A stretch of DNA of 64,000 bases, from assembly GCA_947498155.1 (NCBI GenBank), contig CANMJD010000004.1:149190-213189 (forward strand). Direction: 5' to 3'. A program made the position numbers and the translations under genes. Under the pieces are notes generated by a model. That model saw only the letters and a program-made list of their open reading frames with translations. It had not been told where the DNA came from and searched no databases. Source of the stretch: an uncultured Pseudoruegeria sp. (GTDB lineage: Bacteria; Pseudomonadota; Alphaproteobacteria; Rhodobacterales; Rhodobacteraceae). Position 1 is the first letter of the stretch. Each line of letters begins with the position of its first letter. Positions 1-64,000 of this stretch are shown piece after piece.

Positions 1-1
1 C

Positions 2-322
2 GGGGTTCGTATCCTTGGGGCCGAGGACAGCAAGTTCTGGCATGACCACAAAGGCGCCAAGCTGAATGCGATCCGCACCCGTAAAGGGATAGAAGAGGCC
101 GACGTAGTGGTCGTGCGCTTTGGCGAGAAATACAAACAGTGGAATGCGGCCTTTGATGCTGGTTATGCGGCGGCCTTGGGGAAATCCCTTATCGTGATGC
201 ATGGTGCTGATCATCAACATGCGCTCAAGGAAGTAGATGCCGCCGCATTGGCTGTGGCCGAAACACCTGCCCAGGTAGTGCAGATGCTTCGCTATGTTCT
301 GACAGGCGCCTTGCCTGCCTAA
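2..322 (+). CDS. YtoQ family protein (C-terminal part; 5' end outside window)
   Basis: Open frame from window start: GVRILGAEDSKFWHDHKGAKLNAIRTRKGIEEADVVVVRFGEKYKQWNAAFDAGYAAALGKSLIVMH; resembles YtoQ family. Confidence 0.75.
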   Translation, partial: GVRILGAEDSKFWHDHKGAKLNAIRTRKGIEEADVVVVRFGEKYKQWNAAFDAGYAAALGKSLIVMHGADHQHALKEVDAAALAVAETPAQVVQMLRYVLTGALPA

Positions 323-1020
323 TCCCGCGCTGGCACGTTCAACCCGCGCTGGACGGCGGGTCGAGCCAGAAACCGATCCAAATAGGCGCTGACGTTTTTG
401 GTCTTGTCCAGTCCGATCAAATCACCGACCGCATAGAAGTCGCGGGCGGCGCGTATCCAAGGGGCGATGGCGATATCCGCAATCGAATACGCGCCCGCCA
501 CCCAATCGTTGCCCTCAAGTTGTTGGTCCAATACCTTCAGCAGCCGTGCGCCTTCGGCACTGTAGCGCTCTCGCGGACGCGGGTCTTCGATCTCTTTGCC
601 GGCAAATTTGGTAAAATATCCCAATTGTCCAAACATTGGCCCCAGGCCGCCCATTTGAAACATTAACCACTGCAACACCTTATAGCGCTCGGCCGCCGCC
701 TCCGGTAATAGCATGCCCGACTTTTCCGCAAGATAGATCAGGATCGCACCGCTTTCAAACAGGGCAACCGGAGCACCATCTGGCCCATTGGGGTCAATAA
801 TGGCGGGAATTTTATTGTTGGGATTTAGCGACAGGAAAGCATCGCTGGTTTGCTCGTTCTTTGCAAAAGACACCAGATGCGGGTCATAGGCCAACCCCAT
901 TTCTTCAAGTGCAATAGAAATTTTGATCCCGTTCGGGGTTGGAACGGAATAGAGCTGAATGGCCTCAGGGTTAACGGGGGGCCAACGCTTGGTAATCGGA
1001 AATTCTGAAAGCTGTGTCAT
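319..1020 (-). CDS. Glutathione S-transferase family protein (YfcG/YghU-like)
   Basis: IQLYSVPTPNGIKISIALEEMGLAYDPHLV thioredoxin-fold N-terminus, FESGAILIYLAEK, C-terminal helical domain; start chosen at MTQLSEF rather than the longer ORF. Confidence 0.85.
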   Translation of the reverse strand: MTQLSEFPITKRWPPVNPEAIQLYSVPTPNGIKISIALEEMGLAYDPHLVSFAKNEQTSDAFLSLNPNNKIPAIIDPNGPDGAPVALFESGAILIYLAEKSGMLLPEAAAERYKVLQWLMFQMGGLGPMFGQLGYFTKFAGKEIEDPRPRERYSAEGARLLKVLDQQLEGNDWVAGAYSIADIAIAPWIRAARDFYAVGDLIGLDKTKNVSAYLDRFLARPAVQRGLNVPARD

Positions 1021-1133
1021 ATGGTGTCCTTTTGTCTGCACACTATCTAAGCAGCAGACAAAAGGTTTGAAGGTCAAATCCGGTCGGTCATTGTGCACAG
1101 GTTCTGTGCAAAAATATCCAAGTCAGATTTTGA

Positions 1134-2252
1134 TCAGGATCTCAGCGCGATTGTCGGGGACACCGTATCCATACCAAGCGCCTTGCCCACAGCATAATAG
1201 GTCAACTGTCCCGCATGCACGTTAAGTCCGTTCAGCAAATGTGGGTCCTCTTCGCAGGCCTTTCGCCAGCCTTTGTCTGCCAATGCCAGCATGAACGGCA
1301 TGGTCGCGTTGGACAGTGCGATGGTGGAGGTCCGCGCCACAGCACCGGGCATGTTGGCGACACAATAATGCATGATGCCATCGACATCATAAATCGGGTC
1401 CTGATGGGTCGTGGCTTTGGAGGTCTCAAAACAGCCCCCCTGATCGATGGCGACATCGACGATTGCCGCCCCCGGCTTCATCTCGGAGAGTTGAGCGCGG
1501 CTGACCAGTTTGGGTGCCGCCGCCCCGGGAATAAGCACCGCACCAATGACCATATCGGCCTCGCGCACCAGTTCTGCCGTGGTATCCGCCGACGCATAGC
1601 GATTGCGAAAATCGCGCGAAAACACATCATCCAGATACCGCAGGCGCGGCAGGCTGCGATCCAGCACAGTGACATCGGCCCCCATGCCCGCAGCGATCCG
1701 TGCCGCATGGGTGCCGACAACACCACCACCGATCACCAGCACTTTGGCGGGGCCCACGCCCGGTACGCCGCCAAGCAAAACCCCGCGCCCGCCGTTGGCT
1801 TTTTGCAGGGTCCAAGCACCCACTTGTGGCGCAAGGCGTCCCGCGACTTCTGACATTGGGGCCAACAAAGGTAAGCCACCCTGCGCATCGGTCACGGTTT
1901 CATAGGCAATGGCCGTGCAGCCGCTGGCCAGCAAATCCTTGGTCTGGGCAGGGTCCGGGGCAAGGTGCAGATAGGTGAACAGCAGCTGACCCTCGCGCAG
2001 CATGGCCCGCTCGACCGCCTGTGGTTCCTTAACCTTGACGATCATATCGGCGGCCGCAAACACCTCGGCAGCGGTCTCAAGCAGCGCAGCGCCAGCGGTG
2101 GTATAATCGTCATCGGTAAATCCGGCACCAAGTCCGGCACCGGTTTGTACCACGACACTATGACCGTGGTTAACGGCTTCTCGGGCTGCGGCGGGTGTTA
2201 GTCCGACGCGGAACTCTTGGGGTTTTATTTCTGTGGGGCATCCGATTTTCAT
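1134..2252 (-). CDS. ald: Alanine dehydrogenase
   Basis: MKIGCPTEIKPQEFRVGLTPAAAREAVNHGH, GGGVVGTHAARIAAGMGADVTVLD NAD-binding motif; divergent from Lrp-type regulator. Confidence 0.93.
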   Translation of the reverse strand: MKIGCPTEIKPQEFRVGLTPAAAREAVNHGHSVVVQTGAGLGAGFTDDDYTTAGAALLETAAEVFAAADMIVKVKEPQAVERAMLREGQLLFTYLHLAPDPAQTKDLLASGCTAIAYETVTDAQGGLPLLAPMSEVAGRLAPQVGAWTLQKANGGRGVLLGGVPGVGPAKVLVIGGGVVGTHAARIAAGMGADVTVLDRSLPRLRYLDDVFSRDFRNRYASADTTAELVREADMVIGAVLIPGAAAPKLVSRAQLSEMKPGAAIVDVAIDQGGCFETSKATTHQDPIYDVDGIMHYCVANMPGAVARTSTIALSNATMPFMLALADKGWRKACEEDPHLLNGLNVHAGQLTYYAVGKALGMDTVSPTIALRS

Positions 2253-2391
2253 GGCAAGCTCTCTCCTTCTCCCATTGATGTCAGGCTACAGGTGGCTTCT
2301 CGAAATTGGCTCTGTATTTCTGCCTCAAAAGGATTATTCTTTCGAAGGAACCACGACGTTTTAACAATTTTGCAAGGGAATCTACGAAGAT

Positions 2392-2850
2392 ATGGAGCTG
2401 GACAGCATAGATCGTCGAATCCTGCGGGAACTGCAAAAGACCGGGCGCATCTCAAATGCGGATTTGGCCGAAAAGATTAATCTCTCCGCCTCTGCTTGCC
2501 ATCGCCGGGTGCAACGACTGGAAAGCGAAGGCTTCATAAAGGATTATGTTGCGCTGCTGGACACACGCAAACTGGGCCGTCCTTCTACCATTTTTGTTGA
2601 AATAACCCTATCGGGTCAAGCCGACGAAGTACTGGAAGCCTTTGAACGCGAAGTCGCAAAAGTGCCGGATGTGTTAGAGTGCCATCTGATGGCGGGTACG
2701 GCGGATTACATCCTGAAAGTTGTGGCCGCAGATACGGAAGATTTTGCCCAAATCCACCGCCGCTATCTGGCCCGCCTGCCCGGTGTGGCGCAGATGCAAT
2801 CCTCGTTTGCCTTGCGCACCGTGTTCAAAACCACCGCACTGCCGGTTTAG
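2392..2850 (+). CDS. Lrp/AsnC family transcriptional regulator
   Basis: MELDSIDRRILRELQKTGRISNADLAEKINLSASACHRRVQRLESEGFI, typical Lrp HTH and RAM domain; divergent to ald. Confidence 0.93.
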   Translation: MELDSIDRRILRELQKTGRISNADLAEKINLSASACHRRVQRLESEGFIKDYVALLDTRKLGRPSTIFVEITLSGQADEVLEAFEREVAKVPDVLECHLMAGTADYILKVVAADTEDFAQIHRRYLARLPGVAQMQSSFALRTVFKTTALPV

Positions 2851-2862
2851 GGTGCCGCTAGG

Positions 2863-3480
2863 CTACCACATGGATTTGGCGGCGCGCTCCGGCCAGGCCT
2901 GATCATAGCTTGCCCCATCAAAGCTGCCCTTGGTCATCTCGGTCAGCAGATCGCCTGCCGTGGGCAGACCCTGACTTTGGTCGTCGCCGGACCATAAAGC
3001 AGAGCGTAGAAGTGCGCGGGCGCATTGGAAATAGATTTCCTGAATAGAGATCACCGTCACGCTGCGGGGCAGTTTGCCGTCGCGTTCATAACGCGCCAGT
3101 AATGCCTGATCCGCGCTCAGGACAGCCCGCCCGTTCACCCGCACCACATTGCTCGATCCGGTGATCATGAAGGTTAACGATACCCGATCATCGGCCAGAA
3201 TATTGCGTAAGGAATCGATCCGGTTGTTGCCGTGCCAATCCGGTAGCGCCAGCGTGCCGGGGTCAAGTTCATGCACCACGGGGCCTTCATCGCCGCGCGG
3301 CGAGCAATCCGTGCCATCCGGTCCCACCGTTGACAGCAGGCAAAACCGGCTGCGGTTAATCCATGCCCGATAGCCCGGCGTCAGCCGCTTGGCGACCTTA
3401 AGCAGCGATGCTTCGGCAGGGGTGCCATAGAGGGCTTCGAGCTCAGCCAGCGTATTAATCTTTTGCATCATCCTGTCCAA
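2863..3480 (-). CDS. Pyridoxamine 5'-phosphate oxidase-like FMN flavoprotein (MSMEG_1061-type)
   Basis: CLLSTVGPDGTDCSPRGDEGPVVHELDPGTLALPDWHGNNRIDSLRNI. Confidence 0.8.
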   Translation of the reverse strand: MDRMMQKINTLAELEALYGTPAEASLLKVAKRLTPGYRAWINRSRFCLLSTVGPDGTDCSPRGDEGPVVHELDPGTLALPDWHGNNRIDSLRNILADDRVSLTFMITGSSNVVRVNGRAVLSADQALLARYERDGKLPRSVTVISIQEIYFQCARALLRSALWSGDDQSQGLPTAGDLLTEMTKGSFDGASYDQAWPERAAKSMW

Positions 3481-4203
3481 TCTGAAAACCGGCCTCTGCC
3501 ATCAGACGATTGGAATGACTTTCAACCATTTCTTCCAGCGTGTGCATAAATTCTTCTTTAGAGAGGCCCTGCTCGATGCGCGGCAAAAACTCGACCACGG
3601 CCAGTCCGGGTTTGCGGTACACGCCATGGCGCGGCCAGAAAACGCCGACATTGGTTGCGGATGGCACACAGTCCTGACCGGTTTGGGTATAGAGCACCGC
3701 GGGGCCCACCTTATAGGGCAACATCGCCCCCGGAGCGACTCGGGTGCCTTGGGGATAGATGATCAACTGACCGGGCGTCTGCTTGCCGCTTTTGACCTGC
3801 GCCACCATATCCGAGATTGCCTTGCCGCGCTTGCCGCGGTCCACCGGCACACAGCCAATGCGCATCCCGTAATAGCCAAGGATCGGGGCCCACTTCAGTT
3901 GCTTTTTCATGATGAATTTCGGGCGCGGGGTTTCGCTTACGATCATGATAATATCAAGAAAGCTCTGATGTTTGGAGGCAATCAAAACCTCATCCGTTGG
4001 GATTTGCCCGCGAACTTCGGTTTTCAGGCCCAGCATCCAGCCCGCTGTCCAGCGCACGTAGCGGCACCATGTGTGGATACCGTGAAACGCCCATTCCTGT
4101 TTCCAGATCGCTAAGGGCGTAAAGAAAATCGCCATCAGAAACATCATCAGATAAATCTGGAACGAAAAGAACAAAGAACGCAGCCAGCGCCAAGCATAAG
4201 CCA
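3455..4203 (-). CDS. plsC: 1-acyl-sn-glycerol-3-phosphate acyltransferase
   Basis: SKHQSFLDI (HX4D) and IYPQGTRVAPG motifs; start at MAYAWRWLRS. Confidence 0.88.
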
Positions 4204-5118
4204 TCAGGAAATCTCCTTCAATGTGCGCAGGGCGGCGGTACGGGTCGCCCAGAAAGCCACAATAGCGACCAGAACAGGAATAATCAGCGGTAAAAACCAT
4301 TCGCCATTCTCAAATCCGAGGCCGGTCAGAAACCCGTCTTGGGTGGCATCTTGTGGCACAAACATAACCGCAAGCACCGCAAGTGCTGTTCCAATCGCCG
4401 CGCCGGTCAGGGCGCGCAGGGTAAAGCGCCGCACGAAGGCCCGCGCGATATAGATGTCGCGCGCGCCGACCAAACGCATAACCTGAATGACTTTGCCATT
4501 GGCAGAAAGGGCGGCGTTGGCGGCCAAAGTGATCATCACCGCAGTGGTCAACCCGATCAAAGCGAGCGAGACCACGCCAAGCATCCGCAACCGATCCGCT
4601 GCCTGCACCAGCGGTTCGCGCCAGCGGGCATGGTCATCCAGAACCGCACCGGGGACTTCGGCAGCCAATCGCTGACGCAAACCCTCGGCATCCATACCAC
4701 CGTCGCCGCCTTCTTCGATTTCGATCAACTGTGGCAAAGGCAGGTGTTCAATCGGCAAATCCGGCCCGAACCAAGGCGATAGCAATTCGCGCTGCTCGTC
4801 AGCATTCAGCACGCGGGCCAGACTCACCCCCGGTGTGGTGCGCAGCACTTTTAGGGCGGCTTCGGTTTGGGCATCGACCTGACCTTCGGGCGCAGAAATG
4901 CGAATGGTCGAGGTCCGCGCCAGTTCTGATGACCAGCGTTCGGCGATGCGGTCTGTGGTCAGCGACAGCGCAAGGGCAAAGACAGCCAGAAACGACATGG
5001 CCGCCGCCGCAAATACGGTCAGGCTGGCGGTAAATCCGGTGGGGGGTACGGCGCGATCTGCTTGCACATCGCCCAGGAGAAACCCGCGAAAGGAAGCAAT
5101 AGAAACGCGATCGCTCAT
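4204..5118 (-). CDS. ftsX: Cell division protein FtsX
   Basis: Four-TM permease-like protein directly downstream of and overlapping ftsE. Confidence 0.88.
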   Translation of the reverse strand: MSDRVSIASFRGFLLGDVQADRAVPPTGFTASLTVFAAAAMSFLAVFALALSLTTDRIAERWSSELARTSTIRISAPEGQVDAQTEAALKVLRTTPGVSLARVLNADEQRELLSPWFGPDLPIEHLPLPQLIEIEEGGDGGMDAEGLRQRLAAEVPGAVLDDHARWREPLVQAADRLRMLGVVSLALIGLTTAVMITLAANAALSANGKVIQVMRLVGARDIYIARAFVRRFTLRALTGAAIGTALAVLAVMFVPQDATQDGFLTGLGFENGEWFLPLIIPVLVAIVAFWATRTAALRTLKEIS

Positions 5119-5792
5119 AGGTCCGCTCCTGCGGTTTTCAGGGTGCGGTCGGCAAAGCGCAAGGTGCGCGTGCTGACCTGCTTTTTGGCGGCACGGATCA
5201 GGTTCAGATCATGGGTGGCCACCATGATAGCCGTGCCCATTTTGTTCAATTCTACCAGCAAAGACAGTAGTTTCTGGCTCATCTCCCAATCGACATTTCC
5301 GGTTGGCTCATCGGCTAGAATAATATCCGGCGCATTGATCACCGCCCGTGCCAAAGCCGCACGCTGACGTTCGCCTCCCGACAGTTCCGGCGGGCGGCGG
5401 TTGGCCTGTTCGCTTAAGCCGACCCACGTCAGCAAGGCGTTCAAGTCTTCACGGGCGCTATCGGGGTCTTTGCCCCCCACCGTCAACGGCAGGGCGACGT
5501 TTTCAATCAGCGGTAAGTGGTCCAGAAACTGACAATCTTGATGCACGATGCCGATCCGGGCCCGGTTTTTGGCGACCTCATCGCGGTTCATATCCCGAGG
5601 GTCACGGCCGAAAACCTTGACCTGACCGGAAGTGGCCTGCAATTGCATATAGCATAGTTTGAGAAAAGTGGTCTTTCCGGCGCCGGACGGGCCGGTCAGA
5701 AAATGGAACGATCCCGGCTCTAGTGACAGGCTCACATCGGAAAAGAGCTCTCGCCCACTGTAGCTGTAGGCCACGCTCTGCAGGTCAATCAC
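5115..5792 (-). CDS. ftsE: Cell division ATP-binding protein FtsE
   Basis: Walker A GPSGAGKTT, LSGGERQRAALARA signature, ADEPTGNVD; overlaps ftsX. Confidence 0.93.
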   Translation of the reverse strand: MIDLQSVAYSYSGRELFSDVSLSLEPGSFHFLTGPSGAGKTTFLKLCYMQLQATSGQVKVFGRDPRDMNRDEVAKNRARIGIVHQDCQFLDHLPLIENVALPLTVGGKDPDSAREDLNALLTWVGLSEQANRRPPELSGGERQRAALARAVINAPDIILADEPTGNVDWEMSQKLLSLLVELNKMGTAIMVATHDLNLIRAAKKQVSTRTLRFADRTLKTAGADL

Positions 5793-5956
5793 ACCCGAAC
5801 ACTCCTTTTGAATCTGCGACAGTTTTGCCGAACCCTGAGACAGGATTCAATGCACTCTATTGCAAAAGCTTTGAAAATCTGCAGGCCTTTGATAGGATTG
5901 GTGGAAATTGGGACCAATGACAAGAATAACTCCGCCAAGCGGAGAGTGGGGGCACG

Positions 5957-6886
5957 ATGCGGCTGATTTGCCCAAATTGTGATGCGCAATACGAAGTGGA
6001 TGACGCGGTCATTCCCGACGGTGGTCGGGATGTGCAGTGCTCCAACTGTGGCCACACGTGGTTTCAGGAACCAAACAAGCTTGAGGACGACGGGTTTGAC
6101 GCTGTGCCCGAACCGGCATGGCAAGAGCATGACCGCCAAGAATCATCAGAAGAGAGCACCGATCCCGACGCGCCTGACCAAGATGATGAGGCCGATGCCC
6201 ATGACGGGGATGACGCGGACGAAGGGGCCTTTGAGGCCGCCGCTGACGGTTCTGACCCTGAGGATGAGCCTGTCGACGAGGAATTTGAAAACCAGACCGG
6301 CGCGCCCGGTCAAAGTGTTCTGGCCCGCCGTCAAAAGGTTCTGGACGAAAGCATTCTTGGCATCCTGAAAGAAGAAGCCGAGCGTGAAACGCTGGCGCGG
6401 CAACGCGACAGCGGTAGCCTTGAAACGCAGGCTGATCTGGGCCTGCAAGACCCGCCGCAACCACAAGCCCCAGCAGACCCGCCCCCGGTTCAGGAACGCA
6501 CAGCCCGCTTGCGCGGCATCGAGCCAGACATGCCGGACACCATTGACCCGACCCGCCGCGATCTGTTGCCTGACATCGAGGATATCAATTCCTCTCTGCA
6601 ATCGACTTCTGAACGCGACGGGGTACCGCCCACCACCGATGAGGTCGAAGCACAGGAAAAATCGCAACGACGGGGGTTCCGCTTTGGGTTCAGCCTGATG
6701 ATCCTGCTGATCATTGTGCTTATTTTAGCCTATGCCTATGCGCCGAAAGTCGTTGAAACCGTGCCGCAATCCGAAGAGGTCATGGGCCAATATGTTGATC
6801 TGGTTAATCAGGGACGCATCAGCCTTAATGAGGTCGTGTCCAAGGTGACCGACTATATCGCGAACCTCAGCGCAGCCGATCCCTAG
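5957..6886 (+). CDS. Zinc-ribbon (MJ0042-type) domain protein with acidic linker and one TM helix
   Basis: MRLICPNCDAQYEVDDAVIPDGGRDVQCSNCGHTWFQ; acidic middle; hydrophobic LMILLIIVLILAYAYAP. Confidence 0.85.
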   Translation: MRLICPNCDAQYEVDDAVIPDGGRDVQCSNCGHTWFQEPNKLEDDGFDAVPEPAWQEHDRQESSEESTDPDAPDQDDEADAHDGDDADEGAFEAAADGSDPEDEPVDEEFENQTGAPGQSVLARRQKVLDESILGILKEEAERETLARQRDSGSLETQADLGLQDPPQPQAPADPPPVQERTARLRGIEPDMPDTIDPTRRDLLPDIEDINSSLQSTSERDGVPPTTDEVEAQEKSQRRGFRFGFSLMILLIIVLILAYAYAPKVVETVPQSEEVMGQYVDLVNQGRISLNEVVSKVTDYIANLSAADP

Positions 6887-6889
6887 GCC

Positions 6890-9469
6890 TTAGAAACGGT
6901 CCAAAAGCCGTTTCAGATAATCCAGTTCAAAGACCGGGCGGTCTTGTTCTCCGGATTTACGGCGGATTTCATCCAGCAATTCCTTGGCACGTCGGTAGAC
7001 ATCTTCGCCCTGCAAAAGATTTTCATCCGAGCCAATGCTGCCGCGCGACCCCGGCGTGCGGCCCAAGGGATCGCGGCCTTCGGGCTGTGCATCACCAATG
7101 GCTTCTCCCTGTTGGCCACCCTGCTGCTGTTGTTGCTGGGCCATCGCTTCACCAAGGTTGCGCATGCCCTCGCGTAGGGCCTCCATGGCGTCGGCCTGAC
7201 GGTCCAGCGCGTCGGCAGTGTTGCCGTCGCGCAGTGCCTGTTCGGCATCATCCATTGCCTCCCCTGCCCGCCCTAAAGCCTCGCGACCGGCATCACCTTC
7301 GGGGGTGCCAGCACCGGGAAGGTTCTGTTGCTGACGCTGCAGTTCCTGCCGCAAGGCATGCTGACGATCCGCCAAAGAGCCTGCTGCGCCCTCTTGGCCG
7401 TCTTGCCCCTGACCGTTTTCGCCATCGCCTTCGCCCTGACCTTCGCCGCCTTGGCCCTCATGGCTTTGCCCGCTGCCCTGACCGCCGTTACGGCCTTGGT
7501 TCTGGTCGCTTTCTCCGGCCTGTGCATTGGGGTTGAATTGCTCTTGCAGATCGCGGAACGCATCATCAGAAAGACCCTGCTGCTGGCGCAGCGTATCGGC
7601 CAGACCTTCCATGGCTTGCTCACCGGGGCTCTGTTGCCCCTGCCCGCCTTGGGTGACTTCCATATTCTCCATCATCTGCCGCAACTGATCCAGCAGCGCT
7701 TCGGCTTCTGCCATGCGCCCCTGTTCCATCAACTCCTGAATACGGTCGAGCATGTCCTGAATCTGATCGTCGGTAACTTCCTGACGGTTCTGATTGTCGG
7801 CCTGTTGCTGTTCCCCGTCGTTCTGGGATTCCTGAGCAAGCTGCTGCATATAGTCCTGCATCGCCTCGCGTAATTCCTGCATCAGTTCGGCGATTTCGCT
7901 ATCGGTTGCACCATCGCGCATGGCCTGCGCCAGCTTATCCTGCGCGCGTTGCAACCGTTGCAAAGCATCGGATAAATCACCATCTTCGATCTGAATGGCA
8001 ATATCCCAGAGCACCTGCGCAAATTCATCGCGCTGCGCAGGCGACAGCCCCGCGGTCACGGCATTTTCCAACCGGCGCATCATGACCCGCAGTTTTAGAT
8101 AGTCGGTTTCGCGATCAAAGAGCCCCTCGGGCGCATAGGTTACCGCCTTTAGAATTTGCACCACCCGCGCCCCGTTTTCGCGGTTCCACAGCAAATCGCG
8201 GCGCTGCTCGATCAGGGCTGCCGCCAGCGGATCAAAGAACCGGCGCCCGGGCAAAAGTAGGGTGCCCTTCGCCGATTCACCGGTTTGGGCCAAGGCATCC
8301 TTGACGGTCAGGGTGATCGACACCGGCAAACCCGCCCAAGGATGTTCCGCGAAATTATCAATCAGGGTTTCTTCGAACTGTCTGCGATCCCCCGAGATTG
8401 TCAGGGGCAAATCCAGCGTGATCGGCGCGCGCGGTTCGGGGTCAATCGCCATGCCATACCGCCGGTCCAGCAGGTCATCATTCAGCGAAATCTCGGCCTG
8501 TCCGGCGACAACGCCGTAGTCATCGCGCGCCAGAAACGGCTGACGCAACTCACCGGACAGCGTGGTTTCCTCGACGGCGGACAGGATGACATCCGGTTTC
8601 TTATCCGGGATCATGGTGATCTGCCACGTTGCCCCGCCCTCTCCGTCAACCGTCAGGGTGCCGCTTTGGGTGACAGTAAAACTCTGGGCTGGCTCGGCAG
8701 CACTTTGAACGGCATCCACAGTGCCAGAGATGGTTTCCGCCACGGTCAAAGCGCCGATCTCACCATACAGTCGTAGGGTCAGAATACTGCCCTGCGGCAC
8801 ATTCAGCGCACCTTCGGGCAGATCGTTCAGATAGAGCCCGGGCAATCCTGTATAGGCGGGCGGTTCGATCCAGCCCTCCCAACTTGGTCCTGCCGCAAGA
8901 TCCTGCCCCGTGCCGCCTGAGGTCAATTCCTGAATGTCACCAATGCGCAAGAAAGAACCGAACAACAAGCCCACCATCAAAACCAGCAGCGCCATATAGC
9001 GCAGGGCATATGGATCGCGCGAAGACATGCGCAAATCTGGTTGCACTGCTTTGGCATCGGCCAGACCCGCCGCCATTCGCGCCCGATGGGCGGCCCAAAC
9101 GGCTTCGGATGCAGCATCCCCGGCACCAATGGCCTGTCGATCCTGCAAGGTTGAAATCGGCTGACCCGGGAGCGTTGCATCCAACCGCGCCTGCGCTTCG
9201 GCCTGCGTGGGACGTTTAAAGCGCCGCAGGCCGCGCCACAGCAACCCCACACCGCCCAGTATAAACATCACTAGGCAAAGCCATGTTGCCTCTAGGGACA
9301 GCAGCTCCTGAACGCCAAGCAAGAGGGCACCGCAGGCAACGAAGATCAGGCTCCAGAGTGGCCAGAACGCGCGGGTTACACGCTCGGCAAACATACCCCA
9401 GCGCGTTACGCGAAGGGGCCAATTCAGCGCACGGAGCGCCTCATGGGGGGGTCGATCCTGTATCGTCAC
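6890..9469 (-). CDS. TIGR02302 / DUF4175 family membrane protein
   Basis: 859 aa, N-terminal TM helices, Q/G/E-rich low-complexity C-terminal half, ending KELLDEIRRKSGEQDRPVFELDYLKRLLDRF. Confidence 0.88.
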   Translation of the reverse strand: MTIQDRPPHEALRALNWPLRVTRWGMFAERVTRAFWPLWSLIFVACGALLLGVQELLSLEATWLCLVMFILGGVGLLWRGLRRFKRPTQAEAQARLDATLPGQPISTLQDRQAIGAGDAASEAVWAAHRARMAAGLADAKAVQPDLRMSSRDPYALRYMALLVLMVGLLFGSFLRIGDIQELTSGGTGQDLAAGPSWEGWIEPPAYTGLPGLYLNDLPEGALNVPQGSILTLRLYGEIGALTVAETISGTVDAVQSAAEPAQSFTVTQSGTLTVDGEGGATWQITMIPDKKPDVILSAVEETTLSGELRQPFLARDDYGVVAGQAEISLNDDLLDRRYGMAIDPEPRAPITLDLPLTISGDRRQFEETLIDNFAEHPWAGLPVSITLTVKDALAQTGESAKGTLLLPGRRFFDPLAAALIEQRRDLLWNRENGARVVQILKAVTYAPEGLFDRETDYLKLRVMMRRLENAVTAGLSPAQRDEFAQVLWDIAIQIEDGDLSDALQRLQRAQDKLAQAMRDGATDSEIAELMQELREAMQDYMQQLAQESQNDGEQQQADNQNRQEVTDDQIQDMLDRIQELMEQGRMAEAEALLDQLRQMMENMEVTQGGQGQQSPGEQAMEGLADTLRQQQGLSDDAFRDLQEQFNPNAQAGESDQNQGRNGGQGSGQSHEGQGGEGQGEGDGENGQGQDGQEGAAGSLADRQHALRQELQRQQQNLPGAGTPEGDAGREALGRAGEAMDDAEQALRDGNTADALDRQADAMEALREGMRNLGEAMAQQQQQQGGQQGEAIGDAQPEGRDPLGRTPGSRGSIGSDENLLQGEDVYRRAKELLDEIRRKSGEQDRPVFELDYLKRLLDRF

Positions 9470-9505
9470 ACTCCCTGGTCCAGTCCGGCGCAGCGAGTCT
9501 GCGCC

Positions 9506-10771
9506 CTAAAGCCACGATGGAATGGTATCGCGGTTGATCATCTCTTCATAGGTAGGACGTTTACGAATGACGGCGAATTGATCATCTTTCACCAGCACTT
9601 CGGGGATCAGGGGGCGCGAATTATACTCGCTCGCCATCACCGCGCCATAGGCCCCCGCCGAACGGAACGCGACCAGATCACCCGGTGCGAGCGGCGGCAT
9701 CATGCGTTGTTTGGTAAAGGTATCACCGGTTTCACACACCGGACCGACAATATCATAGGGCTGTTGCTCGACACCGGCTTCAGCCTCGATCACCGGTACG
9801 ATATCATGATGGGCCTCATACATCGCCGGACGGATCAAATCATTCATCGCCGCATCCAGAATCAGAAAATCACGATCCTCGCCGGATTTCACGTAAATCA
9901 CGCTCGAAATCAGCACACCGGCATTGCCCGAAATCAGACGGCCAGGTTCAATCTCAATCTCGCAGCCCAAATGTCCGAGCGTGTCCTTGATCAGCGCGCC
10001 ATATTCAATCGGCAACGGCGGGGCATCGTTGGAGCGCGTATAGGGAATACCCAAACCACCGCCCAAATCCAGACGTTTTATGTCATGGCCCTCGGCGCGC
10101 AGCATTTCGGTCAGATCCGCAACCTTTTGATAGGCGAGCCGGAAGGGCTCAAGCTCGGTCAACTGGCTACCGATATGCACATCGATGCCAATGACCTTTA
10201 ACCCCGGCAAGGCGGCGGCAGTGGCATAGACGTCTTTGGCGCGGGCAATCGGAATACCGAATTTATTCTCGGATTTACCTGTGGCAATTTTCGCATGGGT
10301 TTTGGCGTCGACATCGGGATTCACCCGAATGGTGATCGGCGCAACAACACCAAGGCTTTGGGCCACGGCACTCAGCGCCAGCATTTCGGGTTCAGATTCT
10401 ATATTGAACTGACGAATGCCGCCGGTCAGCGCGTCTTTCATTTCCTGCGCGGTTTTACCAACGCCCGAAAAGACGATCTTCTCACCGGGCACACCCGCTG
10501 CGATGGCGCGGGCATATTCGCCGCCTGAAACCACATCCATCCCGGCGCCAACCTCAGCCAGCACCTTGAGCACCGCCTGATTGGAGTTGGACTTCATCGC
10601 AAAGCAGACCAGATGCTCCGTTCCGGCGAGTGCTTCGTCAAACAGGGTGAAATGGCGCTGCAACGTTGCCGTTGAATAGAGATAGAACGGCGTGCCAACC
10701 GCCGCAGCGATTTCGGAAATTGCAACGTCTTCGGCGTGCAACACCCCATTGCGATACAGAAAATGATCCAT
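9506..10771 (-). CDS. lysA: Diaminopimelate decarboxylase
   Basis: PLP-lysine FAMKSNSNQAVL, VHIGSQLTELEPF, GGGLGIPY, CETGDTF. Confidence 0.95.
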   Translation of the reverse strand: MDHFLYRNGVLHAEDVAISEIAAAVGTPFYLYSTATLQRHFTLFDEALAGTEHLVCFAMKSNSNQAVLKVLAEVGAGMDVVSGGEYARAIAAGVPGEKIVFSGVGKTAQEMKDALTGGIRQFNIESEPEMLALSAVAQSLGVVAPITIRVNPDVDAKTHAKIATGKSENKFGIPIARAKDVYATAAALPGLKVIGIDVHIGSQLTELEPFRLAYQKVADLTEMLRAEGHDIKRLDLGGGLGIPYTRSNDAPPLPIEYGALIKDTLGHLGCEIEIEPGRLISGNAGVLISSVIYVKSGEDRDFLILDAAMNDLIRPAMYEAHHDIVPVIEAEAGVEQQPYDIVGPVCETGDTFTKQRMMPPLAPGDLVAFRSAGAYGAVMASEYNSRPLIPEVLVKDDQFAVIRKRPTYEEMINRDTIPSWL

Positions 10772-11112
10772 CAGCTTTTGGCCCTAGAACGTAGAAAAAG
10801 ATAAAGCGGCAACCCGCAGCTTACGCCGATACACCAGGTCGCGGCAATCGCCCAGAGGCCTCGGAAGTTTTTTCGCTGGAATGACTCTGTGATGACCCAA
10901 ATCGTCAGCGCCACAGCGGCAATGGTGAGATCCCAGACCAGCCCGCTGCTGGCGTCATTGGCATGCCACGCATCCGCCATTGCGGTCAGGGAATAACCGA
11001 ATTCCTCAAACCAACGGATAAAGAAGACCATGGGATAAGTCCCGATGATGGCCAGAACAAGATAGAGATAACGAAAACCGGACATGGCGAACCTTTGGCA
11101 AAGATAGAACAC
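10771..11112 (-). CDS. DUF2834-like small membrane protein
   Basis: YLYLVLAIIGTYPMVFFIRWFEEFGYS...; likely start MSGFRYLYL; overlaps lysA start. Confidence 0.65.
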   Translation of the reverse strand: MFYLCQRFAMSGFRYLYLVLAIIGTYPMVFFIRWFEEFGYSLTAMADAWHANDASSGLVWDLTIAAVALTIWVITESFQRKNFRGLWAIAATWCIGVSCGLPLYLFLRSRAKS

Positions 11113-11148
11113 ACTCTGACCTAGATCCTTGGGCGATAAAAGGAAGGA

Positions 11149-11298
11149 TCAATCGTCGATGAGGACACCGACTCTGATATCGCCGGAGATTGTGACGCCG
11201 GGCGTGGTTTGCTCATGTGATGTAGGTGGCTTCGGGCTGCCGTTCACACCGCAAGCCACCAGCGCGGAGAGGCTGATCAGGCAAAAAACCATACGCAT
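11149..11298 (-). CDS. Small lipoprotein (49 aa), LptM/YifL-like
   Basis: Not in ORF track (<60 aa): [49 protein letters not shown]; lipobox LVAC; start overlaps stop of the upstream lipoprotein (TAATG); near lysA. Confidence 0.7.
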   Translation of the reverse strand: MRMVFCLISLSALVACGVNGSPKPPTSHEQTTPGVTISGDIRVGVLIDD

Positions 11299-11603
11299 TA
11301 CCACCAGCCCCAACCAATGCCCCAGCGCGGTCCGCCGGTGCCAACACCGACACTGACCGGTCCTTTGTTCACCGAAACACCGGCGCCGCCTGTGCCAACA
11401 TAAACACTGGAATTGCTCCCGCCTGTGCTAACGCCTGCCCCATTGGTGCCGACATGGACACTCGAATTCTGGCCCACATCCGCACTCACACCGGCATTGA
11501 CGTTCACGTCCCCGTTGCCATTGCCGCTCACCCCGACACCGGGTTGCGGATTCGAACAGGCCGCCACAAACAGCAGAGCAACAATCGCTAAAGAGCGTTT
11601 CAT
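11298..11603 (-). CDS. Gly/Val/Asn-rich repeat lipoprotein
   Basis: [27 protein letters not shown] lipobox VAAC; internal repeats [14 protein letters not shown] / [15 protein letters not shown]-terminal GIGWGWW. Confidence 0.7.
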
Positions 11604-13006
11604 CCAAGCACCTCTTTCCAGCGCGCAATTTGCAGGCGCACCTGATCGGGCGCCGTTCCGCCATAAGATTGACGACTCGCTACTGAATTATGCACACCCA
11701 GCACGTCAAAAACAGCCTCGGTGATTTCGCCATGTACAGACTGCATCTCTGCAAGGCTGAGATCCGGCAGATCGCAGCCCTTTTGCTCTGCCATAGCGAC
11801 CAGCGATCCAGTGACGTGATGGGCATCCCGGAATGGCATGTTCAACGCGCGTACAAGCCAGTCGGCCAGATCCGTCGCGGTGGAGAACCCGCTTGCTGCA
11901 GCGGCCTCAAGGGACGGGCGGTTGGCGGTCATATCGCTGACCATACCGGTCATTGCAGCCAGTGCCAGCATCAGGCTGTCGGCTGCATCAAAGACCTGTT
12001 CCTTGTCTTCTTGCATGTCTTTGGAATAGGCCAGCGGTAGGCCTTTCATCACCGTGAACAAACCAACCATCGCGCCCATTATCCGGCCAATTTTGGCACG
12101 AATCAACTCGGCAGCATCGGGGTTCTTTTTCTGAGGCATGATCGAGGAACCAGTTGAAAAACGATCCGACAGCACGACAAAACGGAACTGCGCAGAGGAC
12201 CAGATCACCAGCTCTTCGGCAAAGCGGCTCAGGTGCATGGCGGTGATGGTCGAAGTTGAGAGGAACTCCAGCGCAAAGTCGCGATCGGCCACGGCGTCCA
12301 GCGAATTGGCGGTGGGGCGATCAAAACCCAGCGCCTCGGCAGTCATATGGCGATCTATCGGGAAAGACGTGCCCGCCAGTGCTGCCGAACCCAAGGGGGA
12401 TTCGTTCATGCGTTTGCGTGCATCTTTAAAGCGGCTAATATCGCGGCCAAACATTTCAACATAAGCCATCATATGATGGCCCCAAGTCACCGGTTGTGCG
12501 GTCTGCAAATGGGTAAAGCCCGGCATCACCCATTCCGCACCGGCTTCGGCCTGCGCCAAAAGCGCGCGCACCAAGGCTTCTAGCCCTTCAATCGCAGCGT
12601 CCATCTGATCGCGCACCCAGAGTTTGAAATCCGTGGCCACCTGATCGTTCCGGCTGCGGCCTGTGTGCAAACGGCCTGCCGGCTCTCCGATTACTTCTTT
12701 CAACCGCGCCTCGACATTCATATGGATGTCTTCAAGGGCTGCCGAAAAAGTAAACTCTCCGCGTTCAATTTCTGACAAGACCGTGAGCAGCCCTTCCCGA
12801 ATGGCCACAGCATCGCTATCGGTAATGATACCCTGTGCGGCCAACATGGCGGCATGGGCACGGGATCCCTGAATGTCCTGAGCCGCCATGCGTTTGTCAA
12901 AATCGATGGAAGCGTTAATCGCTTCCATGATCGCATCGGGGCCAGAGGCGAAACGGCCGCCCCACATTGCGTTGGAGGCTTTGGCGTTCTGGGTATCGTC
13001 GGTCAT
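11600..13006 (-). CDS. argH: Argininosuccinate lyase
   Basis: [39 protein letters not shown] signature. Confidence 0.96.
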
Positions 13007-13033
13007 GTCTTTGTCACCCTTCGGAGGGAAATT

Positions 13034-13594
13034 ATGCGCGTTCTTCGTTTAGCGGTTCTCTATACCGCCCTTGCCTTTGGTGCAATTCCTGCCTTTGCCG
13101 ATATGGCCGAGATTGAGGCCCTGCGCGAGGGTGATATGAAAAAACTTGTGTTTCACAGCGCCCCGCAACCGGTATCAGAGGAAACCTTTACCGATGCGGC
13201 GGGGACGGTAACCTCCTTTGCCGATTATGAAGGCAAATATCTACTGGTCAATTTCTGGGCCACCTGGTGCGCACCCTGCCGCAAAGAGATGCCCTCGCTT
13301 GACCGTTTGCAAGCTGAGCTAGGCAGCGAAATGTTCGAAGTTGTGCCCATTGCCACAGGCCGCAACCCCAAACCGTCGCTGGATAAATTCTTTGCCGAAG
13401 CCGAGATTATGAACCTGCCGATCCTGCTGGACCCCAAACAAACCCTAGCCCGCGATATGGCCGTACTGGGCCTGCCGATCACCTTGATCGTTGATCCGGA
13501 AGGCAATGAAATCGCCCGGCTGCGTGGGGATGCCGAATGGGATAGCGACAGCGCCAAGGCTATCGTGAAAGCCCTGACTGAACCGGCAAGCTGA
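13034..13594 (+). CDS. TlpA-family thiol:disulfide interchange / thioredoxin-like protein
   Basis: Signal peptide and [19 protein letters not shown]; start ATG at 13034. Confidence 0.88.
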
Positions 13595-13711
13595 TTTCTT
13601 CGGCGGTTCTCTACGGGCCGCATTTTCGCACCTGAGTAGCCTGCTTACTGCGGCGATTTTTCCTGTTGAGAGGCCGCTCAAACCCGCACATTTTGAAGGC
13701 TAAACTGGGAA

Positions 13712-14104
13712 TTGTCCGCAATGCTTTATCCTCGCCTGTGCACCGTGGTTGCCCTGCTTTTCTTTGCGCTGTTCATTAATCTGGTTTGGGTCCCCGATAT
13801 TCCTTTTTGGCTGTTTGACTTACAGGGCAATGAGGTCGCCGAAATACTCGCCAAACGCGCAGGTGTGCTATTTCTGGGTCTTTGTGTGCTGTGTTTCGCG
13901 GCGCGAAGGTCACAATCCCCCGAGGTTCAACGTCTTATCGCCCTGTCTGTCTGGGTCGCCATGGGCGGTATGGCGGTGCTTGGGATTTATGAATTTCTGC
14001 GCGGCGCGGTCGGTCCGGGGATGTGGGTCGCGGTCATCATAGAGATCCTGATCGCGGTGTTTTGCTGTCGGCTGTGGTTCCAAATCCGGCATCAGTCCGG
14101 ATAG
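13712..14104 (+). CDS. Hypothetical membrane protein (~130 aa)
   Basis: Multiple hydrophobic helices; ORF from TTG at 13712 or ATG at 13721. Confidence 0.6.
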   Translation: MSAMLYPRLCTVVALLFFALFINLVWVPDIPFWLFDLQGNEVAEILAKRAGVLFLGLCVLCFAARRSQSPEVQRLIALSVWVAMGGMAVLGIYEFLRGAVGPGMWVAVIIEILIAVFCCRLWFQIRHQSG

Positions 14105-14199
14105 GGCGGCTTTGTCAGCGGCCCGCTGAAGGGGCGCGCACATCACGGGGGCAGGATTTGCAGGCGGCCGGCTTAGAACCGCCTGCCAAATTTTTGTGA

Positions 14200-14655
14200 T
14201 CAGCTATCCGCTTCCAGCGCGTCGATCATATCGACACGGGTGGCGTGACGGCCGCCTTCGAATTCGGCGGACAAGAAAGCGTCGACAATATCCAGCGCCA
14301 GACCATCGCCGATCACCCGCACGCCCAGCGCCAACATGTTGGCGTTATTGTGCTGGCGGATCATCCGAGCGGAAAACGTATCGGAGCAAACCCCGCAACG
14401 GATGCCTTTGACCTTATTGGCGGCCAGCATGATGCCCTGCCCTGTGCCACACAGCACGATGCCGAATGTGCAATCGCCCGAAGCCACGCGCTGCGCCGCA
14501 GCTGCGCCATGTTTTGGGTAATGGGTGCTTTCGGCGGTGGTCGGGCCGATGTCAACCACGTCCCAGCCTTGCTGTTCGATATGGGCTGCAATGGCTTGGC
14601 GGGTTTCGATGGCGGCATGATCGCTGGAAAGCACGATGCGTTTGGCGGCTGACAT
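14200..14655 (-). CDS. rpiB: Ribose 5-phosphate isomerase B
   Basis: MSAAKRIVLSSDHAAIETRQAIAAHIEQQGWDVVDIG, GTGQGIMLAANKVKGIRCGVC. Confidence 0.92.
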   Translation of the reverse strand: MSAAKRIVLSSDHAAIETRQAIAAHIEQQGWDVVDIGPTTAESTHYPKHGAAAAQRVASGDCTFGIVLCGTGQGIMLAANKVKGIRCGVCSDTFSARMIRQHNNANMLALGVRVIGDGLALDIVDAFLSAEFEGGRHATRVDMIDALEADS

Positions 14656-14793
14656 TGGTGGGGACTCCTGAAGGGTGGCTCTTTTGCCTTCCATACCACA
14701 GTCAGCGCGCGGGTCTATGGGCGGATACGACACAGGGAGGCTGATCGATTTCGGGAATATTTATCGGAATTCTTTTTGTCAGCTTGACATAGT

Positions 14794-14808
14794 TGAGTGT
14801 TTCGCTCA
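14794..14808. promoter_or_regulatory. Putative iron-responsive operator (IRO-like TGA-N9-TCA) near a TTGACA (-35-like) hexamer
   Basis: TTGACA at 14784-14789; TGA GTGTTTCGC TCA at 14794-14808 with flanking complementarity TGAG-N7-CTCA; upstream of imelysin gene. Confidence 0.4.
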
Positions 14809-14899
14809 GTTATATCGCAATTCCAGCCATCCCAGTATTTCGCGACGGGAAAGCCCGATCTGCGACAACAACAAATCACATCGATCTGGGACACACAGA

Positions 14900-16162
14900 A
14901 TGACTCATCTTTATACCGTAGCCACCGCCCTTGGGCTTATGCTTGCAACACCGACGCTGGCCGATACGCAGGCGGCGGTTTTGAATACCTACGCCGATAT
15001 CGCTGCTGCAAACTACCAAGACAGCCTGATCACAGCGCAACGCCTGCAAGACGCCGTAAATGCGCTGGTCGAAACCCCGTCGGCTGAAAACCTGACCGCC
15101 GCCCGCAGCGCCTGGCTTGCGGCCCGCGTGCCTTACCAACAGACCGAAGTCTTCCGTTTTGGCAACGCCATCGTTGACGACTGGGAAGGCAAGGTAAACG
15201 CTTGGCCATTGGATGAGGGCCTGATCGACTACGTTGATGCATCTTACGGTGGCCCGTCGGATGAAAACGAATATGCGGCGCTGAATGTGATCGCCAACCC
15301 GACCTTCACCCTGTCCGGCGCCGAAGTGGATGCCACCACAATTACACCTGAACTGTTGGAAGAAACCCTGCAAGAAGCCGATGGTGTCGAATCCAACGTC
15401 GCAACCGGCTATCACGCGGTTGAATTCCTGCTTTGGGGTCAGGATCTGAATGGCCACGCCGCCGGTGCAGGCAACCGCCCCTGGACCGATTATGCTACTG
15501 GTGACGACTGCACCAGCGACAATTGCGACCGTCGCGGCGCTTATCTGACCGCCGCAACCAACCTGCTGGTGTCCGATCTGGAGTGGATGACCGCACAATG
15601 GGCCGAAGGCGGCGCAGCCCGTGCGGCCGTTTCCGAAGACCCGTCAGCGGGTATCGCAGCCATCCTGACCGGCATGGGGTCGTTGTCCTACGGCGAAACC
15701 GCCGGTGAGCGGATGCGCCTTGGGGTGATGCTGAACGATCCGGAAGAAGAGCATTCCTGCTTTGCCGACAACACCCACAACGACCACTTCTACAATGGCG
15801 TCGGCATCCAGAACGTCTATCTGGGCAGCTACACCGGTGTAGATGGTACGGTTGTCTCAGGCCCCTCGCTTTCCGATCTGGTTGGCGAATCCGACACCAA
15901 GCTGGACGCCGAGATGAAAGCCAAAGTCAGCGCCGCCGTTCAGGCCTTGGGCAAAATCAAAATTGCCGCCGAATCCGGCTTTGCCTATGACCAGATGCTG
16001 GAGCGTGGCAATGCCGAAGGCGAAGCCCTGATCATGGGCGGTGTTAACGGTTTGATTGATCAGACCCGTTCTATCGAGCGCGTCGTGACGGCATTGGGTG
16101 TTGATCAGATCAGCATAGAAGGCTCTGACAGCCTTGATGATCCGGAAGCGGTTTTCCAATAA
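14900..16162 (+). CDS. Imelysin family (M75) protein, IrpA-like
   Basis: Signal peptide MTHLYTVATALGLMLATPTLAD; GYHAVEFLLWGQD contains GxHxxE motif; GDRRGAYL, NDPEEEHSCFADNTHNDHFYN. Confidence 0.9.
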   Translation: MTHLYTVATALGLMLATPTLADTQAAVLNTYADIAAANYQDSLITAQRLQDAVNALVETPSAENLTAARSAWLAARVPYQQTEVFRFGNAIVDDWEGKVNAWPLDEGLIDYVDASYGGPSDENEYAALNVIANPTFTLSGAEVDATTITPELLEETLQEADGVESNVATGYHAVEFLLWGQDLNGHAAGAGNRPWTDYATGDDCTSDNCDRRGAYLTAATNLLVSDLEWMTAQWAEGGAARAAVSEDPSAGIAAILTGMGSLSYGETAGERMRLGVMLNDPEEEHSCFADNTHNDHFYNGVGIQNVYLGSYTGVDGTVVSGPSLSDLVGESDTKLDAEMKAKVSAAVQALGKIKIAAESGFAYDQMLERGNAEGEALIMGGVNGLIDQTRSIERVVTALGVDQISIEGSDSLDDPEAVFQ

Positions 16163-16172
16163 TTTTGACAAA

Positions 16173-16200
16173 AAGCCCGCCCCAGCGCTGGAGCGGGCTT
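16173..16200 (+). terminator. Strong hairpin between imelysin and di-heme oxidoreductase genes
   Basis: AAGCCCGC-CCCAGCGCTGGA-GCGGGCTT inverted repeat 11 nt after the stop codon. Confidence 0.65.
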
Positions 16201-16273
16201 CAAAATCGGTAAAAGCCTTAAGCCACACAAAAGCCACGGCCAATGCTGCGCCGTCGCCAGCCAGGTAGGAATT

Positions 16274-17839
16274 ATGCGCAACGCAATGCGTCAAGAATGG
16301 ATGAAGCCGCGTAATCTGCTTGCCATCCTCCTCATCACAGGCACTCCAGCCTTTGCACAAAGCGAAATCGAGATCCCGTTTCAGGGGCTCGGTGATCCGC
16401 ACCTCAACATCATACCGAGAACCGATTCCGAAGCAGACCGGATCGCCAAGGTAACCAGCCCGACGCAGGATTTCAGCACGGCTGAGAAATTCGAAGAACG
16501 TCCAGCTGGCGCTGCCACTGTGCGGGTCAGCAACGACGCCAATGCGTTTTCGAAACCCTCTGGCAATGTCTCTTTTGAGGATGAGCTGACGTTCAAGCTC
16601 GGTAACGGGCTATTCAAAAAGCTCTGGGTGTCGTCACCCTCTTCGACATTGGCCTCTGACGGGCTTGGGCCGCTGTTTAACGCCCGTTCCTGCCAGCGCT
16701 GCCACATCAAGGACGGGCGCGGCCATCCGCCAGAAAACGACGCCGATAATCGGGTCTCTATGTTTTTGCGGATTTCGATCCCCGGCGATCAAAGCAACGC
16801 GATCGCAGAAATCGAAGATTACATCGCCACCCTTCCAGACCCGAATTACGGCGCGCAGTTGCAGGATTTTGCTGTGCAAGGCCATGCAGCCGAATACACA
16901 CTCTCTATTAGCTATGACGAAGAAATCCTGCTTATGGCCGATGGCACCGAAGTCTCCTTGCGCCATCCAACCTATGAAGCGACAAACCTTGGCTATGGCC
17001 CTTTGCACCCCGACGCGATGCTGAGCCCGCGCGTTGCGCCGCAAATGATCGGGCTGGGTCTTCTCGAAGCGATACCAGCGGCTGATATTCTTGCCAATGC
17101 CGATCCGGAGGATGCGAATGGTGATGGCATCTCGGGGCGACCCAATATCGTCTGGTCTGTCGAATTTGATCAACCCATGCTGGGTCGATTTGGGCTGAAG
17201 GCGGGCAATCCCACGATCATGCAGCAATCTGCAGGCGCTTTTTCCGGCGACATCGGCATATCCAACCCACTGTTTCCGGCTGGGGCAGGCGAATGTACCG
17301 GCCTGCAAACCGCTTGCCTTGACGCGCCCCATGGCGACAAAGATGACCGCGTCTATGAAATCGACGCCAATGGCATGGACTTGGTCACCTACTATAGCCG
17401 CAATCTCGGCGTGCCGGCTCGCCGCGATACCGCCGACCCTACAGTGCTACGCGGCAAGAAAGTGTTTTATGAGACAGGTTGCATTTCCTGCCACACCCCC
17501 AGTTTCGTTACCCATCGCCTGCAGGATCAGCCCGAGCAGAGCTTTCAACTGATCTGGCCTTATAGCGATTTACTATTGCATGATATGGGACCCGCCTTGG
17601 CCGATAACCGCCCAGAAGCCCGCGCCACGGGGCAGGAATGGCGCACGCCGCCGCTCTGGGGGATTGGTCTGACCGAACAAGTCAGCGGCCACAGTTATTT
17701 CCTGCATGATGGGCGCGCCCGCTCTTTGCTCGAGGCTGTGCTCTGGCACGGTGGCGAAGCTGCCCCGCATCGCAATGCGGTCATGACCATGCCTACGGCC
17801 GACCGTGACGCCCTCATTTCATTTCTGGAGAGCTTGTGA
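16274..17839 (+). CDS. Di-heme oxidoreductase family (DHOR) protein
   Basis: Two CxxCH haem motifs (ARSCQRCHIKDGRG, ETGCISCHTPSF), signal peptide; flanked by imelysin genes. Confidence 0.88.
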   Translation: MRNAMRQEWMKPRNLLAILLITGTPAFAQSEIEIPFQGLGDPHLNIIPRTDSEADRIAKVTSPTQDFSTAEKFEERPAGAATVRVSNDANAFSKPSGNVSFEDELTFKLGNGLFKKLWVSSPSSTLASDGLGPLFNARSCQRCHIKDGRGHPPENDADNRVSMFLRISIPGDQSNAIAEIEDYIATLPDPNYGAQLQDFAVQGHAAEYTLSISYDEEILLMADGTEVSLRHPTYEATNLGYGPLHPDAMLSPRVAPQMIGLGLLEAIPAADILANADPEDANGDGISGRPNIVWSVEFDQPMLGRFGLKAGNPTIMQQSAGAFSGDIGISNPLFPAGAGECTGLQTACLDAPHGDKDDRVYEIDANGMDLVTYYSRNLGVPARRDTADPTVLRGKKVFYETGCISCHTPSFVTHRLQDQPEQSFQLIWPYSDLLLHDMGPALADNRPEARATGQEWRTPPLWGIGLTEQVSGHSYFLHDGRARSLLEAVLWHGGEAAPHRNAVMTMPTADRDALISFLESL

Positions 17840-18843
17840 AACAAATCATCCTTTTCGCAGCGCTTTGCCTGCTGCCCTTGTCTGCGCAAGCGCAGTCGCT
17901 GGTCAGTGATGCATTGACCAAGCATATCCTCCCGCGATTTGAAGCTTTGGCAGAAAACGCAGAAACCCTGTCCAAAACAGCCAACTCAGCGTGCTCACCA
18001 GAGTCCAAAGCCCTGCAACATGCCTATGGTGCGGCTTTTGACACGTGGATCGCAGCCAGCCATCTGCGGTTGGGCCCAACCGAGGTCGATGACCGTGCAT
18101 TTGCCCTTTCTTTCTGGCCTGACGGTCGCGGCGCCACGCCAAAAGCACTATCGCAATTGATCAATGATGCGGACCCGATTGCACAAACGCCCGACGCCTA
18201 TCGTGATATGTCCATTGCAGCGCGGGGCCTTTATGCCTTGGAATTCCTGCTTTATGACAATGCGTTGATGCAGGCTGGTGATTCCGCCTATCACTGCAGA
18301 TTGATCCGCACAATCAGCGCCGATATCGCCCACACGTCAGAGGCCATCCTGTTAGATTGGCAAAACAGATATATGGATGTGTTGCTGCACCCGCGCGCAG
18401 AAGGCCCCTATCAATCGCAAAAAGAAGTGGTCAAAGCACTCTTCAATACATTGAACACCGGCTTGGAATTCACCGCAGATACGCGCTTGGGGCGCCCGTT
18501 GGGCACTTTTGAACGCCCACGCCCAACCCGCGCGGAGGTGTGGCGGTCCGGTCGCTCTGCACGACATGTGATCCTGAGCCTTGCATCCCTGCGCGATCTG
18601 GCAATGGTTCTGGCAAGTGAATACCCCGCACTGGCGGCACGTCTGGACCACCAATTTGCAACCGCAATTGATCAAGTGACGGATTTGAACGATCCAGTTT
18701 TTGCTTCGGTCAACGTGCCGCAATCGCGGCTCAAGGTCGAAATCCTACAGCAAACTATCCAGGGCATTCGCAGCTCGGTAACGAATGAGTTGGGGCCAAG
18801 CCTTGGGGTCACAGCCGGATTCAACGCTTTGGACGGTGACTAA
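17836..18843 (+). CDS. Imelysin family protein, second paralogue
   Basis: Signal peptide MKQIILFAALCLLPLSAQAQ; GLYALEFLLYDN aligns with GYHAVEFLLWGQ of first imelysin; overlaps DHOR by 4 nt. Confidence 0.82.
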   Translation: MKQIILFAALCLLPLSAQAQSLVSDALTKHILPRFEALAENAETLSKTANSACSPESKALQHAYGAAFDTWIAASHLRLGPTEVDDRAFALSFWPDGRGATPKALSQLINDADPIAQTPDAYRDMSIAARGLYALEFLLYDNALMQAGDSAYHCRLIRTISADIAHTSEAILLDWQNRYMDVLLHPRAEGPYQSQKEVVKALFNTLNTGLEFTADTRLGRPLGTFERPRPTRAEVWRSGRSARHVILSLASLRDLAMVLASEYPALAARLDHQFATAIDQVTDLNDPVFASVNVPQSRLKVEILQQTIQGIRSSVTNELGPSLGVTAGFNALDGD

Positions 18844-18844
18844 C

Positions 18845-19924
18845 ATGGCAACAACTGGACGTCGGCAGTTTCTGGGCGGGTTATTGGCCGCAGGACTTTT
18901 ACCAAAACCGACCTGGGCCGATGTTGGTACGCCCGCTTTTCTCGCCGCTGCCGCCACGCCGAATGGGCGCTTTGCGCTTTGTGGGATTGACGCAGCACTG
19001 AACCTCTTGTTCAAACTGCCTCTGCCCGCAAGGGGCCATGCCGCTGCAGGCCATCCGATCCGTCCCGAAGCGGTCGCCTTTGCGCGGAGGCCAGGTACAT
19101 TTGCAATCGTAATAGACTGCCGTTCCGGTCAGGAAACTGCGCGGTTGCAATCGCCCGATGGGCGACACTTTTACGGGCATGGTGTTTTTTCGGCAGATGG
19201 CAGCATGCTCTACACCACTGAAAACAACTTTGAGGCGGGACGCGGATGTATTGGTGTTTGGGATGTCGCCAACGGTTATAAACGTATCTCAGAGTGGGAC
19301 TCTGGCGGCGTCGGCCCACATGAACTCAGACGCTTGCCGCTATCGGATATTCTGGTGGTCGCAAATGGCGGTATTGATACACATCCGGATTCTGGCCGCA
19401 GCAAGCTTAATATTGCAACGATGCAGCCAAATCTAAGCTACATCGATCAGGGTCGCCTGATCGATCGGGCCGAGTTGCCGCCTGAGATGCACAAAAACTC
19501 GATCCGCCATCTGGCTGTTAGCACCCACGGCATAATAGCTTTTGGGATGCAGTGGCAAGGCGGCAACCCTGCCCCTGCAATGGTAGGCACCCATCGATTG
19601 AATTCTGATATCCGTTTGATTCAGGCACCGGCTTCCGAGCAAAGGCCGTTACAAGGCTATATCGGAAGCATTGCTATAGCCGATGATGGCAGTGAGATCG
19701 CTGTGACCTCTCCACCGGGCGGAGTGGTCCAGCGCTATGACACCAAAAACGCCACCCTGCGGGACACCAAACTCATCAAAGATGCGTCGGGCATTGCAAC
19801 AGGGCAAGACGACTTCGTCATCAGTTCTGGTACGGGACTTTTGACGCGCCTAAATGCACCCAGCAAACAAGAGATCGCAAACCGCGAACTCATCTGGGAT
19901 AACCATCTAGTCAGACTGGTCTAA
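18845..19924 (+). CDS. DUF1513 domain-containing protein
   Basis: Tat/Sec-like leader TTGRRQFLGGLLAAGLLPKPTWA; YGHGVFSADGSMLYTTENNFEAGRGCIGVWD; adjacent to imelysin genes. Confidence 0.85.
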   Translation: MATTGRRQFLGGLLAAGLLPKPTWADVGTPAFLAAAATPNGRFALCGIDAALNLLFKLPLPARGHAAAGHPIRPEAVAFARRPGTFAIVIDCRSGQETARLQSPDGRHFYGHGVFSADGSMLYTTENNFEAGRGCIGVWDVANGYKRISEWDSGGVGPHELRRLPLSDILVVANGGIDTHPDSGRSKLNIATMQPNLSYIDQGRLIDRAELPPEMHKNSIRHLAVSTHGIIAFGMQWQGGNPAPAMVGTHRLNSDIRLIQAPASEQRPLQGYIGSIAIADDGSEIAVTSPPGGVVQRYDTKNATLRDTKLIKDASGIATGQDDFVISSGTGLLTRLNAPSKQEIANRELIWDNHLVRLV

Positions 19925-19932
19925 AACAAAAT

Positions 19933-19963
19933 GGGCGCTGCAGCTTTGTCTACCACAGCGCCC
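19933..19963. terminator. Bidirectional-looking terminator between convergent genes
   Basis: GGGCGCTG-N15-CAGCGCCC, followed by AAGATTTAGATTTTT. Confidence 0.75.
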
Positions 19964-19984
19964 AAGATTTAGATTTTTCGTACC

Positions 19985-21085
19985 CTACCCGTGCATTTCC
20001 GCATGGGCGGCTTCGAGCTTTGCCCAATCAAAAACAACACCCGTCCCCGCCGTCAACGGCGCCTGTGCCATGTGGTTTTTGATCTGCAGGGGCTGGGTCG
20101 TGTATTGGTCAATCGGGAACGAATGCACCTCTATCCAGCCTCCGTTCGGCTGCGACCCGACAAGGCTGACGTGAAGCTCCTGCATGCCATGAGAACAGAC
20201 CGGAATATTATGTTTACGGCTCAGTTCGGCAACCTGTAACCAGCCAGTGATCCCGCCACAGTTGGAGGCATCCGGCTGGATGAACCCCAGATTGGCTTGA
20301 TCAAATGCATATTCAAATTCATGGATCGTATGCAGGTTTTCCCCCATGGCTAGCGGGATGCTGGTCTGTTTGGCAATTTCGCCAAACCCCTTGTAATCAT
20401 CAGGTATCGTCGGCTCTTCGAACCAGAGGATGTCAAAAGGTTCAAATGCTTTGGCCGCCTTGATCGCCTCTTCCACGCTCATGGAGTAATTGGCATCAAC
20501 CATGAATTTCACATCCGGCCCGATCAATTCACGAACGGCGCAGATGCGGTCGATGTCTTCCTGAAGTGTGGGCTGGCCGATCTTGATTTTCACCGCGTTA
20601 AAGCCGCGCGCCAGATAGCCTTTTATCGAGTCCAGCAGCTTAGGCAGCGGGAAATTCAGATCAATGCCTCCGGCATAGGCCGGACAGTCCGGCGTCGTAC
20701 CACCCAGAAACTGCCAAAGCGGTTTTCCTGCCGCCTTGCACCGCAAATCCCAGAGCGCAATATCCACGGCCGAGATCGCAAAAGAGGCAATGCCCCCACG
20801 TGCGACGTAATGTAGGTGCCATTGCATTTCCTCGTAAATCTCTTCCACCGCAACAGCATCTCTGCCAATCAGGAAATTCGCCAGATCATGCTCAATCATA
20901 GCCACAATCGCACGACCGCCCTTGCCACCGGTATAGGTGTACCCGGTGCCTTCGGAACCATCCGTCAGCGTGATCGTTGCGGTGACCAATTCAAAATGGG
21001 TGTGATCCCCATGCTTTGCATCCGAGAGCACTTCGGCCAAAGGCACATCAAAGATACGGACGGAAACTTTGGCGATTTCTGCCAT
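19985..21085 (-). CDS. Mandelate racemase/muconate lactonizing (enolase superfamily) dehydratase
   Basis: AVKIKIG (KxK), [29 protein letters not shown] active-site motifs. Confidence 0.9.
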
Positions 21086-21086
21086 C

Positions 21087-22082
21087 TTAAAGAGTCCCTT
21101 TCTTGGCGGAGTTTGCCACCCTGCTCTGGAATACGATCACTGCAAAAAGGAACCCTCCGCGGATCACCATCTGCCAATAAGCGCTGAGACTAATCTTTCC
21201 CAAGCCGTTTTCAAAGTTCAGAATGTTAAAGACAAGGCCAAGAAGAAGCGCACCTGCAACCGTCGATGCGACCGAACCCATGCCGCCGGTCAACAACGTG
21301 CCGCCAACAACCACAGATGCGATGGCCGAAAGCTCCCAGCCGACACCTTCCAATGGCTGGCCCGCGCCAAAACCCGAGGCCAGGAACAGTCCTGCCAGTC
21401 CAGCACAACCACCGCTAAGCACATAAACCAGAACTTTGGCCCGGGTGACATTCAGCCCCATCATCACTGATGCGTCTTCACCCCCCCCAATCGCTAACAC
21501 CGTGCGTCCAAGAGATGTTTTTTCTAGCAACACCCAAAGGCCGACCACCACTATTGCGGTAATCACAATGGTCCAAGGCAAAATCCCGAAGGCTTTTTCC
21601 ATGCCCAGCTTGGTAAAGTTGGAACCCCAATCGATCGAGATCGTCTGCGCACCGGAAATCACCAATGCGCCGCCTTTAGCCCCCAACATCGTCGCCAACG
21701 TGGCAATAAACGGCGGAATACGCATGGCTACAACAAAAAAGGCATTTATCCCACCAAGGGCCAACCCAACGATTACAGCCCCCGGCAGGGCAACCTGTAT
21801 GCCGTAGGGCGACAGGTAGGCTGCAATCACCGAGGTAAAAGCGGCGACAGAACCAACCGACAGGTCAATCCCACCCGTCATAATGACAAAGCACATCCCG
21901 ACAGAGATCACGATAAACATCGCGTTATAGTTCAGAAATGACGAGATATTGTAGGCCCCGCCAAAATTATCGTAGCGCATAAGACCAAAACCTATCAGCG
22001 CGATAAGAACGATCCAGACGCCAAGACTATGGGTGTTACCTTGAATGTATTTTCGTAGATCGAAAGCAGTAGTATCCAGCAT
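21087..22082 (-). CDS. Ribose-type sugar ABC transporter permease
   Basis: [21 protein letters not shown] RbsC-like motif. Confidence 0.9.
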
Positions 22083-22087
22083 CCGTC

Positions 22088-23089
22088 TTACTCCTTCCGA
22101 GCCTGCTGGACGTAGACCGCCAGCACAATTATGCCTGCTTTGGCGATCAGCGCGACTTCGTCAGCAACGCCATTGGCCAGCAGGGTATATTTTACAAGTT
22201 GGATGATCACCGCGCCGAGGATGGCCCCGAAAATCGGTGCTTTGCCGCCTTGCAAAAGGGTGCCGCCCACAACAGCTGCCGCGATCGCATCCAATTCCAT
22301 AAGATTGCCAATCCGCGCCGCATCCGAGGCTGAATTGATGGCCACGACAATCAGCCCCGCAAGGCCAGACAAGCCAGCACAGATGACGTAAGCGCCGATT
22401 TTTACCCGTTTAACCGGAACACCCGACAGTTCTGCAGCCCGTTCATTCCCGCCCACTGCCAGCAGTTGACGCCCGAATTTCGTATGCGCCATCACCCACC
22501 AGACACAGACGGCAATGATCAGCACCAGATAACCCTGAAACGGAAGGCCAAAGATTTTACCCGTGCCCAGATAGCTAAAGGCCGGATTGTGAAAAGTTTG
22601 CAGATTGCCATTGGTCAAGACCAAGGCGATGCCGCGCCCAGAAATAAAGAAGATTAACGTTGCCACGATCGGCTGCACATTCAGAATACTGACCATTGCG
22701 CCGTTAAAAACCCCGCAAGCAAGCGCCACCAGTATCGGCACCCCGATGGACAGGATCAGCCCCAGTTCTGGGTTGGCCAGCGCAAAGTCAGAGGTAAAGA
22801 TCAGCGGCGCGAGCGCGCCTGACAGTGCCATGATCGCGCCGACACTTAGATCGATACCTCCGGTGGCAATCACCAAAGTCATGCCGACGGCAACGATTGC
22901 AATTGTTGCAACTTGGCTGATGTTCACAAACAGGGTCTGCGGATGCAGAAAGTTTGGCGTAAACAGCAAATTGAACAACAGGATCACCGCTAAAGCGATC
23001 AAACCACCGTGACGTGACAGCTGGCTCCAATCCATGCGGGTTAGCGCATTTTGCGATGTTGCAAATGCGGATTTATTTTGCGTATTCAT
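22088..23089 (-). CDS. Ribose-type sugar ABC transporter permease
   Basis: [24 protein letters not shown] RbsC-like motif. Confidence 0.9.
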   Translation of the reverse strand: MNTQNKSAFATSQNALTRMDWSQLSRHGGLIALAVILLFNLLFTPNFLHPQTLFVNISQVATIAIVAVGMTLVIATGGIDLSVGAIMALSGALAPLIFTSDFALANPELGLILSIGVPILVALACGVFNGAMVSILNVQPIVATLIFFISGRGIALVLTNGNLQTFHNPAFSYLGTGKIFGLPFQGYLVLIIAVCVWWVMAHTKFGRQLLAVGGNERAAELSGVPVKRVKIGAYVICAGLSGLAGLIVVAINSASDAARIGNLMELDAIAAAVVGGTLLQGGKAPIFGAILGAVIIQLVKYTLLANGVADEVALIAKAGIIVLAVYVQQARKE

Positions 23090-24612
23090 GCCGCAGACTC
23101 CTCGTCGTGATGGTGCGCAATCGCAGCAATCAGGCTTTCTTCGGTAATGCCTGGGTTTTCCAACTCTTTGATCGAACGGCCATCACGCAGCACAACAATC
23201 CGGTCGGCACCTTCGACCAATTCTTCGAATTCGGAACTGATCAGCAAAACGCCAAGCCCATTGTCGACGTAAGAGCGAATGATGGATTGAATCTCGAACT
23301 TCGCGCCTACATCGACACCGCGGGTGGGTTCATCAAGGATCAACACTTCAGGCTCCAACGCCAGCCAGCGCGCCAAGAGCACTTTTTGCTGGTTGCCGCC
23401 TGACAATTCACGGATCGGCTGTTCCATGCCAGACGTCTTGATGCCCAGCGCCTTTATGAACTTCTCAACCAATTCGGATTCACGTTTGCGATCCAGTTTT
23501 CCCAATTTGGTCAGCTTGGGCAGCAAAGCGAGAGTCATATTCTCACGTACCGACATATGCGGCACGATACCTTCGCGTTTGCGATCTTCGGTCAGAAACC
23601 CGATGCCCGCTGCAATGGCCTCTGCCGGCGTGGATATCTGGCCCTTGCCGAGGTTATCAATCTGACCCGATTTCAAGGTATCCAACCCGAACAACGCACG
23701 CGCGGTTTCTGTGCGCCCCGATCCGAGCAGGCCCCCAAGCCCCACAATTTCGCCTTTGCGAACCGTGACAGACACATCCCTTAACCCGCGTGCGGTGGAA
23801 ATATGGCTGGCTTCAAACAATGCACTGCCAGGTTCGGTGGCTTCACCACCGCCCAGAGCGGTCATACCGGCTGCTTCGATTTCTGCTGCGTCACGACCCA
23901 GCATTTCAGAAATCAGACCCAGTTTGGTGGTCTCTGCAATCACATGTTGCCCGACCGTTTGCCCATCGCGCATGATCGTAACGCGGTCACAGATTTGATA
24001 GAGCTCATCTAGAAAATGCGAGATATACAGCACGGCCACACCGGCCTTCTTAAGCTCGCGTACAACCCCGAACAGAATTTCGATTTCCTGATCATCCAAT
24101 GAGGACGTCGCTTCGTCCATAATCACCAGTTGCGCATTGAGCGAGACCGCCCGCGCAATGGCGACAAGCTGCTGGATGGCTGTGGAATAAGAGCCGAGCT
24201 GTGCCTTAACATCAATGTCGATGCCAAAACGCTCTAGAATTTCGCGCGTGCGTTTATGCGCGGTTTTCCAGTCAATCATGCCCAGACGTGTGCGGGGCTC
24301 ATAGCCCATCATCACGTTTTCGGTCACGCTGCGCAGGGGTACAAGGCTCAATTCTTGATAGATCGTGGCGATGCCCGCATCTTGGGCTTCGCGCGGGGTA
24401 GAGATCGTCGAGGGGATGCCCGCGATCATGACCTCTCCGGCGTCTTTCCGGTAGACTCCGGTTAGAATTTTGATGAGTGTGGATTTTCCGGCGCCGTTTT
24501 GTCCGATGATGGCATGGACCTCGCCGGGCGCGATATGCAGGCTGGCATTTTGCAATGCAACCACACCCGCGAACGACTTTTTGATCCCGCTCATTTCGAT
24601 CAGGTGCTGCAT
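23086..24612 (-). CDS. Sugar ABC transporter ATP-binding protein (two ABC domains)
   Basis: GQNGAGKSTLIKILTG, second-domain ELSGGNQQKVLLARWLALEPEVLILDEPTRGVDVGAK; start MQHLIEM. Confidence 0.93.
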   Translation of the reverse strand: MQHLIEMSGIKKSFAGVVALQNASLHIAPGEVHAIIGQNGAGKSTLIKILTGVYRKDAGEVMIAGIPSTISTPREAQDAGIATIYQELSLVPLRSVTENVMMGYEPRTRLGMIDWKTAHKRTREILERFGIDIDVKAQLGSYSTAIQQLVAIARAVSLNAQLVIMDEATSSLDDQEIEILFGVVRELKKAGVAVLYISHFLDELYQICDRVTIMRDGQTVGQHVIAETTKLGLISEMLGRDAAEIEAAGMTALGGGEATEPGSALFEASHISTARGLRDVSVTVRKGEIVGLGGLLGSGRTETARALFGLDTLKSGQIDNLGKGQISTPAEAIAAGIGFLTEDRKREGIVPHMSVRENMTLALLPKLTKLGKLDRKRESELVEKFIKALGIKTSGMEQPIRELSGGNQQKVLLARWLALEPEVLILDEPTRGVDVGAKFEIQSIIRSYVDNGLGVLLISSEFEELVEGADRIVVLRDGRSIKELENPGITEESLIAAIAHHHDEESAA

Positions 24613-24673
24613 GTCCTGTCCGCCTTTTGCTAAAGCGCCGAAGGCCGCGAACGGCCCCCGGCACAGGGAGTGT

Positions 24674-25648
24674 TTAGTATGCTTCGTCGATGTGATCGGC
24701 GGCGTTGTCGATGGTGAAGACGCGGTCTTCAACTTTGACCCAACCCGGGATCTCTTCGCCAGCGGCATACCGCTTCATCACGTCACAAGCCAAAGGACCA
24801 AAGAAAGGCGAGCTTTCAACAGTCACACCCATTTTGCCATCGATGATGGCCTGCAGCGCATCGCGCGTGCCGTCAATGGAAACGATGGTGATGTCTTCGC
24901 CCGGTTTACGACCGGCCAGCTCCAGCGCTTGGATCGCACCAATCGCCATTTCATCGTTATGGGCGTAAACAACGTTTACTTCAGGGTGGGCTTGCAGCAG
25001 TGTTTCCATAACCTGACGGCCCATATCACGGGCAAAGTCACCGGTCTGGGACGCAACGATTTCAAAACGGTCGTCTTGCAGGATTTTGTCGTCAAAACCC
25101 TTTTTACGATCGTTTGCAGGCGAAGACCCTGTCGTGCCTTCCAGCTCTACAATGATGCCTTTGTCACCGGAAAAGTTGGCACTCAACCAATCCGCAGCGC
25201 GTTCACCTTGTTCAATGAAGTCAGACCCAAGGAAAGCCACAAAATGCTCACCAGGCTGGGCGACTGCTTCGTCAACGGAACGGTCAACAAGGAAGGTCGG
25301 GATGCCAGCGGCTTTGGCTTTCATCACGGCAGGAAGCAGCGGCTTTTCTTCGCGTGGCGGCAGGAACAGAACGTCGATGCCTTGGGCAATCATCGAGTCC
25401 ACATCGGCAACCTGTTTCGCCGCAGAACCGGCTGCATCTGTTGCGATCAGCTCCCAGCCGCAGGATTCTGCAGTGTCATGGAAGGATTTGGTTTCCGCAA
25501 TCCGCCAAGGGTTGTTGGATTCCATTTGTGCAAAGCCCACACGGTATGTGTCTTTGACTTCGAGTGGCGGGGTTTCCGCCATGGATACACCAGCGCTAAG
25601 GCCCATACCCAATGCAATCGCTGATCCCAGCAAAATACGACGTTTCAT
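24674..25648 (-). CDS. Sugar ABC transporter substrate-binding protein (periplasmic-binding type 1)
   Basis: Signal peptide MKRRILLGSAIALGMGLSAGVSMAE; VGFAQMESNNPWR...; VVYAHNDEMAIGAIQALELAG. Confidence 0.9.
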   Translation of the reverse strand: MKRRILLGSAIALGMGLSAGVSMAETPPLEVKDTYRVGFAQMESNNPWRIAETKSFHDTAESCGWELIATDAAGSAAKQVADVDSMIAQGIDVLFLPPREEKPLLPAVMKAKAAGIPTFLVDRSVDEAVAQPGEHFVAFLGSDFIEQGERAADWLSANFSGDKGIIVELEGTTGSSPANDRKKGFDDKILQDDRFEIVASQTGDFARDMGRQVMETLLQAHPEVNVVYAHNDEMAIGAIQALELAGRKPGEDITIVSIDGTRDALQAIIDGKMGVTVESSPFFGPLACDVMKRYAAGEEIPGWVKVEDRVFTIDNAADHIDEAY

Positions 25649-25707
25649 AATAGTTCCTCCAAGTTTCATGTGGCGCGAACCTCCCCGCCACATATTTATC
25701 CGGGGTT

Positions 25708-27132
25708 TTATGCCCAGTTCAGATACAGGCTCTGCTTGCGCAGATACCCATCGAATCCGTATTTCCCGTCTTCGCCGCCAAGGCCGGATTGGCACCAACC
25801 ATTGTGAAAGGCGTGAACCTGTTCGCCATTGGCGCGATTGATGTAGATTTCACCAAAATTCAGCGCATAAGGCGTTTGCAGGATACGACGGTGATTTTCG
25901 GTGAAGACATAGGCGGAAAGGCCAAAATCAGTGTCATTGGCCAGCGCAAGCGCATGGTCGAAATCATTGACGCGAATGGCTGGAACCACAGGGCCAAAAA
26001 CCTCGTTGCGCACGACGGTGGAGTCGTTGTCTTTGACTTCCAGAACCGTTGGCGCGATCCAGTGCCCTTTGGTATATTCGCCATCCGTCAAGGGCCCGCC
26101 CTCCAGCAGAACTTCGGCGCCTTCGGAGACAGCGGCGCGGACTAGCGAAGCGACTTTGTCGACCTCGGGACCGCTAACCTTGGGGCCCATATCCGGGCTT
26201 TGCATCGGGTCACCGATTTTTAGCGCGGCTGCTTTTGCAACGAATTTGTCAAGGAATTCATCCGCAATATCCTTGTGCAGATACATGCGTTCGTTACAGG
26301 TACAAATCTGGCCACAGTTGGTAAAACGCGCCGTGATGGCGGCAGCCACAGCCTTGTCGATATCTGCATCTTCGAGCACGATGAATGGTGCTTTGCCACC
26401 CAACTCCAGCCGCAGAACTTTCATCCCTGCCGCACCGGCTTTGAAAATCTCTTGTCCGGCACGGTTGCTGCCGGTCATGGTGATCATCGCGGTCCCAGGG
26501 TGCTCTACTAGAGCCTGCCCGACAACTGGACCACGGCCCGTCACCACATTAAACAAACCCGCCGGAATGCCAGCTGCTTCGGCCAAGGATGCGATAAAAA
26601 GCCCCGATAGCGGAGTGATTTCATGGGCGAGAAGCACAAACCCGTTGCCCGCCACCAAAGCGGGGCCAAGCTTGCGCGTTGCCAAGGCCGCCGGATAGTT
26701 CCACGCGGTTAGGCCAACAACAACGCCATAAGGATGGCGGCGGATGTGGATTTCTTCGTCTACATTATCAGAGACCAGAATATCGCCTTCGATGCGGCGG
26801 GCATTGTCGGCAGCATGGAACAGGAATTCAGCCGTTGCGCCGACCTCACCCCGTGCCTGATCCAGCGGTTTGCCTTGCTCGGCGGTGATCAACTGCGCCA
26901 GTTCTTCGGTGCGGGCGACGATCAACTCTCCGAGCTTACGCACAATCCGGCCACGCTGCACCGCCGGCACCTTTGCCCATGCGGGTTGCGCGATTTTGGC
27001 GGCTTCAACCGCTGCGGCTGCGTCGTCAACACCGCCCAATGGCGTGGTTGCAATGATTTGCTCATTCGCAGGGTTCTCGACTTCAATAACGTCGCTTCCC
27101 GCGCCAGCGGTCCACTGCCCGTTGATGTACAT
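25708..27132 (-). CDS. NAD(P)-dependent aldehyde dehydrogenase (AldA-like)
   Basis: MYINGQWTAG, LELGGKAPFIVLEDADID, NCGQICTCNERMYL catalytic Cys; start taken at MYINGQW rather than the longer ORF. Confidence 0.9.
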   Translation of the reverse strand: MYINGQWTAGAGSDVIEVENPANEQIIATTPLGGVDDAAAAVEAAKIAQPAWAKVPAVQRGRIVRKLGELIVARTEELAQLITAEQGKPLDQARGEVGATAEFLFHAADNARRIEGDILVSDNVDEEIHIRRHPYGVVVGLTAWNYPAALATRKLGPALVAGNGFVLLAHEITPLSGLFIASLAEAAGIPAGLFNVVTGRGPVVGQALVEHPGTAMITMTGSNRAGQEIFKAGAAGMKVLRLELGGKAPFIVLEDADIDKAVAAAITARFTNCGQICTCNERMYLHKDIADEFLDKFVAKAAALKIGDPMQSPDMGPKVSGPEVDKVASLVRAAVSEGAEVLLEGGPLTDGEYTKGHWIAPTVLEVKDNDSTVVRNEVFGPVVPAIRVNDFDHALALANDTDFGLSAYVFTENHRRILQTPYALNFGEIYINRANGEQVHAFHNGWCQSGLGGEDGKYGFDGYLRKQSLYLNWA

Positions 27133-27187
27133 CTGTGCTTTCAGCACGGTACCGGATTGAATATTGAAATCTTTCACGATCACCTCT

Positions 27188-27200
27188 TTGGTCGTACCAA
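27188..27200. promoter_or_regulatory. Putative FadR/FCD-type GntR operator
   Basis: TTGGT-CGT-ACCAA perfect palindrome fitting TNGTNNNACNA; upstream of ALDH gene; FCD GntR encoded at 29152-29859. Confidence 0.5.
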
Positions 27201-27233
27201 ACTTTCTGAAGTTGTTGACCATACCGATATAAT

Positions 27234-27271
27234 AGTCAACATATTTTTCAATTTTCCCAAATATGTTGACT
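27234..27271. promoter_or_regulatory. Perfect 13-bp inverted repeat in ALDH/GMC divergent intergenic region
   Basis: AGTCAACATATTT (27234-27246) N12 AAATATGTTGACT (27259-27271). Confidence 0.6.
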
Positions 27272-27427
27272 TTTGGTGCTATTTGCAAAATCTTTGGTGC
27301 TATCATAATTGGAGTGCCCTACCAATAGGCACACCGTCGCAAAGCGGCGATTCGCGGGGAAGCCACTGCCATACGCAAACTGGGCAAAGGCAATTTCCGT
27401 GCTTTGAATTTCTGGAGGAAGAACCCC

Positions 27428-29050
27428 ATGACAACAGAGTATGACTTCATCGTTGCCGGAGGTGGCGCAGCGGGCTGTGTCGCTGCAGCGCGTCTGGTAA
27501 CCGATGGCGGTTACAGAGTCCTTTTGCTGGAAGCGGGCTATTCCAACAAACACCCTCTCCTCGATATGCCGCCGGGCATTTTCAAAATGATCAACGGTAC
27601 AAAATTCATGCGCTACCATAAAACGGTAGAGCAGGAGCATTTGGGCGGGCGTGTGCATGATATCCCGCAGGGGCACGTATTGGGCGGCGGATCTTCGGTT
27701 AATGCGCAGGTTTATATGCGGGGCCGACCCTCGGACTATAACGCCTGGCATGAAGAGCTGCGCGGCAGCAATGACGGTGTCGATTGGGACTGGCCTGCGG
27801 TGCTGCCGCATTTTCGAGGTATGGAAGATAACAACCGACTGCAGAATGATCTGCATGGCACCGGTGGACCGCTTCTGGTGTCTGATCCGGGCCATATCGA
27901 CGGGTTGTCGCGGCTGTTTGTGCAGGCCGTACAAGGATTGGGAGAGCCGTTTTCACCAGATTTTAACGGTACGGCCCAGCGCGGTGTCGGCTTTTATCAA
28001 TTCATGAACCGCCACGGTCGTCGGTCCTCTTCGGCCTATGCCTATATTGAACCGATCAAAGATGACCCGAGATTGACCGTGCGACTTCAAGCCGAAGTGC
28101 AGGAAATCATTCTGGAAAATAACGTGGCAGTTGGCGTCCGTTATTGCGATAAATCCGGTGATCTGCAAACCGCACGGTGCAGCGGCGAAGTGATCCTCTC
28201 GGCGGGGTCTTTGATTACCCCAAAACTATTAATGCAGTCCGGTATCGGCCCCGCGGACCATCTTGCTGAAGTTGGAATCCCTTGCCTGGTAGATCTGAAG
28301 GGCGTCGGCGAAAATCTTGTTGACCATCCTGAGGTTCCCATCACAGCCCGCGTCAAAGGCAAGGGCGGCTATTATAAACAAGGCGACGGTTGGCGGATGC
28401 TGCGCAATGGCTTGCAGTTCAAACTGTTTGGCAGTGGCCCGGTCACTTCGGCCGGTGTAGAGGCCGGTGCCTTTGTGAACCCCACTGATCCCAAGGCCGA
28501 TCCGACAATTCAGGCTTTTTGCGTGCCCATAGTCTATGTTGACCGCGACACCCGCCATCTGGTGGACGACGGCTACGGGCTGACGGTCACCACGGTGGTC
28601 GTAAAACCGAAATCGCGCGGGACAGTCCGGCTGGCGTCCGCCAACCCCAAAGACATGCCGCTGGTGTCTCCGAATTTATTGAAAGACAAAGCCGACATGG
28701 ATGCGATGGTCGAGGGGCAGAAGTTCTTTTTGCGTGCCTTCGAAACCAACCCGCTGGCCGATCAAGTCGATAAAGTCATGCTGCCCGAACCCGGAAAACG
28801 CAGCGATGATGACCTACGCGCCTATTGCCGCCGATTTGTTAAGACCAACTACCATCCGGCAGGCACGGCCAGAATGGGCAAAGACGGCGACCCGATGGCA
28901 GTGCTTGATCCACGGCTACGCGTGCGCGGCGTTGAAAACCTGCGGATCTGCGATCTGTCGGCTATGCCCGATATCAACGCAGGTAATACCCAAGCCCCTG
29001 CGATGATGCTGGGAGATCGCTGCGCCGATATGATTTTGGGCCGCATTTAA
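27428..29050 (+). CDS. GMC family oxidoreductase (choline dehydrogenase-like)
   Basis: MTTEYDFIVAGGGAAGCVAAARL FAD motif; GHVLGGGSSVNAQVYMRG; YHPAGTARMG and GNTQAPAMMLGDR C-terminus. Confidence 0.93.
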   Translation: MTTEYDFIVAGGGAAGCVAAARLVTDGGYRVLLLEAGYSNKHPLLDMPPGIFKMINGTKFMRYHKTVEQEHLGGRVHDIPQGHVLGGGSSVNAQVYMRGRPSDYNAWHEELRGSNDGVDWDWPAVLPHFRGMEDNNRLQNDLHGTGGPLLVSDPGHIDGLSRLFVQAVQGLGEPFSPDFNGTAQRGVGFYQFMNRHGRRSSSAYAYIEPIKDDPRLTVRLQAEVQEIILENNVAVGVRYCDKSGDLQTARCSGEVILSAGSLITPKLLMQSGIGPADHLAEVGIPCLVDLKGVGENLVDHPEVPITARVKGKGGYYKQGDGWRMLRNGLQFKLFGSGPVTSAGVEAGAFVNPTDPKADPTIQAFCVPIVYVDRDTRHLVDDGYGLTVTTVVVKPKSRGTVRLASANPKDMPLVSPNLLKDKADMDAMVEGQKFFLRAFETNPLADQVDKVMLPEPGKRSDDDLRAYCRRFVKTNYHPAGTARMGKDGDPMAVLDPRLRVRGVENLRICDLSAMPDINAGNTQAPAMMLGDRCADMILGRI

Positions 29051-29151
29051 GGCGTTTTCGTCGTCGGAATTTACTCTGTCGATGGAAGTGTTTAGACACA
29101 CCTTAGGGGGCAGGCCACGTGTCTGTCCTGTGATACGGAAAGGACATCATA

Positions 29152-29859
29152 GTGCTGGGTCAGGAAGACAAAGGACGGGCCGCCGATCTTGTTGTGCATA
29201 AGCTGGCACAAAAAATCCAAACTGGAGAACTTGCGGACGGCAATCCCCTGCCCTCTGAACGCACAATGATGGAAGAATTCGGCACTAGTCGGACTGTGAT
29301 CCGCGAAGCCGTGGTGGCGTTGTCGAATAAAGGGCTGATCGAGGCCCGCCCACGCCACCGACCCGTTGTGCGCAAGCCGGGATATGATGCAGCCTTTGGG
29401 GCGCTTGAGAGTATTGTTGACCATCTGTTGAATGAGCCTGGCGGCGTAAGGAACCTTTTTGACACCCGTATCCTTATAGAGGCCGCTTTGGTGCGCGAAG
29501 CCGCGAAAAACGCCAATAAGGACGACATAGCGGCGCTGAAACAGGCTCTGGCACTGAACGAGGCCGCAATCCACGACAGCGAAGCCTTTTATGAGACCGA
29601 CATCGGGTTTCACCGCGTGCTGTATAATATCCCGCGCAATCCGGTACTCCCTGCGATCAACAAGGCCTATACGACGTGGCTTGCGCCCCAATGGTCGCAA
29701 ATGCCCCGCCTGCCAGAGCGCAACCGCAGCAACTATGAGGCCCATTGCGACATCTATGAAGCCGTTCTAATGCGCGACCCTGACGCCGCCGAAGAGGCTT
29801 TGCGCACGCATTTGCAGAACGCATGGCGGCAGGTGCGCGAAACCTTCGGGGAGCTATAG
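29152..29859 (+). CDS. GntR family (FCD) transcriptional regulator
   Basis: LPSERTMMEEFGTSRTVIREAVVALSNKGLIEARPRHRPVV wHTH; GTG start; FCD domain. Confidence 0.9.
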   Translation: MLGQEDKGRAADLVVHKLAQKIQTGELADGNPLPSERTMMEEFGTSRTVIREAVVALSNKGLIEARPRHRPVVRKPGYDAAFGALESIVDHLLNEPGGVRNLFDTRILIEAALVREAAKNANKDDIAALKQALALNEAAIHDSEAFYETDIGFHRVLYNIPRNPVLPAINKAYTTWLAPQWSQMPRLPERNRSNYEAHCDIYEAVLMRDPDAAEEALRTHLQNAWRQVRETFGEL

Positions 29860-29915
29860 TTTACACACGGCGTCCCTTCGGGCACCAAGTGGATCGGATT
29901 TAGGTCTGGTGATTG

Positions 29916-31412
29916 TCAGGTTTGCCTGCTGTGCCGCACGGCCTTCACACCGGAAACCACAATCGCCAGAATGCTGACAAAGGTGGCAAGAGCCAGAACC
30001 GCGCTGACCGGTCGGGTCAGGAACGGCTCCAGCGAGCCTTCGGACAGGATCAGCCCGCGCCGCAGGCTTTTGTCGAGGATTTCCCCCAACACCAGCCCCA
30101 GCACCAAGGGCGCCATCGGATAATTCATTTGCCGCAGGATGAAACCGACTGTGCCAAACCCCAGCATGACCCACACGTCAAAGGGTCGCGAAGCAATGGC
30201 GAAAGCGCCAACCACGCAGAGCACAAAGATAATCGGCAGCAGACGTTCACGCGGGATGCGCAGCACCATCAGCAAGGGGCTGGTCAGCAGGATACCGATG
30301 ACGGTCATCGCCAGTGCCGCCAGAACAATTGCCGCGACAACTCCGTAAACCATTCCGGCGCTTTGGATCATGATCAGCGGGCCGGGCTGGATGCCATGGA
30401 TCACCATCGCCGCCAACAACACCGCCGAGGGGGCAGACCCCGGAATGCCAAGGGTCAGCACCGGAATAATTGCACCGGGTACAGCCGCCGAATTACCGGT
30501 TTCCGCCGCGATCAACCCTTCCTTGGAACCTTTGCCGAACTGGTCCTTTTCCTTGCTGAACCGTTTGGCCACCGCATAGGACACCCAGGCGCCGATATCC
30601 TCGCCGACACCGGGCATCAGCCCCATCAGCGTGCCCGCGACACCAGAACGCCCAATGGTCGGCGAATAGCGCAGCAACTCGCCCGCACGCGGTAGGATAC
30701 GGCCTTTATTCTCGGCAATCATCGGAGTTTTACTGCCGGTGATATTGGACAGGATTTCCGCCAGCCCGAAAGCCCCAACCATCGCCGGGATCAAGCTAAT
30801 TCCGCCGCTTAGCGGTTTATAGTCAAAGGTATAGCGTGCAAAGGCAAAAACCTGTTCCTGCCCGACCATGGCCAGTATCAGTCCGAGAAACCCCGCGATC
30901 CAGCCTTTGAGTGGATCATCCATCGACGTCAGCCGCCCCGAGATAACCACACCAAACAGGGCCAGCCAGAAAAATTCAAAGGACCCGAATTTCAACGCAT
31001 AGCTTGCCAGAATCGGGGCCGTAAAAACCAGCAGCAAAACCCCTGCCAGCGTGCCAAACAAAGAGCCGACCGTGGCCAGCCCTAGGGCCTCGCGGGCGCG
31101 GGATTGGCGGGCCAGCGGATAACCGTCCAGCGTTGTGGCCGCACTGGCCGGTGTGCCGGGCATGTTCAGGATAATCGCCGTCCGGCTACCGCCGTAGATA
31201 GAGCCAACATACATGCCCAAAAGGGCGGTAATGGCAGTGGTGCTTTCCATCTGGAATGTCAGCGTGGTCAGCAAGGCCAGTCCCATGGTGGCAGTCAGAC
31301 CGGGCATCATACCAATGACAACACCCAAGAGCGTCGCCCAAAGCGTGACGATCAATTGGTCGGGGGAAAGGGCGTTGGCAAAGGCCGTCAGGATGAGGTT
31401 CAGATCAGGCAT
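29916..31412 (-). CDS. Tripartite tricarboxylate transporter permease, TctA family
   Basis: GMMPGLTATMGLALLTTLTF, YGGSRTAIILNMPGTPASAATTLDGYPLARQ. Confidence 0.95.
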   Translation of the reverse strand: MPDLNLILTAFANALSPDQLIVTLWATLLGVVIGMMPGLTATMGLALLTTLTFQMESTTAITALLGMYVGSIYGGSRTAIILNMPGTPASAATTLDGYPLARQSRAREALGLATVGSLFGTLAGVLLLVFTAPILASYALKFGSFEFFWLALFGVVISGRLTSMDDPLKGWIAGFLGLILAMVGQEQVFAFARYTFDYKPLSGGISLIPAMVGAFGLAEILSNITGSKTPMIAENKGRILPRAGELLRYSPTIGRSGVAGTLMGLMPGVGEDIGAWVSYAVAKRFSKEKDQFGKGSKEGLIAAETGNSAAVPGAIIPVLTLGIPGSAPSAVLLAAMVIHGIQPGPLIMIQSAGMVYGVVAAIVLAALAMTVIGILLTSPLLMVLRIPRERLLPIIFVLCVVGAFAIASRPFDVWVMLGFGTVGFILRQMNYPMAPLVLGLVLGEILDKSLRRGLILSEGSLEPFLTRPVSAVLALATFVSILAIVVSGVKAVRHSRQT

Positions 31413-31419
31413 ATCAACC

Positions 31420-31932
31420 TCAGGGCAACTGAATAAGGAACAGGGTTTGAAAGACGTAGCGTGTCGCAAAGCTGACCAAGAGCGCCAGCGCCGTGGCGAT
31501 CATCAAAATCCTCGGTCTATTGATCGTTTCGCGAGGTTTGTCCGCCGGGATCAGGATCAATTCAAAGGTGCAGATAAAGGCAAAGACAAAAGCAAAGGTC
31601 GCGATCAGATAGGGTACCGTGCCGAACAGGATAGCCCCATAGCCCAGTGTCAAACCCAGCGCCGCCAAGGCGCGTTTGCGCGTAATCGCCGCGCCCATGA
31701 CCTCGTTCCAGAAACTGAAGTCTTTTCCCGCGGTTCCGGCTGGACGAAAAATAAGGATCACCCCGCACATCGCCAGCGCGACCCCCAAAAGGCCGGGCGT
31801 GAAACCGGGCGTTTCATAGAGTGCGGCACCCCGTTCTGTGTAGCGCGGCATTTGCAGGGCACCCAATAGAACCAGCCCCCCCAGAAGGGTGAAGAACAGG
31901 CCCGACAGGCGATCCAGAATAAGATTGCTCAT
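31420..31932 (-). CDS. Tripartite tricarboxylate transporter TctB family protein
   Basis: Small 4-TM protein between TctA and TctC genes; MSNLILDRLSGLFFTLLGGLVL. Confidence 0.85.
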   Translation of the reverse strand: MSNLILDRLSGLFFTLLGGLVLLGALQMPRYTERGAALYETPGFTPGLLGVALAMCGVILIFRPAGTAGKDFSFWNEVMGAAITRKRALAALGLTLGYGAILFGTVPYLIATFAFVFAFICTFELILIPADKPRETINRPRILMIATALALLVSFATRYVFQTLFLIQLP

Positions 31933-31998
31933 AGTTTTAACGATGTCTTTGGGGAAAGGTAGAGGGGCCACCAAATTGCAGCGGCCCCAACTGTTTGA

Positions 31999-32985
31999 TT
32001 ATGGGCGTGGAATACCCAAGGACTCCGGGTCCGCAGAGGACTGACCGCCGTCGTGCAGCAGCCAAGCGTTGGCTTGGATCGAAGGCCAAACGCGGGCTTG
32101 GGCATCATCGCCGCCATGGACGGTCATGATCGAACCACGACCGGAGGTGTATTCTGCCAAAGCGTCGGAATTGGCCAGATCAGCCCATGCCGCACCCATT
32201 TTCTCTTTGACTTCGGCAGGCACATCACCCGGCATGAAGATGCCAAAGTAGATCGGCGCAACAGGGAAGTCAGTCAGTTCAGAAGTGACCGAGGCGATAG
32301 AACCGACACCGGGAACCTCGACATTGGCGTCCGAAATGATCGCGATGGGTTTCAGCTGACCCGCCCGCAACATGTCGATCTGCTCAGAGATTAGCTGCGT
32401 TGTGGCATTGGTTTCGCCCGAGACGGTCGACAGTACCGCCGCAGACCCGCCATCATAAGAGGCATGGGTGTAGCTACCGCCAACCGCGCTGGACAGCGCT
32501 TCGATGGTCGAATGACCGGCAGAGTTAACGCCGGAAGTGCCGACTTTCAGACCACCGGCTTTCAGCGCTTCAAGAAAACCCGCCAAATCTTCGATCTCGG
32601 AATTGGCCGAGACGCTGATCACGCTGGCGAGGGCCGAATTCAGATACAGATCCCAATCCTTGATCGAGGTATCCATTTTGCCGGTCACCGCATAGGTGCC
32701 CAGATCTTTGGCCGCACCTGCGGTCCATGTATAGCCGTCATGGGGCGCATCCCATGCCGCCTGCGAACCGAGCGAGCCGGACGCGCCGGGCTGGTTGACG
32801 ACAACAACGCTCTGGCCCAAGGCCCCTTCGAGTTCTGCGGCAACAACACGGGTTACTTGGTCGGTGGCCCCGCCTGCCCCCCAAGGTACGATCAGCTGGA
32901 TCGGCTTTTCAGGCCAGTCGGCCAAAGCCGGAGTCGCAAGGGCAACACTTGCAAGTGCGCCGGTGATAAATGTTTTCAGTTTCAT
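31999..32985 (-). CDS. Tripartite tricarboxylate transporter substrate-binding protein (TctC/Bug)
   Basis: WPEKPIQLIVPWGAGGATDQVTRVVAAELEGALGQSVVVVNQPGASG. Confidence 0.93.
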   Translation of the reverse strand: MKLKTFITGALASVALATPALADWPEKPIQLIVPWGAGGATDQVTRVVAAELEGALGQSVVVVNQPGASGSLGSQAAWDAPHDGYTWTAGAAKDLGTYAVTGKMDTSIKDWDLYLNSALASVISVSANSEIEDLAGFLEALKAGGLKVGTSGVNSAGHSTIEALSSAVGGSYTHASYDGGSAAVLSTVSGETNATTQLISEQIDMLRAGQLKPIAIISDANVEVPGVGSIASVTSELTDFPVAPIYFGIFMPGDVPAEVKEKMGAAWADLANSDALAEYTSGRGSIMTVHGGDDAQARVWPSIQANAWLLHDGGQSSADPESLGIPRP

Positions 32986-33022
32986 GATTTCCTCCCTCTG
33001 GAAATATTGGTTTTTGGTTAAT

Positions 33023-34057
33023 CTACGCTGTGGTTTCGCCCGCAAGCGTCCCCAGTCGTTCTGCTTTTTGTTGCGCCTCAATCGCCAGCCGCATCACGCG
33101 CAAGGTGTGGCGCTGCGGGCAGGCTGTTTCAGTTCGATTTTTGACGTCCTCCTTCAAGCGCGCGAAATAGGGCGTGCCTGCCTCCCTGGCGTCAAATCGG
33201 GTGTTTTCTGTGCCGTTCACCAAAAACACGTGATCCGTGCCTAGCCCGCCGCCAATATCCATATATTTGCGCAGCTCGATAAAGCCTTCGGTGCCCAGAA
33301 TGGTCAGTCGCCCGTCGCCCCAATTGGGCGCGGCATCCGGCGTGTACCAATCCAGCCGCACATAACCCTGCGCGGTAGCGGAGCTCAGGTTCATTTCGCC
33401 AAAATCCTGAAATTCAGGATGATCGGGGTTGTTGAAATTACCTACCGTCGCGCGGGTGATCTCTGCATCCTCGGAACCGGTGAAATGCAAAAACTGGTCG
33501 ATCTGATGGGTGCCGATGTCCCCCAAAATGCCGCCGTATTCTGCCGGATGCCAAAACCAGTCGGGGCGCATTTGCGCGTTCAGACGGTGTGGGCCGACAG
33601 AAAGCGTGTGCACGACTTTGCCGATACGCCCCTCAGCGATCAGCTGTTCTGCTTTGGTGACCGAGGGCACTTCAAACCGTTCAGAGAAATTAACACTCCA
33701 GATCCGGCCAGTTTCGGCAATGCAGGCCTCTATCGCGTCAAGTTCCGCATCGGTCAGGCAACCGGGCTTGTCCAGCATCACGTCTTTGCCGTGTTGCATG
33801 GCCCTGATCGACAGGCGCGCCCGATCTTTGGGGGCGGCGGCGATCAGGACCAGCGCGATGGTGTCATCTTCGAGGATTTCAGCAAGATCAGCCACTTGCG
33901 GCACATCTGGAAACCGTTTTCGGTAGCCCGCGGCGGGTTGCGGCTCCGCCTCGGTCCAATAGGCGGCAAGGGTGCATCCAGCGGCAATCATACCTTCGGA
34001 CATGCCATAAATGTGGCGGTGATCCAGTCCAATCGCGGCAAATTTCAAGTCGGTCAT
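33023..34057 (-). CDS. Gfo/Idh/MocA family oxidoreductase
   Basis: GKDVMLDKPGCLTD (EKP-like), GGILGDIGTHQIDQFLHFTG. Confidence 0.88.
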   Translation of the reverse strand: MTDLKFAAIGLDHRHIYGMSEGMIAAGCTLAAYWTEAEPQPAAGYRKRFPDVPQVADLAEILEDDTIALVLIAAAPKDRARLSIRAMQHGKDVMLDKPGCLTDAELDAIEACIAETGRIWSVNFSERFEVPSVTKAEQLIAEGRIGKVVHTLSVGPHRLNAQMRPDWFWHPAEYGGILGDIGTHQIDQFLHFTGSEDAEITRATVGNFNNPDHPEFQDFGEMNLSSATAQGYVRLDWYTPDAAPNWGDGRLTILGTEGFIELRKYMDIGGGLGTDHVFLVNGTENTRFDAREAGTPYFARLKEDVKNRTETACPQRHTLRVMRLAIEAQQKAERLGTLAGETTA

Positions 34058-35112
34058 CAGACGGTTTTCACCTCCTCTTGACGTTTATTTTTGGCGGATC
34101 GTTCAATCGCATCGATCAACGCATGAACCTTTAGCGCTGCGCGGCCCGTGACACGCGGTGGCCGTCCGGCCTGCCAAGCGTCGGCAAATTCCGCGATCAA
34201 GTCGCGATGCCAGTCACAGGGGAAATCCATCGGGTCACTGCCCCCGCCGGTGCCAGTGACTTCGCCAATGGTTTCAACCTCGCCATTACGCCAATGGATC
34301 AACAGTTCGCCCGCCTTCAGGCGAACCGACGCGTTTTCAGCGTCTAGTTCCAGCGTCTCTACATCGCCGGGAAAGCTTGACGTGGTGGCCATGATCGATC
34401 CCAGTGCACCGGTTTCAAACACCAGACCCGCAGAGGCAAAATCCTCGGCTTCCATATCGTGAAACGGCGTGGTGCCGGTCAGGGCGGCAACGGTTTGCAC
34501 CGGTCCTGTCAGGCTCAGCATTAAATCCATCACATGAATGGCTTGCGTGATCAGAACGCCGCCGCCATCACTGTCATAACGCCCGCGTCCGGCGTGATCG
34601 TAATAGGCCTGATCTCGCCACCACGGCAGAGCGACCCGTACCATATGAATGCGGCCCAACCGGCCAGACTCAACAAGTTCCCGCAGCGCCACTGCGCCAG
34701 CACGAAAGCGGTGCTGCAACACGACGCCGAGCATTACATCGGCTTTTTCACATGCCTCAACAATGGATTGCGCACCCTGCAGGTTCCGCTCTACCGGCTT
34801 TTCGGTGAGCACATGTTTACCTGCCGCCGCCAGTTTGGCGATGATCGCTTCCCGCGCATTGGGCGGGGTGATCAGGATCGCACCATCCACATCAGGATCG
34901 GCACAGATCGCGTCAATACTATCATAGGTCGGCCAGCCGAATTGCGCCCCAACCTCGGCACGGCGCGCGGCATTTCGTGTATAAACACCGGCAACAGAGA
35001 CGGTTTCATCCAATTGGCGCAATGCCGCCAGATGGGGCTTTGACGCCATGCCAAGGCCGATCACGACAAGGTTCATTGGACGGGAGGCTTTATGCGGATC
35101 AAGCATGGCCAC
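34057..35112 (-). CDS. Gfo/Idh/MocA family oxidoreductase
   Basis: GKHVLTEKPVERNLQGA, GGGVLITQAIHVMDLMLSLTG. Confidence 0.9.
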   Translation of the reverse strand: MAMLDPHKASRPMNLVVIGLGMASKPHLAALRQLDETVSVAGVYTRNAARRAEVGAQFGWPTYDSIDAICADPDVDGAILITPPNAREAIIAKLAAAGKHVLTEKPVERNLQGAQSIVEACEKADVMLGVVLQHRFRAGAVALRELVESGRLGRIHMVRVALPWWRDQAYYDHAGRGRYDSDGGGVLITQAIHVMDLMLSLTGPVQTVAALTGTTPFHDMEAEDFASAGLVFETGALGSIMATTSSFPGDVETLELDAENASVRLKAGELLIHWRNGEVETIGEVTGTGGGSDPMDFPCDWHRDLIAEFADAWQAGRPPRVTGRAALKVHALIDAIERSAKNKRQEEVKTV

Positions 35113-36568
35113 CTCCTGCGAGGTCTTTGATGGCAGCCGCCATGCCAGCCTGCATCATCCGCGCCAGATGCGCCTGAACGGCAGACCCGAAAGCGGTATT
35201 TTCGGCTAGGTCTGTTGGCAGCAGATTGGGCAGGGCAAAAATGGCTTCGGTCAAAGCTTTTGCAGATGCTCCATGTTCGGCACAGACCGCCGCAAATTCC
35301 GCCGCCCGCGGGTCCTGCACTGTATAGCTGTCGCCTTGATCCCCCTGACCGGATAGGAACCGAATCCAAGCCGCTGTCGCAAAGGCAAAGGTGTCCGCAT
35401 CAGACCCCTGCGCCAATGCCACAAGAGCAGGTTCAAAAATCCGCTGCGGCAATTTCTGACTGCCGTCCATGGCAATTTGAAAGGTCTCATGGGCGATATT
35501 GGGATTGGTAAAACGCTGCAGCAAGGCCTGACGGTAGTCATCCAGATCAATGCCTTCTATCGCGCCCAAAGTGGCCGCCGCGGCCTTGATATGGCGATCC
35601 ACCACTGCCGCCAATACGTCGTCTGCCATGACATCGCGCACATAGGGTTTGCCAGACAGATAACCGCTATAGGCCAGCAGCGAATGTGCTCCGTTGAGCA
35701 TGCGCAGTTTCATGTTTTCAAAGGGCGTGACGTCTTTGACAAACAGCGCTCCCGCCGTATCCCACGCCGGACGCCCGTTGCAGAAATCATCCTCGATCAC
35801 CCATTGAGAAAAAGATTCTGTTTCGATCGGGGCGAGGTCTTTCAGGCCGGTAGCGACCTCTGTTTCGGCAATCAACGCTTCGGTGCAGGCAGGCGTAATA
35901 CGGTCTACCATCGTGGCAGGAAAACGGGCGTTTTCGGTGATCCAGACAGCAAGTGCAGGATCAACCCGCTGGGCAAAATCCAGCACGGCCGCGCGCAGAA
36001 GCTGCCCGTTGTTGGGCAGGTTGTCGCAGGACAGAACCGTAAACGCCTTTTGGCCTGCCTCCTTGCGTATCTGCAAAGCCCGTACAATCAGACCAATGGC
36101 AGACTGCGGGGCCTCGGGGGTTGCCAAATCCGCCGCAATCAGCGGATCATTCAGATCAAGCGCGCCTTTGGCACGGTCATAGCCATAGGCTTTTTCGGTG
36201 ATGGTCAGGCTGACGATACGAGTCGTCTCTGCCGTCATGGCTTGCAGAATTGGATCAAGCCCGTTTTTTGCCGCCAAAACCCCGGCGATTGATCCGATCA
36301 CCCGCATCTCGGGCGGCTGGTCGTTATCGGCGCGAATGACCAGATGGTAGCGCCCGCCTTGTGCATTCAGCTTATCCGCCAGCGCAACACTACGCAGGCT
36401 AACCCCCAGAATACGCCAGTCGCCGCCGGATTGGGCCAACACATCATCGGTATGGTCCGCCTGATGGGCGCGATGAAACGCACCGGCACCGATGTGGACG
36501 ATGCCGACACCATGGGCCTCTGGCGTATAGGCCCGGCTGGGGGACCAGAAAGAAGAAGTCAATTTCAT
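35099..36568 (-). CDS. uxuB: Mannitol dehydrogenase family / fructuronate reductase
   Basis: VHIGAGAFHRAHQADHTDDVL, DRITPA, KLRMLNGAHS; next to uxuA and uxaC. Confidence 0.85.
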   Translation of the reverse strand: MKLTSSFWSPSRAYTPEAHGVGIVHIGAGAFHRAHQADHTDDVLAQSGGDWRILGVSLRSVALADKLNAQGGRYHLVIRADNDQPPEMRVIGSIAGVLAAKNGLDPILQAMTAETTRIVSLTITEKAYGYDRAKGALDLNDPLIAADLATPEAPQSAIGLIVRALQIRKEAGQKAFTVLSCDNLPNNGQLLRAAVLDFAQRVDPALAVWITENARFPATMVDRITPACTEALIAETEVATGLKDLAPIETESFSQWVIEDDFCNGRPAWDTAGALFVKDVTPFENMKLRMLNGAHSLLAYSGYLSGKPYVRDVMADDVLAAVVDRHIKAAAATLGAIEGIDLDDYRQALLQRFTNPNIAHETFQIAMDGSQKLPQRIFEPALVALAQGSDADTFAFATAAWIRFLSGQGDQGDSYTVQDPRAAEFAAVCAEHGASAKALTEAIFALPNLLPTDLAENTAFGSAVQAHLARMMQAGMAAAIKDLAGGGHA

Positions 36569-37788
36569 TGGGCACCACCTTGGGCTTTGCGGGTTACCGA
36601 CAACGCGGCTTCGATCCCGCGCAATTCGGCCAGGCCGCGCAACCGCCCGATCAGCGGATAACCGGGCTGTACACGGCGGTTGAAATCATCGGCGATCTGG
36701 TGGCCGTGATCCGGACGCATCGGAATGTTCCAATCGCTGCGCCCTTGGGAACGGCGCTTGTTTTCTTCGGTCAGAATAGCATCAATCAGCGCCACCATAT
36801 CGGTGCTGCCTTCCAGATGAGCGGCTTCATGAAAGGAACAAGGCATGGTTTCAGCCTCGCGCTGAACATTGCGCAGATGCAGGAAATGCACCCGATGTCC
36901 CAAACGGGACATCATACCGGGCAGATCAACATCGGCGTTGACGCCAAGCGATCCGCTGCACAGCGTTATACCGTTGGCCGGGCTATCAACGGCGTTCACC
37001 AGATCGGTATAATCCGCCTCGGAAGAGACAACGCGCGGCAGGCCCAACAGCGGAAACGGCGGATCATCCGGATGACAGCAGAGCCGTAGACCAAGCTTTT
37101 CGGCCTCTGGCACAACAAGTTCCAGAAATGCATGCAGGTTGGATTTCAGCTGCGCCGCGTCGATGCTGTTATAGTGCGCCAACAGGGCTTTGAAACCGTC
37201 AAACGACAGGTTCTGATTGGCCCCCGGAAGCCCCATGACCAGATTGGCCATCAGTGCGGATTTATCGGCCTCATCCATTTGGGCGAACCGTGCGGCCGCT
37301 GCCTCTTGCAGGTCAGCGCTGAAATCCTCTGCCACGCCGGCACGCTCCAGAATGAACAGATCAAAGGCAACAAAATCCACCAGATCAAAACGCATACAGG
37401 TGGATCCGTTCGGCAAGGCCCATGTCAGATCGGTGCGCGTCCAGTCCAGTACCGGCATAAAGTTATAACAGATGGTTTGAATACCCGCCGCCGCGATATT
37501 GGCCATGCTGGTTTTATAGGTCTCGATATGGGCGCGCCAGTCGCCGTCCTGCTTTTTGATGTCTTCGGACACCGGCAGGCTTTCGACAACATCCCACGTC
37601 AGACCCGATGCAGCACCATCAGCGCGAAAGCCAACTTCATGCTGGCGTTTACTGATGTCTTCCGGCGTCCAGACCGCACCATTGGGAATATGATGCAAAG
37701 CGCTCACCACCCCTGTGGCACCCGCCTGTGCGATATCCTCGACCGATACGACGTCAACGGGGCCGAACCATCTCCAGGTCTGTTTCAT
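36565..37788 (-). CDS. uxuA: Mannonate dehydratase
   Basis: MKQTWRWFGPVDVVSVEDIAQAGATGVVSALHHIPNGAVW; GLRLCCHPDDPP; RPDHGHQI. Confidence 0.95.
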   Translation of the reverse strand: MKQTWRWFGPVDVVSVEDIAQAGATGVVSALHHIPNGAVWTPEDISKRQHEVGFRADGAASGLTWDVVESLPVSEDIKKQDGDWRAHIETYKTSMANIAAAGIQTICYNFMPVLDWTRTDLTWALPNGSTCMRFDLVDFVAFDLFILERAGVAEDFSADLQEAAAARFAQMDEADKSALMANLVMGLPGANQNLSFDGFKALLAHYNSIDAAQLKSNLHAFLELVVPEAEKLGLRLCCHPDDPPFPLLGLPRVVSSEADYTDLVNAVDSPANGITLCSGSLGVNADVDLPGMMSRLGHRVHFLHLRNVQREAETMPCSFHEAAHLEGSTDMVALIDAILTEENKRRSQGRSDWNIPMRPDHGHQIADDFNRRVQPGYPLIGRLRGLAELRGIEAALSVTRKAQGGAQ

Positions 37789-39194
37789 TTTGCATCCAAT
37801 CGATAAGCGCGTTTGGCAAGGCCATAGGACAGATCAACAATGACCTCTGCGGCTTCGTCCTCTGGAAGGCGGGCCTCTGCGACTTGTTTGGCAAGGAATG
37901 CACAATCAACCCGACGGGCCAGATCGTGACGCGCCGGAATAGAAGGCAAGGCCCGGGTGTCATCGTTAAAACCGGCAGTGTTGTAGAAACCAGCGGATTC
38001 CGTGGTCATTTCGCGATAACGCATCATGCCATCGGGGCTATCAAAGAACCACCACGCCGGACCCAGCTTCAAGCAGGGGTAAGCCCCCGCCAACGGCGCC
38101 AACTCGCGCCCGTAGGCCGTTTCATCCAATGTAAACAGGATCACCGTCAATCGGCTGTCATGCCCGAAAGCATCCAGCAGCGGCCGCAGCGCCTGCACAA
38201 AACCCGTCGGGCCGGGAATATCAAAACCCTTATCTGCGCCGAACCGGTCAAAAATGCTCTGGCTGTGATTGCGCACTGAGCCAGGATGGATTTGCATCAC
38301 CAACCCATCCTCAAGGCTCATCCGCGCCATTTCGGTCAACATCTGGCCACGGAATATTTCACGCTGCTCTGCGGTGGCGGATTGGGTGCGGATCACCTCA
38401 TAAAGCGCAACGCATTCTGCTTCACTTAGATCGCAGGTCAATGCGGTGGGATGCCCGTGGTCGGTTGCTGTCGCCCCATGGGCGATGAAATCCTGACGGC
38501 GCTGGCGGTGGGCGCGCAACAGACCCTGCCAGCTTGCGGTGTCTTCTCCGGTTATGTCGGCAAACTTTTGAAGAGCCTCGGCAAAACCGGCTGTATCGGG
38601 GTTGGTCACAACGTCAGGACGATAGGTGGGCACAACACGCCCGCCCCAATCGCTGGCGGCGATGGCCTTGTGATGGGCCAGATCATCCAGACAGGAATCG
38701 GTCGTTGCCAACAGCTCTATGTTGAAATTCTCAAACAGAGCCCGCGGCTTGAACGCCTCTGTCGTCAACGCCTCTGCGATCAGGTCATAGCTTTGATCCG
38801 CTATGTCACCGTTTAGGGGGGCTTCGATACCGAATAAGGTCTCTAGTGTGTGATCCATCCAGTGCCGCACCGGTGTCGCACGGAACAGATAGTAATTTTC
38901 CGCAAACAAACGCCAGATTTCGCGGCGGTCCGTATTGACCGGTGATCCATCCCGTGACGGCACGCCCATTTGCGCGTGATCAATCCCCTGCGAAACCAAC
39001 ATACGCACTATGTAATGGTCCGGAATGATCAACAGTTCGGCGGGATCGGAGAAAGATTTGTTTTCATGAAACCATGCCGGATCCGTATGCCCGTGGGGGC
39101 AGATCAGTGGCAAATGCGCCACCTCTGCAAACAGGCGGCGCGCAATGGCGCGGGTGGTTGGGTCTGCAGGAAAGAACCTGTCGCTATTCAGCAT
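37785..39194 (-). CDS. uxaC: Uronate (glucuronate) isomerase
   Basis: LPLICPHGHTDPAWF, LTVILFTLDETAYGRELAPLAGAYPCLKLGPAWWFFDSPDGM. Confidence 0.95.
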   Translation of the reverse strand: MLNSDRFFPADPTTRAIARRLFAEVAHLPLICPHGHTDPAWFHENKSFSDPAELLIIPDHYIVRMLVSQGIDHAQMGVPSRDGSPVNTDRREIWRLFAENYYLFRATPVRHWMDHTLETLFGIEAPLNGDIADQSYDLIAEALTTEAFKPRALFENFNIELLATTDSCLDDLAHHKAIAASDWGGRVVPTYRPDVVTNPDTAGFAEALQKFADITGEDTASWQGLLRAHRQRRQDFIAHGATATDHGHPTALTCDLSEAECVALYEVIRTQSATAEQREIFRGQMLTEMARMSLEDGLVMQIHPGSVRNHSQSIFDRFGADKGFDIPGPTGFVQALRPLLDAFGHDSRLTVILFTLDETAYGRELAPLAGAYPCLKLGPAWWFFDSPDGMMRYREMTTESAGFYNTAGFNDDTRALPSIPARHDLARRVDCAFLAKQVAEARLPEDEAAEVIVDLSYGLAKRAYRLDAK

Positions 39195-39885
39195 AGTCTT
39201 CTACCGTTTCAAAAGCCGAGTTGATGTGTTTGTTGATCAGCGCCTGAGACAGATCGCTGTCACGCGCCTTGAGCGCGTCGATGAGTTCCAGATGTTCTTT
39301 GAAGGCGACGTTGATCCGTTTTGGCAGGTTTCCCATCAAAACGATCCGCGCCCGGTCGGTATGCGCCTTGATCGAATAGGCCAGACGCCACGCAGAGGGC
39401 AGCTCGGCAATATCGGCCAGTTTGGCGTGAAATTCTTCGTCGTATCGGAAGAAAGAGATGTGATCATTGTGGGATACCGCGACGCTTTGCAGCGCGATAA
39501 TACTGTCGAGCGGGCGTAAATCCGCTCCGGTTTCACAGATCAGCTTGACCGCCTCTCGCTCCAGCGCACGGCGCACGATGATGCCTTCCCGCACCCGCGC
39601 CTCATCAATGGGCGCAACGGTGGTGCCGACTTTGTTCTGAGTGTCGATCAAACCATCTTCGATCAGCCGCAAATAGGCTTCGCGCACGGGGGTTCTGCTG
39701 ACGCCGAACCAAGCGGCCAGATCGCCCTCGTTGATCGGCGCATTCGGTTTAAACTGTTCCAGAATGATGCTCATGCGGACCGCTTCGTAGATCTGCACCC
39801 CGATGGGACGAGAGCGATCAATCGCTCCGATGAAATCAGGCTTTTCGATCTTTGGACTTTTCTGAAATCTAACTTCGGTCATCAC
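39184..39885 (-). CDS. GntR family (FCD) transcriptional regulator of uronate operon
   Basis: INEGDLAAWFGVSRTPVREAYLRLIEDGLIDTQNKVGTTVAPID wHTH; overlaps uxaC. Confidence 0.9.
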   Translation of the reverse strand: MMTEVRFQKSPKIEKPDFIGAIDRSRPIGVQIYEAVRMSIILEQFKPNAPINEGDLAAWFGVSRTPVREAYLRLIEDGLIDTQNKVGTTVAPIDEARVREGIIVRRALEREAVKLICETGADLRPLDSIIALQSVAVSHNDHISFFRYDEEFHAKLADIAELPSAWRLAYSIKAHTDRARIVLMGNLPKRINVAFKEHLELIDALKARDSDLSQALINKHINSAFETVEDYAE

Positions 39886-39913
39886 GTCCCCCTCGCATCT
39901 GGTACACTAGTGT

Positions 39914-39927
39914 TCATGTATACATGA
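39914..39927. promoter_or_regulatory. Putative GntR operator (14-bp perfect palindrome)
   Basis: TCATGTATACATGA about 30 bp upstream of the GntR gene. Confidence 0.6.
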
Positions 39928-40052
39928 GTCAAGCTTGAGAAATTCCGACCAAATTCCTAGGAAGGGCTTTGGGTGTTTTTTAGACCTGAGATGGGTTCGG
40001 TTTTTCCCCTGCGTCGGGAAACACAACTGCGCCAAACTCCGGTATTGGTAAG

Positions 40053-40772
40053 TCACTTCTGCAAGTCACGATAAGGACAGACATCTTCCTCGAAGGGCAC
40101 GTGACGACGCCGAAACCGCGTGTTTTCAACGACTTCTGGCGTACTAATCCGGTCCATTCGGAAATGGCGGAAATCAGCGCGATCTGGATCCCAAGCAACA
40201 AGATACCACAGCGGAGACAGGATCAGCATGGCCTGCGGTTCAACTTCGCGGCGGGTCAGACGATCTTTTGCATCGCGGTATTCAAACCGAATGCACTGTC
40301 GCCCGAGGAACGCCTGTTCAAAAACCGGCAGCAAGTCAGCATCCATCGCGCCCCTATCCGACAGGTCCTGCAGGGGTGACAGCTGTCCGATATGCAAACA
40401 GTCCAGAAAGGCGCGCAGGTCCTTTACCTTATCTGACGGCAGCGCCTTTTCGATCTTGGCAAGACCCGCATCTGCAAGTTCTGAAAAGGGCAAATTCCCC
40501 GCCGCGCGCATCGCTGCAACACTGATGAGCAGCGCAAAGACTTCTGGCACCGAAAGCCGCGCCTTTGTCTGCACGGATTGTGGATCAAGTTGCAGCCCGC
40601 CACCGCGCCCGACATCGGAGTGGATCGTATACCCCTCGTCCCGCAGCGCAGAGATATCGCGCAAAACGGTTCGGCGCGAGGCCCCAACCTCCTGGGCAAT
40701 TGCGTCAACGGTAGATGTGCCGTTACGGCGCAGGCTGCGGACGATGGCGTCCTGTCTGAGTCTAATATTCAT
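40053..40772 (-). CDS. YafY-type HTH/WYL domain transcriptional regulator
   Basis: RQDAIVRSLRRNGTSTVDAIAQEVGASRRTVLRDISALRDEGYTI; WYL-like SPLWYLVAWDPDRADFRHFRMDRI. Confidence 0.9.
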   Translation of the reverse strand: MNIRLRQDAIVRSLRRNGTSTVDAIAQEVGASRRTVLRDISALRDEGYTIHSDVGRGGGLQLDPQSVQTKARLSVPEVFALLISVAAMRAAGNLPFSELADAGLAKIEKALPSDKVKDLRAFLDCLHIGQLSPLQDLSDRGAMDADLLPVFEQAFLGRQCIRFEYRDAKDRLTRREVEPQAMLILSPLWYLVAWDPDRADFRHFRMDRISTPEVVENTRFRRRHVPFEEDVCPYRDLQK

Positions 40773-40859
40773 TTGGACAGCTTATCATCAATGGTGACAA
40801 ATTTTGGCACTATATTGATCTACACCGATCCCAGCAACAAAATTAAAGGAGATTGCGAC

Positions 40860-41255
40860 ATGGAACGGCATGCAGTGAACCCGTGGGACTGGTCGATTAA
40901 GCTGGGCTACAATCAGGCCGAGGTCATTGACGGCGCAACCCACCAGCTGATTTGTGCCGGTCAAACGGCAGTAGACGCGCAGGGCAGCCCGCAGCACCCC
41001 GGTGACATGCGCGCGCAGATGAGCCTCGCGCTTGATAATCTGGAGGCGGTGCTGAAAGCCGCGGACATGGGCTTGCGCAATGTTATCAAACTGGGTGTCT
41101 ATGCCACCGATGTGGACGAAGCCCTTAAAAATTTCGATCTGATGGGCAAGCGGTTTGGCCCGCATCAGGTCTCCCCGCCTATGACCTTGCTGGGGGTAAC
41201 GCGTCTCGCCATTCCCGGATTGCTTTTCGAAATCGAAGCAACAGCAGCGGCATAA
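40860..41255 (+). CDS. RidA family protein
   Basis: ICAGQTAVDAQGSPQHPGDMRAQMSLALDNLEAVLKAADMGLRNVIKLGVYATDVD; divergent to WYL regulator. Confidence 0.9.
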   Translation: MERHAVNPWDWSIKLGYNQAEVIDGATHQLICAGQTAVDAQGSPQHPGDMRAQMSLALDNLEAVLKAADMGLRNVIKLGVYATDVDEALKNFDLMGKRFGPHQVSPPMTLLGVTRLAIPGLLFEIEATAAA

Positions 41256-41636
41256 GCATCGTCAAAGCGGCCATTGAAGTAACACACTTGAATGGCCGAA
41301 AGACGCCCAAAAATGGGCCGCCCCTTTCCGCCGGTAAAGCCATTTTTAACCGACACTTGGCAGTCCCACCGGCGTGCGCGAAATTTCCACCCGAAGGCGG
41401 TTGGCGGGTCGATGTAAGGATGCTCCATGCCGTCACTGGTTTCAGGACACGCACGTCAGACGAACAAATTCAGGATGCCCGAGCCAATTTGAAAACACCT
41501 CGGCAGCGTTCATCCGAAGCCGAGTGATGCAGTTCAGATTTGCACTTACCCATCACCTTTTCTGGCCCTCGATCAAGCGCCCGACAGTCTTATCAGTGAT
41601 GTGTCAAAACTAGGTTTTGAGCGGCCCTAAACCAAT

Positions 41637-43007
41637 TTAAAAGCTCTTTGAAAGCTGCCAAATCTGATTGTTCAAATGCGTAAGCGTTTGAGGGAGATTG
41701 CTTCTGTGCAATCTGCCTCCCAAGCAAACCCTCACATACCGATCCTGATGGCCAGCCGTGCGAAAGGCGCTTTCTGGAGAGATGCCAATTTCGTGGTTCG
41801 CCATATTTGCCATCAGCGCCGCACAGGTGATGTTTTCCGGCAGACGCAGCCAGATATTGAACGCATGCGGATGTGAGACAAAGGCGGCCTCGGTGATGGT
41901 TTCCGTGGCAATTTCTTGCCGGATTGCCGTTTCACTGCGAATAAACCGTCTGATTTGATCAGCAGTCCCATCCAACACCCAGCGCGTAGCGATAGCCATG
42001 GACACGGGGGATGCCATGCCTGAAACGGCGCGAACACCGTTTTCCATTGCAAAGGCCGCCCGCGCGCTTGGGGCGATGGCATAAGCCAACCGCAGCCCTG
42101 CCCCGATACACTTGGCCAAACCGCCAATATACCAAGTCAACTCCGGAGCGCTTGCGGCCATCGGGGGTGGGGCATCTGGGAGCACAAACCCATAGGCGTC
42201 ATCCTCAATCAGCGGCAAGTCATAGCGTTTCATGACATTTGCAATCTCAAGCCGCCGGTCCTGCGGTACAATCATCGTCGTTGGATTGTGCAAGGTCGGA
42301 TTGAGGTAAAGCACCTTAGGTTGATGCGTTTGAATCGCGGTCTCCAGCGCGTCTGGCAGGATGCCATCATCATCCATCGGCAAGCCAACCAATCGCAGCC
42401 CAAGGTGCGCGGCAATCTTTTTGAAGCCAGCATAGGTGATATCTTCGCAGAGAACGGTATCTCCGGGACTGGCCAGGATGGTCAGAATGGCCAGCATTGT
42501 TGCATGCGCCCCAGGTGTGACCGCGACACGATCCAAATTCGGCACAAGGCCGCGCATAGACAACCAAATTGACGCCGCCTCTTTATCGATGTCGCCCCCA
42601 ATAGGGTTTTGGTATCGCAACAGATGCACCAGATCATTTGACACCACTGAAAGCCCGGAACGCATACGCTCAAGCAACTCCGGATCCGTTGGTTCAGGCG
42701 GGGCATTCATAGTGAGATCATTGGCAAGCGCGCGGCGTTCATCATTGATGACGCTGACACTGTGTTGAGGCAAAATAAACGTCCCCCGGCCTACATGGGT
42801 CTCTATAAGCCCTCGACTGAGTGCTTCTGTATAGCCCCGGGAGACAGTGGTGAAATCCACGCCAATCTGATCCGCCAGCTTGCGCTGCGCCGGAAGACGA
42901 TCCCCCGGCAAAAGCACGCGATCTTTCATATCCTGCGCGATGCAATCCGCGATCGCCAGATAGCGCGGTTTGTTTGATTGTTCGATTCGTTGAGACCAGT
43001 TTTCCAT
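41637..43007 (-). CDS. MocR-type regulator (GntR wHTH + fold-type I aminotransferase domain)
   Basis: N-terminal wHTH LLPGDRLPAQRKLADQIGVDFTTVSRGYTEALSRGLIETHVGRGTFI plus aminotransferase domain (YLNPTLHNPTT, IEDDAYGF, WYIGGLAKCIGAGLRL); divergent to Nit1C cluster. Confidence 0.93.
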   Translation of the reverse strand: MENWSQRIEQSNKPRYLAIADCIAQDMKDRVLLPGDRLPAQRKLADQIGVDFTTVSRGYTEALSRGLIETHVGRGTFILPQHSVSVINDERRALANDLTMNAPPEPTDPELLERMRSGLSVVSNDLVHLLRYQNPIGGDIDKEAASIWLSMRGLVPNLDRVAVTPGAHATMLAILTILASPGDTVLCEDITYAGFKKIAAHLGLRLVGLPMDDDGILPDALETAIQTHQPKVLYLNPTLHNPTTMIVPQDRRLEIANVMKRYDLPLIEDDAYGFVLPDAPPPMAASAPELTWYIGGLAKCIGAGLRLAYAIAPSARAAFAMENGVRAVSGMASPVSMAIATRWVLDGTADQIRRFIRSETAIRQEIATETITEAAFVSHPHAFNIWLRLPENITCAALMANMANHEIGISPESAFRTAGHQDRYVRVCLGGRLHRSNLPQTLTHLNNQIWQLSKSF

Positions 43008-43164
43008 TGATTCACCTTAATATCGGCAGGGATAATCAATATTGTATGCATATTTTGCAGACAATACTCGGCGCGAATTCAAAGGCGAAATCTCAGGATT
43101 TAGACAATAAACGCCAAATATTTCGTCAATTTCCGAAAGATTTGCCACTGCAATGAGCGAACAC

Positions 43165-43202
43165 ATACAATCAATACAATTCGATTGTATTCAATATTGT
43201 AT
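43165..43202. promoter_or_regulatory. Operator array of four ATACAAT/ATTGTAT boxes
   Basis: ATACAAT at 43165 and 43174, ATTGTAT at 43184 and 43196; centre AATACAAT-TCG-ATTGTATT; further ATTGTAT at 43041-43047 near the MocR gene start. Confidence 0.7.
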
Positions 43203-43273
43203 GGATCAATGGCAGAGCCCTCAACGTCGCGACTAGCAATGTACAGCACCCATGCGAACCACAGGAGAACGCA

Positions 43274-43756
43274 ATGCCAGACGTCACAACCCCAGCCCAT
43301 AAAGATGGTGATTTCTTTGTAAATTACGAAGACAAAGTCTTTGAAGACGTACAAGCCGAAGAAGGTCAGAAAGCACTCGTGACCTTCCACACCGTAGCCT
43401 TTGAAGGCTCTATTGGTCTTGTTAACATTCTGCAGGCGATCCGTCTGCAACGTAAAGGATTTGAAACCTCCATTCTGCTTTATGGCCCTGGGGTTTCCCT
43501 TGGTGTTCAGCGCGGTTTTCCGACACTCGGAGATGAGGCTTTTCCCGGTGCGCAGAACTACGCGGCAAACTTGAACAAGTTTATGAAAGAAGGCGGCAAC
43601 ATCTATGCCTGCCGGTTTGCGCTGCAAATGCTGATGGGTCATGGCGAGCCATCGTTGCTGCCTGGCATCACGCCAATCGCCCCACAGGATGTACTCGACC
43701 TTAAGCTGCTGCATGTGCGTGACAACGCACTAATCCTGGACACCTGGACGCTGTAA
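43274..43756 (+). CDS. MSMEG_0572/Sll0783 family nitrogen starvation response protein
   Basis: [57 protein letters not shown]; first gene of Nit1C-type cluster. Confidence 0.88.
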
Positions 43757-43767
43757 ACCCCCAAGCC

Positions 43768-43793
43768 CCGGGGTGGCAACAACGCCACTCCGG
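43768..43793 (+). other. Intergenic hairpin between MSMEG_0572-type and nitrilase genes
   Basis: CCGGGGTGGC-AACAAC-GCCACTCCGG, 10-bp stem with one G-U pair, no following T-tract. Confidence 0.55.
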
Positions 43794-43864
43794 ATGTTCC
43801 CGCCATTTCGAACTTTCCCACTGGGTGGCAGCGTCGTCACCCACATATGACAAAGGACTTTCCC

Positions 43865-44845
43865 ATGTCAGATCACATGGTCCGAGCCGCCGCAGTCCAG
43901 ATTGCTCCGGATTTGACAAGTCGCGCTGGCACCATTGAACGTGTCTTGAACGCTATCGCAGAGGCGGCTGAAAAAGGTGCAGAGCTGATCGTTTTCCCAG
44001 AAACCTTTGTTCCCTATTATCCGTATTTTTCCTTTGTTCTGCCTCCGATGCAGCAGGGTCCGGAACATCTTCGCCTTTATGAAGAGGCCGTGACCGTACC
44101 GTCGTTGGAAACGCAGGCTGTCGCGGATGCGGCACGCAAGCGTGGCGTTGTTGTGGTTTTGGGCGTAAACGAGCGTGACAAGGGATCATTGTTCAACACG
44201 CAGCTGATCTTTGACGCGGATGGCACGCTGGCCCTTAAGCGCCGTAAAATCACACCGACCTACCATGAACGTATGATCTGGGGCCAAGGCGACGGCGCCG
44301 GCCTAAAGGTTGTCGACACTAAGGTTGGGCGCGTTGGCGCTCTGGCGTGTTGGGAGCACTACAACCCGCTTGCACGCTATACGCTAATGGCCCAACACGA
44401 GGAAATCCATGTCGGGCATTTTCCGGGAAGCCTTGTGGGTCCGATATTTTCGGAACAAATCGAAGTTACCATGCGCCATCACGCGCTGGAAGCCGGCGCA
44501 TTTGTAGTGAACGCCACGGGCTGGCTGACCGAAGATCAGATCAACAGCGTGACCGAAGATCCGAAACTACAAAAGGGTCTGCGCGATGGCTGTATGACCT
44601 GCATCATCTCGCCTGAAGGCCGTCATGTCGTGCCCCCTTTGACGAAAGGCGAAGGCATTCTGATTGCCGATCTGGACATGAAATTAATCACAAAACGCAA
44701 GCGCATGATGGACAGCGTCGGTCACTATGCGCGGCCCGAGCTGTTGCATCTGGTGCATGATGCGCGCCCGGCTTTTCCGGTGCATCGCATCGAAGAGCCG
44801 CAGGATGTGCTCACCCCTGCCGATGGGGAGGTTGAAGATGTCTGA
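43865..44845 (+). CDS. Nit1C-type nitrilase
   Basis: Catalytic E/K/C triad: [50 protein letters not shown]; start at ATG 43865 (alternative 43847). Confidence 0.93.
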
Positions 44846-45938
44846 AGCCACGCTGATCAATGAATTGCAAACCCATGGCATGCGGATGGTCGACCCGACT
44901 GTCGGCATGCAAAGCCGCCGGGGTGGCGCAGGACCAACGGACCACAAGGCCGTGACCATTGGCGACACAACGGTAATGGTGCCGGTGCACACAGCCCCGG
45001 CCTTTGACAGCCCCTATGTTGTGCAGGCACCTGACGCGAACGGCATGGCTGAAGTTACCAAATCAGGGATCTCACTGGGTCAGGTGAAATTTCCGATGCG
45101 TCCCAAATTCTATGACCTGACGACGGCAGAGGGCGTAGCCTACCACAAGATTGCCACGCTGCACTCCAAGGATGTGCTGGCGACGACGGTTTTGCAGGAA
45201 TGCATCCGCTATGCCAGCCGCAAGAAAACCTGCCAGTTCTGCGCGATTGGCCAGTCTTTGGCAGCGGGGCGCACGATTGCGCATAAAACACCGGCGCAGT
45301 TGGCCGAAGTCGCCAAGGCCGCTGTCGAGCTGGATGGTGTCAAACATATGGTCATGACCACCGGCACACCAGCTGGCAGGGACCGTGGCGCGCAGGTGAT
45401 GGTCGACAGTGCAACTGCCATCAAAGCTGCCGTGGACCTGCCCATTCAGGGGCAATGTGAACCTCCTGAAGACGACATCTGGCATGCACATATGTTCACT
45501 GCCGGGATTGATAACCTTGGCATGCATCTGGAGGCCGTCACCCCTGAGGTACGCGCCCGCGTGATGCCCGGCAAGGCGCAGATCAGTCTTGAAAAATACT
45601 TTGACAGCTTCAAAGCCGCCGTAAAAGTCTTTGGGCGCGGTCAGGTCTCGACCTATATTCTTGCCGGTCTTGGCGATACGCCAGAGGCAATTTTGGCGAT
45701 CTCGCAAGAGCTGTGCAAAATTGGCGTCTACCCTTTTGTCGTACCATTCGTGCCGGTATCGGGAACACCGATGGAGAGCCACCCCGCGCCAAATTCTGAC
45801 TTTATGGCCAGCATTCTAAAGCCGCTTTCCGGTATGATCTTGCGCGCCGGAATGAGCGCTGAATCAGCCAAGGCCGGTTGCGCAAAATGCGGGGCGTGCT
45901 CTGCACTTTCTGTCTACGAAAAGTTGAGGACGTCATGA
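44838..45938 (+). CDS. MSMEG_0568 family radical SAM protein
   Basis: Cys cluster [18 protein letters not shown] and C-terminal [11 protein letters not shown]; overlaps nitrilase; cluster context. Confidence 0.88.
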
Positions 45939-46483
45939 GTTTTCAGAACCCCAAAACTTTCCTCTCACCTGACTTTATCATTCGCGCTGCAGCCCAAAAA
46001 TGGGAATTGGAAGGGGTGAAAGCCCTGCGTCATCAGGTCTTTGTGCAGGAACAAGGCATCTTTGAGCAAGATGATCGGGATGAAATTGACCCGATTGCCT
46101 TGCCACTAGCCGCGATTAGCACTTTTGCCGCCGAGGCCGATCAAGTGGTCGGCACCGTTCGCATTCACGAAGAAAGCCCGCGCATATGGCGCGGGTCACG
46201 TCTTGCGGTGGCCCATAGTCATCGCCGTATGGGTCGATTGGGGGCCGAACTGATCCGGCTGGCGGTTTGCACCGCACATGGGCGGGGGTGCGATCGTTTT
46301 TTGGCGCAGGTTCAATTGCAGAATGTCACCCTGTTTAAGCGGCTGCGCTGGACCCCTCTGCGTGAAATCAGTGTTTATGGCGTCCCGCATATGGAAATGC
46401 AGGCTGATCTGAATTTCTACCCACCGATCCCTGACCCTTTTGCCGGCTGGAAAACACTCTCGCCCAGAAAGCGCGTGGGATGA
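45935..46483 (+). CDS. MSMEG_0567/Sll0786-type GNAT N-acetyltransferase
   Basis: ALRHQVFVQEQGIFEQDDRDEIDP, GSRLAVAHSHRRMGRLGAELIRLAV; cluster context. Confidence 0.87.
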   Translation: MSFQNPKTFLSPDFIIRAAAQKWELEGVKALRHQVFVQEQGIFEQDDRDEIDPIALPLAAISTFAAEADQVVGTVRIHEESPRIWRGSRLAVAHSHRRMGRLGAELIRLAVCTAHGRGCDRFLAQVQLQNVTLFKRLRWTPLREISVYGVPHMEMQADLNFYPPIPDPFAGWKTLSPRKRVG

Positions 46484-47466
46484 TGAAACCCTCAGCATCC
46501 TTGCGCAGCATGGCGCGTGAATTGCGAGAGCACCCGTCGATACACGGTAAGCTGGACATCGCTCAGAGCACGCAGACTCTGGGTCTGAGTCCTCAAAGCG
46601 ACGGACAGCCCGGCGACGACTGTGCAGTTTTACCGACAAAAAACGGATTTGATCTGTTTGCTTGCGAAGGGTTCATGAATGGCTTTGTCAAAGCTGATCC
46701 GTGGTTCGCGGGCTGGTGCGGGGTTATGGTGAATATTTCCGATATCCTGTCGATGGGCGGACGCCCACGTGCCGTCACCAATGCGATTTGGGCGCCAAGT
46801 GCCGAACAGATGCAGCCGGTTCTGGCTGGGATGAAAGCGGCGTCCCACGCCTATAACGTGCCAGTGGTTGGTGGGCACACAAACCTACGCACGGATGAAT
46901 TGCAACTCTCGGTCTCCATTCTCGGGCATGCGACGAAAATCGTGTCCAGTTTTGATGCACGCCCCGGCGATGTGCTGGTCTGCGCCGTTGATCTTCAAGG
47001 CAGCTACCGCGAGCCCTTTGACAATTGGTGCGCGGCCCTTACCACCCCGCCTAGGAAACTTCGCGCCGCGCTGGACATCATGCCAGGGCTCGCTGAAGCA
47101 GGTCTGGTCACCGCCGGGAAAGACATTAGTCAGGGGGGCATCGTTGGCACAGCCCTGATGTTGGCAGAAGCCTCTGGTGTTGCCATCGACATTCAGCTTG
47201 AAGCCCTGCCGCAACCTGCCGGAGTGGACTTGGCACGCTGGCTGCGCAGCTTTCCTAGCTTTGGTTTTTTGCTATCGGTGCGCCCGGCGCATGCCCCGGC
47301 GGTCTGCGCTGAATTTGCCAAAGCGGGCATCTCGGCCACCGTCTGTGGCGATGTCTCCCAAGGCAACGCCGTCCACCTGACGGGGCGTGAGGGCAGCACC
47401 GTGTTCTGGGATTATCAAAACACACCTTATCTAAATTTGACTACAAAAGAGGCCCCCTATGCCTGA
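46480..47466 (+). CDS. Sll0787-type AIR synthase-related (PurM-like) protein
   Basis: GDDCAVLPTKNGFDLFACEGF, WCGVMVNISDILSMGGRPRAVTNAIW, VVGGHTNLRTDELQLSVSILG. Confidence 0.88.
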   Translation: MMKPSASLRSMARELREHPSIHGKLDIAQSTQTLGLSPQSDGQPGDDCAVLPTKNGFDLFACEGFMNGFVKADPWFAGWCGVMVNISDILSMGGRPRAVTNAIWAPSAEQMQPVLAGMKAASHAYNVPVVGGHTNLRTDELQLSVSILGHATKIVSSFDARPGDVLVCAVDLQGSYREPFDNWCAALTTPPRKLRAALDIMPGLAEAGLVTAGKDISQGGIVGTALMLAEASGVAIDIQLEALPQPAGVDLARWLRSFPSFGFLLSVRPAHAPAVCAEFAKAGISATVCGDVSQGNAVHLTGREGSTVFWDYQNTPYLNLTTKEAPYA

Positions 47467-47737
47467 GACCCGTTTTACCGTCCGTTGGCCGAATGGCGAA
47501 ATCGAGAAATGCTACTCTCCTTCAACTGTCGTGCGAGAATTCTTGACAGCCGAAACAGCCTATCCGCTCGATGAGTTCGTGACCCGTTGCCGCATCGCCT
47601 TGGAAAAAGCCAGCACCCGCGTTGAAGCCAAATTCGGCTATCGATGCACCAACGCCGAAGCTCAGCTCACGGCGATTGAATCCAAAGCGCGCACTTTTTC
47701 AACCCCGGCAGATGTGACCTGCCTTTCGATCTCTTGA
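47459..47737 (+). CDS. MSMEG_0570 family nitrogen starvation response protein
   Basis: MPETRFTVRWPNGEIEKCYSPSTVVREFL; small protein in cluster context. Confidence 0.85.
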   Translation: MPETRFTVRWPNGEIEKCYSPSTVVREFLTAETAYPLDEFVTRCRIALEKASTRVEAKFGYRCTNAEAQLTAIESKARTFSTPADVTCLSIS

Positions 47738-47746
47738 GGACTCATC

Positions 47747-49003
47747 ATGACTCATCGCGAACATAAATCTGTTGTCATTGTCGGCGGCGGTCAGGCTGGC
47801 CTGTCTGTGAGCTATTACCTGTGCCAAGAAGGATTGGATCACATCATCCTTGAACGTCACAAGAAGTTTCATTCTTGGCGGGTCAACCGGTGGGACACCT
47901 TCTGTCTGGTAACGCCCAATTGGCAGTGCTGCTTGCCTGATTTTCCCTATCAGGGCAATGATCCTCACGGGTTCATGGTAAAGGATCAGATCACAGATTA
48001 TCTGGACGCATTTGCTGCCTCCTTTACGCCGCCAATCGTCGAGGACTGTACCGTAACCCAGATCACCAAGCGCCATGGCGGCGGCTATTTGGTCGACAGT
48101 ACGCAAGGCAATTATTCGGCCGACCAGGTTGTGATTGCGACCGGTGGATATGACAACCCGATTGTGCCGGCTTATGCGGATCTGCTTGATCCAACGATCC
48201 AGCAGGTCCACTCGGTCGATTACAGGCGCCCAGAGCAAATGCCCGAAGGGGCAACGTTGGTCGTGGGCACCGGACAATCGGGGGTGCAGCTGATGGAAGA
48301 TATGCACCTGACAGGTCGCAAAGTGCATTTGGCCGTTGGTCCGGCACCGCGGGCCCCCCGAAAGTATCGGGGCAAGGACTCGACGGATTGGCTGTATGAA
48401 ATGGGTCATTATTCTGTCACCATCGACAGCCACCCCAACCCGCAGCACGCTATCACCAAGACCAATCATTACATGTCCGGTCGCGATGGCGGTCACGAAA
48501 TCGACCTGCGGAAATTTGCCCGCGATGGTGTGTCTTTGTACGGGTCAGTGAGCGGCATGCAGGGCAAGACAATCCAGTGTCAGCCGGATCTGGAAACCAA
48601 TCTGGATGACGCCGACGACAGCTATATTGGCATTCGTGAGGCGATTGACGCTCATATTGCGGCAAACAATATCGATGCGCCGACCGAACCCGCCTTTGAA
48701 AAACTGTGGCGACCGGCACAGGAAATCACCGAAATCGACTGCGAAAAAGAAGGGATTACTTCGATCCTTTGGGCCATCGGGTTCCGTCCGGATTACAGCT
48801 GGATCGATGTGGATGTATTTGATGCGCGGGGCCGACCGGTCTACCAGCGTGGCGTTTGTCAGGAAGACGGGTTCTACTTTATCGGTCTTGGCTGGCTGAA
48901 CACCTGGGGATCTGGCCGTTTCCTTGGGATCAATGAAGACTCGCGCTATTTGGTCGATCATATCAAGACCAAGGCGAAATCCGCCTTGTTGGTCGCCTCA
49001 TGA
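47747..49003 (+). CDS. MSMEG_0569 family flavin-dependent oxidoreductase
   Basis: VVIVGGGQAGLSVSYYLCQEGLDHIILERHKKFHSWRVNRWDTFCLVTPNW; VVGTGQSGVQLMEDM second dinucleotide motif. Confidence 0.92.
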   Translation: MTHREHKSVVIVGGGQAGLSVSYYLCQEGLDHIILERHKKFHSWRVNRWDTFCLVTPNWQCCLPDFPYQGNDPHGFMVKDQITDYLDAFAASFTPPIVEDCTVTQITKRHGGGYLVDSTQGNYSADQVVIATGGYDNPIVPAYADLLDPTIQQVHSVDYRRPEQMPEGATLVVGTGQSGVQLMEDMHLTGRKVHLAVGPAPRAPRKYRGKDSTDWLYEMGHYSVTIDSHPNPQHAITKTNHYMSGRDGGHEIDLRKFARDGVSLYGSVSGMQGKTIQCQPDLETNLDDADDSYIGIREAIDAHIAANNIDAPTEPAFEKLWRPAQEITEIDCEKEGITSILWAIGFRPDYSWIDVDVFDARGRPVYQRGVCQEDGFYFIGLGWLNTWGSGRFLGINEDSRYLVDHIKTKAKSALLVAS

Positions 49004-49812
49004 CTCCAGCAGCGATCGCACGCAGCCCCTCGAATCAACGCCAAAGTCAAATGACATTGGGCATGGCGCAGCTTGCACCATGCGGGATCTCTGAAGATTG
49101 GTGGCTCAAGTATTTGGGTGATGTCCACTGGCAACTTATTGCAGAGGCCGTCGGCCAAAATACAACGGTGTTCCGCGACGTCCACGGCAGGCAGCTTTAT
49201 GCAGCCTTCTGCGCCACAGAATTCAAGCAACGCCAACCCGAGCTGGTCGGGCTCGGGCGGAAGCTTGACGTGCGCTCAGAGCTTTGGGCTGTCGGACGCA
49301 GCCGCATTCAATCCAACCATTCTCTTTTGGCAAACGGAGTAGAAGTTGCACGGTTCAAGCTTGTCTCGACCTTCGTTGCGCATATGGAAGCAGGCAACAA
49401 CGCGAGCGTAAGGCGTGCAAAGCCTTATTTGATTCCGGTACTAGAACCCGCTCCGGATTGTTTTGCGCAAGAGGCTTCCGTTCTGGCGAAACAGTATCGG
49501 AACAACCCCCAACCCGGCGCGGATTATGTTCGGCTGCCGACGCATATCGGGATGGATTTCAACGCCGTTGGCTTGCTCTATTTTCCAAGTTTTACCCGAT
49601 TGTTTGAACATGCAGAAGCGGCAACATCGCCGGCGTTCAAATGGCGCCCCGTAAAGCACCGCCAGATTCTATATTTTGGCAACATCGCACCCGGAGAGCC
49701 CGTTCTGGGGAGCGCGCCAAATGGCAATTTAGACGGATTCACGATTTGGCACTCCAAGGAAAATACCTTGTTCAGAGGCTTGCTCGCACATTGCGACGTC
49801 CTCAGGTTTTGA
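49000..49812 (+). CDS. Pnap_2097/LnmK-like (double hot-dog type) putative biosynthetic protein
   Basis: MGMAQLAPCGISEDWWLKYLGDVHWQLIAEAVGQ; ATG overlaps stop of the flavin oxidoreductase gene. Confidence 0.75.
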   Translation: MTPAAIARSPSNQRQSQMTLGMAQLAPCGISEDWWLKYLGDVHWQLIAEAVGQNTTVFRDVHGRQLYAAFCATEFKQRQPELVGLGRKLDVRSELWAVGRSRIQSNHSLLANGVEVARFKLVSTFVAHMEAGNNASVRRAKPYLIPVLEPAPDCFAQEASVLAKQYRNNPQPGADYVRLPTHIGMDFNAVGLLYFPSFTRLFEHAEAATSPAFKWRPVKHRQILYFGNIAPGEPVLGSAPNGNLDGFTIWHSKENTLFRGLLAHCDVLRF

Positions 49813-50074
49813 AGCAGTTCACAGTTAAACGACGGGAATTGCTGCTCGGCCAGTCGTTTTTCCAAGGAAAATATTCAAATCAACCAAAAAACGACACAAG
49901 AGGGCCCTTTGGAAAATCAGTGCAGGTGATCGCTTATTTTGCCTGCCGGTCATCCAAGTCCGCTTTGGGCAGATTTGCTCTTCATTGTGTCCGCTCATTT
50001 AGGTTGGTCATCTTCACTTTTGGCCTGCCTTTGACCGGTTCGCAAGTTCCACAAATATAAGGCCAGCGAGGCTT

Positions 50075-50105
50075 GTGTGCGGTTCTATAGATTACCGCCG
50101 CACAC
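50075..50105. terminator. Hairpin downstream of Nit1C cluster, possible terminator
   Basis: GTGTGCGG-N15-CCGCACAC perfect 8-bp stem; no strong T-tract. Confidence 0.35.
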
Positions 50106-50474
50106 CGCCCAATTACGCAACCAGAAACGCCTTAGGCTCTCTTAGGTAAAGTTTCCTATCAATTTCAAAAGCCGATGACGGGCATTCAACCCACTCCGGT
50201 GGCATTTGGTCCGTGGTTTCCAGTAAACCGCTTACCCATGAACAGATGTATCTCCGGCTTCGCCCTCCTGAGGGTCGGCTGAATCGCTGAGAAATAGCCA
50301 AGTCGTGGTATCGGATCGCCGCTTTTAGGGGCCTTTTAGTTTGAATCTAAGCCTAATAATTGGGCATAATAGCTCGGTTCAATACAAAAATAGGCAAACT
50401 GCCGGAAAAAACCGCCCTATTCTTTCAACCCGCTTGATCCAAAAATACCACTTCGCAATCGTCAAAGGGCAGGG

Positions 50475-50583
50475 TGCTTAGGGTTCCGTAAATGTCATCG
50501 CGATGTTTGGTCTGGTCCGAGAAGTACCACCGGTGCGGCAAACTCCGCATAGGCACACGGCGGGGCAAAATCCCGGGAGGTTA
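50475..50583 (+). ncRNA. Guanidine-I (ykkC) riboswitch aptamer
   Basis: Characteristic conserved segments in order: TAGGGTTCCG ... TGGTCTGGTCCGAGA ... ACACGGCGGGGCAAAATCCCGGGAGG; directly upstream of ABC transporter and guanidinase-like genes. Confidence 0.92.
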
Positions 50584-50599
50584 CTGTGTTGGTTTTGTC

Positions 50600-50668
50600 C
50601 GCGCTTTAATTTCTTGTTCCGCCAGCGCGTTGGAGCCGGCTCTGATGTCAGGCGGAACGCGTTTTGGG
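50600..50668 (+). promoter_or_regulatory. Putative riboswitch expression platform with mutually exclusive hairpins
   Basis: GTTCCGCC (50616-50623) pairs with GGCGGAAC (50651-50658) followed by GCGTTTTGGGG; alternative CGCGCT (50600-50605) with AGCGCG (50624-50629). Confidence 0.5.
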
Positions 50669-50679
50669 GAATTATCACG

Positions 50680-51744
50680 ATGCCATCTAAACTCTTATCC
50701 TCTGTAGCTGTTTGCGCAGCTCTTTTTTCATCCCTTGGGATGCCCGTTTATGCCGAAGAAAAGACTGAATTCAAACTTGCATGGTCCATTTACGTGGGTT
50801 GGATGCCCTGGGGCTATCTTGATGAAAGCGGCATCATGGATGAATGGGCCGACAAGTACGATATCAGTGTCGAGATCGTTCAGATTAATGACTACGTTGA
50901 GTCCATCAACCAATATACGGCGGGTGCCTTTGACGGCGTGTCAGCAACAAACATGGACACATTGTCCATCCCGTCTGGTGGCGGCGTCGATACAACGGCT
51001 TTGATCATTGGCGATTATTCAAACGGCAACGATGCTGTCATCATGAAGGGAGAAGGCACCCTTGCCGATCTTGCGGGCCAACCGGTGAACTTGGTCGAAC
51101 TGTCCGTATCCCATTACCTTTTGGCACGTGGTCTGGGTACTGTCGGCCTTGAGGAATCCGATCTTGATGGTGTGATCAACACGTCAGACGCAGATATGAT
51201 TGCGGCCTATGCCACCAAAGATGTGAAAGCCGTCGTGACATGGAACCCGCTTGTTTCCGAGATCACCAGCAGCAATCCAGATGCGAACATCCTGTTCGAC
51301 AGCTCTATGATCCCCGGTGAGATTCTGGACCTCATGGTGGTCAACACCGAGACGCTTGCCGACAATCCCAACTTCGGGAAAGCTGTTGTGGGTGCGTGGT
51401 ACGAAGTGATGAGCCTAATCGCTTCTGGCGACGAAGAGGCCCTGACAGCCATGGCAGAAGCATCAGGAACGGATCTTGAAGGGTTCAATGCCCAGCTTGC
51501 CGCGACAGAGATGTTCACCGACCCAGCCGAAGCCGTTGCGCAGGCCGCTTCCGCAGAGTTGCCAACGACGATGACGACAATCGCTGACTTCTTGTTCGAC
51601 AAAGGAATCTTGGGCGTTGGCGCGCCAAGTGCCGATTTTGTCGGGGTGGAATATCCGGGCGGCGTGGTCACCGGCAACGAAGCAAACGTGAAGTTTCGAT
51701 TTGACGCCACCTACATGCAGATGGCCGCTGATGGCGAATTGTAA
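50680..51744 (+). CDS. NitT/TauT-type ABC transporter substrate-binding protein (predicted guanidine-responsive)
   Basis: Signal peptide MPSKLLSSVAVCAALFSSLGMPVYAEE; FKLAWSIYVGWMPWGYLDESGIMDEWADKYDISVEIVQINDYVESINQYTAGAFDGVS; downstream of ykkC riboswitch. Confidence 0.88.
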   Translation: MPSKLLSSVAVCAALFSSLGMPVYAEEKTEFKLAWSIYVGWMPWGYLDESGIMDEWADKYDISVEIVQINDYVESINQYTAGAFDGVSATNMDTLSIPSGGGVDTTALIIGDYSNGNDAVIMKGEGTLADLAGQPVNLVELSVSHYLLARGLGTVGLEESDLDGVINTSDADMIAAYATKDVKAVVTWNPLVSEITSSNPDANILFDSSMIPGEILDLMVVNTETLADNPNFGKAVVGAWYEVMSLIASGDEEALTAMAEASGTDLEGFNAQLAATEMFTDPAEAVAQAASAELPTTMTTIADFLFDKGILGVGAPSADFVGVEYPGGVVTGNEANVKFRFDATYMQMAADGEL

Positions 51745-51821
51745 AATTTGCTCTGTTGGCGCGTCGTGATCGGCGCGCCATCTATCGTCAAAATCGATGC
51801 GCACCCAACCGGAGGAGCGTC

Positions 51822-52634
51822 ATGAGACTTATCAATCGCATACCATCAAAACCCACAGGAATCTTGCTGGCAGCCCTGCCGTTTATCCTTGTGCTTCTGG
51901 CCTATTCGATCGCGTCTGAAATACGTCTAGCCGCAAATCCACAAGACAAACTGCTGCCCGCAATCAGCACGATTTGGGACACCGCCACGCGCTTGTTTAC
52001 TGAACAAGATCGCCGGTCAGGCGACATCTTGCTGTGGCTCGATACATGGGCGTCACTCTGGCGACTTCTGCTTGGGGTTGGGATATCCGCATTCATTTCA
52101 CTGATTTTTGGTATGGCGATTGGATTGTTGCCCATTGCTAGGGCGGGCTTATCCAGTTTTGTGGCCGTCTTGTCGATGGTGCCGCCGCTGGCATTATTAC
52201 CGATCCTGTTTATCGTTTTCGGGCTGGGAGAGGTCTCTAAGGTTGTTTTGATCGTCATTGGCATCACACCCTTTATGACACGGGACTTGTCGCAACGTGT
52301 GCTGGACATTCCAGCCGAGCAATTGATCAAGGCCCAAACGATTGGGGCATCTTCAGGCGTGATTGCCCTGCGTGTTGCCTTGCCGCAAATCCTGCCGCGG
52401 TTGATTTCGAACGTGCGCCTGTCGCTTGGTTCTGCCTGGCTGTTTCTGATCGCCGCCGAAGCGGTCGCATCTGATGTTGGTCTTGGCTATCGCATCTTCT
52501 TGGTGCGTCGCTACCTCGCGATGGATGTCATCCTGACCTACGTGGTTTGGATCACATTGCTCGCGTTTATGATCGACTGGGCGCTTAAGACGCTGTCGCG
52601 AAAATCATTCCCATGGATGGAGGCAGGACTATGA
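51822..52634 (+). CDS. NitT/TauT-type ABC transporter permease
   Basis: BPD-type permease with signature GASSGVIALRVALPQILPRLISNVRLSLGSAWLFLIAAE. Confidence 0.9.
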   Translation: MRLINRIPSKPTGILLAALPFILVLLAYSIASEIRLAANPQDKLLPAISTIWDTATRLFTEQDRRSGDILLWLDTWASLWRLLLGVGISAFISLIFGMAIGLLPIARAGLSSFVAVLSMVPPLALLPILFIVFGLGEVSKVVLIVIGITPFMTRDLSQRVLDIPAEQLIKAQTIGASSGVIALRVALPQILPRLISNVRLSLGSAWLFLIAAEAVASDVGLGYRIFLVRRYLAMDVILTYVVWITLLAFMIDWALKTLSRKSFPWMEAGL

Positions 52635-53398
52635 GTTTTGTAACTGTGCGGGATATTTGGCAGTCTTATGGTGATCGCTCGATCATTGAGAGAGTAAATC
52701 TGGATGTGGACGAAGGTGAGTTCGTCTCAATCGTCGGGGCCTCTGGCTGTGGCAAATCCACGTTCTTGCGGCTGCTGCTGGCGCAAGAGCGACCGACGCG
52801 TGGTGAAATTCGGATCGATGGTGGTGCACCGGCTGTGGAACCAAACCTTGAGCGCGGCGTTGTCTTCCAGAGATACTCGGTTTTTCCGCATCTCACTGTC
52901 CGCGAGAACCTAGTGGCTGGCATCGGATTCTCTACCCGTTCCGGGTACTTATTCGGCAATACCCGTAAACAAGCACTGAAGGCGGCAGATGAAATGCTGT
53001 CCCGGATTGGGCTCAACCACGTTGCCGATCAATACCCGGCGTCGCTCTCTGGCGGGATGCAGCAACGCCTTGCGATTGGACAGGCCATGGCTGCCAAACC
53101 AAGGGTGCTATTGCTTGATGAACCCTTCGGAGCGCTTGATCCGGGGACCCGTTTACAGATGCATGAATTCCTGTTGGAGCTTCGCGATGAAACCAACATG
53201 ACCGTCTTTATGGTTACCCATGATCTCGATGAAGGGTTCAAATTAGGCGACCGTGTGTTGGTGTTTGATAAGCCGCGTTGGGACCCGCATGATCCGGGGG
53301 CATATGGCGCGACCGTCACCTATGATTTTGATGCGCGCGATGGCGGGATGCCGTTCCAGAATTTACTGGAGAAATATCCAACCCTCGCCGCGAATTAA
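52631..53398 (+). CDS. NitT/TauT-type ABC transporter ATP-binding protein
   Basis: GASGCGKSTFLRLLL, SLSGGMQQRLAIGQAMAAKPRVLLLDEPFGALDPGT; ATGA overlap with permease. Confidence 0.93.
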   Translation: MSFVTVRDIWQSYGDRSIIERVNLDVDEGEFVSIVGASGCGKSTFLRLLLAQERPTRGEIRIDGGAPAVEPNLERGVVFQRYSVFPHLTVRENLVAGIGFSTRSGYLFGNTRKQALKAADEMLSRIGLNHVADQYPASLSGGMQQRLAIGQAMAAKPRVLLLDEPFGALDPGTRLQMHEFLLELRDETNMTVFMVTHDLDEGFKLGDRVLVFDKPRWDPHDPGAYGATVTYDFDARDGGMPFQNLLEKYPTLAAN

Positions 53399-53495
53399 CT
53401 CTTACTGCGCGCGCTGCTGGGCTCCGCACGCAGGCTGTCACCAAGGCCCAGAGAATACGCTCGCTTGATCGAGCACTACCACAGGACACGAAATT

Positions 53496-54767
53496 ATGTT
53501 TTCGGATTTTGAGAGAAGACGTTCCCACCACCCACGGGATTTGGCGAAACGCTTCAACGCGACACAAAAACGCCAGCACCACCCCGATTTGACCAAACTT
53601 GCAGGCTGGAAGGCCATGCAAAAAGAGGCCGATCTTCCCGAAGGCCGCCACGACGAAGAACGTCGCTGGGCGCTGCGCATGGGGCTCACGGGTGCAGATG
53701 CTATCGAAGACAAATCCATCCCAACCTTCGCACGAGGCGAACTTCCTCATTTTGCGGGCATCAATACCTTCCTGAAAGCCCCCTATGCCGAGGATGTTTT
53801 GGAGGTCGCAAACTACGATGCAACTGTGTTGGGAATTCCGTTTGATGGCGGGACAACCTACCGACCGGGTACGCGATTTGGCCCGCAGGGATTGCGCAAA
53901 ATCTCGGCGCTTTACACGCCGTATAACTACGAACTTGGCGTCGATCTGCGTGAGCAAATGACCATGTGTGATGCGGGCGATGTTTTCACCATTCCTGCCA
54001 ATATTGAAAAGTCATTTGATCAGATCAGCCGTGGTGTGAGCCATGTATTCAGCTCTGGTTCCCTGCCCATCATGATCGGTGGCGATCATTCTATCGGGTT
54101 CCCCTGTGTGCGTGGCATCGCGGAATGTACATCCAAGAAAATCGGCATCGTTCACTTTGACCGCCATGCCGACATTCAGGAAAAAGACCTCGACGAGCGC
54201 ATGCACACAACGCCGTGGTTTCACTCAACGAACCTGCCCAATGTGCCGGCAACCAACCTCGTTCAGATCGGTATCGGCGGTTGGCAAGTCCCGCGTGAAG
54301 CCGTCAAAGTGGCCCGCGAGCGCAATACCAACATCATCACCATGGGCGATATGGAAAAGATGGGCATCGACAAGACCATCGAGATGGCGCTGGAAATGGC
54401 GTGGAAAGACGTCGACATGGTATACCTGTCCTTTGACATCGACAGTATCGACTGTGGTTTTGTGCCCGGTACCGGCTGGCCTGAACCCGGAGGCTTTTTA
54501 CCTCGTGAAGCGCTGGCGCTTGCCTCCGGAATTGCAGCCGAAGGCATTTGCGGCATGGAACTGGTTGAAGTTTCTCCACCTTATGACACCTCTGACATCA
54601 CTGCCTTGATGGGGACACGGGTGATTGTGGATGTGCTCGGCGCTTTGGTGGCGAACAACAAGCTTGGGGCGCATAAGCGGCATATCGACAAACCCGTGTC
54701 CCTACCGCATGGCGAATTTGACGGCAAACGATGGTCAAACGATGCGCCCCACAAGGTAGGTGAGTAA
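53496..54767 (+). CDS. gdmH: Ureohydrolase (arginase/agmatinase) family, GdmH/Sll1077-like putative guanidine hydrolase
   Basis: GGDHSIG, HFDRHADIQEKDLDERMHTTPWFHSTN, SFDIDSIDCGFVPGTGWPEPGGFLPREAL; long N-terminal extension; operon with ykkC riboswitch and transporter. Confidence 0.85.
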   Translation: MFSDFERRRSHHPRDLAKRFNATQKRQHHPDLTKLAGWKAMQKEADLPEGRHDEERRWALRMGLTGADAIEDKSIPTFARGELPHFAGINTFLKAPYAEDVLEVANYDATVLGIPFDGGTTYRPGTRFGPQGLRKISALYTPYNYELGVDLREQMTMCDAGDVFTIPANIEKSFDQISRGVSHVFSSGSLPIMIGGDHSIGFPCVRGIAECTSKKIGIVHFDRHADIQEKDLDERMHTTPWFHSTNLPNVPATNLVQIGIGGWQVPREAVKVARERNTNIITMGDMEKMGIDKTIEMALEMAWKDVDMVYLSFDIDSIDCGFVPGTGWPEPGGFLPREALALASGIAAEGICGMELVEVSPPYDTSDITALMGTRVIVDVLGALVANNKLGAHKRHIDKPVSLPHGEFDGKRWSNDAPHKVGE

Positions 54768-55216
54768 TGCCGCACGATCATTCTCATGACCACGATCACC
54801 ACCACGCCCATCACGGCGCGGGGCATAACCACAGCCACGGCGATCATTTGCATTCACATCTTCATGACGAAGACGAAGCGGCCGACATTCAAGTGTTGGC
54901 CACCCAATTCATCGACGGGTTTGTGCAGGCGAAGGACAAGTCAAGCTACCTGAAGCTGGCGGGGGTTCCGTTTGAACGCCCGTCATCCGGTGGCTCCAAA
55001 GCCCTTAAGCTCATCGATATTGAACTTAAGACTGAATGGCAGGTCGGTACGGCCTCGCCATCTTTCGGCTCTCGCGAACTGTCCTACCTGCCCTTCCCTG
55101 GGGAAATGGTCAATGAACGCACCAATATGTCCCTCATCTATGTTTCCATGGATGAGAAATCAGTCCTCGATATTCGAGATTTTCTACTGAAGAAAAAGAA
55201 GGAGCTAGACACATGA
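54767..55216 (+). CDS. His-rich putative metal-binding accessory protein of unknown family
   Basis: MPHDHSHDHDHHHAHHGAGHNHSHGDHLHSHLHDEDE (16 His in first 33 residues) followed by ~110 aa domain; 1-nt overlap with guanidinase gene. Confidence 0.85.
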   Translation: MPHDHSHDHDHHHAHHGAGHNHSHGDHLHSHLHDEDEAADIQVLATQFIDGFVQAKDKSSYLKLAGVPFERPSSGGSKALKLIDIELKTEWQVGTASPSFGSRELSYLPFPGEMVNERTNMSLIYVSMDEKSVLDIRDFLLKKKKELDT

Positions 55217-55392
55217 ACAAATTTTTAACGGGCGCATTTGCTGTCTTCGCCGCATCACCTGCTGTTGCACATGTTAGCGAGATGCCCATTCACACCCATG
55301 GACATGAAGCCCCTGCAATAGCAGTTGGCGCTATCCTGCTTGCAGTATTGGTTTGGCATCTGAATAAACCTTTATCAGAGCATAGAAAATAG
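55213..55392 (+). CDS. 59-aa secreted/membrane peptide with His cluster
   Basis: Below ORF-track cut-off: MNKFLTGAFAVFAASPAVAHVSEMPIHTHGHEAPAIAVGAILLAVLVWHLNKPLSEHRK; ATG overlaps the stop of the His-rich gene by 4 nt. Confidence 0.7.
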   Translation: MNKFLTGAFAVFAASPAVAHVSEMPIHTHGHEAPAIAVGAILLAVLVWHLNKPLSEHRK

Positions 55393-55440
55393 GATCGTTT
55401 TCCCGAACACGGATAGAAAAGAATTGATCTTCAATTTTGG

Positions 55441-55461
55441 CCTTGCCGCAGTGCGGCAAGG
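55441..55461. terminator. Hairpin downstream of guanidine operon
   Basis: CCTTGCCGC-AGT-GCGGCAAGG perfect 9-bp stem with 3-nt loop. Confidence 0.6.
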
Positions 55462-55988
55462 TTGAGCTTTGCCAATGTCAGCCTCTGGACTGCGTTTTCC
55501 AAACACGGGACTACCAGTTCCCGAACTTGATTTTTGACACGGCTCTGGAGCCCAACATGGTGGTCTCTATACAGCCGATGATCTGGGTGCCGCATCGACT
55601 TCACAATAAGATTTATGCGAACCGGATCGGTTTAGTCGGCTCAGAGCCGCAACAACTTAGGGCATCCAACAAAAGGAGCCATTCGCTGCACCATGCATGA
55701 ACGAGAAAGGTGCGGACAAACCGGACTTCTGCAGTTACGGCTATTTCTGATGCAGAAAAAATTCGCATATGTAGCACCTACTACCCTGATTTGTCGTGAT
55801 GCAACGAATGGCAAAACCGACGGAACGGATCGATTGGACCATGATTTCCTACCCTAACGCACTGTTCAAACAAGCTTGGAATAAGCCCGCCTCGTTTGCA
55901 TTTGGCAAACGAAGTCACAGCGGACCAAGGTATAATAGGGTCACAACGTTCAAAATTATCGATAATTATTGACGTTTGGGAAAGTCCT

Positions 55989-57014
55989 TCAGTCTTGCGA
56001 CACACCCGCAACGCTTTTTCGCAAAACGAGTTTGGTTTTGAAGAGGGTGTGTAATGCGCTGGATCGACCACTAATTCTACCCAACAATGCTTCTGTTGCG
56101 CCGAGGCCGAGTTCAAACCCATTCTGATCGACACTCGAAAGTCCGATCTGCAACAATCCTCCGATGCTTGAATTATCAAATCCAATGATGGAAAGCTCTG
56201 CTGGCAATGATAGTCCAATTTGTTCGGCGGCGGTCATAAGTTGTATTGCGTCAAGGTCAGACCAGCAAAACACAGCGGTTGGTTGTTGCGGTCTCTTCAG
56301 AAAATCATGTGCCCAGTCATTTGTACGTCTGATCGGATCAGAGAGACGGTGGACGTCGATGAATTCGTCGAGGCCCGCCCCCCTCATTGCCGCTCGATAC
56401 CCCTGTTCACGGTGGTAGAAAACGTGATTTTCTGGGCTTTTGATAGTATCAAGCGTCACCATCGAGATTCTGCGGTGTCCTTCTGCGATAAGATGTTCAA
56501 CTGCGTGTTGGGCAGCTGTTGCGTCATCCGCGTTGACCGTATCAAAGTCAGTGGCGCCTTCTGCATGAAACGCGAGACAAACTATCGGCAATTGGTGTGC
56601 AAATTTAGCGATCTCCTCTGGGGACAAATGTGACCCAACCAGGACAAGCCCGTCCATCTGTTGATCCATCATTGAGTTTACAAGGTCGCGTTCGTTGCCA
56701 CGATCAGCTCGTCCGACACCAATCATAACCCGGTAACCCGCGGCATCTGAAGCCTCGCGGATGCCGTCGATCAAGTCGGGAACAAACGGGTTTCGCAGGT
56801 CCGGCACCAAGATGCCAATTGTATAGGTTTTGCCCCGCATCGCCCGCGCTGCAGTGTTGGGACGGTAGCCGAGTTTTTCGATCGATGCCTCGACCTTTTC
56901 GCGAAGAGATTCGCTAACCCCGTAAGCGTTGCGCAAAACTTTGGATACCGCTGAAACCGATACGCCTGCATCAGCCGCCACCGTCTTGATTGTCGCTCTT
57001 GTATTTTTACCCAT
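55989..57014 (-). CDS. LacI family transcriptional regulator
   Basis: TIKTVAADAGVSVSAVSKVLRNAYGVSESLREKVEASIEKLGYRPNTAARAMRG. Confidence 0.93.
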   Translation of the reverse strand: MGKNTRATIKTVAADAGVSVSAVSKVLRNAYGVSESLREKVEASIEKLGYRPNTAARAMRGKTYTIGILVPDLRNPFVPDLIDGIREASDAAGYRVMIGVGRADRGNERDLVNSMMDQQMDGLVLVGSHLSPEEIAKFAHQLPIVCLAFHAEGATDFDTVNADDATAAQHAVEHLIAEGHRRISMVTLDTIKSPENHVFYHREQGYRAAMRGAGLDEFIDVHRLSDPIRRTNDWAHDFLKRPQQPTAVFCWSDLDAIQLMTAAEQIGLSLPAELSIIGFDNSSIGGLLQIGLSSVDQNGFELGLGATEALLGRISGRSSALHTLFKTKLVLRKSVAGVSQD

Positions 57015-57082
57015 GCTTTTTCAAACGCTTATTCTCAATTCCCTTTGACGGAACACGTTCTTTTTATAGCAAAACACAAAAA

Positions 57083-59500
57083 ATGAAACTCCCGATTGCT
57101 TTTGAAACAGAAATGTATAACGATCCACGTGCAACGTTGCACACAAATTTCTTTGGAAGGCATCAACGCATCATGAGAGACCAACTCAATACTGAAAACA
57201 GTGAATTGACGCGCCGGTCGGTGTGGACCGCAAAGATGATTGCCCCTGATTGTGACGCGGGCCAAGGCACACAAGCGAGCTATGTCCATAAGACGATCGA
57301 CATTGATGTCGTTCCGACAAATGCCCAATTACACATCTCCGCGCAGGGCCTTTATCGCTGCTTTATTAACAACGTGCGTGTCGGCAATGATGTGCTGACA
57401 CCGGGTTGGGTGAATTATGACAACCGCTTGCCGTTCCAAACCTATGACGTCAGCCAACTCCTAAGGGCCGGCTCCAATCGCGTTGAAATTTGGTTGGGCG
57501 ACGGATGGCACAGATCACAATTGATGTGGGACAAGGGCCATATTTTCAACTGCTGGGGGAACCAAATTAGCGCAATCGCCGAGATCACATCGGGCGACAA
57601 GGTCATTGCACAGACGGATTCCACTTGGAAAAGCGGGCTGCTGCCCATTTTAAAATCTGGCATCTACCATGGCGAAGATTTTGATGCACGGATCGCGATA
57701 CAGGATCCGTTCAAAGGTGTGACTGTGGTCGAGTTCGATCCAAATATGCTGACATTGCAGGAGTGCGACCCCGTCCGCGAACTGAGCGCCCATTCCGTCC
57801 AGCACAGCTTCAAGGATCAGCAAGGGCGCACAATATACGACTTTGGTCAGAACGCGGCGGGTTACGTACGTTTCACCGTGGAGGGTGACGCCGGTGCGAA
57901 AGTTCGCGTTGAACATGCCGAGGTACTAGGCCCTGATCAATTCTTTGACAATCGTAATTACCGCAGTGCCCGTGCTGAACTTACATATGTCTTGGCTGGC
58001 GATGGCGCGGAAACCTACCAACCGACGTTTACGTTTCAAGGTTTTCGCTATGCACGCGTGACGATCGAGGGCGCGGCTGAAATCACGAATATCGAAATGA
58101 TCCCGATTACTTCGGTGCCTGATCTCATGGCTGGGTTCGAATGTGCCAACCCTCTGGTGAACCGGCTCGTGCAGAATACAATCTGGTCACAACGGGCAAA
58201 TTTTATCGAGGTCCCAACCGACTGTCCGCAACGTGATGAACGTCTTGGCTGGACCGGTGATGCGCAGGTCTTTGCACCCACAGCCTGTTACCTTGCCGAC
58301 AGTCAGCATTTCTTGCGCAAATATCTGCGCGACGTCATGGTAGATCAGCGCCCGAACGGCGCAATCGCACATTTTTCGCCTGACCCGTCACGCCTGCACC
58401 CGGAAAACTACGAAGGTTTCTTTGGATCAACGGGGTGGGGCGACGTGATCACCGTAGTGCCTTGGACGCTCTATGTTCACTATGGCGATCGCCAAATCCT
58501 GGCCGAATGCTACGAAGCGATGAACCGCTGGATGGACTTTGTCTGGAGCATTTCAGATGGCCCGATTGTACGGCCGCCTGTATCTTGGGGTGACAAAGGG
58601 TTCACGTTTGGGGACTGGCTTCAGCCAACGGGGGACACGCGAAAATCCAAACCCGCGATCGGTGATGATTGCGCCGCCACGCTCTATCACTTCATCTCGT
58701 CTGATCTGATGATGCGGATCGCAGATGTCTTGGGCAACGCGTCTGATGCCGAACACTACAAACAACGCGCCGATCAGATCCGCGCCGCCTTTGCGGATGA
58801 GTTTATTACCCCGTCCGGTCGATTGGCCTATTCCGATCAGACATCCTACGCACTGGCCTTTTTGCACGATCTGATCCCAGATCGTCATATTGATGCGGCA
58901 AAACAATATTTCCGTGATTCAATCGCTGTTTCTAGCGGGCGGATCGGAACCGGATTCATCGGCACACCTGCTTTGTTGCCTGCGCTTGTCAAAATTGGCG
59001 CCGTTGATTTGGCTGCAGCGGTGTTTTTACAAACGGAATCTCCTGGGTGGCTTTATCAAGTCGAACAGGGTGCAACGACGATCTGGGAACGTTGGGACGC
59101 GATCGGGCCGGACGGCGTAATCTATGATCCTGAAATGAACAGCTATAATCACTACGCCTATGGCGCAGTGTGCCAGTGGTTGTTTGAATCCGTAGCTGGC
59201 TTTAGGCCGGATCCGGAAAACCCCAGCTTCGAACATATCACCTTCCAGCCGACCATCATTCCACAACTGGCCCCCGTCCAAGCGCATCACGACAGCGCCG
59301 CGGGACGCATCAGCGCGAAGTGGTCAATTCATAACGGTATTGTGCGCTACAGCGTGAACATTCCTGAAGGCGCACGCGGCACGTTTGTGGCCGACGACAC
59401 GTTCACGAACATCAAGATCAACGGTGTTGCTGCAGCGGAAGGAGCATCGACCCCGCTGATTGCGGGTCACCACGAAATTACGTTTCGACACGCGGGTTAA
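57083..59500 (+). CDS. Alpha-L-rhamnosidase (GH78-like)
   Basis: RSVWTAKMIAPD, TPGWVNYDNRLPFQTYDVSQLLRAGSNRVEIWLGDGW, EVPTDCPQRDERLGWTGDAQVFAPTACY, TTIWERWD; start uncertain within 56990-57173. Confidence 0.9.
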   Translation: MKLPIAFETEMYNDPRATLHTNFFGRHQRIMRDQLNTENSELTRRSVWTAKMIAPDCDAGQGTQASYVHKTIDIDVVPTNAQLHISAQGLYRCFINNVRVGNDVLTPGWVNYDNRLPFQTYDVSQLLRAGSNRVEIWLGDGWHRSQLMWDKGHIFNCWGNQISAIAEITSGDKVIAQTDSTWKSGLLPILKSGIYHGEDFDARIAIQDPFKGVTVVEFDPNMLTLQECDPVRELSAHSVQHSFKDQQGRTIYDFGQNAAGYVRFTVEGDAGAKVRVEHAEVLGPDQFFDNRNYRSARAELTYVLAGDGAETYQPTFTFQGFRYARVTIEGAAEITNIEMIPITSVPDLMAGFECANPLVNRLVQNTIWSQRANFIEVPTDCPQRDERLGWTGDAQVFAPTACYLADSQHFLRKYLRDVMVDQRPNGAIAHFSPDPSRLHPENYEGFFGSTGWGDVITVVPWTLYVHYGDRQILAECYEAMNRWMDFVWSISDGPIVRPPVSWGDKGFTFGDWLQPTGDTRKSKPAIGDDCAATLYHFISSDLMMRIADVLGNASDAEHYKQRADQIRAAFADEFITPSGRLAYSDQTSYALAFLHDLIPDRHIDAAKQYFRDSIAVSSGRIGTGFIGTPALLPALVKIGAVDLAAAVFLQTESPGWLYQVEQGATTIWERWDAIGPDGVIYDPEMNSYNHYAYGAVCQWLFESVAGFRPDPENPSFEHITFQPTIIPQLAPVQAHHDSAAGRISAKWSIHNGIVRYSVNIPEGARGTFVADDTFTNIKINGVAAAEGASTPLIAGHHEITFRHAG

Positions 59501-59553
59501 TTTGGGCCCGCCACTACAGATGACAAAACGTTAACCGGTGTGAGGAGGACATC

Positions 59554-60831
59554 ATGACAAATCAACTGAAGACACTACTTTTGGGAACAACGGCGGCTGG
59601 GCTTATGGCGACGGCGGCGGCTGCGGAAACGGAACTGACGTTTCTATTGGATGTAGCACCCGATACTATTGCGGTATTCGAAGCTGTCATCGAGGCATTT
59701 GAGGCCCAAAACCCCGACATCACCATCGAGATTGAAACCCGTCCAAGTGGGGCTGAGGGTGACAACATCGTCAAAACACGCTTGGCGACAGGTGAAATGA
59801 CGGATGTGTTCCTCTACAATACGGGGTCATTGTTTCAGGCCATCAACCCTGAAAACTTCCTCGTTCCGATCACAGATCAACCATATGCCGACAATATCAT
59901 CGGCAGTTTTTTGCAGACTGTAACCGCGGGCGAAAATGTCTACGGCGTCCCGACATCCACTGCGATGGGCGGCGGCATTTTCTATAACATCCCAATCTAC
60001 GAGAAACTTGGTCTCGAAATTCCGACGTCGTGGGACGACTTCATGGCAAACAACCAAGCGATCAAAGACGCTGGCATGGTCGCTGTCGCGCAAACCTATC
60101 GCGATACTTGGACGTCACAACTGTTTGTGTTGTCGGACTATTACAACATTCAGGCCGACGTACCTGATTTTGCGACTCTCTATACCTCCAACGAAGCCAA
60201 GATCGCTTCAACACCTGCGGCCCTGCGTGGTTTCGAGAAGCTGCAAGAAGTCTACGAGGGTGGGTTCTTGAACGAAGACTTTGGTGCCGCAACATTTGAC
60301 GATGGCTTGCGTATGCTTGCCACTGGCGAAGCTGCCCATTATCCGATGCTGACTTTCGCTGTTGGTGCGATCCAAGCAACCTATCCAGAGCACCTGCAAG
60401 ACGTCGGGTTCTTCGCGCAGCCGGGTGATAATCCAGACAACAATGGCCTCACAGTTTGGATGCCGTCGGGCCTCTATATTCCACAATCGTCTGAAAATCA
60501 GGATGAAGCGCACAAGTTCCTTGCCTTTGTTGCCAGCGTTGAAAGCTGCGACATCCAGACGGCGACCATCGGCGCACAGGGTCCATACCTGATCAAAGGC
60601 TGCACGTTACCTGCAGAGGTTCCACCTGCCGTCGCTGATCTGCTTCCCTACTTCCAAGACGGTGGACAAACAGCCCCTGCGCTAGAGTTTCTATCCCCGA
60701 TCAAAGGGCCCGCTCTTGAGCAGATTACAGTCGAAGTCGGTTCTGGCATTCGCAACGCACTAGACGGTGCCGAGCTTTATGACAACGATGTGCGCAAACA
60801 AGCACAACAACTCGGCCTACCAAACTGGTAA
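59554..60831 (+). CDS. Carbohydrate ABC transporter substrate-binding protein (family 1)
   Basis: Signal peptide; ELTFLLDVAPDTIAVFEAVIEAFEAQNPDITIEIETRPSGAEGDNIVKTRLATGEMTDVFLYNTGS. Confidence 0.92.
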   Translation: MTNQLKTLLLGTTAAGLMATAAAAETELTFLLDVAPDTIAVFEAVIEAFEAQNPDITIEIETRPSGAEGDNIVKTRLATGEMTDVFLYNTGSLFQAINPENFLVPITDQPYADNIIGSFLQTVTAGENVYGVPTSTAMGGGIFYNIPIYEKLGLEIPTSWDDFMANNQAIKDAGMVAVAQTYRDTWTSQLFVLSDYYNIQADVPDFATLYTSNEAKIASTPAALRGFEKLQEVYEGGFLNEDFGAATFDDGLRMLATGEAAHYPMLTFAVGAIQATYPEHLQDVGFFAQPGDNPDNNGLTVWMPSGLYIPQSSENQDEAHKFLAFVASVESCDIQTATIGAQGPYLIKGCTLPAEVPPAVADLLPYFQDGGQTAPALEFLSPIKGPALEQITVEVGSGIRNALDGAELYDNDVRKQAQQLGLPNW

Positions 60832-60900
60832 ATCTATCTGAACGACGTCCTCCGCCGACTGCTCCCTGTTGGTGGAGGACCCCCTTTTGAAAGATATGAC

Positions 60901-61794
60901 ATGTCAAGTAGGACCATGACCAAAAGGCCCCAAAAGAAATCTGGATCACCCTATCCCTTTTGGTTTTTCTTGCCGGCGGGTCTGATTTATGGCGTACTTT
61001 TTTTGGTGCCAACGGTTGCGTCACTTTACTTCAGTTTGACCCGCTGGAGCCTGTTCAACTCAACATTCATTGGCTTTGAAAATTTCCTATCCTTTGTACA
61101 AGAGCCTTTCCTGCTCAAAGGCCTGATCAACACAGTGATCTTCGCGGTTTCTACGGCCGTTCTGAAAACGATCATCGGCCTCTCACTAGGCATTCTGCTA
61201 ACGTCCAATATCCGTATGCGTGGGCTGCTGCGCACAATTGCGTTCTTTCCTGTGTTAGTCTCAACGGTTGGGATCGGCATCACATTCGCGGTTATGATGC
61301 ATCCGACACGTGGCATCATTAATGTCTCGCTCGAACTTATCGGCATTGACGGGCCGGGTTGGCTGACTAACCCAACGTTAGCGCTTTATTCCGTTGCATT
61401 TGTCGAAGTTTGGCGCGGCGTCGGGCTTGCCAGCGTGATCTTTATCGCTGGTTTGGTATCAATCCCTCGTGACTACTACGAAGCAGCGCGCATAGACGGC
61501 GCGACGAAGTGGCAGCAATTTAAACGCATCACCTTACCATTGGTTCAGCCCGCTACAGCCACGGTAATGATCTTATCATTCGTCTATGGATTGCGTTCGT
61601 TCGAGCTGATTTGGACCATGACGAAAGGCGGTCCCGGCTTTTCATCCGACGTCATCGCATCAATCATCTACAAGCAGTATCAGGCCGGATTTTACGGCCT
61701 TTCCACAGCGGGCAACGTGATCTTGTTTATCCTGATTGCAGTTATGGTCATGCCGCTTGTCGCCTACTTCAACCGTCGCGAGGTTGACCTATGA
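60901..61794 (+). CDS. Carbohydrate ABC transporter permease (MalF/UgpA-like)
   Basis: [29 protein letters not shown] motif. Confidence 0.92.
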   Translation: MSSRTMTKRPQKKSGSPYPFWFFLPAGLIYGVLFLVPTVASLYFSLTRWSLFNSTFIGFENFLSFVQEPFLLKGLINTVIFAVSTAVLKTIIGLSLGILLTSNIRMRGLLRTIAFFPVLVSTVGIGITFAVMMHPTRGIINVSLELIGIDGPGWLTNPTLALYSVAFVEVWRGVGLASVIFIAGLVSIPRDYYEAARIDGATKWQQFKRITLPLVQPATATVMILSFVYGLRSFELIWTMTKGGPGFSSDVIASIIYKQYQAGFYGLSTAGNVILFILIAVMVMPLVAYFNRREVDL

Positions 61795-62618
61795 AGCAGC
61801 TGCGTCCAACCATTCTCGGTGTCATCACGTTGCTGGTGTTTGGCGTTATCTTTGTTGTGCCCTTCTTCTTCATCGCACTACAGGCAGCCAAAGACCGCCA
61901 AGGTTCATCACTGCTCAACTTCTCATGGCCAGCGGAAGCGCAGCTTTGGCAGAACCTCATGGATGTCATCCAAGCGCGCGATTATCAGCTTCTACTTGCC
62001 TACTTCAACTCGACTGTCATTACCGTGATTTCCGTAACAGGGCTCGTGATTTTTGCAGCGATGGTCGGCTATGTTTTGCAACGTCGCCCCAGCAAATGGA
62101 ACAAATATGTAAACTTTGCTGTTCTGGCCGGATTGATGATCCCGCCCGCGGTCGTCCCAACCATCTGGTTACTGCAACAAATAGGGCTGTTCAAAACCAT
62201 TCACGGAATGATCCTCATAGAAATCGCTTACAACTTATCGTTTTCAATTCTGTTGTATCGTGCCTTCATCGCCACCGTCCCAAAGGACTTGGACGAGGCG
62301 GCGCGCATTGATGGAGCCAAGCCTCTACAATTGTTTTTTCGGGTAATATTACCATTACTGAAACCCGTCACGGTAACAAATATCGTGGTACAATCCATTG
62401 CGATTTTCAACGACTTTACGAACCCGTTGTACTACCTCCCGGGGAAGGACAATGTCACAGTTCAACTGACGCTGTACAATTTCCAAAGCCAGTTTGCGAC
62501 GCAGTATCACTTACTGTTCATGAATATACTTCTGGTCACGATCCCGCCGCTTATCGTCTTCATTTTCTTCAATAAACAGATCGTCGAGGGCATGACCGCC
62601 GGCGCAGTCAAGGGATAA
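61791..62618 (+). CDS. Carbohydrate ABC transporter permease (MalG/UgpE-like)
   Basis: [32 protein letters not shown] motif; ATGA overlap. Confidence 0.92.
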
Positions 62619-62622
62619 AGAA

Positions 62623-63609
62623 ATGTCACGGCTCGAACTGAAAAAAATATGCAAATCTTATGGAGCAGTTGAGGTCATCAAAGATCTTAGCCTTCATATC
62701 GAAAGCGGTGAGTTCGTCGTATTCGTTGGGCCTTCGGGCTGCGGTAAATCGACATTGTTGCGCATGATCGCGGGCCTTGAAGACTGCACTGGCGGGGCGA
62801 TTGAAATCGACGGCGAAGACGTTACCTATGCCGAACCATCCGATCGTGGTATTGCGATGGTATTCCAGTCCTACGCGCTTTATCCGCATATGACGGTGCG
62901 CGACAATATCGGCTTCGGGCTCAGCCTCGCGAAGACACCCAAGGCAGAAATGAATGCGCGCGTCGAAGAAGCGGCACGTATTTTGCAACTGACCGAATAC
63001 TTGGATCGAAAGCCAAAGGCCTTGTCGGGCGGACAACGGCAGCGCGTTGCCATTGGGCGCGCGATTGTGCGAAGTCCCAAAGTCTTCTTGTTCGATGAGC
63101 CCCTTTCCAATCTTGATGCCGCTTTGCGTGCCAAGATGCGGCTGGAACTAACTGACCTGCATGCCGATCTCGATGCGACCATGATCTACGTGACTCATGA
63201 TCAGGTCGAGGCCATGACGATGGCCGACAAAATTGTAGTTTTGAACAAAGGTGTCATTGAACAAGTCGGCAAGCCGATGGATCTTTACAATCATCCGGCA
63301 ACAGCCTTTGTCGCGGGCTTTATCGGATCGCCCCAAATGAATATATTTGAAGGCTCGAATGCACAAACAATGGGCGCCGATATATATGGAATTAGGCCGG
63401 AACACATTGATATTTCAAAGGCTTCTGGGAAATGGGAGGCCGTAGTTCGCCAGATCGAAAGACTGGGGAATGATGCAACGCTATATTTAGAATCCGCTGA
63501 TGTAGGGCCATTAACTGTTACAGTAGCAGGAAGTACTGACGTAGCGATCGGTGACAAAGTCTTTGCGACACCAAGGCCTCAGAACGAACATCGATTCAAT
63601 AATTCATAA
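62623..63609 (+). CDS. Carbohydrate ABC transporter ATP-binding protein (UgpC/MalK-like)
   Basis: [58 protein letters not shown]-like C-terminus. Confidence 0.93.
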
Positions 63610-63929
63610 GGCAACGCTTTTTTCGATTTTTAACTCAAACTTACGTCGCGTTGCGACACCGAAACCTTGGCAGTGACCGCATATTTTGTGCTGCACGCGC
63701 CTAGGGCGATTATTTGAAACTTCCGCTGTGGGCTCTTTACTAACACCTCAGTGGCTCGATTTCAGGGGGCTGGTTAAGGCCGTTTTTCAATTATCTATTT
63801 GTAGAATTTTAGGAATGTATCGATTTTTATTGTATAAATTTCCGTCCGCTATGCTGACACGGGGTTTTATGCGCAAATGGGCGGAGCGTGCTTTGGGTGT
63901 CTCACATGATGATAGTATCGATAAATAAT

Positions 63930-64000
<71 letters not shown>

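Follow-up and report, generated by a model that had tools for sequence, protein, structure and literature searches.

The window analysed here is a 64,000-nucleotide stretch of DNA from an uncultured Pseudoruegeria sp. On its forward strand lies an operon in which a riboswitch is followed by the genes of an ABC importer, a guanidine hydrolase gene (gdmH), a gene encoding a His-rich protein and a gene encoding a 59-amino-acid protein. The operon is headed by a guanidine-I (ykkC-yxkD) riboswitch aptamer (positions 50467..50581, + strand), detected with Rfam RF00442 at 72.2 bits (gathering score, 63). The ABC transporter (~50680-53398) is part of the guanidinase operon and comprises a periplasmic substrate-binding protein of the guanidine/urea type (50680..51744, +; NCBIfam TIGR03427 ABC_peri_uca, 508 bits, over cut-off; the start was inferred to be the methionine of MPSKLL), a permease (51756..52634, +; PF00528, 60 bits) and an ATP-binding protein (52613..53398, +; PF00005, 118 bits). 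When 15 related loci were scanned at the gathering score, the riboswitch was present upstream of the operon in 12 and was not found in L055, L134 and L138. With RF00442 lying upstream, expression of the operon is predicted to be controlled by guanidine. The original prediction mentioned neither the riboswitch nor the 59-amino-acid protein, nor that the importer genes are part of the operon.

The gene downstream of the importer (53496..54767, +; PF00491, 259 bits) encodes a guanidinase of the arginase superfamily. Its product shares 64% identity over 353 aligned residues with Synechocystis GdmH (PDB 7esr/7oi1), and the Nitrospira inopinata guanidinase (9fek), also a strong match, is the second of its best solved relatives. 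All six metal ligands of the Synechocystis enzyme are retained (H198, D222, H224, D226, D314 and D316). The GdmH-like assignment made in the original prediction is therefore upheld, and the enzyme is predicted to be of the GdmH type, with an arginase fold and binuclear metal (Ni/Mn) ligands, and to hydrolyse guanidine in a Ni-dependent manner. In a FastTree phylogeny of GdmH proteins, the alphaproteobacterial enzymes with a His-rich neighbour form one group (support 0.88), and their nearest relative in the tree set is Synechocystis GdmH (joint clade support 1.0). Activation of the Synechocystis enzyme requires the Ni2+-delivery proteins GhaA and GhaB (PMC10094980, PMC11271267). As the nearest relative in the tree uses GhaA/GhaB, the simplest reading is that the alphaproteobacterial branch swapped one set of accessory proteins for another.

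The last gene (55213..55392, +) overlaps the His-rich gene by 4 nt (ATGA) and encodes a 59-aa protein with a signal peptide, a short His motif (AHVSEMPIHTHGHE) and one transmembrane segment. A protein of 50-65 aa with this same arrangement is encoded in 42 of 53 related loci of the Rhodobacterales type, nearly always with the 4-nt overlap, and its His motif begins near the predicted cleavage site. The small membrane protein occupies the slot held by HupE in some Rhizobiales; a HupE/UreJ nickel permease follows the His-rich gene in Sinorhizobium fredii NGR234 and GR64 and in G908 (PF04955, 153-169 bits). The small protein bears a resemblance, and no more than that, to the first segment of HupE: the HupE domain PF04955 did not match the 59-aa protein of the window, and DUF6732 (PF20506) scored 16.4 bits, below its cut-off of 27. 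Elsewhere in the genome, a HupE gene has a HupE-like ORF as its immediate neighbour (L170 and L172, G000:C1:821414-822504), near an ABC permease gene resembling the taurine/nitrate types; this region is possibly a nickel-uptake locus.

A His-rich protein with a conserved C-terminal domain

The ORF at 54767-55216 (+) starts with ATG and encodes 149 aa. It overlaps the gdmH stop codon (TAA, 54765-54767) by 1 nt, and its N-terminal tail (54767..54868, +), predicted to be disordered, carries 16 His among residues 1-33, both as originally described; the remainder of the protein is devoid of His, and Cys is absent throughout. The tail precedes a conserved C-terminal domain (54869..55213, +). Among related loci from public genomes, 53 of 54 keep an MPHDH...HLHSH tail followed by this domain, with ~40 invariant positions, which argues that the ORF is not a chance reading frame. 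Sequence searches against Pfam, NCBIfam and the PDB matched the C-terminal domain, which the original prediction had not recognised, to no family, unrelated ones included, and a viral structure library gave no meaningful match to the protein. Annotated relatives are labelled 'hypothetical protein', and no paper describing the family was found among the open-access articles searched. The family is undescribed; it is also real, strongly conserved and tied to GdmH.

The known nickel maturation proteins were considered in turn. PF01155 (HypA) did not match the His-rich protein, and the CxxC zinc site of HypA is absent from 70 family members. No Pfam or NCBIfam match to the GTPases HypB or UreG was obtained, and the P-loop (GxxxxGK[ST]) is missing from the same 70 members. 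UreE gave no Pfam match, and its lone NCBIfam match, at chance level (E 0.78), came from the His tail. The C-terminal domain is itself nearly free of His (median 0 in 70 sequences), with no conserved His or Cys. As P-loop and CxxC are lacking and the domain is almost His-free, the protein is not HypA, HypB or UreG under another name. In the tail, the number of His ranges from 1 to 28 across the 70 sequences (median 18), and the domain is kept throughout, including in relatives with as few as 1-5 His. Because the domain persists while the His count varies, the domain is the indispensable core of the protein. HypB and UreE have His-rich tails that act as capacity boosters, and by analogy the tail is probably a capacity booster here.

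An AlphaFold2 model of the protein is confident for helices and strands (pLDDT 85-95 in most blocks) and predicts that the C-terminal domain folds into two helices, long antiparallel strands and a terminal helix. The loop at residues ~91-112, which is modelled with uncertainty, carries the most conserved motif of the family, WQVGTASPSFGSRELSYLPFPG; being conserved yet unstructured in the monomer model, this loop suggests a binding surface. With Foldseek, COMM-domain chains were the commonest among weak matches to the predicted domain (8 of the first 13, with E 0.25 or worse and low TM), the query being a monomeric model with a poorly predicted central loop. Neither the Pfam model nor profile comparison supported a COMM-domain identity: PF07258 found nothing in the source genome at E values up to 10, and hhalign against COMM, with a COMM alignment of two sequences only, returned a probability of ~0.1%.

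The His-rich gene accompanies gdmH

The distribution of the family was followed in 395 evenly drawn Rhodobacterales genomes, 45 of them GdmH+ and 350 GdmH-. The full His-rich protein is encoded directly downstream of gdmH in 44 of the 45 GdmH+ genomes; in the 45th (G295), gdmH is cut by the contig end. None of the 350 GdmH- genomes has a full copy, and two contain decayed fragments, one of them L140 (Fisher p = 8e-58 for the pairing, a figure that ignores relatedness and is not to be taken literally). Within single genera (g2, g4, g13 and g15, for example), the two genes are present together in some species and absent together from others, indicating that gdmH and the His-rich gene are inherited as a unit. 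Of the 54 database relatives, 53 lie directly behind a GdmH-type gene. The exception, L056, was rejected as an independent context as it is a decayed remnant. L139, L140 and L056 are decayed operon remnants in species without a working gdmH; the L140 remnant adjoins broken pieces of gdmH, and its permease gene is broken too. The source genome also contains an orphan half copy of the C-terminal domain, ~62% identical (L002 1498-1707; G000:C2:522293-522502). It was not retained as a second copy of the domain but taken as a remnant: it is half-length, without His tail or gdmH, and lies beside IS-like sequence.

The pairing extends beyond the order. A homologue lies directly behind gdmH in all 10 non-Rhodobacterales alphaproteobacterial loci of a class sample and in the 3 further alphaproteobacterial GdmH loci of a phylum sample; identity to the window protein is ~26-56% in these 13 homologues. 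When a profile of the diverse family was searched against 358 Pseudomonadota genomes, matches were restricted to GdmH+ genomes, and the gene order is unchanged in the plasmid-borne operons of Limimaricola and Sinorhizobium fredii. Sharing an operon and a riboswitch with the importer could reflect a role of the His-rich protein in guanidine uptake or regulation, such as control of the ABC importer; we regard this as highly improbable, because the gene always lies behind gdmH and because in G850 (L148) the riboswitch immediately precedes gdmH and the His-rich gene follows it, without an intervening ABC gene.

This strict pairing, together with conservation of the domain where the tail is nearly lost, would also fit an obligate structural partner or assembly factor of GdmH, in which the His tail is an add-on nickel buffer only. 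Such a partner has a precedent in metformin hydrolase, MefH, whose second, inactive beta subunit is needed for solubility and activity, the alpha subunit alone being insoluble (PMC11399263). However, the domain is unrelated to arginases, a long His tail is kept in most members of the family (median 18 His) and the close relatives from Synechocystis and N. inopinata assemble as homohexamers with no subunit of this kind (PMC11410670); we consider such a partner or assembly factor unlikely.

HypA and HypB are missing from the source genome

The original prediction started from the absence of a HypA/HypB-like gene in the operon. This was confirmed and extended to the whole source genome (3.71 Mb, 99.97% complete), an outcome that, like the failure to place the C-terminal domain in any known unrelated family, favours the idea of an alternative helper: a PF01155 search found no HypA, and a TIGR00073 search found no HypB. 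Two matches to TIGR00073 were discarded: the first, sub-threshold at 75 bits, is the UreG of a urease operon, and the second appears to be the signal-recognition GTPase FtsY, which we take it to be from its sequence. UreG is the sole close GTPase of the genome, and its gene neighbours those of UreF and of a UreE whose C-terminus is His-rich. The genome thus encodes urease maturation proteins and not hydrogenase-type ones. Over a broader set, 46 of 58 GdmH+ alphaproteobacterial genomes lack HypA; the remaining 12 carry it tens of kilobases from gdmH or on a separate contig, never adjoining gdmH. Across the genomes surveyed, the family occurs with GdmH only.

The presence of UreG, UreE and UreF in a genome without HypB raises a different scenario, in which the His-rich protein would act as an adaptor through which UreE/UreG of the urease machinery load GdmH, with GTP-driven release by UreG. 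UreG was indeed present in 6/6 GdmH+ genomes checked. This co-occurrence is uninformative, since GdmH makes urea and urease is expected in such genomes regardless, and the ure genes are unlinked to gdmH here; we therefore consider the adaptor scenario quite unlikely.

A putative nickel accessory protein for GdmH

Like the class of His-rich nickel metallochaperones, the protein combines a His-rich segment with a genetic link to a nickel enzyme, and it is probably a new kind of nickel helper that would bind Ni(II) and promote metallation of its client. Observations that argue for a role as nickel helper are (i) the strict pairing with gdmH, (ii) the missing HypA/HypB, (iii) the conserved GdmH ligands and (iv) the linkage to HupE in relatives. 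Our preferred reading, to which we give a probability of about 0.6, is that GdmH has in the His-rich protein its own dedicated nickel accessory protein, which replaces GhaA/GhaB in Alphaproteobacteria and would bind nickel, dock on the enzyme and assist insertion. Guanidine would turn the operon on through the riboswitch, and the importer, the enzyme, the His-rich protein and the small membrane protein would be co-produced. The disordered His tail would capture Ni(II) from the cytosolic pool, and the C-terminal domain would dock on nascent or apo-GdmH. Once docked, the domain would either keep the active site competent or present the loaded tail, such that nickel rather than manganese enters, and the transfer would proceed without nucleotide, including GTP.

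Several observations count against an accessory role: some relatives have only 1-5 His in the tail, and the C-terminal domain has no conserved His or Cys; the genome encodes UreE (with its His tail), UreF and UreG, which offer an alternative nickel donor; and in E. coli the N. inopinata guanidinase acquires some nickel with no dedicated chaperone (PMC11410670). The original prediction had proposed a nickel reservoir or an insertion factor. The association with GdmH, the nickel context, the missing HypAB and the unrecognised domain are in favour of this candidacy, but its reservoir part is the weaker one, since the domain is retained in relatives with 1-5 His; docking or insertion is the likelier essential function. 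A protein serving only in metal storage or detoxification, without specific contact with GdmH, is very unlikely. The His-rich tail and the HupE adjoining it in some loci would suit such a protein, yet a domain with ~40 invariant positions would be superfluous in a general metal buffer, and the family is confined to gdmH operons under the guanidine riboswitch. As to the dedicated accessory protein that we favour, a bolder version is offered tentatively: the C-terminal domain might be the founding member of a new class of nickel-insertion factors that need no nucleotide, perhaps as a bacterial COMM-like oligomer with His-rich tails, and that took over from HypA/HypB for a single alphaproteobacterial nickel enzyme.

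Discussion

How guanidinases without HypA/HypB are supplied with nickel is a question already posed in print for comammox Nitrospira, in whose genomes no nickel-loading protein was found and for which the authors call the mechanism unclear (PMC11410670). For one large group of these enzymes, the His-rich family offers a specific candidate that is open to test, and it would mean that the accessory proteins of a nickel enzyme can be of wholly different kinds from one lineage to another. At a practical level, this conserved 'hypothetical protein' is worth including when alphaproteobacterial guanidinases are expressed in heterologous hosts.

The comammox Nitrospira guanidinase resembles the present system in being of the GdmH type, with a guanidine-I riboswitch and no HypA/HypB (PMC11410670). 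On Rubrobacter plasmids (L153 and L154), GdmH-type genes likewise have neither HypAB nor a His-rich protein adjoining; in the case of L153, the plasmid of R. indicoceani, gdmH is preceded by a guanidine-I riboswitch and followed by urease genes. As the comammox Nitrospira and Rubrobacter-plasmid guanidinases are without such a neighbour, a dedicated chaperone is not universal among these enzymes. UreE, HypB and SlyD share with the His-rich protein a disordered His-rich extension thought to hold nickel, but the folded domain described here matches none of the three in Pfam or NCBIfam. COMMD1-10 and the bacterial COMMD-like structures 9q6c and 9q6a have a strand-strand-helix order similar to that of the predicted domain, all matches being insignificant.

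Closer functional parallels are found among the ureohydrolases. MetA/MetB of metformin hydrolase operons are also dedicated nickel proteins of a Ni-dependent ureohydrolase, with HupE linked, although they belong to the HypA/HypB family and metformin hydrolase is heteromeric (PMC11399263). Synechocystis GhaA/GhaB (Sll1078/Sll1079) are a HypA-type Zn protein and a GTPase, whereas the protein described here is single, with no CxxC, no P-loop and no match to HypA or to the NCBIfam model of HypB; in both systems, the genes adjoin gdmH within an operon that includes an ABC importer, and the enzyme is of the same type (PMC10094980, PMC11271267).
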